A stretch of 34,201 nucleotides of DNA, taken from the IMG/VR virus record IMGVR_UViG_3300007344_000020, positions 1-34,201 of that record. One strand, given 5' to 3'. Shown here piece after piece: positions 1-34,201 of the stretch; the first letter of the stretch is position 1, and each line of letters opens with the position of its first letter. Under the pieces are notes generated by a model. That model saw only the letters and a program-made list of their open reading frames with translations, was not told the origin of the DNA and made no database searches. This DNA comes from a virus. A program made the translations under genes and the position numbers.

Positions 1-60
1 CGCTGACGCGGCGGCTTCTGCCTCCGCAACGCCCCCCGGTGGAGCCAATACACAAATTCA
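1..60. repeat. Terminal direct repeat, left copy (circular overlap)
   Basis: These 60 bases are identical to the last 60 bases of the window (34142-34201). The tail-fibre frame runs through both copies without a break, so the repeat is the overlap of a circular or circularly permuted genome opened inside a gene. It is unlikely to be a biological end. Confidence 0.95.
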
Positions 61-1075
61 GTACAACAACAACGGCGCGTTCGGAGCCAGCAGTAATCTG
101 ACGTTCGATGGGTCTACGCTGACCGCGACAGGTAGCGCAATTATTAGCGGAAAGGCGATTGTTGGCAAGGCGACCAGCGATACACAGGACCTCGTTATAG
201 AGCAGAGTGCTGATAATACACTGGGTGGGTTGCGTATCTACGAGACAGGCGCAGTTGATTGGGTGGCGATGTATTCGTCGGGCGGCAATGGATATTTGCA
301 AAACCAAGACACCTATATGTCTGTCGGTCCGAATGGGTGGGCGATAAATGATGCAGCTAACGCCAAAATGACGGTGGGCCTGACGATCAATCAGGGCACA
401 AACGACGACGAAATCATCGCCTTCAAGTCGTCCGATGTGGCGCATGGCATGACTGATGTCGCGGAGACTGATACATACGGTCGTCTTGGTAAGCAAACGT
501 ATACAGAGGGTGGCACTCAGTTGCTCGGAGTGACGGAGGGGCAAGTTGCTCTCGAATTGCAGGGCGTTGTCACGACCGCAAACTTCACAAAGAGTACGGC
601 AGGTCGCGCACCTGTTGAAGCTCGCGCCTTTTACAAAAGTGGCACAAGCAAAACAGGGCAGGGAGCAAATGAGAACACCTTTGTAATATACGATGGAAAT
701 GGCACGGTATTTATCGTTGATAGTGATGGCGATTATTTCTATGACGGAGCAGATGGTGGCGCGTTTGACACCTACGCTGACGCTGAACTTGCCAGAGCAT
801 TTACGCACACAATGAGCGACCCTGCACAGGTGGTGCGCTCACGGTGGGATGATGAAGTGCGCTACAACGAGGAGGATCTCGTTAAAGCCAAGTTGATCGG
901 CTATGTATCGCCCGAAGATAAAGCAAAAGGCGTGCGGCCATTGGTCAACGGAGCGCAGCTACAGCGACTGCATCATGGTGCGATCTGGCAGTTGCATGAG
1001 CAGCTACGGAATCAAGAGGAAGAAATCAAAGCCCTGCGTTTCGAACTGATGCGACTACAGGAGAGGAACAACTAA
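2..1075 (+). CDS. Tail fibre protein, C-terminal part (gene starts at 33108)
   Basis: The frame is already open at base 2 and continues the frame that starts at 33108, giving a joined protein of 702 residues. The ATG at 230 is internal, not the start. This part begins with a partial third copy of a repeat (motif NLTFDGSTLTATG), then a domain rich in Thr, Gly and Asp. It ends with a helical segment (QLQRLHHGAIWQLHEQ, then EEEIKALRFELMRLQERNN) that should form a trimeric coiled coil. Similar helical ends follow beta-rich fibre tips and intramolecular chaperones, but I see no clear S74 peptidase motif. It likely sits at the end of the tail and contacts the host. The stop TAA overlaps the next ATG by one base. 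Confidence 0.88.
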   Translation, partial: ADAAASASATPPGGANTQIQYNNNGAFGASSNLTFDGSTLTATGSAIISGKAIVGKATSDTQDLVIEQSADNTLGGLRIYETGAVDWVAMYSSGGNGYLQNQDTYMSVGPNGWAINDAANAKMTVGLTINQGTNDDEIIAFKSSDVAHGMTDVAETDTYGRLGKQTYTEGGTQLLGVTEGQVALELQGVVTTANFTKSTAGRAPVEARAFYKSGTSKTGQGANENTFVIYDGNGTVFIVDSDGDYFYDGADGGAFDTYADAELARAFTHTMSDPAQVVRSRWDDEVRYNEEDLVKAKLIGYVSPEDKAKGVRPLVNGAQLQRLHHGAIWQLHEQLRNQEEEIKALRFELMRLQERNN

Positions 1076-1371
1076 TGGCAATCACAGCAGACATACCAGT
1101 AAGCGGCCTATCGGCCACAGGCGCGTATTGTCGCGTCAGTGACATCCTCATTAAGAAAAACGATGAGGACGGTACGTTCTACATGACCTACGGCGTGGCG
1201 TGCTATGTCGATGCGGCTGCGCGTAATGCAGAGAATCCGCAGACGCTGTTATCACGCGAAGTGGACCGCTTTAAGATCAAGGATCTGGCAACACCACCGT
1301 CCGATCCGTATGCGGCAGCGTACGCCGATCTCAAGGCACAGGCAGCTGTCAGCAACGCAGTAGACGCATAG
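1075..1371 (+). CDS. Hypothetical protein downstream of tail fibre
   Basis: 98 residues. The ATG shares one base with the fibre stop codon, so the two genes are probably translationally coupled. The sequence looks like a compact beta-rich domain (YCRVSDILIKKNDEDGTFYM, then a hydrophobic strand with YVDAAARNAE) and an Ala-rich end. There is no signal peptide or membrane segment. Small proteins directly behind fibres are often fibre-assembly or capping factors, which is a guess from position only. I do not recognise the family. Confidence 0.75.
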   Translation: MAITADIPVSGLSATGAYCRVSDILIKKNDEDGTFYMTYGVACYVDAAARNAENPQTLLSREVDRFKIKDLATPPSDPYAAAYADLKAQAAVSNAVDA

Positions 1372-1377
1372 CACGCC

Positions 1378-1602
1378 GTGAGCGAGGTAATGCCGCAGGG
1401 CAGCAGCACGCCGAAAACGCACGCTGCTGGCCGCAATGGACGCAGTAGCTGGGTGAGCAAACAGGCCATACGGCAGCTGATCGGTGTATCGCTTACAGGG
1501 CTGGTTGTGTGGGAAACGGTCGTGACGAATCAGATTGACGCAACCGTGCTGATCGGAATCTACGGCACGGTGCTGGGTTTCTATTTTGGCGAGGGTGACT
1601 AA
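1378..1602 (+). CDS. Small membrane protein, holin-like
   Basis: 74 residues from a GTG start six bases after the previous stop; an in-frame ATG at 1390 is an alternative. A polar, basic first half (about residues 1-33) is followed by two closely spaced hydrophobic stretches (LIGVSLTGLVVWETVV and VLIGIYGTVLGFYFG), then an acidic tail. This fits a small holin or another inner-membrane protein. With the neighbouring two-helix protein it suggests a lysis or membrane cassette, although the endolysin lies far away at 13108. The holin call rests on size, topology and position, not on a recognised family. Confidence 0.65.
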   Translation: MSEVMPQGSSTPKTHAAGRNGRSSWVSKQAIRQLIGVSLTGLVVWETVVTNQIDATVLIGIYGTVLGFYFGEGD

Positions 1603-1608
1603 CGCAGA

Positions 1609-2052
1609 ATGACCGACGAAGAACGCAAATCGCTGGCCTACTACAAAGCCGAGATCCGCGCCGAGCTACAGCGGCTGGAAGCGCAGTCTACGGCCAAAGA
1701 TGTGGCGGGCAAAAGCATTGGCAAAAATGGGCTGGCCTACATAACGGCTATCGTGGTGATCGGCGTAGCGGCCAGCCTGTATCTGGAGCAAGAGAAGATC
1801 GCGGCGGTGATGGGTCTGCTTGGATCGTCGTTGACGGCGCTGATCTCAATGCTATCGAACATCTCTGGGGCTGTAGAGAAGCAAGAGAAGCCAGAGTTTG
1901 CTGTGATTAACAAGCTGATCGAAAAGCTGGATCGACTGGATAGAGCCGAGCCGCCAATGCAGGTGGACGTAGAGGGCGGTAACGTGACGGTAAAGCGCGG
2001 TGACGACGTGATACGCAGCAATGGGGGAGAACCAAATGGCAAAAGCAAGTAA
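1609..2052 (+). CDS. Membrane protein with two transmembrane segments, holin-like
   Basis: 147 residues. The N-terminus is a charged helix (about 1-40, with KAEIRAELQRLEAQ). Two transmembrane segments follow (AYITAIVVIGVAASLYLEQ near 44-62 and IAAVMGLLGSSLTALISML near 66-85). The tail is hydrophilic, with a second likely helix (INKLIEKLDRLDRAE). A helical hairpin in the membrane with charged ends is typical of holins or antiholins. The next gene starts inside its last codons. The order with the 74-residue membrane protein supports a holin/antiholin pair, but this is inference. Confidence 0.65.
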   Translation: MTDEERKSLAYYKAEIRAELQRLEAQSTAKDVAGKSIGKNGLAYITAIVVIGVAASLYLEQEKIAAVMGLLGSSLTALISMLSNISGAVEKQEKPEFAVINKLIEKLDRLDRAEPPMQVDVEGGNVTVKRGDDVIRSNGGEPNGKSK

Positions 2053-2215
2053 GCATTACACGCGCGATGGCAGGGCGCACGCCGGCGCATCGCACAAAAT
2101 GCCCAACGGACAGGTGCATAGCGGTCGGACGCACAACCAGAGCAGTGTGCGGCTGTATCACTATGGCGACCTAAGCAAGTCAGCTAAAGCGCAGGCGCGC
2201 AAAAGTTGGCGTTAA
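2036..2215 (+). CDS. Small basic protein of unknown function
   Basis: 59 residues, rich in Lys, Arg, His and Ser (RDGRAHAGASHKMPNGQVHS). I chose the ATG at 2036 over the one at 2021 because GGGGGAG sits six bases before it. It overlaps the end of the previous gene by 17 bases. There is no membrane segment. The charge suggests nucleic-acid or membrane-surface binding. It opens a run of four tiny basic proteins whose function I do not know. Confidence 0.6.
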   Translation: MAKASKHYTRDGRAHAGASHKMPNGQVHSGRTHNQSSVRLYHYGDLSKSAKAQARKSWR

Positions 2216-2242
2216 TCCACATCCTAACGTAACGAGGTGACA

Positions 2243-2335
2243 ATGTACGGTAGTAAGCACAAGAAAGGCGGCTATGGCACCAGCAAGCCTAAAGCCAAGC
2301 CCAAGCCCAAGCCCAAAACGCGCAAGGGTCGATAA
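2243..2335 (+). CDS. 30-residue Lys/Pro-rich mini-protein
   Basis: A short ORF with a clear ribosome-binding site (GAGGTG, five bases before ATG). The product starts MYGSKHKKGGYG and then repeats Lys-Pro dipeptides (PKAKPKPKPKTRKGR), giving a strongly positive, probably unfolded peptide. It stops two bases before the next ATG. Tiny Lys/Gly-rich proteins starting with similar residues occur in many phage genomes in my memory, but I know no function. DNA condensation or packaging help is possible. Confidence 0.55.
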   Translation: MYGSKHKKGGYGTSKPKAKPKPKPKTRKGR

Positions 2336-2337
2336 CT

Positions 2338-2640
2338 ATGCCGGCCAAGAAAGACCCGAAACTGGCCCGTGCCGGCGTCAGCGGCTACAACAAGCCCAAG
2401 CGCACACCTAACCACCCGACCAAATCGCACGTTGTCGTAGCTCGCTATAAAGAGGGCGGGACCACGACGACTAAGACGATACGGTTTGGAGAGCAGGGGG
2501 CTAAGACAGCAGGCAAGCCAAAGGCCGGCGAGTCGCAGGCAACGAAACAAAAACGCGCAAATTTCAAATCGCGCCATGCTAAAAACATAGCCAAAGGGCC
2601 GAGCAGCGGCGCTTATTGGTCAAGTCGCACTAAATGGTAG
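2338..2640 (+). CDS. Conserved-looking basic phage protein, unknown function
   Basis: 100 residues and very basic. It opens MPAKKDPKLARAGVSGYNKP and contains PNHPTKSHVVVAR, KTIRFGEQG and RANFKSRHAKNIAKGPSS with aromatic Trp residues at the end (AYWSSRTKW). The RFKSRHAKNIAKG-type end looks like a family I have seen in many phages without an assigned role. It is soluble with no membrane segment. Its place between similar small basic genes suggests one functional set, perhaps binding packaged DNA or RNA. Confidence 0.7.
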   Translation: MPAKKDPKLARAGVSGYNKPKRTPNHPTKSHVVVARYKEGGTTTTKTIRFGEQGAKTAGKPKAGESQATKQKRANFKSRHAKNIAKGPSSGAYWSSRTKW

Positions 2641-2673
2641 TCAAAATTTCACTGGCTATACTGGGGAGTAACG

Positions 2674-2829
2674 ATGGCAAAACGCGGGCTATACGCAAAC
2701 ATACACGCCAAACGCAAACGCATTGCTGCGGGGAGCGGCGAAAAGATGCGCAAGCCGGGCAGCAAGGGCGCACCGACGGCGGCGGCGTTCCGTGCCAGTG
2801 CAAAGACGGCAAGAGGTAAGCGCAAGTGA
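2674..2829 (+). CDS. 51-residue basic protein, widespread phage small-protein type
   Basis: A small ORF starting MAKRGLYANIHAKRKRIAAG and containing GEKMRKPGSKGAPTAAAF. The ribosome-binding site GGGGAG precedes the ATG by six bases. I recognise this sequence pattern from many phage genomes, where it is annotated only as hypothetical. The overlapping frame that starts at 2634 lacks these features and is a shadow. The stop TGA shares three bases with the GTG of the next gene, so translation is probably coupled. Confidence 0.75.
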   Translation: MAKRGLYANIHAKRKRIAAGSGEKMRKPGSKGAPTAAAFRASAKTARGKRK

Positions 2830-3104
2830 GTGTTCCACGGCACAAAAAACGTGGTGGTAGCGGGGGCAAGCAACACAACGTCAATCGTCGCAAAGGGGGC
2901 GACCTTATGACAAACAAAACCGTTCCATTAGAGCAGGCCAATAGTCAAGCAAGCCAGCCAGAAAAGAAAAGTCTCGCAGAGATGCGCGCAGATTTAGAGC
3001 AGCAGCGCAGCGAGCGTATACAGGCGCTGGCAGAAAATGATTTGTTGGTGCGGGAGATCACCGGCGCGCTAAAGGCGTTGGATTTTGCTATGGAAAACAA
3101 ATAG
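2826..3104 (+). CDS. Hypothetical coiled-coil protein (start uncertain)
   Basis: 92 residues if started at the GTG that overlaps the previous stop (GTGA); 65 residues if started at ATG 2907. The second start has the stronger ribosome-binding site (AAAGGGGGC about eight bases upstream). The extra N-terminus is basic (RHKKRGGSGGKQHNVNRRKG) and resembles the preceding mini-proteins, so it may be a separate peptide. The body is a long helix (LAEMRADLEQQRSERIQAL, then LVREITGALKALDFAM) typical of a coiled coil. Function unknown. Confidence 0.6.
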   Translation: MSVPRHKKRGGSGGKQHNVNRRKGGDLMTNKTVPLEQANSQASQPEKKSLAEMRADLEQQRSERIQALAENDLLVREITGALKALDFAMENK

Positions 3105-3112
3105 AGTAGAGA

Positions 3113-3186
3113 CGCGGGATAGTGCAACGGCAGCACGGTGGGTTCATTTCCCACAGGTCCGGGTTCGATTCCCGGTCCCGCTCCCA
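3113..3186 (+). tRNA. tRNA with CAU anticodon (Met-type, initiator-like features)
   Basis: A full cloverleaf can be drawn by hand. Acceptor CGCGGGA/TCCCGCT has six pairs plus a C1:U72 mismatch. T8 and A9 precede D stem GTGC/GCAC with loop AACGGCA (A14, G18, G19, A21). Anticodon stem is GTGGG/CCCAC, loop TTCATTT, anticodon CAT at 3145-3147. Variable loop is AGGT. T stem is CCGGG/CCCGG with loop TTCGATT, and the 3' end is CCA-encoded. Three G:C pairs next to the anticodon loop and an open 1:72 pair are marks of initiator tRNA. However, position 11:24 is T:A as in elongators, and bases 37-38 are T rather than A, which is odd. If the first base is left out, the acceptor has only six pairs. Confidence 0.8.
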
Positions 3187-3211
3187 CTCAGCACATAACG
3201 AGGCGGCATGA

Positions 3212-3412
3212 ATGATTGGTGTTATTACGGGCGCAGCCAAAGTCCTGACTGTTAGCGGTAGGATTAAACAAGCAAAAAAAGAGATCGACGATGTAGTGCG
3301 ACTGGCGCACAAGCTGATTGATAAATACGAGGACGTTGACGACGACGTGCGGCAGCTCAAAATCGAGTTGGCCGAGGCGGTGTCTGCGTTGAAGAAAATC
3401 CTCAGTATATAG
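3212..3412 (+). CDS. Small helical protein, unknown function
   Basis: 66 residues, starting MIGVITGAAKVLTVSGRIKQ, followed by a charged helix (KEIDDVVRLAHKLIDKYEDV) and a second amphipathic helix ending in LKKILSI. The ribosome-binding site GAGGCG stands before an ATG-rich start; the ATG at 3208 leads only to a short dead frame. The N-terminus is mildly hydrophobic but too short for a clear membrane span. It follows the tRNA by 25 bases. I do not recognise it. Confidence 0.65.
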   Translation: MIGVITGAAKVLTVSGRIKQAKKEIDDVVRLAHKLIDKYEDVDDDVRQLKIELAEAVSALKKILSI

Positions 3413-3430
3413 GGAGGCGCCCACGCATGA

Positions 3431-3691
3431 ATGTCAGACCTGTCAGAGATTCCCTGCCCCCACTGCCACCACCGAATACTCGTCAAAATACCGAGCAAAA
3501 AGAGCGCAGCACAGGGCGCCGGCAAGTCGGCCGCTGGCGCGTTTCTGGTGGCTATAGCGCACGAGGTCGTGCCTAATCTCGATCTCGGTCCCCACTTGAC
3601 CATATTAGCAACTTGGGCTGCCGGCCAGATTGTTTACTCTGCGCTGACGCCTACGCAATGGCGCGCCCTGCTGGGAGGCAACGGCAAATGA
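3431..3691 (+). CDS. Small protein with CxxC knuckle and hydrophobic centre
   Basis: 86 residues. The N-terminus has a zinc-knuckle-like half site (IPCPHCHHRI, Cys9 and Cys12) without a second Cys pair, though neighbouring His residues could help bind metal. A basic linker follows, then one or two hydrophobic segments (AGAFLVAIAHEVV and LTILATWAAGQIVYSAL). It may be a membrane-associated partner of the next gene, whose ATG overlaps its stop (ATGA). Function unknown. Confidence 0.6.
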   Translation: MSDLSEIPCPHCHHRILVKIPSKKSAAQGAGKSAAGAFLVAIAHEVVPNLDLGPHLTILATWAAGQIVYSALTPTQWRALLGGNGK

Positions 3692-3981
3692 GCGAGCGCA
3701 CAGACAACTGGCTGCGATGGGGATTGGGGATTGGCGCGAGCGCGGGCATGGCGCTATCGGCCTACGCCCTGCAAACCGTCGAGACGATGGAGCAACGCAT
3801 TAACACACTCGACAATGCCGCAGCGCGCCAGACTGAGGTGCTGGCCCGGCTCGATTTGTCGCTCAAGCGGCTTGAGGACAAGTTGGACCGATACGACGAG
3901 TCGATACGGCTATTCTACCGGCAACGGCCATTGTTCGGTGACGATCTAATCCAACATGAGCAGAGATTTCATGACCGATGA
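3688..3981 (+). CDS. Membrane-anchored coiled-coil protein, possible i-spanin
   Basis: 97 residues from ATG 3688, which overlaps the previous stop as ATGA; earlier in-frame starts would overlap the upstream gene. The N-terminus is a single membrane anchor (WGLGIGASAGMALSAYAL) followed by a long coiled coil (METMEQRINTLDNAAARQ-like heptads, then LDLSLKRLEDKLDRYDE) and a short polar end. Anchor plus periplasmic coiled coil is the shape of inner-membrane spanins (Rz type). I see no embedded Rz1-like lipobox in another frame, so the spanin call is topological only. Confidence 0.55.
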   Translation: MSERTDNWLRWGLGIGASAGMALSAYALQTVETMEQRINTLDNAAARQTEVLARLDLSLKRLEDKLDRYDESIRLFYRQRPLFGDDLIQHEQRFHDR

Positions 3982-4303
3982 TAAAACGATTGACGATTTA
4001 ACGCCTACACAACGCGCGGTACACGATATGTTTTGGCGGTGCGTCTATACCGGCCAAAAAATGGGAACGCGCGCACTATCCGAACATTTAGGTATGCCGA
4101 GAGGCACCGTGGACAGTGCGCTCAAACGCCTGCGTGCTATCGAGCTGATCCCGCAGCGTCGAACGGGCTGCAAACTGACGCCTGACGCGTGGACCGATGC
4201 AGCCTATCTAGCGAGATACCCGGGATGGCGCCGCATAGCGCCTGAAACGCCGCCACAAGCGTTTTCCGTTGATACACCACCCTCTCTGCACTGCCATCAG
4301 TAG
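3956..4303 (+). CDS. Winged-helix DNA-binding protein, probably the N-terminus of the phosphoesterase
   Basis: 115 residues. A winged-helix domain is visible at about residues 12-70: LTPTQRAVHDMFWRC, then RALSEHLGMPRGTVDSALKR as recognition helix and a basic wing (IPQRRTGCKLTPDAW). ATG 3971 is an alternative start. The last 13 residues look unnatural, and the next frame carries a linker typical of HTH-phosphoesterase fusions. Adding one base in the C run near 4280 would join this ORF to the gene at 4378. So this is probably the front half of one broken protein. If it is independent, it is a small regulator. Confidence 0.65.
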   Translation: MSRDFMTDDKTIDDLTPTQRAVHDMFWRCVYTGQKMGTRALSEHLGMPRGTVDSALKRLRAIELIPQRRTGCKLTPDAWTDAAYLARYPGWRRIAPETPPQAFSVDTPPSLHCHQ

Positions 4304-4377
4304 ATGAGCTAATACAGGCCAAAATAGAGCGGTTTAGCCGTCTAAAACGGCACAACGATGCGACGAATCTGGTCCGC

Positions 4378-5115
4378 GTGTCGATCCATACCGACGGGCC
4401 GGTCGGCGTCATGTTTTTAGGCGATCCGCATATTGACGACGACGGCTGCGACCTCGAGGAGTTAAAGCGCGATATTGACCTGTGCAATAGTACAGACGGG
4501 CTATATGCAGCGCACGTTGGCGATCTCACCAATAATTGGGTAGGGCGGCTCGAGGCTAAATACGGGGCGCAGAGCGCAACCATAGAGGAGGGCGCGCTGC
4601 TATCAAAATGGTTGATTAACGCCGCGCCGTGGCTGTTCCTTGTGATGGGCAACCACGACCTCTGGAATCGCGGCGGGATGCTGGTGCGTGAGCTGTGCGA
4701 CCGGGCCAATGTCTACGTTGACGCACACGGAGTGCGTGTTGCGTTAATGCTGCCGTCGGGCGTGGAGGTGCGCGTCAACTGCCGGCACGACCATAGCGGC
4801 CATTCACAGTGGAACCCCGGCCACGGCCCGCTGAAGGCGCTACTGTTTGGCGACGATCACCTATATGTTGCCGGCCACCGCCACACCTCTGCGTCTGGCC
4901 CAGCGGTGCGCGATCACGAGTCTGGCCGAATCAAGCACCCGCTGCGAGTAGCCGGCTATAAACGCTACGACGAATATGCCCGGAGTTTGGGTCTGCCAGA
5001 CCGCAGGATCTCCGGTGCTGCGCTGCTAGTGATTGACCCACGATTTAGCGACGACGACCCAGCGCATTTGACCGTGTATAACTTAAAAGTTATAGTGATT
5101 ACGCGTATCTACTGA
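4378..5115 (+). CDS. Calcineurin-like metallophosphoesterase
   Basis: 245 residues from GTG 4378. All classic motifs are present in order: GDPHID (metal 1), GDLTNNW (metal bridge), GNHDLWN, a His pair near RHDHSGHSQWNPGHG and AGHRHTSA. The fold is a dinuclear metal phosphatase or nuclease, and phage members are often called DNA repair phosphoesterases. The frame is open back to 4273 and encodes a typical linker (LPSVDELIQAKIERFSRLKR) but has no ATG, GTG or TTG there. Either it is fused to the winged-helix ORF through a frameshift, or it starts at CTG 4291. It ends the + strand block, facing the - strand genes. Confidence 0.85.
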   Translation: MSIHTDGPVGVMFLGDPHIDDDGCDLEELKRDIDLCNSTDGLYAAHVGDLTNNWVGRLEAKYGAQSATIEEGALLSKWLINAAPWLFLVMGNHDLWNRGGMLVRELCDRANVYVDAHGVRVALMLPSGVEVRVNCRHDHSGHSQWNPGHGPLKALLFGDDHLYVAGHRHTSASGPAVRDHESGRIKHPLRVAGYKRYDEYARSLGLPDRRISGAALLVIDPRFSDDDPAHLTVYNLKVIVITRIY

Positions 5116-5284
5116 CTGTCAAGCCCATATAACCGAGCCAAAAAATGTGCTGGAAATATGGGCCTTTAACTTGCGCTTGTTTAATTAGTTATCGTTAATT
5201 AAATATCAGCGTATTTTATATGGCACCAGAACAGTGGGGAAAAACGTATTATCCGTTGTTGTGCAAATAGATAAGCCAGATACA

Positions 5285-5303
5285 CCAGTTACAATAAAAC
5301 TGG
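5285..5303. terminator. Candidate hairpin between converging gene blocks
   Basis: CCAGTT-ACAATAA-AACTGG forms a 6-pair stem in an AT-rich gap, followed by AATTTAAC. It lies between the end of the + block (5115) and the end of the - block (5383), where a two-way terminator is expected. No long U-run follows on either strand, so it is weak. A second inverted repeat, TTAATTA/TAATTAA, lies at 5181-5202. I see no gene in 5116-5382. Confidence 0.35.
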
Positions 5304-5382
5304 AATTTAACTATCTATAAGAGGTAATAGAGTTGTCATCCTGCGTCACGGTATGTTGCTGCATGTTGTGTTGCGTTATATC

Positions 5383-5649
5383 TCACTGCACATCCTCATC
5401 CAGCGCGCGCTTGACGGCCTCGCCAGCGTGCCGCACGCGCACCTTCATCGGGTCGGGGTGCTGTGCCTGAAACACGGTGCGCGACCGCAAAAACGCATCC
5501 AACATCTCTTTTGTGAACTGGTATCCGCGCAGTCTGCGGTGCGCGATCTGGCGCTGCCGGCAGAGGCGTCGCACCGTCTCGATATGCAGGCCAAGATAGG
5601 CGGCGGCCTCGGCGGTGTTATACCAGCGTGTTAGTTTTTTCTTCGCCAT
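5383..5649 (-). CDS. Excisionase/AlpA-like helix-turn-helix protein
   Basis: 88 residues. The N-terminal half is a MerR/AlpA/excisionase-type winged helix: RWYNTAEAAAYLGLHIETVR, then RLCRQRQIAHRRLRGYQFTK, the pattern of HTH_17 proteins. The C-terminal third is a charged helix. Such proteins bend DNA in excision or regulate early genes. It is the last gene of the - block. Its start lies 32 bases inside the previous gene. No integrase is visible, so a regulatory role is more likely than excision. Confidence 0.8.
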   Translation of the reverse strand: MAKKKLTRWYNTAEAAAYLGLHIETVRRLCRQRQIAHRRLRGYQFTKEMLDAFLRSRTVFQAQHPDPMKVRVRHAGEAVKRALDEDVQ

Positions 5650-5881
5650 TTGTCACTCCGTTTGCGTTGAACGACCTGCCGGCAGCCAATAGCTGGCCGC
5701 TAATGTCCTCGATCTGATCCAAGCGCACCGAGAGACCTCGCTTCGTCGGTATCATCTTGCCGAGTTCCTCCGCCCAGACCCACAGCCGAATATCCACCCG
5801 TGGCTGGCCTTCCCACTCCATCGGCTCCACCCGTATCTGGTGCTTACCCGCTCGCCGTATATCCATTGCCATGTTTGCCAT
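5618..5881 (-). CDS. PC4/p15-like ssDNA-binding protein
   Basis: 87 residues. The core reads IRVEPMEWEGQPRVDIRLWV, then EELGKMIPTKRGLSVRLDQI. This matches the PC4 (transcriptional coactivator p15) signature: a strand with DIR, then a PTKRG turn and an amphipathic final helix. Family members are dimers that bind ssDNA and act on transcription or DNA repair. The ATG at 5872 may be the true start, because GGAGA lies nine bases upstream of it, while it almost touches the ATG at 5881. The C-terminal 25 residues overlap the next gene and may be little constrained. Confidence 0.75.
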   Translation of the reverse strand: MANMAMDIRRAGKHQIRVEPMEWEGQPRVDIRLWVWAEELGKMIPTKRGLSVRLDQIEDISGQLLAAGRSFNANGVTNGEEKTNTLV

Positions 5882-5895
5882 TCTCCATTAGTGTC

Positions 5896-5915
5896 TACCG
5901 CTGGGCGCATCGTGG
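5896..5915. repeat. Dispersed repeat, type B copy 1
   Basis: TACCGCTGGGCGCATCGTGG occurs here and identically at 6463-6482. Its core CCGCTGGGCGC is the reverse complement of the core in two type A copies (6507-6527, 7388-7408). This copy lies just upstream of the PC4-like gene. Confidence 0.7.
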
Positions 5916-5944
5916 CCCCCTTAGCTGTAATCATTCCTAGATTG

Positions 5945-6097
5945 TTAGTTTGTGGGTAACGTTTCCCATAGTGTTTTTTGCTCGGTTGGAGCTTTATCGA
6001 CTCGCGGCCTACTGGGGCTATTCCAACTACCGCCCCCCGCTACGCCCAACTCGCGCCAGCCAGCAGATCGTAAACTTGTCCCAGATTCGGATTGGAG
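5945..6097 (-). pseudogene. Detached C-terminus of the XF1762-type acetyltransferase
   Basis: In the -1 frame relative to the gene at 6040-6399, the - strand encodes LQSESGTSLRSAGWRELG, then GGGSWNSPSRPRVDKAPTEQ and a tail ending LWETLPTN before TAA. This is exactly the type of C-terminus expected for XF1762-like proteins (SLRxAGW, WNxPSR). It is cut off from its N-terminus by a frame change near 6098, where GCTCT and GCTCC stand in tandem. One lost base or a 5-base duplication would explain it. The full protein would have about 150 residues. Confidence 0.8.
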
Positions 6098-6399
6098 CAG
6101 AGCGTGTAGGTAATGAGTCGCTTATAGCCTAACGCAAAAGTCGCTCGTCTTGCCGCGCCGTAGAGCATAGACGCGGCGTTTTTCGTTCCATCGGTGCAAC
6201 ACCGCGTGACCTCCAACGTCCAACCATCGTCGCGATGGCGCGAGATAGGGCGACCAACCGTGATAACGCCGACGATTTCCTCGTCCTTGCTCACGGCAAT
6301 GCCAAATTTCCAACCCTGCGGCGGCGAGTGGTGACGGTGGTGCAGGTCGATAAACTTACAAGCCTCGTCGTAGTTGATCGGTTGGAGCAGTAGCGCCAT
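6040..6399 (-). CDS. XF1762-type GNAT-like acetyltransferase, frameshifted near its end
   Basis: 119 residues as read. The N-terminal two thirds fit the XF1762 family of phage GNAT-like proteins: YDEACKFIDLHHRHHSPPQG, then VGVITVGRPISRHRDDGWTL, EVTRCCTDGT and SMLYGAARRATFALGYKRL. After ITYTL the frame goes wrong and ends in LAGASWA. The proper end continues in another frame down to 5945. As it stands the product lacks the last conserved strand and is probably inactive unless the ribosome shifts frame. The family is thought to transfer an acyl group, with unknown substrate. Its ATG overlaps the stop of the upstream ORF. Confidence 0.82.
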   Translation of the reverse strand: MALLLQPINYDEACKFIDLHHRHHSPPQGWKFGIAVSKDEEIVGVITVGRPISRHRDDGWTLEVTRCCTDGTKNAASMLYGAARRATFALGYKRLITYTLCSNPNLGQVYDLLAGASWA

Positions 6400-6578
6400 T
6401 ATTCGGTTCCTTCAAATAGATCCAACGTGTCCAGCCGTTGCTCCAACGGCATCGTGCGGCGATACCGCTGGGCGCATCGTGGACCCCGTATCTGAGTATC
6501 CTTTCTCAAGTTTGCGCGCCCAGCGGCGTTAGTTAGTAGTGCATCTACTCGCTGTATTCGCTCACCCAACTGCCTCAT
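6399..6578 (-). CDS. Uncertain 59-residue ORF between methylase and acetyltransferase
   Basis: Starts at ATG 6578 inside the end of the methylase gene and stops with TAA touching the acetyltransferase ATG. It reads MRQLGERIQRVDALLTNAAG at the start and ends TLDLFEGTE. The tight junctions on both sides favour a real small gene. Its middle is made of the inverted repeat pair at 6463-6527, which gives an Arg/Cys-rich stretch that looks less like a protein. The repeat may have inserted or the frame may be broken there. Function unknown. Confidence 0.4.
   Translation of the reverse strand: MRQLGERIQRVDALLTNAAGRANLRKDTQIRGPRCAQRYRRTMPLEQRLDTLDLFEGTE
6463..6482. repeat. Dispersed repeat, type B copy 2
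   Basis: Same 20 bases as 5896-5915. With the type A copy at 6507-6527 it makes an 11-pair inverted repeat (CCGCTGGGCGC and its complement) about 40 bases apart, able to form a hairpin. Confidence 0.7.
6507..6527. repeat. Dispersed repeat, type A copy 1
   Basis: 21 bases that match 7388-7408 at all but one position (core GCGCCCAGCGGC preceded by CAAGTTTG). Inverted relative to the type B copies. Confidence 0.7.
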
Positions 6579-7011
6579 CGCCCAAAATGAACATGGCAAT
6601 ATGGCGTCCCGTTCCTTTGCCTTCCGCGCCATCCTCAATAGCGTGCCAGCGCACATCACCTAAATTTTCTATCTTTGCGCCAGCGGCTAGCATCATCAGC
6701 ACCCATTTATCAATCGGATAAACCATAACAACACGCTTGCCCTGCTTGCTTTCTTCTATCGCCTTTCGCGCCCACGCAGTTGGACCTTTTTTGCGCCCCT
6801 CGTGCATGATACTGCCAAACGGTGGATTGACATACGTGCTAGCACCCCAGTCACAAGTAAGCCCGTCAAAGTCTTCTGGCTTCGGAAATGGACAAGCGTC
6901 AAAATCAAAATCAAAACGCTTTTGTAACTCTCTCAGTAGCGCAGGCGGCGTCAGCCAATAATGTTTGCCATCGCCTGCGCCTTTATGGAACTTATTATCT
7001 TCGGGCTTCAT
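6562..7011 (-). CDS. Phage N6-adenine DNA methyltransferase (Dam type)
   Basis: 149 residues. It opens with a WLTPP motif (HYWLTPPALLRELQKRFDFD), follows with DACPFPKPEDFDGL and has the catalytic motif NPPF (TYVNPPFGSIMHEG). A Rossmann-type tail follows (GKRVVMVYPIDKWVLMML). This is the short phage Dam-like family that methylates adenine, probably to protect phage DNA from restriction or to mark replication. The ATG overlaps the stop of a small upstream frame (ATGA). No partner nuclease is seen, so it is an orphan methylase. Confidence 0.88.
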   Translation of the reverse strand: MKPEDNKFHKGAGDGKHYWLTPPALLRELQKRFDFDFDACPFPKPEDFDGLTCDWGASTYVNPPFGSIMHEGRKKGPTAWARKAIEESKQGKRVVMVYPIDKWVLMMLAAGAKIENLGDVRWHAIEDGAEGKGTGRHIAMFILGDEAVG

Positions 7012-7112
7012 TCCGTCGCTCTCCTCTTCCAGTAGTCGCGCTCGGCCCTTGCTGCCCGCAGGCCATGCTCTATATCGCGCAGTCGGTTTGTTTGCTGTTT
7101 CTGATCGGGTAG
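7008..7112 (-). pseudogene. Small coiled-coil ORF without a usable start
   Basis: This stretch encodes DQKQQTNRLRDIEHGLRAAR followed by AERDYWKRRATE and TGA, which overlaps the methylase ATG as ATGA. It looks coding and resembles the 61-residue coiled-coil protein at 7897-8082. It has no ATG, GTG or TTG and lies directly behind TAG TAA. The ATG at 7121, overlapping the SWIM gene's end, would give MRSNYP and join this frame if one C of CCC near 7108 were removed. So it is probably a small gene broken by one base. Confidence 0.5.
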
Positions 7113-7115
7113 TTA

Positions 7116-7313
7116 CTACGCATCGAACACCTCAATCTTTCGGATGCCTCCTCGTATCGCTTCTTGTGCAAGTGCCATGTGACGGCAGCCGTTTCGATAG
7201 GCAAATCCTATGCACTCGCACCACCACTGGCTCTCATCGTCAAATAGCCGCCCGTAGACGGCGTAGACGGTGTTGGGGTCGCTACTGGACGCCACTTCAA
7301 TCTTTAGCGTCAT
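7116..7313 (-). CDS. SWIM zinc-finger-like protein
   Basis: 65 residues from ATG 7313, which has a strong site (TGAGGTGA, five to eight bases upstream). A longer frame from TTG 7439, overlapping the nuclease stop, would add 42 residues. The core is a SWIM-type pattern CxC...CxH: WWCECIGFAYRNGCRHMALA. SWIM domains bind DNA or proteins and occur with recombination factors. The rest is a small beta sheet (TVYAVYGRLFDD). It lies between a nuclease and a methylase in the recombination block, so a helper role there is plausible. Confidence 0.65.
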   Translation of the reverse strand: MTLKIEVASSSDPNTVYAVYGRLFDDESQWWCECIGFAYRNGCRHMALAQEAIRGGIRKIEVFDA

Positions 7314-7387
7314 CTTATTCACCTCATTGGTTGGGCCACACAACAAGCGGGTCGAGCCGACTGGGTGAAGCGTGGCGTTTTTATCTG

Positions 7388-7408
7388 CAAGTTTGTGCGC
7401 CCAGCGGC
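7388..7408. repeat. Dispersed repeat, type A copy 2
   Basis: Matches 6507-6527 with one difference. It lies upstream of the likely SWIM start, in the stretch that the longer frame would translate as SRWAHKL; the other copy can be read as RRWARKL in one frame. Confidence 0.65.
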
Positions 7409-7435
7409 TATTCCGTTTTGCCGTTTGTCGCTCCG

Positions 7436-7900
7436 TCAAAAACGCCGCATTGCCGTCAGCGGAAGATACGCATTATCACGCAGTGCCGTCCCGCCGTTGC
7501 ATGAGCGTTGTGTCTCTGTGCGTTGCGTCTGCCAGCGTAGAACAGGTTGCCCCGTTGCGTCTGTTACACGCCAGCAGACGATGGTATCGTCGCGCAGCAG
7601 GCGCACAACCACTGCGTAGGGAATGTGCAGTTGTTTTGATAGGGCGGCGCCGTCTAAAAGTTTTTTCTCCGTTATCAAATAGCTGCCAAATCGTTTTAAA
7701 TCGTGCAGGCTCATTTGCCTTGATTTGATCTCTGCAACGCCCACTAATTTTTCCTGCCGCACAAACAGCCGGTCGGTTGACGTGGCAAGGCCACCCAAAC
7801 GCACCGGGGTGCAGTTGAACAGTTCGGCCACGCGCCGCACCGTCTCATCCTCGTGGCGCAAAAACGTGCGACCAACGGGCGTTTGGCAGTCGAGCGTCAC
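7436..7900 (-). CDS. PD-(D/E)XK-type nuclease (predicted)
   Basis: 154 residues. The core looks like a PD-(D/E)XK nuclease: an N-terminal helix (ETVRRVAELFNCTPVRL), a strand with Asp (STDRLFVRQ), then VGVAEIKSRQMS, in which E-x-K is the catalytic signature. A helix follows (LHDLKRFGSYLITEKK). The C-terminus carries WRVTDATGQPVLRWQTQ. Such small phage nucleases act in recombination, replication or host DNA breakdown. It sits next to SWIM, RusA and ERF genes. ATG overlaps the previous stop (ATGA). Confidence 0.7.
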   Translation of the reverse strand: MTLDCQTPVGRTFLRHEDETVRRVAELFNCTPVRLGGLATSTDRLFVRQEKLVGVAEIKSRQMSLHDLKRFGSYLITEKKLLDGAALSKQLHIPYAVVVRLLRDDTIVCWRVTDATGQPVLRWQTQRTETQRSCNGGTALRDNAYLPLTAMRRF

Positions 7901-8082
7901 GCAGATTCAGCTCGCAGCGCGCGCGCGCGCCAATGTTCGCGCTCGGTCTGGCACACCCGCAGTTGGTGTCGAGCCTCGCGCGTCTGATCTTCTGATTTAC
8001 GCAGTGCGCGTTCGAGCGCCATAATCTCGTCGATTTTTGCGGCGATAAATTGTGTTATGGGATCGTCGTTGTTGTCAGACAT
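7897..8082 (-). CDS. Small coiled-coil protein
   Basis: 61 residues, nearly all helical and charged: ITQFIAAKIDEIMALERALR, then EARHQLRVCQTEREHWRARA. It probably dimerises. It overlaps the sigma-factor stop by eight bases and the nuclease start by four, so it belongs to the same transcript. The position behind a sigma factor could fit an accessory or anti-sigma role, which is only a guess. Confidence 0.65.
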   Translation of the reverse strand: MSDNNDDPITQFIAAKIDEIMALERALRKSEDQTREARHQLRVCQTEREHWRARALRAESA

Positions 8083-8794
8083 TGCGCGCGCTCCGACGAA
8101 TACTGTTGCGACAACGCCGCCGACCGTAGTCTATTATTTGCCGCACACGCTCGCGCGTAAGTCCTGCGTCTCTGGCAATATCGGCCTGCGTTTCAGGTTC
8201 TGTGCCTATACCGTAATAGCGTTTCATTATATCGCGGGTGCGCTCGTCCAGCACGTCCAGCACGCGCACGGCGTCGCGCCTGTCGTCCTCTAAAACCATA
8301 GTTTCCAGTGCGCTGGGCGACGGGTCGGGTAGGTCTACCGTTGCCGCAGTAACTGTTTTGTTGCGATTTGCGTGTATCTCCCACAACCTGCATTTTGCCT
8401 CACTGTAGTGGGCCGGCGGCGGCGGTGGGGTTGGTGCGTCATTTTGTTCGATTGCCCTTGCGTAGTCGTTTTGCACCTCCGTCGGCGTTGATATACGTTG
8501 GTCGTAATACAGATCGTAAATTTCTTTGCGAATCCAGTGCACCGCATAGCTGATAAAACGCCACTCGTTGGATAAATCGTAGCGTTGTGCTGCCGTGATT
8601 AATCCCACGGCGCCGGCTTGCAGGCAATTGCTGTAATCGCCCGTGGCGCACATTTCCCGCGCTACTTTGTGAACAAAACGCATATTGCTGCGCACAAGCT
8701 GATCTAACGCGTGCGGGTCGCCGGTGTCTTGGTAGCGCGATAGATATTCGCGCTCCTCGGTGGGGGAGAGAGGGGGAATTGTGTCATAGCGCAT
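8075..8794 (-). CDS. Phage sigma70-family RNA polymerase sigma factor
   Basis: 239 residues. Region 2 is at about 30-110: LVRSNMRFVHKVAREMC (2.1), CLQAGAVGLITAAQRYD (core-binding 2.2), RFISYAVHWIRKEIYDLYYD (2.3-2.4, WIR motif for strand opening). A Pro-rich linker (PTPPPPPAHY) replaces most of region 3. Region 4 at about 185-235 reads LDERTRDIMKRYYGIG, then DIARDAGLTRERVRQII, the -35 binding helix-turn-helix. Group 1-like residues are kept. It should bind host core polymerase and direct it to phage promoters. The start ATG overlaps the previous gene by 11 bases. It is rarer in podoviruses than a single-subunit polymerase. Confidence 0.9.
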   Translation of the reverse strand: MRYDTIPPLSPTEEREYLSRYQDTGDPHALDQLVRSNMRFVHKVAREMCATGDYSNCLQAGAVGLITAAQRYDLSNEWRFISYAVHWIRKEIYDLYYDQRISTPTEVQNDYARAIEQNDAPTPPPPPAHYSEAKCRLWEIHANRNKTVTAATVDLPDPSPSALETMVLEDDRRDAVRVLDVLDERTRDIMKRYYGIGTEPETQADIARDAGLTRERVRQIIDYGRRRCRNSIRRSARNV

Positions 8795-9335
8795 TTACCC
8801 TCGATTGTGTGTATTTTAGCTCGTTGTGCAGCGCGCGTGTCGTGTCGTCTGCCCACGCGCGCCACACTTTGTCAACGTGGTCGTAATGAAAACCGCTGCG
8901 CTGCAATTGCATATAGGTGCCTTTTGAGCGGTCCAGTAGCTCAACGGGCGAGGGCAGGTGCAGCACCAGTCGCTCGGCGGCCTGCGGTTTGTAGCGTTGG
9001 CGTGTTTCTCTCTGCTCGCGTTCCTGCTGCAGTCGGTTCAGTTCCTCTTCTGCCAGTTGCATTAATAGTTGCCAGCTCTTGCTCAACTGCGGTCCCGTCA
9101 ACGATAACAACCCCATCGAAAGCATCTGCAGGCCTAAGTAGACCGACAGTAGCGGGTGCTGCGACGCGGTATCGTTCGGCGTTAGCTGCGATGCGACGGA
9201 GTGAATCTGCGCGAGTGCTATCATATTCTCGTTCGCGTTTTGCTCGGGCCACAGCTCTACTACGCGCTCGGTCAAATAGCTCTCCGGTGATTCCGATTCC
9301 CTCGTCAATTCCGTTAATTGCAATGCTGTAGACAT
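8784..9335 (-). CDS. Early protein of unknown function
   Basis: 183 residues. The first half is mixed helical (ESYLTERVVELWPEQN, then LLSVYLGLQMLSMGLLSLTG). A coiled coil follows (LAEEELNRLQQEREQRETR). The end contains VLHLPSPVELLDRSKGTYMQ and GFHYDHVDKVWRAWADDT, a GFxYDxxxKxWxA motif seen in small domains of phage and mobile-element proteins. I cannot assign a role. Its first 395 bases are also open in the frame of the gene at 9483, and only one of these can be conserved there. The two may be parts of one protein split by a base error near 9350. Confidence 0.7.
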   Translation of the reverse strand: MSTALQLTELTRESESPESYLTERVVELWPEQNANENMIALAQIHSVASQLTPNDTASQHPLLSVYLGLQMLSMGLLSLTGPQLSKSWQLLMQLAEEELNRLQQEREQRETRQRYKPQAAERLVLHLPSPVELLDRSKGTYMQLQRSGFHYDHVDKVWRAWADDTTRALHNELKYTQSRVNAL

Positions 9336-9483
9336 TGTCGGCAGACCCCTTTCGCTTTTTTAGGTTTGGTTCGTATCCAACACCGTTGATCAGCATGTAG
9401 TAATATGACCGCGCCGTCAGCGAGTGGATCGGCAGTGCTTTTAGTGCGTCGCGCAGTTCTTCTTGTGTGCTATACGTTTTCAT
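8941..9483 (-). CDS. Early ORF overlapping the next gene; only the first ~50 residues look real
   Basis: 180 residues as an open frame. The first part looks natural: MKTYSTQEELRDALKALPIH, then TARSYYYMLINGVGYEPNLK. From about residue 52 it lies inside the next gene in another frame and turns Arg/Ala/Thr-rich, as shadow frames here do. Removing one base from AAAAAA (9356-9361) or GGGG (near 9349) would join the good N-terminus to the 183-residue protein in frame. The start overlaps the RusA stop. Real extent uncertain: either a short gene, a fusion or a true overlap. Confidence 0.5.
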   Translation of the reverse strand: MKTYSTQEELRDALKALPIHSLTARSYYYMLINGVGYEPNLKKRKGSADNVYSIAINGIDEGIGITGELFDRARSRAVARAKREREYDSTRADSLRRIAANAERYRVAAPATVGLLRPADAFDGVVIVDGTAVEQELATINATGRRGTEPTAAGTRAERNTPTLQTAGRRATGAAPALAR

Positions 9484-9850
9484 TTTCTTGCGCCTGTGTG
9501 ATGGTCAGGACCAAACGCGGGCTGCGTTGGTCAATGGCGAACTCATGCACGATTGAATTGATCTCTTTCCAGCCGTCGTTGCGCAGCACGCCAGCGGTTT
9601 GCAGCGCGTCCTCGACAAACTTCTGGCCGAAAATGATGTTCGATTTATCTGTGCGTTTGTCGCGCCGAAACCAGAGATAGTTGAGATGGACGGGGTAGTC
9701 GGCTACGGGCTGCGCTTTTTGCTGGCGGCACTCCGTCACCAGTGCCGTCTCAGTGTTTCGTTTGACGGTAGCGGCGCGCTGGCGGTGCGTGCGCTCGTAG
9801 TTGATGTACTCGTTGGCTGTTGGGATCAGCGTGTGGAATATGAGCGTCAT
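9470..9850 (-). CDS. rusA: RusA-like Holliday junction resolvase
   Basis: 126 residues, the normal RusA size. It starts with hydrophobic strands (MTLIFHTLIPTANEYI). Then come a basic middle, WFRRDKRTDKSNIIFGQKFV and EDALQTAGVLRNDGWKEINS, where the spaced Asp and Lys residues match the RusA active-site pattern D...D-N...K...D (one of the usual Asp pairs is DKSN here). It would cut branched DNA before packaging, together with ERF and SSB. ATG overlaps the upstream stop (ATGA) and its stop overlaps the next start. Confidence 0.78.
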   Translation of the reverse strand: MTLIFHTLIPTANEYINYERTHRQRAATVKRNTETALVTECRQQKAQPVADYPVHLNYLWFRRDKRTDKSNIIFGQKFVEDALQTAGVLRNDGWKEINSIVHEFAIDQRSPRLVLTITQAQENENV

Positions 9851-10413
9851 CTAAATACCCGCCCGAGGCGTTCCCACCACGTCAGTTTACGCGTAAGTTG
9901 CGGTACCGCAGGCGGTGCTGGCGGCGTTGGCGGTTTTAGATAATGCTCAATAGCGATGCGTGTGGCTTCTGATATGCTGTCGTCATTGCATTTAGACAGC
10001 AGATCGTTCAATAGTTTTTCAGGCACATAGATAGAAATGCGACGCACGCCATTTTTTTTCATTGATGGCCTGTTAATTGCCGCAATTTTTCGATGTTTTT
10101 GCGAGTCCTTAAACGTTTTCGGGTACGGAGCCACCGTGTCTAAATACGCCGGTGTTGGTAGTTCCTTATGTTCTTGGTAGTATTTTCCGAGTTCATGCAG
10201 GCGCGCAAAATGGATTTTCGGAATGTCATTGCGCATTATTCGTTTAGATACCCAATCATTTGACAGCCCCAATGCCTCAGACACCGCTGTTTTAGGCAAG
10301 CCCGTCTCGTCCAGAAACGCGATGAGATACCCTATGCCGCCGCGATGTTTTTGCCGCTCAAACGTTTTGCGTTCCTTGAGAAATCGCAGCGTGTAATCAA
10401 TGTTTTCGCTCAT
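9847..10413 (-). CDS. DNA-binding regulator with HTH and ribbon-helix-helix domains
   Basis: 188 residues from ATG 10413 (MSENIDYTLRFLKE). A GTG at 10491 would add 26 unlikely residues. A helix-turn-helix lies at about 27-60 (LDETGLPKTAVSEALGLSND, then WVSKRIMRNDIP). A ribbon-helix-helix of CopG/Arc type lies at about 130-165 (VRRISIYVPEKLLNDLLSKC, then SEATRIAIEHYL). The Pro-rich end (PPTPPAPPAVPQ) leads to a basic WWERLGRVFR tip. Two DNA-binding domains suggest a regulator or a ParB-like or origin-binding protein. It is the best candidate for a replication or partition factor, though I cannot prove this. Confidence 0.65.
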   Translation of the reverse strand: MSENIDYTLRFLKERKTFERQKHRGGIGYLIAFLDETGLPKTAVSEALGLSNDWVSKRIMRNDIPKIHFARLHELGKYYQEHKELPTPAYLDTVAPYPKTFKDSQKHRKIAAINRPSMKKNGVRRISIYVPEKLLNDLLSKCNDDSISEATRIAIEHYLKPPTPPAPPAVPQLTRKLTWWERLGRVFR

Positions 10414-10507
10414 AGTAATCGTCCGTTGTTTGTAGGCTGGCCCGGCGCCCCTTTGCAGATGCCGCCATCTCCCAGTAGCGGCAGCAGTCACCGAGCCAGC
10501 CCAGCAG
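10397..10507 (-). other. Possible small ORF after ssb lacking a standard start
   Basis: Directly behind the ssb stop, in the same frame, 36 codons read LGWLGDCCRYWEMAASAKGR then RASLQTTDDYYERKH and TGA, overlapping the start of the next gene. The composition looks coding. No ATG, GTG or TTG precedes it except ATG at residue 14, which has GGGAG touching it. It could be a small gene with a damaged start, a readthrough tail of SSB, or chance. Confidence 0.3.
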
Positions 10508-10903
10508 TTAAAAGGGCAGGTCGTCGCCGGCCTGTTGTGGTGGTGTGTAGACGCTGACTGTCGGCGCCTCGTCGCGCCCGTCCAGCATACGCAGCTCGTC
10601 GGCTACGATTTCCGTCGTATAGCGTTTTTCGCCGTTACTGTCCTCCCACGCGCGCGTTTGCAGTTTGCCTTCGATATAGACCTTGCTGCCCTTGCGCAGA
10701 TAACTGCCGGCGATCTCGGCCAGTTTGCGCCACGCCACGACGCGGTGCCATTCGGTGCGCTCCTGCCGCTCGCCGTTACTATCGACCCAGCTCTCGCTCG
10801 TTGCGACGCTGAAATTTGTGACGGCGGTGCCGCTGCCAGTGACGTTCGATTTGGGATCGTCACCGAGGTTGCCGACGATGATTGCTTTATTTACACCACG
10901 CAC
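10508..10903 (-). CDS. ssb: Single-stranded DNA-binding protein
   Basis: 131 residues from a GTG start that shares one base with the erf stop codon. The OB fold is clear: [20 protein letters not shown], then [40 protein letters not shown] and [20 protein letters not shown]. The C-terminus ends DDLPF, the acidic tip that recruits partner enzymes, so it probably talks to host SSB-binding proteins. It coats ssDNA during phage replication and recombination and works with ERF just upstream. Confidence 0.95.
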
Positions 10904-11538
10904 TACACACCTGCTTTCTGGGCTACTATTTCAGTTTTTAGGTCGTTAAAAAATGACCGGCGTTTGTCAGCCGGGACGTTGTCGAGTCCGTCAACCTCGT
11001 ATTGTTTAAACAGCGCATAGAGTGCTGCGTCGGGCGCCTGCAGGTCGTTGCACATACGGATAAACGCAGCCTGCTCGTCTTTTGCTGTGTTTTGTTTTTT
11101 TACAGGGTGCGCCCTGCCGTTGGTTCTTGGCGGGGGACCTGCCGATGAAGCGTCATCGTCTGCCGGCGTTAAACCGAGCGCAGCCGACAGTGCGTAGCGG
11201 CGCAGGTAGGTCAGTGCAGATCCGTGCGCTTGGTCGGCGTTCATCGACTTGGTGCCGGCGGCGTCAGATAGGGGATGGTAGCCGCTGATGTATTGACCGC
11301 TGGCGTGCCAGATCGTTGTGACCAGCACCTCGCGGTCGTCCACGATACTGCCGAGTTGAGTTACAGCCAGTTGGTTGGCAGCTAACGGCTCACGAATGGC
11401 CGTCCAGCAATCCTCAAGGCTCGCATATTTGTTTTTAAGGTGTGGGTTAATGCCGCTTTTACTGACGCCGGCCACCTGCGACTGAAACGCGCTGAGTGCT
11501 GCGGCGATTTTGTCTAATTCGTTGCTGTGTGCTATCAT
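10903..11538 (-). CDS. erf: ERF-family single-strand annealing protein
   Basis: 211 residues. The ERF core fills about 1-140: [20 protein letters not shown], then [40 protein letters not shown] and [20 protein letters not shown] followed by DDDA. This is the P22 Erf/Sak-type signature. A basic linker leads to a C-terminal helical domain. The protein anneals complementary strands in phage recombination and genome circularisation. It opens the ERF-SSB-RHH-RusA series and lies right behind a structured 335-base leader. Start ATG 11538 has GGAG about ten bases upstream. Confidence 0.92.
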
Positions 11539-11873
11539 CGTCCTATGCTCCGGTTAGTGTGTTTTTTAATTGGCATCGGCAGGTAGGGGAGAGACGGAGG
11601 CTATAGGTACTGCCAGCCGTCTCTCCCTCGCTTTGGCATACGGCCTCGCGGGTTGGAAACTGTCGGACTGTGTAGCGACCTCAAGCGATCAGCGAGTGCC
11701 CCGCCATGATGCCCTGATCTCGGTCGCTACTTTTGTCGGGGCGGTAGCCGGTCATCCTCATGCCGGCATCTTCCTCGGTGTTTTGTAGCGTGTCGCCATC
11801 CCTGCGCGACCTCTCCCTCGAGCTTTGTGGCCGTAGCCACCGGATACTTTTTACTGCTATGTAGGGGCTACGC
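11539..11873 (-). other. Structured gene-poor region upstream of erf
   Basis: No normal gene fits here, in a block where genes otherwise overlap. It contains an 11-pair inverted repeat, GGGAGAGACGG (11587-11597) with CCGTCTCTCCC (11617-11627). A nested hairpin has GTAGCGACC (11672-11680) with GGTCGCTAC (11722-11730) enclosing GATCAG/CTGATC (11687-11692, 11714-11719). A small hairpin GTGGC-CGTA-GCCAC is at 11827-11840. Two mini-frames on the - strand, 11758-11799 and 11681-11761, overlap as ATGA; the second (26 residues, MRMTGYRPDKSS...) has GAGGAAG eight bases upstream. It may be a leader RNA, a small RNA or an origin. Confidence 0.5.
11722..11734 (+). terminator. Possible + strand terminator end
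   Basis: The right arm GGTCGCTAC of the nested hairpin beginning at 11672 is followed at once by TTTTG. Read on the + strand this resembles a rho-independent terminator that could stop transcription entering from the left. The loop is long, so it is weak. Confidence 0.25.
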
Positions 11874-12287
11874 TCAGTTGAGCGCAGCCAACTCTTTGAT
11901 CTCTTGCGACAAATGCCGCATGGACATTTCAGCGTCGCTGCTGGCGTCCTCGTGGTAGTCTTTCGGGGTGTTCCGGTAGACGGTCTGGACGTAGTTGAAG
12001 TCGTTTTCGGCTTGGTCCAGCAGGATCTCCAGCTCCTCCATGAGTGTGACGATCACGGCAGCGCGCTGCTTGTGTAGACTGGCGATACGTTCCAGTCTGG
12101 TCGGCGTAGGCGTGCCGCTGGTCAGGCGGTGCAGGCGGCTAATGCGGTCCGTGAAGTCGTCGACGGCGTCGCGTAGTTCGTCCAGCGTCAGGTCGGCGGT
12201 CGCGCCACAACCAGCGTGGTCGCTGCAGATCCAACGACCGCTGTGGATATATTGGGTTTTAATGCAGTGGGGGCAGGAGCGCGTCAT
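11874..12287 (-). CDS. Zinc-ribbon and coiled-coil early protein
   Basis: 137 residues. The N-terminus is a zinc ribbon: SCPHCIKTQ (CxxC), then WICSDHAGCGA (second Cys/His cluster). The rest is two long helices (LTLDELRDAVDDFTDRISRL; AAVIVTLMEELEILLDQAEN) with an acidic end. It may bind nucleic acid or a host protein. Its ATG overlaps the stop of the small membrane protein before it. Function unknown. First-expressed phage genes are often host-takeover factors, and this is the second gene behind the leftward promoter. Confidence 0.7.
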   Translation of the reverse strand: MTRSCPHCIKTQYIHSGRWICSDHAGCGATADLTLDELRDAVDDFTDRISRLHRLTSGTPTPTRLERIASLHKQRAAVIVTLMEELEILLDQAENDFNYVQTVYRNTPKDYHEDASSDAEMSMRHLSQEIKELAALN

Positions 12288-12421
12288 AGGGCCACCTCGA
12301 TCAGAAACGGCACAAACGCGCGCACAAAAAAATAACCGGCAGACAGCGCGAGCAGAATATTTGCCGCGGTCAGACCGGTTTTTCTTGTGTTATGTGCAGA
12401 TAATAGCGAAGTTATACGCAT
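12284..12421 (-). CDS. 45-residue membrane protein, first gene of the leftward operon
   Basis: A small ORF starting MRITSLLSAHNTRKTGLTAA and continuing through one hydrophobic helix (ANILLALSAGYFFVRAF) to FLIEVAL. The ribosome-binding site GGAGG lies nine bases before the ATG. The stop overlaps the next ATG (ATGA). It is the first product of the leftward early promoter at about 12512-12540, about 90 bases downstream. A single-span mini-protein in that place could be a superinfection-exclusion or host membrane factor, which is inference from position. Confidence 0.6.
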   Translation of the reverse strand: MRITSLLSAHNTRKTGLTAANILLALSAGYFFVRAFVPFLIEVAL

Positions 12422-12511
12422 ACCGAAGCACCTCCGGGTGTGATGGTGGAGGGTCGGTTCGACAACTTTTGCGAGTGAGGCGAACCGGCCCGTCTTTAAT
12501 TATAATATCCA

Positions 12512-12540
12512 AATATAGTCCTATGGGACTATAACGTCAA
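12512..12540 (-). promoter_or_regulatory. Leftward early promoter
   Basis: Read on the - strand: -35 TTGACG, 17 bases, -10 TATATT. Both boxes match sigma70 at five of six positions. It would transcribe the whole - strand early block. The spacer is occupied by the palindromic operator at 12514-12533, so a bound repressor would block polymerase. Confidence 0.8.
12514..12533. promoter_or_regulatory. Operator O1, palindromic
   Basis: TATAGTCCTATGGGACTATA has perfect 8-base arms around TATG. It sits inside the leftward promoter. Its centre CCTATGGG matches the centre of O2 (CCTATAGG) with one difference, as expected for two sites of one repressor. Confidence 0.75.
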
Positions 12541-12549
12541 GGAGTTTTA

Positions 12550-12578
12550 TTGACCTATAGGCTTTTTTTTTGTATTAT
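12550..12578 (+). promoter_or_regulatory. Rightward promoter of the repressor gene
   Basis: -35 TTGACC, 17 bases including a run of nine T, -10 TATTAT. Transcription should start near 12585, which is the ATG of the repressor, so the message would be leaderless or nearly so. O2 lies in the first half of the spacer. Confidence 0.7.
12554..12561. promoter_or_regulatory. Operator O2 core, palindromic
   Basis: CCTATAGG is a perfect 8-base palindrome sharing the CCTATRGG pattern with O1, 34 bases away. Its position in the spacer of the repressor promoter suggests autoregulation. Confidence 0.6.
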
Positions 12579-12584
12579 ATGATT

Positions 12585-12797
12585 ATGATAAATCAAAAAT
12601 CTTTAATAGCACTAAGCGCGCGTGCCGGCATAAAATCAATGTCTGAGCTGGCCCGGCGCGCTGGACTAACTCCGCAGGCCTTGAACAAGAATTTAAAGGG
12701 CCATAAAAGCGCACGACTTACAACGATCAACCGCTTATGTGCCGCGCTCGACTGCCAGCCCGGTGCGTTCCTCGAATACCGCCCCGACGAAGAATAA
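12585..12797 (+). CDS. Cro/CI-type (XRE) repressor
   Basis: 70 residues from ATG 12585 (MINQKSLIALSARAGIKSMS). ATG 12579 and TTG 12570 lie inside the -10 box, so they are unlikely starts. A Cro/CI helix-turn-helix is clear: SELARRAGLTPQALNKNLKG, then ARLTTINRLCAALDCQPGAF. Length fits a single-domain Cro- or small XRE-type regulator without a cleavage domain. It faces the early block across shared operators and probably represses the leftward promoter and its own. No ribosome-binding site is seen; see the leaderless promoter. Confidence 0.88.
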   Translation: MINQKSLIALSARAGIKSMSELARRAGLTPQALNKNLKGHKSARLTTINRLCAALDCQPGAFLEYRPDEE

Positions 12798-12813
12798 CTG
12801 CACGCCTGTGCAG
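12798..12813 (+). terminator. Hairpin directly after the repressor stop
   Basis: CTGCAC-GCCT-GTGCAG follows the repressor TAA without a gap. It could end the repressor message or protect its 3' end. There is no U-run, so termination is uncertain. Confidence 0.4.
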
Positions 12814-13107
12814 TGCAAATATAGACGCTCTTGTTTATTTTGCAAATGTAATATGCGCCAGTGTTTTTAACCTGACAAGTTTTTTTTTAGTATGATTTTA
12901 AAATTTATGCATAACTCCGTGTTTTTTTCATAGATTGACATAATTTTATTTACGCGTCCTATAAAAAATACTATGTAAATTTGGGTTTCAGGGTAAAAAT
13001 CTCTATATTTATAGTGTTAACCAGTTTTTGTTAAACTGATTAATAAACTCCGGGGTGGGCTAACGCTGACTATCGTCCCGGCGTTAGCCCACACTAAACG
13101 AGGCGCA
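12814..13107 (+). promoter_or_regulatory. AT-rich late-promoter and leader region
   Basis: About 290 bases without a gene, far more AT-rich than the surroundings. Candidate promoters on the + strand: TTGACA (12935-12940) with TATAAA (12960-12965) at a long 19-base spacing; TTGGGT (12981-12986) with TATATT (13004-13009) at 17 bases. An inverted repeat CAGTTT-TTGTT-AAACTG is at 13022-13038. This is the only obvious place from which the endolysin-terminase-structural operon can be transcribed. The phage sigma factor may act here, but I cannot define its target. Confidence 0.55.
13055..13092 (+). promoter_or_regulatory. Strong hairpin in the late leader
   Basis: GTGGGCTAACGC and GCGTTAGCCCAC form a perfect 12-pair stem with a 14-base loop. 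It ends 15 bases before the endolysin ATG, leaving only ACTAAACGAGGCGCA in between. There is no U-run. It may stabilise or cut the late message, or act as an antitermination or attenuation element. Confidence 0.7.
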
Positions 13108-13524
13108 ATGGCCCAGCAGACCTACACACTCGATAGCTGGCCGGTAGACCGTTGGCCTAATTTTGGATTCGGCGAGATCGCCTGCCGGCACACCGGTGAT
13201 TGTGCGATTGACCCTGATTTCATGGATAGCGTGCAAAAATTGCGCGTTTTGGTCAACGCACCGCTGACCGTGACCAGTTTTTACAGATCCCCAGACCATC
13301 CAGTCGAAGCATCCAAAGAGAAAAAGGGCGCACACACCTACGGGCGTGCGGTAGATATTCAGTGCTCGGGCGCGACGGCGCACGCGGTGCTACGGGCTGC
13401 GTGCGAGCTGGGATTTAGCGGCATCGGGATTGCGCAGACGGGCGACCACAATGGTCGATTTATTCATTTGGACGGGATGCGCGCAGACGACGGATTTCCG
13501 CGCCCGGCACTATGGTCCTATTGA
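13108..13524 (+). CDS. M15-type peptidase endolysin
   Basis: 138 residues. It matches the peptidase M15 family: FGFGEIACRHTGD, then FMDSVQKLRVLVNAPLTVTS, FYRSPDH, HTYGRAVDIQCSG (H-x6-D zinc motif) and FIHLDG (last zinc His). Such enzymes cut peptide links in the cell wall (L-Ala-D-Glu or D-Ala-D-Ala). There is no signal peptide, so a holin would be needed; two holin-like genes lie at 1378-2052. It is the first late gene, preceded by AACGAGGCG as ribosome-binding site. Small M15 proteins in some phages are tail or head components, but size and motif favour lysis. Confidence 0.87.
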   Translation: MAQQTYTLDSWPVDRWPNFGFGEIACRHTGDCAIDPDFMDSVQKLRVLVNAPLTVTSFYRSPDHPVEASKEKKGAHTYGRAVDIQCSGATAHAVLRAACELGFSGIGIAQTGDHNGRFIHLDGMRADDGFPRPALWSY

Positions 13525-13604
13525 TTCGCTGGTGGCGCCGCCGCAGAGCTCGCACGCTGGCCGAGTGGCTAAGGCTCAACGACGAGATCGCCGGGTGGGC
13601 GTAG
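13512..13604 (+). CDS. 30-residue Arg/Trp-rich mini-protein
   Basis: A small frame that starts in the last codons of the endolysin: MVLLIRWWRRRRARTLAEWL then RLNDEIAGWA. The hydrophobic start, Arg cluster and amphipathic helix suggest a membrane-surface peptide. It fills most of the gap to the small terminase. No clear ribosome-binding site; translation could be coupled. Its place next to the endolysin would suit a lysis helper, but evidence is thin. Confidence 0.4.
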   Translation: MVLLIRWWRRRRARTLAEWLRLNDEIAGWA

Positions 13605-13630
13605 TGCATTTACTACTTATATAGTTACCG

Positions 13631-14086
13631 ATGGCCGAAAAAAGACAAAAACGCAAGCAGCGCAACAGGCAAGAAAGCTACTCGATAGAGGAAGTCGTCG
13701 AGGCACTGCACGCGTGCAATGGCAGCAGGATGGACGCAGCGGATGTGCTGGGCTGCACTGAGAAAACCATCTGGAACTATGCACAGCGGTATCCGCAGGT
13801 GCAGGAAGCACTCGAGGACTGTGACCGCGTCGTCGGCAATTTGGCGCGCAATGTGATATTGGACGGCATAATGTCCAACGATAAGTCCTGTGCGATGTTC
13901 TACTTGAAAACGCGCGGCGGCTGGTCTGAGCGGCGTGAGATTAGCGGCGTTGATAAGCAGCCGATTGAGCAGAACGTCACAGTCAGGGCCGACACACCGC
14001 CGGCGGCTAATTCAATAGACGAGTGGATTGAGATCCGCAAACGCGTGCAGGCGGCGCGCGCTGAGGTGCTTGAGGCGACAGAGTGA
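13631..14086 (+). CDS. terS: Terminase small subunit
   Basis: 151 residues. A basic start (AEKRQKRKQRNRQ) leads to a helix-turn-helix (YSIEEVVEALHACNGSRMDA, then ADVLGCTEKTIWNYAQRYP) that should recognise the packaging site. A helical middle follows (QEALEDCDRVVGNLARNVIL), including MFYLKTRGGWSERRE, a pattern common to small terminases. The C-terminus is an amphipathic helix for binding the large subunit. The large-subunit gene starts in its last codons (GTGA overlap). Confidence 0.85.
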   Translation: MAEKRQKRKQRNRQESYSIEEVVEALHACNGSRMDAADVLGCTEKTIWNYAQRYPQVQEALEDCDRVVGNLARNVILDGIMSNDKSCAMFYLKTRGGWSERREISGVDKQPIEQNVTVRADTPPAANSIDEWIEIRKRVQAARAEVLEATE

Positions 14087-15474
14087 GCGCAGCGGTCCAA
14101 CCGACCTATGCGTGGTCGCCACAGTTAGGACCGCAATTAAACGCCATCGTCGCTCGCAATGTGGTGCAGGAGCTGCTGTTCGGCGGGGCCAGAGGCGGCG
14201 GAAAATCGTCTTACCTCTGTGGGGACTGGCTACAAGACATCGAGCAGGGCAGTAATTGGCGCGGCATCTTGTTTCGGCGCAGTTACCCCGAGCTGGATGA
14301 GATCATACGCCAGACGCTGGAGATATTCCCGCTGACGGGCGGCGTCTGGAAAGTAGGCGCAAAGGAATGGCGCTGGGCAAACGGCGCACAGTTGAGTCTG
14401 CGGCACCTCGATAATGACGCGGATATTGTCAACTATCAGGGCCACAGCTACTCGTGGATCGGCTGGGACGAGTTACCAACGTGGCCGTCGATGATGCCTT
14501 ACCGACAGATGTTGGCGACGTTGCGTGGCCCGGCACAGAACAAGCGGGTCAGAGCTACAGGCAACCCGGGCGGGCGCTGCCACGGCGAGGTTAAAAGTTA
14601 CTTCGCGATTGACCGCTGGCCGGCTGGCAACGTGCCGTTTAGGGACAGGCGCACCGGCATGGTGAGGTTATTCGTCCCGAGCCGGGTGCAGGACAACCAG
14701 ATACTGCTGGAAAACGACCCTGACTATATCCAGCGGCTGCAGGGCGTAGGCGACCCTGATCTGGTCAGGGCGTGGTTAGAGGGCGATTGGGACAGCAGCC
14801 CCGGCTCAATGTTTTCTGTTGCGCGCGATGAGTTGCTGGTAGAGCCGTTCGAGATACCCGACAACTGGCCGCTGTTTTGTTCGCTCGATTACGGCGAGCA
14901 GAACCCAACGGTTGGATGCCTGCTGGCCGTCGATTACGACGACGACGTGTGGGTCGTTAGTAGCTACTACGCGTCAGGGGCCGGCGCTGAACACGCTCGG
15001 GGCGTCAAAAATTTAATTGAGCAATGCCCGTTTACTAAGGGGCGCGGCATTGTGGGGCGCTCTCCGAGGCAGGTGCTGGCACCGTCCGATATGTGGACAA
15101 AGAGGGCGCCGGGCGAGGCGTCGCAGGCGCGCTCGGTGGCCGACACGTTTCAAGAGGCCGGCGTATTTCTGACCCGCGCCAACATGGATCGGGTCAACGG
15201 CTGGCGCAACGTCGGCAACCTGCTGCACCACGGCAGGCTAAAGTTTTTCGAGGGGTATGCCGACCCTATTTTGGATTCGCTGCTGTCAGTGCAGCGGGAC
15301 ACGCGCAACCCAGAAGACGTGGCAAAGGGGGGCGACGATCACGGCGCAGACGCGCTCCGATACGGCGTCAACCACGTTTACAAGGCGCGTCGCAGGGCCA
15401 ACGCCAAGCAGGCCGACGGCGACAGGTTAATATCGCAGCTATTGCGCGATGAGATGCAAGGACGATATGGATAA
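14083..15474 (+). CDS. terL: Terminase large subunit
   Basis: 463 residues from GTG 14083. Walker A is GGARGGGKS (near residue 34), the Walker B region is SWIGWDELPTW, and a coupling motif TGNPGG follows. The nuclease half begins at LFCSLDYGEQNPTVGCLLAV (first acidic residue), with further Asp residues in LAPSDMW and DHGADALRYGVNH, the usual last motif. It pumps DNA through the portal and cuts it. A circularly permuted map would fit headful packaging, but the terminase type cannot be told by eye. Confidence 0.95.
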   Translation: MSAAVQPTYAWSPQLGPQLNAIVARNVVQELLFGGARGGGKSSYLCGDWLQDIEQGSNWRGILFRRSYPELDEIIRQTLEIFPLTGGVWKVGAKEWRWANGAQLSLRHLDNDADIVNYQGHSYSWIGWDELPTWPSMMPYRQMLATLRGPAQNKRVRATGNPGGRCHGEVKSYFAIDRWPAGNVPFRDRRTGMVRLFVPSRVQDNQILLENDPDYIQRLQGVGDPDLVRAWLEGDWDSSPGSMFSVARDELLVEPFEIPDNWPLFCSLDYGEQNPTVGCLLAVDYDDDVWVVSSYYASGAGAEHARGVKNLIEQCPFTKGRGIVGRSPRQVLAPSDMWTKRAPGEASQARSVADTFQEAGVFLTRANMDRVNGWRNVGNLLHHGRLKFFEGYADPILDSLLSVQRDTRNPEDVAKGGDDHGADALRYGVNHVYKARRRANAKQADGDRLISQLLRDEMQGRYG

Positions 15475-15482
15475 ACTATTGA

Positions 15483-17603
15483 GTGAACCGATACGAGCAA
15501 AAGTGGTATAGGGCAGAGGGTGAGATGTTGGACCGGCTCTATCGTGAGCGGTCTAACGAGTGGCAACGACTGTACGACGCCTACGACCTGAAGTTTGACA
15601 AACGTATACGCGACCTACGGGCCGAGGACGTGGTCAAGGTTTCTCGATTTTACCCGGTCGTGCGTCAGATCCTCGGCACTATAGCACACAATTATCCAGT
15701 CCAGCAGTTTTCTGTAGACGACGAAGCCAATCAAGGCGTGGCCGAAATCCTCGAGCGCGCGTCGGCGTCGTGGATGAACCTGACCAGCCTTAAATCCCAT
15801 GTGCACCAAGCGATTTTTGACGCGTTGTTTTGTGGCGTCGGCTGGGTCAGGCTCGATTACAACCCGCCGGGCGATGATATTATCGCGCCATACACAACCA
15901 ACGACGATATGTACGAGGATATTGTCGTTGCTACGCGCGTAGCACCCCATTGCGTGCATGTAGATCCCACCGGCAGTCCGCACCGTCTCGGCGATAAACG
16001 ATACATACGCGAAAAATTCTGGGTTCCGCTCAAGTTTCTGCTGGACGACCCCACCATTCAGAACAAAAAGGCGCTCAGGCCGACGTCGATGGGCAAGGAC
16101 GACGAACTCGGCTATGGCGATCTGATGGGCGCGCGCTACGAGAGCAGCGAGCAGGAGGCGATGCGCGAGGCGATTGCTAACGGCGAGTTTGTGCAACTTG
16201 AGCGTTGGCACAATCGCATTGAGCGCCGGGAAGTTACGTTTGCCGCCGGCGTTGACGCACCGATTAAAGACATCCCGCACCCATATCGCAAAATGCAGTT
16301 CCCGCAGGTGTCGGACACATTTGGTATGCCGGTGTTCAATCTGGACCCGGCAACAGGTGAGCCGACTGAGCCGGTGTTGGATCTGGAAAATGGCGTCGAC
16401 CAACCCGGTTGGTTGGTCGAGGAGGGGTTTCCGTTCGCCGCAATCAAATTCGATTTGAGCGCCGAGACGTTCTACCCCAAGGGGCATCTGAAATACCTCG
16501 AGGATATTCAAAACGCGATCATAGAGCAGACGTCCCGCATTAGCGATATGCTCAAGCGCACAAGCCGCATGGCTGCTGTATCCAACAGCGAGTTGGAGCA
16601 GAACCCCGAGCTGGCCGAGTTGATCCGCACGGGCCGGGACGGTGAGGTTATCGGATTAGAGGATCTGTCGTCGTTCAGGGAGTTGGCGTGGGGCAGCGTG
16701 CCGGGTGACGTATATAACTTTTTTGGTATAGTCATGGGCATGGAGCGCGAGATTGCTGCGCTACAGCCGCCGGCTGCTGGCTCAACGGACAGCGCGACCG
16801 AGGCTGCTGTTGTCGCTGCTGCGGCACAGATTAACGGGCAGTGGATGGAGGCGGCGGTCAACGGGTTCTATGAGCGCATTGTGCGCAACGCGTTCCAGAT
16901 CATGGGCGACCCGCGTTACGTTCCAGAAAATTTTGCTGAGAACGTGGCGCCAGATGGGGAGGACCGTGTGATACGCGCACTACGCACCAGCGATTTCCTA
17001 TGGAACTATCGCATCGAGACAAAGACTGGCAGCACGCAGCCGCTCTACGCACAACTTGAGCGCGACCGTACGATGGCGTTCGTCTCGTTTGCGGCGCAGC
17101 GACCCAATTTTGACCAGATGGAAGTCGATAAGCTGGCAGCCACGGCCAACGGCGTCGCCGATGTTGAGCAAATACTACGCGACGAGAACAACGTCGAGGC
17201 CGAACGCGCAGCCCAGTATGAGAACGACCGCGTCATGGCGGGTCAGCCCATCGAGGTGTTAGCCGAGCAGGATCACCTCGCGCACGCCGGCGTCCACGCT
17301 AAATACCGCGAGCATCAGCAGTATCAACAGTTGCAGATGGCGGCGCAGGCGCGCGATATGATGGGCCAGCCGGCAAACCCCGCTGCTGCACAACAACTGC
17401 AGGCCATTGATCAAGCCATCGCCCAGCACTTACAGCAGCACCAGCAGGCCGCACAACAGGCACAGCAGGGCGAGACGGCATCACCGGTCGCTGCAGGCCG
17501 TGCTGCCGCCGCTGCTACCAACGAGCAGGATCTGATGCGTCAGGTCCAGTCTAACGCACAGCGCACTGTAGACGTTGCACAGGCGCAGGCCCGGAACTAC
17601 TAA
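15483..17603 (+). CDS. Portal protein
   Basis: 706 residues from GTG 15483, the size of P22-type portals. It opens with a helical start (RSNEWQRLYDAYDLKFDKRI) and FYPVVRQILGTIAHNYP, then LFCGVGWVRLDYNPPGDD and VHVDPTGSPHRLGDKRYIRE, typical of podoviral portals. The clip and stem part includes YLEDIQNAIIEQTSRISDML. The C-terminal 130 residues are Gln/Ala-rich coiled coil (a barrel). Twelve copies would form the vertex for packaging and tail attachment. It follows terL by eight bases. Confidence 0.9.
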   Translation: MNRYEQKWYRAEGEMLDRLYRERSNEWQRLYDAYDLKFDKRIRDLRAEDVVKVSRFYPVVRQILGTIAHNYPVQQFSVDDEANQGVAEILERASASWMNLTSLKSHVHQAIFDALFCGVGWVRLDYNPPGDDIIAPYTTNDDMYEDIVVATRVAPHCVHVDPTGSPHRLGDKRYIREKFWVPLKFLLDDPTIQNKKALRPTSMGKDDELGYGDLMGARYESSEQEAMREAIANGEFVQLERWHNRIERREVTFAAGVDAPIKDIPHPYRKMQFPQVSDTFGMPVFNLDPATGEPTEPVLDLENGVDQPGWLVEEGFPFAAIKFDLSAETFYPKGHLKYLEDIQNAIIEQTSRISDMLKRTSRMAAVSNSELEQNPELAELIRTGRDGEVIGLEDLSSFRELAWGSVPGDVYNFFGIVMGMEREIAALQPPAAGSTDSATEAAVVAAAAQINGQWMEAAVNGFYERIVRNAFQIMGDPRYVPENFAENVAPDGEDRVIRALRTSDFLWNYRIETKTGSTQPLYAQLERDRTMAFVSFAAQRPNFDQMEVDKLAATANGVADVEQILRDENNVEAERAAQYENDRVMAGQPIEVLAEQDHLAHAGVHAKYREHQQYQQLQMAAQARDMMGQPANPAAAQQLQAIDQAIAQHLQQHQQAAQQAQQGETASPVAAGRAAAAATNEQDLMRQVQSNAQRTVDVAQAQARNY

Positions 17604-19382
17604 ATGAATCTGACACCGACCTTTTCCTCTAGCGCCATTGGCCGGCCACCGCTCGATCCTGAACAGGAGCGCATTGCGCGTTTGCTGGAGGCGCTGGTCA
17701 CGCAGACGCCGGGCGGTTTGGTGCAGTCTACCGGCGAGACGCTGGGCATGGTGGGCGACGTGCTCGGGTCTATCGGCCAGCCGCAGCGCGCCGAGGCATT
17801 GGGCCAGCAGGTGCGGCGCACGTTGCCAGACATTGTCTCAGCGGTCACAGAGCGGCCTGCAGAGGTTGCGACAGCGTTCGGGCAGGGCATGGAGCAAGAG
17901 GTGTTGGATAAGGGCTTAGGCGCCGTTGCAGGGCTGGAGGATTTGATCCTGCCGGGCAGTAAGGCGGTGGGTATGCTGGGTGCGGCGGCAATGGGGTTGG
18001 GCAAGCTGCCGCCGGCGTCAAAAGCGGTGCAGGACATTGTCGATCTGAGCAAGGCGCGACAGACGCCGGCCATTGTCGGTTCAATGCGGCAAGCGGGAGA
18101 TTTGTTGTCAGACGTTGGAGAGGACGTCAGTTACGCAAAGACTTCCGATTATATGCCGGGTCAAAGGATTAGCACAAGGATTCCAAAAGGCGCGACCATT
18201 ACGGAAGATCCGTTAGTTGAAAATTTGACTATTGACACAGATGTCATGCGGCGTGATGAAAAACTTACTGCAAAAATGGGCAAAGAATTAGGCCGGTATG
18301 TAAACATCACAGACGACGTGGCTAAAAGCGGTGATGCAGATAAAATAATTCAAGCCATGAAAGACCATGATAAGGCTAATTTAGAATTTATTTTTGAACA
18401 GATGCCGCCAGAGATCAGAGATAGGTCAAAATTGTGGTATGACGGCGCAAACAAAATAGCAAACGAGTTTGCGCGTCGGTATAACGTGACAATGGAGGCG
18501 GCGTCTGGTGTATTAGCGGCGTTATCTCCACAAATGGATTGGTTTAAGAATGTAACATTGGCCGAGCGCGTCATAGACACGGTGCAAAATCAATCAACAA
18601 TGCCGTGGACTGCTAAGATGGAAAGATTTTTGGATAAGTTTTATGCGGCGCCGGGATCAAGTTCGCGCAGTGATTGGCGCCAAGATATTGATGCTATTCG
18701 AGGAAAAACATTAGCCGAAATTGACGAACCATTGCAACAAGCGTTGTGGATACGCGCTTTTGATGAAACAATGCGCGACAAAGGGTATAGGGTTATCACG
18801 CCAGAGGGCGATTTTGGCAATGTTGTTAAAACTAAAAAAGGTGAAAACGCCGCAAGTGGGTGGGGTGCATTTGCAGACATTGCAAAAGCGGCCAGTGTGA
18901 TAAAAGACCCGTCTAAAGAAAACATCAGTCGCAGCATGGGAGTTCAGCATAAGGTTAGAAATTTTTACAACAATATAGCTGATCCGCAATCGCCTTATGG
19001 CGACGTCACAATGGATACGCACGCCATAGCCGCAGGTCTTTTGCGACCATTATCCGGTAGTTCATTGGAAGTCAAGCAGAATCTTGGAGGTGGGCCATCG
19101 TCTAATGTTTTGGGCGTACAGGGATCTTACCCGGTTCACGCAGACGCTTATCGAGAGGCCGCTGCTGATATGGGCATACAACCTCGGCAGATGCAGTCTG
19201 TTACATGGGAAGGTATACGCGGATTATATACGCCGGAACAAAAACGCAATAAAGCGTTTGTTTCATCGGTTGATAATCTGTTTCAGCAATACAAAAAAGG
19301 AACTTTGTCGCTGCAAGAATTACAGCAATCTGTGTTGCAGATGGCCGGCGGGATAGATTTGCCAGATTGGGCTAAACCTTAA
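17604..19382 (+). CDS. Two-part virion-associated protein with a foreign-looking C-terminal domain
   Basis: 592 residues. The first ~165 residues share the base composition of the neighbours and resemble the N-termini of other large virion proteins here (PLDPEQERIARLLEALVTQT, hydrophobic GSKAVGMLGAAAMGLGKL). From about base 18100 the DNA is AT-richer and the protein changes: YNVTMEAASGVLAALSPQMD, WIRAFDETMRDKGYRVITPE, HKVRNFYNNIADPQSPYGDV, MDTHAIAAGLLRPLSG and ADAYREAAADMGIQPRQMQS. I recognise this as a conserved phage-associated domain of unknown function (I believe DUF7178; to be checked). The domain may be cargo injected with DNA. It ends overlapping an antisense gene. Confidence 0.75.
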   Translation: MNLTPTFSSSAIGRPPLDPEQERIARLLEALVTQTPGGLVQSTGETLGMVGDVLGSIGQPQRAEALGQQVRRTLPDIVSAVTERPAEVATAFGQGMEQEVLDKGLGAVAGLEDLILPGSKAVGMLGAAAMGLGKLPPASKAVQDIVDLSKARQTPAIVGSMRQAGDLLSDVGEDVSYAKTSDYMPGQRISTRIPKGATITEDPLVENLTIDTDVMRRDEKLTAKMGKELGRYVNITDDVAKSGDADKIIQAMKDHDKANLEFIFEQMPPEIRDRSKLWYDGANKIANEFARRYNVTMEAASGVLAALSPQMDWFKNVTLAERVIDTVQNQSTMPWTAKMERFLDKFYAAPGSSSRSDWRQDIDAIRGKTLAEIDEPLQQALWIRAFDETMRDKGYRVITPEGDFGNVVKTKKGENAASGWGAFADIAKAASVIKDPSKENISRSMGVQHKVRNFYNNIADPQSPYGDVTMDTHAIAAGLLRPLSGSSLEVKQNLGGGPSSNVLGVQGSYPVHADAYREAAADMGIQPRQMQSVTWEGIRGLYTPEQKRNKAFVSSVDNLFQQYKKGTLSLQELQQSVLQMAGGIDLPDWAKP

Positions 19383-19551
19383 TGGTATGCCAAAGATCTT
19401 CCGGCAAGACTTCGTATAGATCAATGTCAGATGGGACGCCATCCGGGTAGCTGTATGCTAAATAAACGTCGGCAGTCAAATCTTTACCGTGACGAATCAT
19501 GTAATCCAGAACGACATCGTCGTGGGCTGATCCTATGGGTGCTTGAGACAT
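19372..19551 (-). CDS. Antisense small gene with its own promoter (moron-like)
   Basis: 59 residues from ATG 19551, chosen because GGAGA lies eight bases upstream; ATG 19575 has no such site. The acidic sequence reads MSQAPIGSAHDDVVLDYMIR, then DLTADVYLAYSYPDGVPSDI and LPEDLW near the end. It resembles small phage and prophage proteins of unknown function. It is the only - strand gene in 20 kb of + strand late genes, is AT-rich and has its own sigma70-like promoter. It overlaps the stop of the preceding gene tail to tail. An immunity, exclusion or antitoxin role is possible but not shown. Confidence 0.65.
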   Translation of the reverse strand: MSQAPIGSAHDDVVLDYMIRHGKDLTADVYLAYSYPDGVPSDIDLYEVLPEDLWHTIKV

Positions 19552-19578
19552 TTTCGATTCTCCGTTAATGGACATATA

Positions 19579-19607
19579 AATATAACAAATTTAGTCCAGA
19601 ATACCAA
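19579..19607 (-). promoter_or_regulatory. Promoter of the antisense gene
   Basis: On the - strand: -35 TTGGTA, exactly 17 bases, -10 TATATT (four and five matches to sigma70). Transcription would start about 20 bases before the ATG at 19551. Such a promoter inside a late operon allows expression independent of the lytic programme. Confidence 0.65.
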
Positions 19608-19612
19608 AAAAT

Positions 19613-20086
19613 ATGCCGACACACAACTACATCTGTGGGCTGGGTCATGTAGAGACGGACGTCTACTACACCATTGCCGGCGGTGGGCCTGACAAGACGC
19701 GCACCTGTCCAGAGTGCAAGCAGCCGGCCACGATCCATTTCGGGTCGTTTGGCGCGTTTAATCGCTTGATGTCAACGCAAGGCCACAATCAGCCGCTGCC
19801 CGATCCGCAGACGGGGCTATACTACGACAACGCGACCGACAAGCGGCGCAAGCTCAAGGCGCTGGGGCTGGAGGAAGGCGATCACAAGAGCCGCGGGCAG
19901 GTCGAAGCCGAGACGTGGGACGCACGCAATCGGCAGGTCGAGCGCCGCGCACAGGGCCAGACTATCGCTGCCGACAGTCTCGACGAGGTTATGAAACAAA
20001 TTGAGTGGGACAGGGTGGATCGCGGCGCATCGGGTGATTTGAGCCGCACCGTAGAGAGTGCAGGATTATTTAGCGACAACGAATAG
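19613..20086 (+). CDS. FmdB-like zinc-ribbon structural-cluster protein
   Basis: 157 residues. The N-terminus is an FmdB-type zinc ribbon (MPTHNYICGLGHVETDVYY with one Cys, then TCPECKQPATIHFGSFGAF). Phage proteins with this start are common just before scaffold and coat genes, with unknown role. The middle has a conserved-looking LPDPQTGLYYDNATDKRRKL, and the tail is acidic and helical. No strong ribosome-binding site precedes ATG 19613, which sits among A-rich bases. Confidence 0.8.
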   Translation: MPTHNYICGLGHVETDVYYTIAGGGPDKTRTCPECKQPATIHFGSFGAFNRLMSTQGHNQPLPDPQTGLYYDNATDKRRKLKALGLEEGDHKSRGQVEAETWDARNRQVERRAQGQTIAADSLDEVMKQIEWDRVDRGASGDLSRTVESAGLFSDNE

Positions 20087-20127
20087 TTTGCAGTAAGCAA
20101 AGCGGCTCGCCGAGTCGCAGCACCATT

Positions 20128-20200
20128 AACGCGCTGACCGTGCCGGGTCAGTGGGAGTTACGGCACTAACTCCTACAATCCGGTTGGTCGGCGCGTTTTT
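20128..20200 (+). terminator. Intrinsic terminator or attenuator before scaffold and coat genes
   Basis: AACGCGCTGACC (20128-20139) pairs with GGTCGGCGCGTT (20186-20197), giving 12 pairs with one G:U, followed by a run of five T. Inside, two stems compete: GTGCCG (20140-20145) with CGGCAC (20161-20166), and GGAGTTA (20154-20160) with TAACTCC (20167-20173). The structure ends 20 bases before the scaffold ATG. It may tune the level of coat message or end the upstream transcript. Confidence 0.7.
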
Positions 20201-20219
20201 ATTTGAGGAGCAGTAACGT

Positions 20220-21149
20220 ATGACCGAGATAGCACTGGACCCTGCCGTATCCGAGGGGCAGACGTCTGAGGGGCCAGAATCACGATCTGCAGCACCTATC
20301 AATGAGATGGGGCTGGGGATGCTTGATTTGGACCAACCCCGAAGCGACCTCGACGATCCAGATGCAGGGCAGACCGATGCTGACGAAGTCGAACGAGCAG
20401 CACCAAGCGCAACAAAGCGCACAAAAACCAATGACGACCTATCGCCGTTGGAGCGGGATCGCCGCGAGGCAGACCGATATTTTACCCAGCAGCGCCAAGA
20501 CTTTGAATCGTGGAAACAGCGCGAGATGGAGTCGATTGAGCAACTGAAGAAAGCAGCGCAGGCACCACAGGCGCCTACGGTGCAGGAACAGTCACGGGGT
20601 GATGCAGAGTCGTTGCGACGCGCAGCGATGCAGGCAACCGATCCAGAGCAGCAGCGACAACTTATGGAGCAAGCCGCCGGCATTGAGTATGTGCAGCAGT
20701 TGGCTATGCAGACGTTCCAGCAAGAGGCTCAAAAGTTAGGCTTAGATGGCATCGGGCAACTGCGCGAAACATTGCAGCAGTTGCAGCAAAACAGTCAGCA
20801 GCAATATGAGCAGGCTATGCAGAAACAGATTGCTGAGGCTGTTGAGGTGTTTGGGGACAGTGTGTCGTCCGATCCAGAGACGTTGGAGTTTCTACGAAAC
20901 AACAAGGGTTTCCTGAATCGCATAAACCCGGCAACGGGCGAACGATACACCCTGACCGATCTACTGAGCCGTTGGACGGGGCGCGCAGCAAACGAGGCGC
21001 GAGAGGCACGCCAGACGCAGCGCACGCAGCGGCAGCAAGCCAAAGTGGGCGCAGCGACACGCGGCCAATCAGCCGGCGTTCGCGCACCCGCTACCGGGGT
21101 AATATCGAAGGATGCAGCGTTGGCCGAGATTCGCCAGACGTTCGAGTAG
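20220..21149 (+). CDS. Scaffolding protein (predicted)
   Basis: 309 residues, placed directly before the coat gene. The first 100 residues are acidic and disordered. Then come helices with many Gln residues (RREADRYFTQQRQDFESWKQ; LMEQAAGIEYVQQLAMQTFQ; LRETLQQLQQNSQQQYEQAM). The end is basic (REARQTQRTQRQQAKVG) with a final helix (DAALAEIRQTFE) suited to docking on coat subunits. Acidic N-terminus, coiled middle and basic C-terminal coat-binding helix are the design of P22-type scaffolds. Ribosome-binding site GAGGAG lies upstream. Confidence 0.8.
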   Translation: MTEIALDPAVSEGQTSEGPESRSAAPINEMGLGMLDLDQPRSDLDDPDAGQTDADEVERAAPSATKRTKTNDDLSPLERDRREADRYFTQQRQDFESWKQREMESIEQLKKAAQAPQAPTVQEQSRGDAESLRRAAMQATDPEQQRQLMEQAAGIEYVQQLAMQTFQQEAQKLGLDGIGQLRETLQQLQQNSQQQYEQAMQKQIAEAVEVFGDSVSSDPETLEFLRNNKGFLNRINPATGERYTLTDLLSRWTGRAANEAREARQTQRTQRQQAKVGAATRGQSAGVRAPATGVISKDAALAEIRQTFE

Positions 21150-21171
21150 GCAAGAACAATAGAAGGATAGA

Positions 21172-22161
21172 ATGGCACAGACCACTTCTGAAGTTTGGGA
21201 TAGCAGATGGTCGTCCACGCGACGCACCATAGCACCGGAAACGGTGGATAACATTTTTCAGCCCTACAATGTCATCGACGCCATGCGTAAGCGTGGTGGT
21301 GGCAGCATGATGGTAGATGGCGGCGGGAAAGAAATCCAGATTTTGCTCGAGTCGAGCGCCGGCACTGCCGAGGCGTTTGATAAGTACGATCCTCTGAGCA
21401 AGTCGCCCCGCGATCCGTTTGAGTCGGCGTTTTACAAGCGGCGCTATTACGCGGTGCCGATTGTGTTGAGCGATACGGAGAACTGGGAAAACAGCGGAGC
21501 CGAGGAGATTTTTGACCTGCTCTCCGGTCTTGGCGACAACGCCATGAACTCGCTGTTGAAAACCATTAACGAAGATGCCTGCGGCGCGCAGTCGGGCAAG
21601 TCCATGCTCGGCCTGCAGGATATTATCGCCGACGCCGGCACCGGTACTGTCGGCGGTATCGACAGCAGCACCAGCACTTTCTGGCAGAACCAGAAAGACA
21701 CCACAGCAACGACGTTCCTCTCGCAGACGACCACCAACATTTTTAACGGCGTTACGCGTTTTAATGCCGTTATGGATTCGGTCCGCAAGCAGGGCGGTCG
21801 CACTGACGCCATTTTCACGACCTACTCCATCGCCGGCGCCTATCGCGTTGCGTTGACCTCGCAGGGTTATGTCGAACTGCGCGGCACGCAGCTCAATGGG
21901 CTTAACGGTCAGGAGTTCCCCGGCTACATGGGCGCCAGCGTGATTGCTGACGATGACATTGCTGCGTCGCACGCGTATTTCGTTGACAAGCGCGCGCACC
22001 AGTTGCGTGTCATGCGTCAGGCCAACTTCAAGAAAACGCCGTTTGTCTCCCTGCAGAGCAGCGGTCAGCTCGGGCAGCTTTCCTACATGGTCGCTGGTGT
22101 ACAGCAAATAACCAATAATCGCCGACGCCTCGGTGTTGCGACCGCTATCACCGGCATCTAA
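21172..22161 (+). CDS. Major capsid protein
   Basis: 329 residues. The sequence fits HK97-fold coat proteins of podoviruses and siphoviruses: WDSRWSSTRRTIAPETVDNI, then IVLSDTENWENSGAEEIFDL, LNALLKTINEDA-like helix, GLQDIIADAGTGTVGGIDSS followed by STFWQNQ, and a late domain with MDSVRKQGGRTDAIFTT and GYVELRG. The end, ITNNRRRLGVATAITGI, is a typical last strand. It builds the icosahedral shell. Strong codon bias and the position after the scaffold support the call. Confidence 0.92.
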   Translation: MAQTTSEVWDSRWSSTRRTIAPETVDNIFQPYNVIDAMRKRGGGSMMVDGGGKEIQILLESSAGTAEAFDKYDPLSKSPRDPFESAFYKRRYYAVPIVLSDTENWENSGAEEIFDLLSGLGDNAMNSLLKTINEDACGAQSGKSMLGLQDIIADAGTGTVGGIDSSTSTFWQNQKDTTATTFLSQTTTNIFNGVTRFNAVMDSVRKQGGRTDAIFTTYSIAGAYRVALTSQGYVELRGTQLNGLNGQEFPGYMGASVIADDDIAASHAYFVDKRAHQLRVMRQANFKKTPFVSLQSSGQLGQLSYMVAGVQQITNNRRRLGVATAITGI

Positions 22162-22176
22162 GAGGAGAGAAACTTA

Positions 22177-22662
22177 ATGGCGTATAAAATCGTAAACGGG
22201 CCGACGTTCAATCAGGACATTGACGAAACGTCTACCTATCAAGAGGCACCGCTCGGTACGCGCGTGCAGGCTGTTGATCTGAACAACCCCACTCGTGGTA
22301 CGGGCGAGTTCGTTTATTGTCTCGGCGCTGCCAGCACTGCTGCCGGCGACCTCGTGACCATTGACGGCGCTGGCTTTACCACGACGCGCGCCTCGGCCAA
22401 TGCCAAGGGCAAGGTTGGCGTGGCGATGTCTGCTAACGTTGCCAGCCAGTATGGTTGGTATTGCGTTGACGGCACGGTCCCGATCACCAGCGGCGACGTT
22501 GCTGACGGTGCTGTGTTGTATCTGACGGCGACGGCTGGGTCGGTTGACGACGCAGCGGTGGCCGGCGACTTGATCTACGGCGCGTTTTCTGTCGCGGCAG
22601 ATGCGGGAGGCACGACGTTGTCGAGCATCACGCATCCGTTTGTGACGGACGCGAGCAACTAA
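22177..22662 (+). CDS. Head decoration or cement-like protein
   Basis: 161 residues, starting 15 bases after the coat gene with AGGAGAG as ribosome-binding site. It is rich in Gly, Ala, Thr and Val and predicted all-beta (GTRVQAVDLNNPTRGTGEFV; AGDLVTIDGAGFTTTRASAN; GAVLYLTATAGSVDDAAVAG). Such proteins behind coat genes often stabilise the outside of the head. A strong hairpin follows its stop. I infer the role from position and composition. Confidence 0.7.
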   Translation: MAYKIVNGPTFNQDIDETSTYQEAPLGTRVQAVDLNNPTRGTGEFVYCLGAASTAAGDLVTIDGAGFTTTRASANAKGKVGVAMSANVASQYGWYCVDGTVPITSGDVADGAVLYLTATAGSVDDAAVAGDLIYGAFSVAADAGGTTLSSITHPFVTDASN

Positions 22663-22678
22663 CCGTAGCGTTTAATCG

Positions 22679-22707
22679 GGTGGGTGGGGCAAGTGACCTC
22701 ACCCACC
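22679..22707 (+). terminator. Strong hairpin after the coat/decoration genes
   Basis: GGTGGGTGGGG pairs with CCTCACCCACC (11 pairs with one G:U), loop CAAGTGA. No U-run follows, so it could be a 3' end stabiliser or processing site that keeps the coat message abundant instead of a simple terminator. Confidence 0.6.
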
Positions 22708-22727
22708 TACAAACCGCATAGGCATAT

Positions 22728-23339
22728 ATGGCAAAGCGTAGAAGTGCAGCAACCGCAGAGTTTGACGAAATGGGCCAACCTATTGGCGCGACTAAAGGCG
22801 AACCCGATCAGAGTGCGTTGGCGCTGGTTGATGAGGCCAACAGCGACCTTGAGCCGTTAGTGGACGTCGAGGAGCAGGTCGAGCCGCAAAGCAAGCCGTC
22901 AGGGTTGATTGAGCAGTTGATTGCTGAGGCCAAAGCAGACCCGTCTGTAGCTGTGGGATTGGCTGACCTGCTGGCGAGCAACGAGCAGACGCGCGACCTG
23001 TTTGGGTTAGGCCCGGGCAAGGGGCCGGCTATTGGCAACTACGAACGCGACTATACCCAAGAGCCTGCGCTGCGCGTGTATGGCGGCGTTGAAGTGGCGC
23101 ACCCTAAGGGGTTTCGTCCATTGCCGGCGTCGTGGCTGTTAATGTATAAAGGCGCCAACGGTGATACCAACAACAAGGCCGAGGCGCTGCGCGACAGTGA
23201 CGGTCGTTTATTGCTGTCCGAAAACTATAAAAAGTTTTTAGACGGTCATAAGATCGGGCAAAAGATGGACGGCAACGTCCGGTTTGACATTGCAGCCGAT
23301 CAAGTGATGCCAGAGGATGAGGGCATAGCCATAGCGTAA
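22728..23339 (+). CDS. Structural-cluster protein of unknown function
   Basis: 203 residues. The first 50 are disordered and acidic. A helical part follows (SGLIEQLIAEAKADPSVAVG, LADLLASNEQTRDLFGLG), then a more conserved-looking region (NYERDYTQEPALRVYGGVEV, RPLPASWLLMYKGANGD, FLDGHKIGQKMDGNVRFDIA). Such proteins between coat and adaptor genes are found in podoviruses without known role. It overlaps the next start by one base. Confidence 0.7.
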   Translation: MAKRRSAATAEFDEMGQPIGATKGEPDQSALALVDEANSDLEPLVDVEEQVEPQSKPSGLIEQLIAEAKADPSVAVGLADLLASNEQTRDLFGLGPGKGPAIGNYERDYTQEPALRVYGGVEVAHPKGFRPLPASWLLMYKGANGDTNNKAEALRDSDGRLLLSENYKKFLDGHKIGQKMDGNVRFDIAADQVMPEDEGIAIA

Positions 23340-23575
23340 TGCAGCAGATACGCCAATCGCCATCTATTGCCGGGCGCGTCAAACAGGTTACTACGTTTGG
23401 CACGGTAGCACAGTTCGACGTGGTGGAGATAGGGCAGGTATTGTCGGCGCCGGCCTTAACGACAGCGGCGCGCGATGCGCTGACGGCGTCTAACGGCTGG
23501 ATCATCTATAACACGACTGACGACGAGCTGCAGGTCTACAAAGCGGGTGCGTGGGTCAACATCACAACATCGTGA
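23339..23575 (+). CDS. Small virion-associated protein
   Basis: 78 residues. The C-terminal half, NGWIIYNTTDDELQVYKAGA then WVNI, is a short beta motif common in phage tail and fibre proteins. The N-terminal half is a loop plus strand (RQSPSIAGRVKQVTTFGT). It lies between a structural protein and the head-tail adaptor. Its role is unknown; a small connector or fibre-like cap is possible. Confidence 0.65.
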   Translation: MQQIRQSPSIAGRVKQVTTFGTVAQFDVVEIGQVLSAPALTTAARDALTASNGWIIYNTTDDELQVYKAGAWVNITTS

Positions 23576-23585
23576 AATATGCTGA

Positions 23586-24497
23586 ATGACATTATCGGAT
23601 GGCATCACATTAGTACTGGATCGCGTCGGGCTGGATAGTGGCAACGCCACGTTCAAAAACCGTGCGCGTCAGTATATCAACCTTACCGCCATAGAAATAG
23701 CTAATCTGCTAAAGTGGTGGTGGTTGAACCGCACGACCACGTTCAAGACGACCAAGACGTTTACTGTCACCGGCGCCAGCGGCACGTTTACCGTGGGCGA
23801 GACGATCACAGGCGGCACGAGCGGCTCTACAGCTACTGTAGACTCGCACGACACGGCCAATGGGCTGGTGTATATCTATAGCGAGAGTGGCGATTTTACC
23901 GCGTCAGAAACGATTACGGGTGGCACCAGCGGTGTCACGGCAACCTACTCCAGTTCGGTAAACACGCGCGTTTACACGCCCGTCAGTGGCTCGGTCACAA
24001 ACTGGTGGTCGTTCGTCAACGAAACAGATGAGTGGCCGTTAGAGATCGTCGGGCCAGACCAATACGACCTGCTCGACGAGGACCGGTCTTTAACGGGCAA
24101 CGTGTATAAGGTGTTTGTAGGCGGCGTTGATTCGACTACGGGTTACCCTGTAATAGAGTTGTATTATACGCCGTCAGACACCAACGTCACGATTCGCGTG
24201 CGGTATCAGATGGCCGTAAGCGAATGGACGTCCAGCAATGACAGTTCCACGTTTTTGTCGTTGGGATTCCCGCAGATTGCTGAGTCGGCGTTAGTCTACG
24301 GTGCGGCCAAACTGTATTACGAGGAGAAGGGCGACGAGGGTGGAGCGCAGCGCGAGGCGGCTGAGTTGGGTCGCGTGGTGCAGCTCATGCGTCGCCAGAA
24401 CCTCGCCCAGCAGGGCAACAGGCGTTTCCCAGCCTCGGATGAATCGTATGCGTACATGGTGCGCACGGACAACTCGTTGGTGGTCGAGGCCAGTTAA
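23586..24497 (+). CDS. Head-tail adaptor / tail tube protein A-like with inserted beta repeats
   Basis: 303 residues. The N-terminus (TLSDGITLVLDRVGLDSGNA, ARQYINLTAIEIANLLKWWW) and the C-terminal helices (GFPQIAESALVYGAAKLYYE, REAAELGRVVQLMRRQNLAQ) fit the adaptor class that docks under the portal (P22 gp4 / T7 gp11-like). Between residues about 57 and 120 lies an insert with two copies of a short strand motif, TVGETITGGTSGSTATV and TASETITGGTSGVTATY. The insert is probably surface-exposed. Confidence 0.75.
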   Translation: MTLSDGITLVLDRVGLDSGNATFKNRARQYINLTAIEIANLLKWWWLNRTTTFKTTKTFTVTGASGTFTVGETITGGTSGSTATVDSHDTANGLVYIYSESGDFTASETITGGTSGVTATYSSSVNTRVYTPVSGSVTNWWSFVNETDEWPLEIVGPDQYDLLDEDRSLTGNVYKVFVGGVDSTTGYPVIELYYTPSDTNVTIRVRYQMAVSEWTSSNDSSTFLSLGFPQIAESALVYGAAKLYYEEKGDEGGAQREAAELGRVVQLMRRQNLAQQGNRRFPASDESYAYMVRTDNSLVVEAS

Positions 24498-26065
24498 TGC
24501 CGATAGCTGCGGAGACAATTAAATACGGGCCGTGGCCGATGGGCGTGCGCTACGATCTGCCAGCAGAGGACATACCGCCGTCAGGCATACGCACGATGAC
24601 TAATGCGCGGCTAACGGCGGCAGCAGCAATCGAGAAAGTGCTTGGCACGACTTCGTATGAGTCAGAGTCGGCCATTGCCGGCACACCTACGTTGACGATG
24701 GCTGCAGAGTTTCGCGTGCCGTCTACTGGCACCGAATACGACGTGATCGTTGCCGGGTCTAAGGTTTACTATTACAACAGCGGCTGGACAGATATAACGG
24801 GCAGCGTTACGGTCACGGTAGGCGACGACAACACGTTTGAGTGGGTCAGGGCGTTTGACACGTTTATTGCGACCAATGGCGTAAACCCGCCGTGGAAATG
24901 GACGGGTGCCGGTAACGCTGCCACGCTCAATGTCAGCAGTCGGTTTACCTCGGCCAAGCACGTTGCCTTTTTTGATAACCGCGTCTTTTTTGCCAACACC
25001 AACGCAGACCTCGACCGCGTTTGGTATTCGGACGCGGGTGACGCTGAGACATACGGCGCATCGTCGTTTTATAATCTCGGGTCGCCCATTACGGGGCTGC
25101 AGCCGCTTCAGAACGCGCTGGCAATACACACAGAGGACTTCATTGCTGTATTGCTGCCAACGGGCAACGCCACGATCCCATACCAACTACAGCAGCGCAC
25201 AACGACCGACCCGCGCAACCCGCAGCAGGGCGGCACACTGTCGGGCCGTGCTATCGTAACGATACCGGGCAACGCGCAGATGTTTGTGCTGGACGACGGC
25301 ATTTATATGTGGGCCGGCGGCGACACCATCGAAAAAATCAGTTACGCGCTGGATTTGGGCTATTGGGACCAGCTTAATAAGACGCGCCTGCATAAGACGT
25401 TTGCCGTATTCTACGCAGCCGAAAACGAGGTGTGGTTTTGGTTGCCGTACGGCGACGATCAAGTCAACATGAATCACATTATGGTTGTATCGCTCAAGCA
25501 CCGGTATGTAGACCCGGCGACAAACGATCCGCGCTTTGCGTGGTATGGACCCTACGACGGCACCGGCACCACGTTTGAGCGGAACTGTGCAGCCATCATT
25601 AATAATAAGCCCCACGCCGGCAATTTTAACGGCAAGCTGTTGGATCACCAGCCCGAGAGCACGTTTGCGCACGAGGGCGCTGCATATAAAAGCAATTTTG
25701 AGACAGGTGCGCCGGCTCCGATGGGGGGCGACGTGGATCTGCGCTGGCTATACGCGCGCACATATTACGACGCGTTGGGCAACTACTCGCTAAACGTACA
25801 GCAAGAATCTCAGGGCGTAGGTGTCAACAGTGGAACGCTAACGACGACCGGCGGGGGTGGCGCGATGGATGCTTTTATCCTCGACACAGATGCCGTCGGC
25901 ACGGTTCGCATGGTAAGCAAAGATTTGGACCTAAAGGGATACGACCCGCACAGTTCACTCAAATTTACAAACAACGCTGCAGGCGAGCCGTATCGCATAC
26001 GCCGCACGCACCTACAGTTTAAGGTGATTGGTCGCCACCGCAAACAAAGAGCAGGGGTAAGTTAA
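24497..26065 (+). CDS. Tail nozzle / tail tubular protein B-like
   Basis: 522 residues, beta-rich throughout. Motifs such as MGVRYDLPAEDIPPSGIRTM, NARLTAAAAIEKVLGTTSYE, VAFFDNRVFFANTNADLDRV, YSDAGDAETYG and YMWAGGDTIEKISYALDLGY are typical of beta-propeller nozzle proteins (T7 gp12, P22 gp10 class). It should close the short tail below the adaptor. It is joined to both neighbours by one-base overlaps (TAATG). Confidence 0.82.
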   Translation: MPIAAETIKYGPWPMGVRYDLPAEDIPPSGIRTMTNARLTAAAAIEKVLGTTSYESESAIAGTPTLTMAAEFRVPSTGTEYDVIVAGSKVYYYNSGWTDITGSVTVTVGDDNTFEWVRAFDTFIATNGVNPPWKWTGAGNAATLNVSSRFTSAKHVAFFDNRVFFANTNADLDRVWYSDAGDAETYGASSFYNLGSPITGLQPLQNALAIHTEDFIAVLLPTGNATIPYQLQQRTTTDPRNPQQGGTLSGRAIVTIPGNAQMFVLDDGIYMWAGGDTIEKISYALDLGYWDQLNKTRLHKTFAVFYAAENEVWFWLPYGDDQVNMNHIMVVSLKHRYVDPATNDPRFAWYGPYDGTGTTFERNCAAIINNKPHAGNFNGKLLDHQPESTFAHEGAAYKSNFETGAPAPMGGDVDLRWLYARTYYDALGNYSLNVQQESQGVGVNSGTLTTTGGGGAMDAFILDTDAVGTVRMVSKDLDLKGYDPHSSLKFTNNAAGEPYRIRRTHLQFKVIGRHRKQRAGVS

Positions 26066-28953
26066 TGGCAGATGCGTTTACATCATTTTTTGCGGCTGCA
26101 GACGACAACGATCCAATCCGCGCCATTTTAAATTTTGGTAAGCAGGGCGGTGCGTTTAACACGTCAATGTTCCAAACGCTCGGCGAACAGGCACAAAAGG
26201 CCGGCGGCATGGATGCCTTTTTCCGCGTTGGCGACGTTGCCAGTCAGTACAGCAACAAGGGCATCGACAGTGCCGGCGCAGCGGATCAGATTGCACAAAT
26301 CCTCGGCGTGACGTTTGGCGGGGGGCAGCAGGCACCCGGATACAGCAGCGGTGCGTTAAGCGGCGATAGTAGCAGTCCCACGTCAGGCGCATCGGCCACC
26401 AGCAGCATGGGGCCAGAGGCGTCAGCGCCAGATTACGGTGCGATAGAACAAGAGGTAATGCGCGACATACGGGCCAATCCGCAGGGCTTTAACCGCGGCA
26501 CGGGTATCGCCAACTACCGCACGTCAGGCGGTCTTTCGCTGAACGATCTACCGCAGGACGTGCAGAACTCTATCAATATGTTTTTGGGTGGCGACGAGTA
26601 TCGCGGCCTGTTAAACACGGCTGTATCTAATGACCCGGTTATTCAAAACGAGCAACTGCGGCAGGAGGTGCGGAACTTAGAGGAGCAGGTCGCGCAGGCG
26701 GCGCAGCCCGCACCGCAGCCCGTGCAGTCCAGCGGCAACAACATGACCACGACGGCTCTACAGGCCGATTCTACGGCGTTGGGCGGTCAGATGCAGCGCG
26801 ATATGCAGCAGGATAGGCTAAACTTCCTGCGCGAGCTGATCGACCGCGACGCGGCGTTACAGGCCAATCAGCAGGCACAGGTGTCGGAGTACGTCAATCA
26901 AGCCAATCGCGCCGGTCAAGAAGGTTTTACCAATCTAAACTTGCCGACCACGACCACGCTGTCGCCGCTGGAGCAGGCCGTGCAGGGTCGTCTGCAGCAG
27001 CGCGTCGGCACGGACGACTTTCTTGCTGGCATAGATCAGTCGATGGGCCAGCGCGCCGAGGATTTAGCCACGCGCCGCATACAGCAGGCGATGGGCATTG
27101 GCGGCATCTTAGGGCAGGACGAGAACCTGCAAAACGCGATCGACGTCGCCAACCAGCGACTGATGCAGCAGGGCGACTATATCGACCCGTCGGGTCAGTT
27201 GACCAACGCCGCCGAGAAGGTCGTGATGGACCGATTGCTGGGCGGCGACAATCCACTGATACAGCAGCAGCGCGCTAACTATCTGGCCGAGAGCGCCGAT
27301 ACCGAAGCGCAGCTCCGCGAGAACCTAAACCGTTTGGGCGTCCTGCGGTCGGGCGACACAGCCGACGTGCTGGGCGACTTTTTGGGCCAGCGTGACCGTG
27401 GCCTAAACGACATCAATGCGCTGGCCTACAACCTACAGTCGCAGGCGCTGGCTGACGCGCTGGGTCTGCAAGGTCGCCGCGACCAGTTGGCGATGGCAAA
27501 CCAAGACCTACGGCGTGCGGCGATCTCGGACGTGGCCGGCCTATCGCAGCAGGCGCTGGGTCGCCAGCTATCGGAGCAGGATCTGCAGCGCGGTGCGTTG
27601 TCGGATGCGCTCGGCCTACAAAGCCGACGCGATACGCTTGGGTTAGCTAATCAAGACCTACAGCGCGCCGCATTGTCTGACGCGCTTGGATACCAGCAGA
27701 TGAGCGACGAGCGCGCACGGGCCGAGGCAGGGCAGCGTATGCAGGGCATGGGCTTACAGCAGGACATCGCCGACCGCACGCTCAACCGCTTGCTGACGCA
27801 GACCGCACCAACGCAACGTGAGATATTTGCCGAGCAGATGCGGCAAAATCAGATAGGCAACGTGCTGGCGCAGGGCGAGGACATACGCGCAGGGCAGGCA
27901 CTGGAGTCTGATCTTACCAGCGCCGACTTGCAGCGCCGGTTGGCCGAGGCTGGTGTGACCGGGCTGTTTGATACCGGTGCGGCCAATCAAGCGCCGATAC
28001 AGACGCTACAGGCGCAGGAGCTGGGCTTAGACCGGGCGCTACGCGAGGCTGGCTTGACCGGTCAGTATCAAGGCCAGCAGACGATGGCCGGCCAGCAGTT
28101 AGCCGACGCGCTCCAAAGCAGCGACCTACAGCGGCGCCTGTCGGAAGCGGGCATTACGGGCCTGTTCGATACCGGCGCAGCGAATCAAGCGCCCATGCAG
28201 ACGCTGCAGGGCCGTCTGGCGCAGCAGGACATCCTTAGCGCGATCTTAGGCCGGCAGGCGACCGAGGCTGGCTTGACGGGCCAGTTTCAGGGTCAGGACA
28301 CGATGGCCGGGCGCGCGCTTACGTCAGACCTATCGACCGCCGACCTGCAGCGCCGCTTGAATCAGTCGGCCAATCAGCGGTCAGAAAACCTCGCACAGCA
28401 GGACATACTTAACGCCATTTTGGGTCGCACGTTGCAGACCAGCGCAGACCAGCGCGCAGAGCAGGCACTGGAAAGCGATCTGGATACAGCCGCGTTACAG
28501 CGACGCCTATCGCGAAGTGCCGATGCACGCGCACAGCAGATGATGATGGATGCGCTGTTCGGCCGCGTCGGTGGAGAAGATACGCTGACGGGCGAAGCGG
28601 CTGCACGGGCCGAAGCGGCACAGACGCGCGATTTCCGCGACTTAGACATTGCACAGATACTGGAATTGGCAAAGAGCGGATTTATGTCTCCAGAACAGCG
28701 CAATGCACTACTCAGCAATTTATTGGGCGATTGGCTGACCGGGACTGGCGGCGGTGGCGGTGGGACTGGCGTCGGCGGTCCGGATTCGACGTATGAAAGT
28801 GTATCCACGCTTGACGGCACGCCACCTCCCTTGCCGGGTGGCGCAGTGCTTGACGTATCAGATCCATCGGGTCGCACGGCAATTGGTGCTGACGGAGTAA
28901 CGCGATATATATTGCGGCAGATGGGCAATGACATGTCTTGGGAACAGTTATAA
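26065..28953 (+). CDS. Large Gln-rich internal virion (ejection) protein with internal repeats
   Basis: 962 residues. N-terminal part up to about 130 is globular, then Ser/Gly-rich, then long Gln/Ala/Arg helices. Between about residues 470 and 850 it is built of degenerate repeats around DLQRxxLSDALGLQ, SADLQRRLAEAGVTGLFDTG and LTGQYQGQQTMAG. One 66-residue unit repeats closely at 27958 and 28156. A Gly-rich hinge (TGGGGGGTGVGG) precedes the end. Such proteins are packed in the head or tail and form the conduit for DNA. The assignment is by size, composition and gene order. Confidence 0.72.
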   Translation: MADAFTSFFAAADDNDPIRAILNFGKQGGAFNTSMFQTLGEQAQKAGGMDAFFRVGDVASQYSNKGIDSAGAADQIAQILGVTFGGGQQAPGYSSGALSGDSSSPTSGASATSSMGPEASAPDYGAIEQEVMRDIRANPQGFNRGTGIANYRTSGGLSLNDLPQDVQNSINMFLGGDEYRGLLNTAVSNDPVIQNEQLRQEVRNLEEQVAQAAQPAPQPVQSSGNNMTTTALQADSTALGGQMQRDMQQDRLNFLRELIDRDAALQANQQAQVSEYVNQANRAGQEGFTNLNLPTTTTLSPLEQAVQGRLQQRVGTDDFLAGIDQSMGQRAEDLATRRIQQAMGIGGILGQDENLQNAIDVANQRLMQQGDYIDPSGQLTNAAEKVVMDRLLGGDNPLIQQQRANYLAESADTEAQLRENLNRLGVLRSGDTADVLGDFLGQRDRGLNDINALAYNLQSQALADALGLQGRRDQLAMANQDLRRAAISDVAGLSQQALGRQLSEQDLQRGALSDALGLQSRRDTLGLANQDLQRAALSDALGYQQMSDERARAEAGQRMQGMGLQQDIADRTLNRLLTQTAPTQREIFAEQMRQNQIGNVLAQGEDIRAGQALESDLTSADLQRRLAEAGVTGLFDTGAANQAPIQTLQAQELGLDRALREAGLTGQYQGQQTMAGQQLADALQSSDLQRRLSEAGITGLFDTGAANQAPMQTLQGRLAQQDILSAILGRQATEAGLTGQFQGQDTMAGRALTSDLSTADLQRRLNQSANQRSENLAQQDILNAILGRTLQTSADQRAEQALESDLDTAALQRRLSRSADARAQQMMMDALFGRVGGEDTLTGEAAARAEAAQTRDFRDLDIAQILELAKSGFMSPEQRNALLSNLLGDWLTGTGGGGGGTGVGGPDSTYESVSTLDGTPPPLPGGAVLDVSDPSGRTAIGADGVTRYILRQMGNDMSWEQL
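27958..28209 (+). repeat. 198-base repeat inside the ejection protein gene
   Basis: The unit beginning with the motif TGLFDTGAANQAPIQTLQ at 27958 returns at 28156 with one residue changed (I to M), 66 codons later. Bases differ at many third positions, so the copies are old and kept at protein level. Confidence 0.75.
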
Positions 28954-28966
28954 AAGGAACTGAATA

Positions 28967-30508
28967 ATGGCGATACCGTGGGCAATTTTAGGACAGCTCG
29001 CCCTGCAGAGCGGTCAAGCATATTTGGAAAACAAAGCACAGCGTGCTGACCAGCGCGCGCTTAATCGTGCAATGGATCGCCAGCGTGCGCGCCAACAGGA
29101 GGAGACGAACTTTTCCAATTTGGTAAATGCGTTTGGTGGTCGTTCTACGCCAATGCAGGTGCCGCTGAGTTATCGAGGCAGCGATAGGGCGAATACGTTG
29201 CGTTCGCTTGGGCAGATTGCCGGACTTGGGTCACAGGCCATTGGTATGTATCAAGGACTGAGCCAAGCAGAAAGAGCCGCACAGGCGCAAGACCTGCAGA
29301 ATCAAAACCTCCGCGATCAGATCGACATACGCCGTGGTACTTTGGAGGCAAGTGGTATTCCGTTAAGCGCAGGCAAGGCTGCTGGGCCTATAGCGGTAGG
29401 CGGCGGCGCAATGGGACCAGTAGGACCGTCTGGCGCTGGTAGTCGCACGGCTGGCGCGACGCTGCGAATGGGTGACTATCAAGCACCGCCAAGTTTGTCG
29501 CAGATAGGGCAGGCCGCGTTTAATGCACAATTAGCCGATAGGCGCCAAGCGTTGAATCTATCTAAACAAGCAAGCGAGCAGCAAGATATAATAAATCAAC
29601 TGCGTCAAGCGCAAATTGAGAACCTTAACCGGCCAGAAAAGCCGACGGGTGGAGTAACCGGCCAACAAATGCTGACGCAGGTTGCAAATGCAGGCAAAGG
29701 TCTTGGGTATGCATCGCCGCGCTTGACTGAACAAGAGTTGTTGTCATCGCCGCAATACTTGGCAGCAGTTGGCGATGATCCGACGGGTCGTAAAGGAATG
29801 GCTTTTGTCGCGGCATATCAAGAGTCGTCTGCAGGCCAGCGCATGTTAATAGACAACGAAAAAAACAAGCGTCTTGATAGTTTTGAGGGTGTTTTGCGCA
29901 ACGAGCCGATGATAAGAATTCGTAATGACGTGGATCGCGGCTTAGATGAAGTCGTGCAAGCCGTCTTTATCGACGGTGGTTTTGCTGATATTGCGATGCT
30001 TAAAGCGTTGGCAAAGTTACAAGATCCGGGCAGTGTAGTTCGTCAAGAGGAGTTTGACACATTAGAGCGCGGTCTGTCTTTATTCGATCAAATGGGAATT
30101 AAGTTGGATAACCTGTTTACGGGTGCCCGATTAAACCAAGAAGGTCAGCGTCAAGTGTTAGAGTTGGCCTTTGCGTCGTATGCGGCGCGTAGAAATGCTA
30201 TTGACGGTTTTGTTGATAGAACAATTAAGGGCCGATCCTCTGGTGTTCCAGTTATGGATTTAACAGGTCGGGCCGATCCTTTTAGGCTGCCAAGTATTGA
30301 ACTAAAAATAGGCGAAGATCGGTTGAGCCAGTTGCGCGATAGATACAAAGGCATACGACTTGAACGGAAAGAGTTTGATGTGTGGCGGGACTTGAGTAAA
30401 ACAGGTTCAGCCAACAGTGATCAAGCGACCACTATAAACAATATCCAAAGGGCGCGCTTACTTCAAAATGCCAACGTTAATGCCTATGGCAATACTGGAA
30501 CTTACTAA
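28967..30508 (+). CDS. Internal virion protein (predicted)
   Basis: 513 residues. A short hydrophobic start (MAIPWAILGQLALQSGQAYL) is followed by Arg/Gln-rich helices (RADQRALNRAMDRQRARQQE), a Gly-rich part (GGGAMGPVGPSGAGSRTAG) and a helical second half (RIRNDVDRGLDEVVQAVFID). Its place between two other large helical proteins matches the three-gene ejection set of short-tailed phages. It shares one base with the next start. Base composition in the second half is AT-richer than its neighbours. Confidence 0.68.
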   Translation: MAIPWAILGQLALQSGQAYLENKAQRADQRALNRAMDRQRARQQEETNFSNLVNAFGGRSTPMQVPLSYRGSDRANTLRSLGQIAGLGSQAIGMYQGLSQAERAAQAQDLQNQNLRDQIDIRRGTLEASGIPLSAGKAAGPIAVGGGAMGPVGPSGAGSRTAGATLRMGDYQAPPSLSQIGQAAFNAQLADRRQALNLSKQASEQQDIINQLRQAQIENLNRPEKPTGGVTGQQMLTQVANAGKGLGYASPRLTEQELLSSPQYLAAVGDDPTGRKGMAFVAAYQESSAGQRMLIDNEKNKRLDSFEGVLRNEPMIRIRNDVDRGLDEVVQAVFIDGGFADIAMLKALAKLQDPGSVVRQEEFDTLERGLSLFDQMGIKLDNLFTGARLNQEGQRQVLELAFASYAARRNAIDGFVDRTIKGRSSGVPVMDLTGRADPFRLPSIELKIGEDRLSQLRDRYKGIRLERKEFDVWRDLSKTGSANSDQATTINNIQRARLLQNANVNAYGNTGTY

Positions 30509-33057
30509 TGCCAATAAGACTACAAGATTTATATGGGCTGACGCCCGAAGAAATAGCAGCGCGGTATAGTCCAGAGGAGTTGGATGCCCTGCTTCGTGAC
30601 ACAAGTGGGCCGGGCTTTATGGATCGCGTGCAGTCGGGCTTTGCTACTACGCCGGCGGGTGAGGTCAATATCCTGCGGCGTTTAGGCTATGACGTGTCGC
30701 TGGACCGTGGCACGCCGATGGTGCGCACGGCGGCAGGCACGCAGCCGGTAGACCCAGAAGGCTTTGATGCCGGCGACTTTGCTGATATGGTGGGTCGATT
30801 GCCGCGCACGCTTTTAGGCACATTGGGCGGTCTTGCTACATCTGTGGCCGGCGGTGTGCCGGGTGCAGCAGCGGGTGGCGTTGCAGGCGCCGGCATAGAG
30901 CAGGCGATTGGCAATTACTTAGGCAGTCAAGAGGGCGTCAACGCGCAGGATCTTTTGGTCGAGGGTGCGGTGTCGGGCGTTGGTCAGGGCGTTGGCTTGG
31001 GTCTTAGTGCAGGGCTAAGAAAGCTCGCAGCACCGTTTAAGGGTTCGCTTTCGCCTGAGTTGCGCAGTGGCGTGGTCGATCAAGCAGCACGGTTTGGCGC
31101 AAAGTATGGCGGCGACTTAGAGAGCAAGCTGCCGTTAAGCGCGCAAACGATGAATCCGACATTGCAGATGGTAGAGCAGCGCGTTGCTGAGTCGCCGGCA
31201 ACATTGGGTCGTTTTTCGCGCGAAGTGCAGCAGCCATTTGAGGCTGAAACTAAGCAATTATTTGACCGTATGCTTGGCAATCTGGACATAGCAAAAAGTG
31301 CAGACACGCAGTCGGTGTATCAAGGTGCTATTGACGCCGGCGTCAACGCGCGAGAGACGGCAGTCAATCAAGCGTATAAAGATCTGAACGAGATCGTTTC
31401 GAAAAATATGCGCGTGACGGCACCGGAGACGTTAGATGCCTTAGAGCGCGTGCGCAGTCGCATGGGCGCCGGGTCGGAGTTTGAGATAAGCCGACCGACC
31501 AACGATATGCTGGACAAGTTGGTCCGTGACGCAGAAAAGGTCACGACGTTTAAAGAGTTGGATGATCTGCGGCGCATGGTAGGTGGCATTAAGCGTGGTG
31601 GCAGCGAGGAGCTACGCGCGACCGGCATTGCTGCGCAGCTCAACGACATTTATGGCGCACTGGCACGCGATGCGGAAAACATCTTTATGCAGGGTGGGCG
31701 ATTAGATGAGGACCAGTTGGCGCAGGTCATGGCGCGCGAGTCAGAGGTGGCGGCACGTCGAGCGGCTGTAGGTAGCGCCAAGCAGTTGGACTTGGTAAAC
31801 ATTTCGCAGGCCATTGAGCGCGTTGGTGGGCTAAATACGGCTAAGTTGCCGGGCAACATATCGCCGCGCGTCATGCGTCGTCTGAGAGGCGTAGAGACGA
31901 TGATGCGCAACGCCAACCGCAAGCCGTTTGAGTTGGATCAGATGGCCGAGCAGTTACGCCAGCGGTATCCGCAGGTGGGCATAGAGACGCCAGATGATCT
32001 GCTGGAGGCGCTGCGCCGCGACGACCGCTTTTATCGACGGGTGGCTGAAGATGTTGACGATGAAGCAGCCAGCATGTTTGCCGAGCGTGCGCAGGATTTT
32101 GATTTCCGCAACGTCGATGCTGTTGAGTCTGAGATTCAGTTTATGGACAGCAATGAGTTGACTGGTTTTGGCAGTAGACTGGCCGATGCGGTCGAGCGTG
32201 GCGATATGAGCAAGTTTGACGCGGATCGACTGACAACGCGCGTCAATCAACGGTTAATGGATTTGGAAGGCGCGTCAGAAAGCACGCGCGCGGCAATGTC
32301 TCGTTTGGCCGAGCAGCAGGACATACGCGCTAGCCAGATACACCGCGAGATGCCGGCACGCGCGCAAAAGGCGCTGGGCTTGGCACGCGAGGATTTTGCA
32401 CTGATGGATTTGAACGCTGCTAGTCTATTGCGCGATCCAAGCACGTTAGAAGGGCTGGCGCCGCGTGTTATGCGGTCGGGTTTTCAGCCGGCGCAGGTGC
32501 TGGAGTTAAAGCAGGTGCTGGGCGCGGTAGACACGCCGCAGGGTGTTAAGGCGACCGCAGAAGGACAACGCGCGTGGCAGATGTTGCAGGCTGAGATACT
32601 TACGCAGTTGCGCGATAAAGCAATGGTTAAGACGGGCGGCGACGACATCGTAAGCGGCGCTAAGTTAGAGACGGCTATTGATGGTTTAGGCGGCACTGCT
32701 GCTAACGGCGAGCGTAAGTTGCGCGCTCTTTTTGGCGATGAACTGGCCGGCGACCTTATTGACTTTGCCAAGATGATGCGTGAGGCGCGTGTTAGCGAGC
32801 GATATGCAAACAGGTCGCGCACAGGCAACGTCAATGAAATATCCAATTTTTTCCGCGATGCTTTTAGGACGCCCTTTGCAGTGCTGGGCAAATATCTGAC
32901 ACAGGTAGGCGTAGGTGCTGGCGTTATCACGCCCCGGGGTCGCCGATTTTTGACTGAGGGCGCGTGGCAAGACGCAACAAGCCAGCGACTAATCAATACG
33001 CTTGGACGCGCAGCAGGGCAGATTAGCGCACGCCAGTTTGCAGGGCAAAACAGATAA
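30508..33057 (+). CDS. Large internal virion protein with glycine-rich membrane-like segment
   Basis: 849 residues. After a helical start (LQDLYGLTPEEIAARYSPEE) comes a Gly/Ala-rich hydrophobic stretch at about 90-140 (TLLGTLGGLATSVAGGVPGA, AAGGVAGAGIEQAIGNYLGS), which could insert in the host membrane. The remainder is helical with long charged segments (ELDDLRRMVGGIKRGG-like, VARRAAVGSAKQLDLVNI). It probably enters the cell envelope with the DNA. I see no transglycosylase motif. It ends the structural operon before the fibre. Confidence 0.7.
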   Translation: MPIRLQDLYGLTPEEIAARYSPEELDALLRDTSGPGFMDRVQSGFATTPAGEVNILRRLGYDVSLDRGTPMVRTAAGTQPVDPEGFDAGDFADMVGRLPRTLLGTLGGLATSVAGGVPGAAAGGVAGAGIEQAIGNYLGSQEGVNAQDLLVEGAVSGVGQGVGLGLSAGLRKLAAPFKGSLSPELRSGVVDQAARFGAKYGGDLESKLPLSAQTMNPTLQMVEQRVAESPATLGRFSREVQQPFEAETKQLFDRMLGNLDIAKSADTQSVYQGAIDAGVNARETAVNQAYKDLNEIVSKNMRVTAPETLDALERVRSRMGAGSEFEISRPTNDMLDKLVRDAEKVTTFKELDDLRRMVGGIKRGGSEELRATGIAAQLNDIYGALARDAENIFMQGGRLDEDQLAQVMARESEVAARRAAVGSAKQLDLVNISQAIERVGGLNTAKLPGNISPRVMRRLRGVETMMRNANRKPFELDQMAEQLRQRYPQVGIETPDDLLEALRRDDRFYRRVAEDVDDEAASMFAERAQDFDFRNVDAVESEIQFMDSNELTGFGSRLADAVERGDMSKFDADRLTTRVNQRLMDLEGASESTRAAMSRLAEQQDIRASQIHREMPARAQKALGLAREDFALMDLNAASLLRDPSTLEGLAPRVMRSGFQPAQVLELKQVLGAVDTPQGVKATAEGQRAWQMLQAEILTQLRDKAMVKTGGDDIVSGAKLETAIDGLGGTAANGERKLRALFGDELAGDLIDFAKMMREARVSERYANRSRTGNVNEISNFFRDAFRTPFAVLGKYLTQVGVGAGVITPRGRRFLTEGAWQDATSQRLINTLGRAAGQISARQFAGQNR

Positions 33058-33107
33058 CGGCACACGGCCCGTTAAAAAAACCATAAGACCGTGGGAGAAT
33101 TTGCTGA

Positions 33108-34201
33108 ATGAATTTAACAGCAGTAAAGACGTGGGCCAGCGGCGAGACGCTAACAGCAAGCGATCTCAACTCTGAATTTTCCAATATTTACGACCATACT
33201 ATTACCAACTCAGACCTCGACAGCACCGGCTCCTATGTGCTGGGCGAGCTGGTAGTCGGGGCGGGCATATCAACTGCTGACGGGGGCCAGCTCCACGTCC
33301 ATAGCGGCAGCGCCGGCACAGTGCAGGCCCACGCCGATGCAGACGAGGCGGTGTTTGAGAACACAACGGCCAGCGGCCTGACGATACTCTCGGGCAATAC
33401 GAGCGCGGGGAACATCTATTTCGGCGACGACGGCGACAACGACGTCGGCAAAATCAGCTACAGCCATTCGACTAACGCGCTGACAGTTACGACCAACGGC
33501 ACGCTCGCGCTGACCGTATCCTCGGCGCAGTTAGCTACGTTTGCCGGCGCTGCGACCGTCACGGGCCTAACGACGGCTACCGGCGGCATAACGAGCGGCG
33601 GCAACATCATCTCCGACACCGACAGCACGGACGATCTGGGTACGACCTCTGTGCGGTGGGCTAACGTCTACGCTGACAGTTTGGGCGATACGGGGCAGGA
33701 CTTAGGCATAGCGGCTACGACGGTCAACCTGCCAAGCGGGTTTGTTTTTGATTACAACGCCGCCGATGTAACCATCACCCATAGCGCCAATACGCTGACG
33801 ATTGCCGGTGGCACGCTCGTAGGCACGATCAACCCAGACGCCTCCTCTGTGCTGGCAAACGGCGTTACCGCAACAACGCAGTCGGCATCAGACAACTCGA
33901 CTAAGGTTGCCACGACAGCCTACGCTGATGCAGCCGCAGCCGCCAGTGCTGGCACGCCGGGTGGCTCTAACACACACGTCCAGTTTAACAACTCAGGCGC
34001 GTTTGGTGGTTCGGCTAACCTCACGTTCGACGGCACGAACCTAACCGCTACGCTCTCTGCAACGAGCGTGCTGGCAAGCGGCGTGACGGCTACTACACAA
34101 AGCCCATCGGACAACTCGACCAAGGTGGCAACAACGGCATACGCTGACGCGGCGGCTTCTGCCTCCGCAACGCCCCCCGGTGGAGCCAATACACAAATTC
34201 A
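33108..34201 (+). CDS. Tail fibre protein, N-terminal part (continues at base 2)
   Basis: The frame opens at ATG 33108 and runs off the end without a stop; it goes on at base 2 to stop at 1075, for 702 residues in all. The N-terminus (VKTWASGETLTASDLNSEFS, NIYDHTI) is the attachment domain found in many podoviral fibres and binds the tail. The rest is beta-rich with Thr/Gly repeats (ATFAGAATVTGLTTATGG). From 33849 a 73-residue unit with TQSASDNSTKVATTAYADAA repeats. The gene should determine host range together with its C-terminus. Confidence 0.88.
   Translation, partial: MNLTAVKTWASGETLTASDLNSEFSNIYDHTITNSDLDSTGSYVLGELVVGAGISTADGGQLHVHSGSAGTVQAHADADEAVFENTTASGLTILSGNTSAGNIYFGDDGDNDVGKISYSHSTNALTVTTNGTLALTVSSAQLATFAGAATVTGLTTATGGITSGGNIISDTDSTDDLGTTSVRWANVYADSLGDTGQDLGIAATTVNLPSGFVFDYNAADVTITHSANTLTIAGGTLVGTINPDASSVLANGVTATTQSASDNSTKVATTAYADAAAAASAGTPGGSNTHVQFNNSGAFGGSANLTFDGTNLTATLSATSVLASGVTATTQSPSDNSTKVATTAYADAAASASATPPGGANTQI
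33849..34141 (+). repeat. Tandem 73-codon repeat in the tail fibre
   Basis: The unit beginning VLANGVTATTQSASDNSTKV at 33849 returns at 34068 as VLASGVTATTQSPSDNSTKV, 219 bases later. A partial third copy (GGANTQIQYNNNGAFG) crosses the window ends. Third-position differences show the copies are not recent. Confidence 0.8.
34142..34201. repeat. Terminal direct repeat, right copy (circular overlap)
   Basis: Identical to bases 1-60. Removing one copy leaves about 34,141 bases and joins the two parts of the tail-fibre gene in frame. An exact short repeat inside coding sequence is what an assembler leaves when it closes a circle. Confidence 0.95.

What the first reader, a model, noticed from the sequence alone, without database searches (positions are those of the whole stretch)
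18100..19612. Inserted cargo module: foreign domain plus antisense gene with its own promoter
From about 18100 the base composition becomes AT-rich in the middle of one gene, where a conserved phage domain (VLAALSPQ, HKVRNFYNNI, DTHAIAAGLLRPLSG) is fused to a native virion N-terminus. Right behind it lies the only - strand gene of the late region, with a 17-spaced sigma70-like promoter and a good ribosome-binding site. The pair resembles an effector domain plus guardian, or a moron carried into the capsid operon. This is the best candidate here for an undescribed system.
Basis: partly seen in the sequence, partly recalled or inferred. Interest (0 to 1): 0.78.

Follow-up and report, generated by a model that had tools for sequence, protein, structure and literature searches.

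The report
Phage glycosylase-like cargo with hidden partner
Behind the portal gene of this phage sits an exchangeable cargo domain that looks like a base-cutting enzyme (glycosylase fold), and it is almost always accompanied, in more than a hundred phage lineages, by one tiny undescribed gene, often written inside the enzyme's own gene in a shifted reading frame, which probably acts as its guardian.

Summary
The gene at 17604-19382 joins a clade-specific N-terminus (residues 1 to ~165) to an AT-richer DUF7178 domain (residues ~186-592). Close relatives keep the N-terminus and the flanking genes but carry other cargo: GNAT, ART-PolyVal, or methyltransferase + DUF7178. The antisense 59-residue gene is present in all four DUF7178 relatives compared and absent from all five with other cargo.

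Its family (absent from Pfam, PHROGs, NCBIfam and PADLOC) is a near-obligate companion of DUF7178. Of 193 viral loci found with the small protein alone, 190 have DUF7178 adjacent; two more end at a contig edge. Of 126 non-redundant DUF7178 domains, 103 have it at their 3' edge: 55 nested in the +1 frame inside a longer ORF, 39 overlapping or adjacent, 6 antisense. Nested copies have their own Shine-Dalgarno and start (51 of 55, against 5 and 2 in the other frames) and evolve under selection in their own frame.

DUF7178 is predicted with high confidence to have the helix-hairpin-helix glycosylase fold, with Lys450 and Asp471 invariant in 127 of 127. Best reading: a virion-delivered base-excising effector with a cognate inhibitor. 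The pairing is shown; activity, delivery and inhibition are inferred.

The parts
15483..17603 (+). portal gene (P22-like), resident left flank of the cargo locus
   Evidence: PF16510 E 5.5e-9; phrog_156; 84% identical in relatives with other cargo
17604..18098 (+). resident N-terminal region (residues 1 to ~165) of the cargo-carrying protein
   Evidence: residues 2-150 conserved at 51-56% in relatives whatever cargo follows
18053..18100 (+). junction between resident N-terminus (..SKAVQDIVDLSK) and cargo (AGDLLSD..)
   Evidence: relatives diverge at residue ~150-157; DUF7178 members share AGDLLSD onset; GC drop
18159..19379 (+). DUF7178 domain, residues 186-592; predicted helix-hairpin-helix glycosylase fold
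   Evidence: PF23802; homologous unit = residues 187-590; AF2 pLDDT 93.4, pTM 0.90; VIA-align top rows all HhH glycosylases or Qng1
18951..18953 (+). codon of Lys450 (K265 of the model), candidate catalytic lysine at the start of the helix after the hairpin
   Evidence: invariant in 127 of 127 domains; helix 264-274
19014..19016 (+). codon of Asp471 (D286 of the model) in D-T-H, candidate catalytic aspartate just before a helix
   Evidence: D, T and H invariant in 127 of 127; helix 287-294
19372..19551 (-). 59-aa partner gene (convergent, overlapping the end of the DUF7178 gene by 11 nt); candidate cognate inhibitor
   Evidence: homologues at the 3' edge of 103 of 126 non-redundant DUF7178 domains; DUF7178 adjacent to 190 of 193 family members
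19559..19563 (-). Shine-Dalgarno GGAGA of the 59-aa gene, 7 nt before the ATG
   Evidence: sequence; SD+start enriched in the family's own frame
19579..19607 (-). sigma70-like sequence TTGGTA-17-TATATT, unproven promoter
   Evidence: not above chance; only partly conserved
19613..20086 (+). zinc-ribbon-like gene, resident right flank
   Evidence: present in relatives with every cargo type; weak Zn_ribbon_8 match

Best explanation
The locus directly behind the portal gene is a cargo slot. A resident N-terminal region, probably virion-associated, is joined to exchangeable C-terminal effector domains. Here the cargo is DUF7178, a predicted HhH-GPD-type base-excising enzyme with a conserved Lys/Asp pair. 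Its 59-aa acidic partner travels with it and most likely binds and blocks it in the producing cell, so that the enzyme, made late and packaged, does not attack phage or host DNA before it is injected into the next cell. Shown by sequence: cargo exchange, obligate co-travel of domain and small gene, independent translation signals and selection on the small gene, invariant candidate catalytic residues. Predicted: the fold. Inferred: base excision on DNA, packaging and injection, and inhibition by the small protein.
For: Cargo exchange in sister phages with nearly the same flanks: GNAT (L264, L266), ART-PolyVal (L261-L263), methyltransferase + DUF7178 (L009), another domain + DUF7178 (L008). The small gene is present in the four with DUF7178 and absent in the five without; the whole 34-kb record of L261 lacks it. 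Family-wide pairing: 103 of 126, 190 of 193. Orientation has changed about four times on the tree while adjacency was kept. SD+start: 86 of 103 in the gene's frame against 9 and 5 in the other frames; nested only 51 of 55 against 5 and 2. Nested regions: substitutions fall on third positions of the small frame, and amino-acid identity is 0.79 in the small frame against 0.58 in the host frame. Fold: VIA-align rows 1-13 are OGG2, AGOG, OGG1, MUTYH and Qng1 (Z 9.1 to 5.7), next unrelated row Z 2.6. K450 and D471 invariant. DUF7178 shares polypeptides with ART-PolyVal, LPD22, LPD37, LPD38, PcfJ, ASCH and RadC domains. Precedent for a cargo gene behind the portal with a small downstream ORF taken as immunity: MuF toxins (PMC5576092).
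Against: No toxicity, enzyme or binding data. Profile comparison with EndoIII/MutY gives no sequence-level support (probability 0.2), and Foldseek alone is weak (best probability 0.57, AGOG). About 20 of 126 DUF7178 domains have no recognised small gene, so some carriers do without it, although three of these have similar nested ORFs. A stand-alone relative of DUF7178 in Microbacterium phage Cece lies outside a virion gene cluster, so injection is not universal. The small protein's model is only moderate (pLDDT 71). Its charge is usually but not always negative (core median -5, maximum +2).
Confidence: 0.45

Rival explanations
1. The small protein is a positive partner: a subunit, substrate-recognition cofactor or packaging chaperone that DUF7178 needs, not an inhibitor.
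For: Obligate adjacency and co-transfer fit any tight physical partner. No toxicity has been shown. Some DUF7178 clades lack it and carry a C-terminal tail instead, which could replace a chaperone or targeting role.
Against: Separate translation from an internal start, orientation flips and loss in whole clades fit an independently regulated guardian at least as well. A required subunit would be expected to be fused in frame at times; no in-frame fusion was seen.
Confidence: 0.25
2. DUF7178 is a nucleotide or nucleoside hydrolase (Qng1-like) or a repair glycosylase brought in for incoming phage DNA, not an anti-host effector; the small protein regulates it.
For: Qng1/DUF2419 chains score Z 8.3, nearly equal to MjaOGG2 at 9.1. 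Iyer et al. describe nucleotide-directed enzymes in polyvalent proteins (PMC5512222).
Against: It shares polypeptides with ART-PolyVal and LPD conflict domains and alternates with ART and GNAT cargo in one slot. A benign repair enzyme would not obviously need a guardian.
Confidence: 0.25
3. The antisense ORF is a chance or non-coding feature, or an antisense RNA regulator of the upstream gene.
For: Its promoter-like site is not above chance.
Against: The protein sequence is conserved across highly diverged loci in both orientations, with SD and start, and nested copies are under selection in the protein's own frame.
Confidence: 0.02

Closest known systems
DUF7178 (Pfam PF23802; PHROG 3842)
   Same: The domain is a clear member (E 6.5e-30 and 6e-29).
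   Different: Both libraries list no function. The fold, the invariant Lys/Asp pair and the small partner gene are not part of those descriptions. One relative, Cece gp22, is deposited as 'glycosylase'.
Polyvalent proteins of phages and conjugative elements (Iyer et al. 2017, PMC5512222)
   Same: Relatives carry the domain in giant proteins with ART-PolyVal, LPD22/37/38, PcfJ and RadC domains.
   Different: That paper's main text holds neither 'glycosylase' nor 'immunity protein'. The nested partner gene is new to this setting as far as searched.
MuF polymorphic toxins of temperate phages (Jamet et al. 2017, PMC5576092)
   Same: Gene directly behind the portal, variable C-terminal domain, small following ORF proposed as immunity.
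   Different: No MuF domain is detected in the N-terminus; other cargo domain; partner antisense, nested or overlapping instead of simply downstream.
HhH-GPD DNA glycosylases (EndoIII, OGG, AGOG) and Qng1/DUF2419
   Same: Predicted fold; Lys at the start of the helix after the hairpin and Asp before the next helix in a D-T-H motif.
   Different: About 9% identity, no profile-level sequence match, unknown substrate.
Ugi and p56, phage inhibitors of uracil-DNA glycosylase (PMC3794593)
   Same: Small, mostly acidic phage protein thought to block a glycosylase.
   Different: No sequence similarity was tested or claimed; those target a host UDG of another fold, this one would target the phage's own cargo.
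Rpn intragenic antitoxins (PMC10327210)
   Same: A small protein translated from inside a larger gene inhibits the larger protein.
   Different: The Rpn small protein is the separately translated C-terminal domain of the full-length protein; here the nested gene is in the +1 frame and can leave the gene or flip strand.

Membership tests
DUF7178 (PF23802) | whole-protein score above the curated cut-off | tested here: met
   104.9 bits against 27
HhH-GPD glycosylase superfamily | helix-hairpin-helix glycosylase fold | tested here: met
   AF2 pLDDT 93.4; VIA-align rows 1-13 all HhH glycosylases or Qng1, Z 9.1-5.7, then 2.6; caveat: Z around 9 is middling for a helical model
HhH-GPD glycosylase superfamily | catalytic Lys and Asp at the hairpin and before the following helix | tested here: met
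   K450 and D471 invariant in 127 of 127; placement by secondary structure; superposition of side chains not inspected
HhH-GPD glycosylase superfamily | sequence-profile similarity to PF00730-type enzymes | tested here: not met
   no PF00730 match at E<=1; hhalign probability 0.2. So not filed as a PF00730 family member, only as having that fold
HhH-GPD glycosylase superfamily | N-glycosidic bond cleavage | not testable with these tools
   needs an assay
MuF polymorphic toxins | N-terminal MuF domain | tested here: not met
   no MuF match in residues 1-165 at E<=1
MuF polymorphic toxins | gene directly behind portal with variable C-terminal domain and a small companion ORF | tested here: met
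Polyvalent proteins | several conflict-related domains in one polypeptide | tested here: inconclusive
   met by relatives; the window protein has one recognised domain
Toxin-antitoxin / effector-immunity pair | obligate linkage of the two genes | tested here: met
   190 of 193 and 103 of 126
Toxin-antitoxin / effector-immunity pair | toxicity neutralised by the partner | not testable with these tools
   needs co-expression

The most novel reading that the evidence does not exclude
A widespread phage weapon that injects a base-excising enzyme, whose inhibitor is overprinted in the +1 frame inside the enzyme's own (often giant polyvalent) gene and moves with it, on either strand. It would be a hidden effector-immunity class built on a DNA glycosylase.
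Probability: 0.35. Interest if true: 0.88.

Novelty: new variant of a known kind. Interest (0 to 1): 0.75.

Why it matters
It gives a predicted enzyme fold and candidate catalytic residues to an uncharacterised domain found in at least 126 non-redundant forms. It also uncovers an undescribed small-gene family that gene finders miss because most copies lie inside another gene. If the guardian reading holds, phage polyvalent proteins have built-in immunity genes, and nested ORFs behind other cargo domains could be sought in the same way.

Tried and rejected
(1) Independent promoter: not above shuffles, only partly conserved. (2) PDB sequence search with the DUF7178 profile: no match. (3) hhalign with EndoIII/MutY: no support, so homology rests on fold and motif. 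(4) Foldseek alone: no E<=0.001 in PDB. (5) Small protein in Pfam, PHROGs, NCBIfam and PADLOC: none significant. One member by tblastn in cultured phages and plasmids: no match. (6) Small-protein fold: only pLDDT 71, so no fold search was made. (7) Loss of the small gene in carriers with dead enzymes: no dead enzymes exist in the sample, so the test gives nothing. (8) In-frame fusion of domain and partner: none found. (9) A programmed frameshift product was considered and set aside: antisense copies and internal SD/start sites speak for a separate gene.

Full report
OBSERVATION. The composition break, the fused gene and the antisense gene are all as described. GC falls from about 0.60 to about 0.46 between 18,000 and 19,600. 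The 592-aa protein matches Pfam DUF7178 at E 6.5e-30. The antisense ORF has a nearer start than the longest ORF: the homologue in L005 begins exactly at the second Met and a GGAGA lies 7 nt before it, giving 59 aa. The sigma70-like site exists but is not above shuffles and is only partly kept in relatives.

CARGO EXCHANGE. Portal relatives at 84% identity keep the N-terminus (residues 2-150, 51-56% identity) and the zinc-ribbon gene on the right, but differ in what lies between. L264 and L266 carry a GNAT domain. L261-L263 carry ART-PolyVal. L009 carries a methyltransferase followed by DUF7178. L008 carries another domain followed by DUF7178, with the linker KxxKxAQDIVDxS repeated in front of each cargo. 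The DUF7178 forms share an onset at AGDLLSD, nt ~18,096. The antisense gene is found in all four DUF7178 forms (window, L006, L008, L009) and in none of the five others; the whole 34,286-bp record of L261 lacks it. So the pair moves as one unit.

THE PAIR IS GENERAL. An HMM of the small protein, grown from the window's copy, recovered members at the 3' edge of DUF7178 across distant phages. At 85% identity clustering there are 126 DUF7178 domains with 103 partners: 55 nested in a longer ORF, 39 overlapping or adjacent, 6 antisense, 3 other. Among same-strand cases 89 of 97 are in the +1 frame, and the core usually starts 2-11 nt behind the domain's end. In the opposite direction, searches started from the small protein alone gave 193 loci. 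DUF7178 is adjacent in 190, two end at a contig edge, and one (L194) is a true orphan. Some of these loci are the same contigs found by different scans, so the count is not of independent phages. 'Absent' is an upper bound: L085, and perhaps L073 and L088, have similar nested ORFs below threshold.

THE NESTED GENES ARE REAL. A Shine-Dalgarno plus start codon precedes the core in its own frame in 86 of 103 cases, against 9 and 5 in the other two frames; for nested cases alone 51 of 55 against 5 and 2. In nested regions substitutions concentrate at third positions of the small frame. Amino-acid identity is 0.79 in the small frame against 0.58 in the overlapped large frame, higher in the small frame in 220 of 221 pairs; five of six separate groups agree and the sixth has only five substitutions. 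Pairs within a group are not independent. The large frame there reads as a hydrophilic linker. On a tree of 127 domains the sense/antisense state changes at least four times.

THE DOMAIN. AlphaFold2 with 24 family members gives pLDDT 93.4. Foldseek is weak, its best probability (0.57) being the glycosylase AGOG. VIA-align puts only HhH-GPD glycosylases (OGG2 Z 9.1, AGOG 7.8, OGG1 6.9, MUTYH 5.8) and the related queuosine hydrolase Qng1 (8.3) above Z 5, with the next row at 2.6. The motif G-x-x-H-K-V-R-N-F ... D-T-H has the same placement relative to helices as the EndoIII hairpin lysine and the aspartate of V-D-T-H (placement; EndoIII motif as seen; catalytic roles in EndoIII from general knowledge). 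K450 and D471 are invariant in 127 of 127. Sequence profiles do not link the families, so I claim the fold and probable chemistry, not PF00730 membership. Larger carriers are polyvalent proteins with ART-PolyVal, LPD22/37/38, PcfJ, ASCH and RadC domains.

MECHANISM. Most likely this is a virion-delivered base-excising effector and its inhibitor. Shown: cargo exchange, obligate pairing, a real nested gene, invariant candidate catalytic residues. Predicted: the fold. Inferred: substrate, injection, inhibition. The small protein is usually acidic (core median charge -5, window protein -8), which recalls DNA-mimic glycosylase inhibitors such as Ugi and p56 (PMC3794593), but this is analogy only. 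The chief rival is that the partner is a cofactor or chaperone.

COMPARISON. The layout works like MuF toxins (portal-adjacent, variable C-terminus, small companion; PMC5576092) but lacks a MuF domain. The nested guardian recalls Rpn intragenic antitoxins (PMC10327210), which are separately translated C-terminal domains of the larger protein, whereas these are in the +1 frame. I found no description of the small family in the libraries searched, and no paper in the held library mentions DUF7178.

Noticed in passing
window 8075-8794 (-): Gene for an RNA polymerase sigma factor-like protein (phrog_351, E 4.4e-33); the phage may direct its own late transcription, leaving a host-type promoter for the antisense gene.
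   Followed up: no
window 12500-13100: AT-rich gap (GC 0.39-0.43) just before the GC rises again into the rightward packaging genes; a likely regulatory region.
   Followed up: no
L194:4004-4183: Orphan member of the small family nested in a 1413-aa ORF without any recognised DUF7178 or Pfam domain; a relic or another cargo type.
   Followed up: partly
L020, L022, L030, L043, L048, L062 (3' end of the DUF7178 ORF): Clade without the small gene whose proteins instead end in a conserved tail of the type RSIAxGxxTMFxVPxxxxALGALPS; an alternative C-terminal module.
   Followed up: no
L008:4950-5650: The linker KxxKQAQDIVDAS is repeated in front of each of two successive cargo domains, suggesting that cargo is added or exchanged by recombination at the linker.
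   Followed up: no
L283 (Rhodobacteraceae phage LS06-2018-MD07) 4935-5177: Weak, unannotated nested +1-frame ORF of the small family behind DUF7178 in an annotated phage genome.
   Followed up: partly
L285 (Virus Rctr197k): One large ORF with two successive diverged DUF7178-like copies.
   Followed up: no
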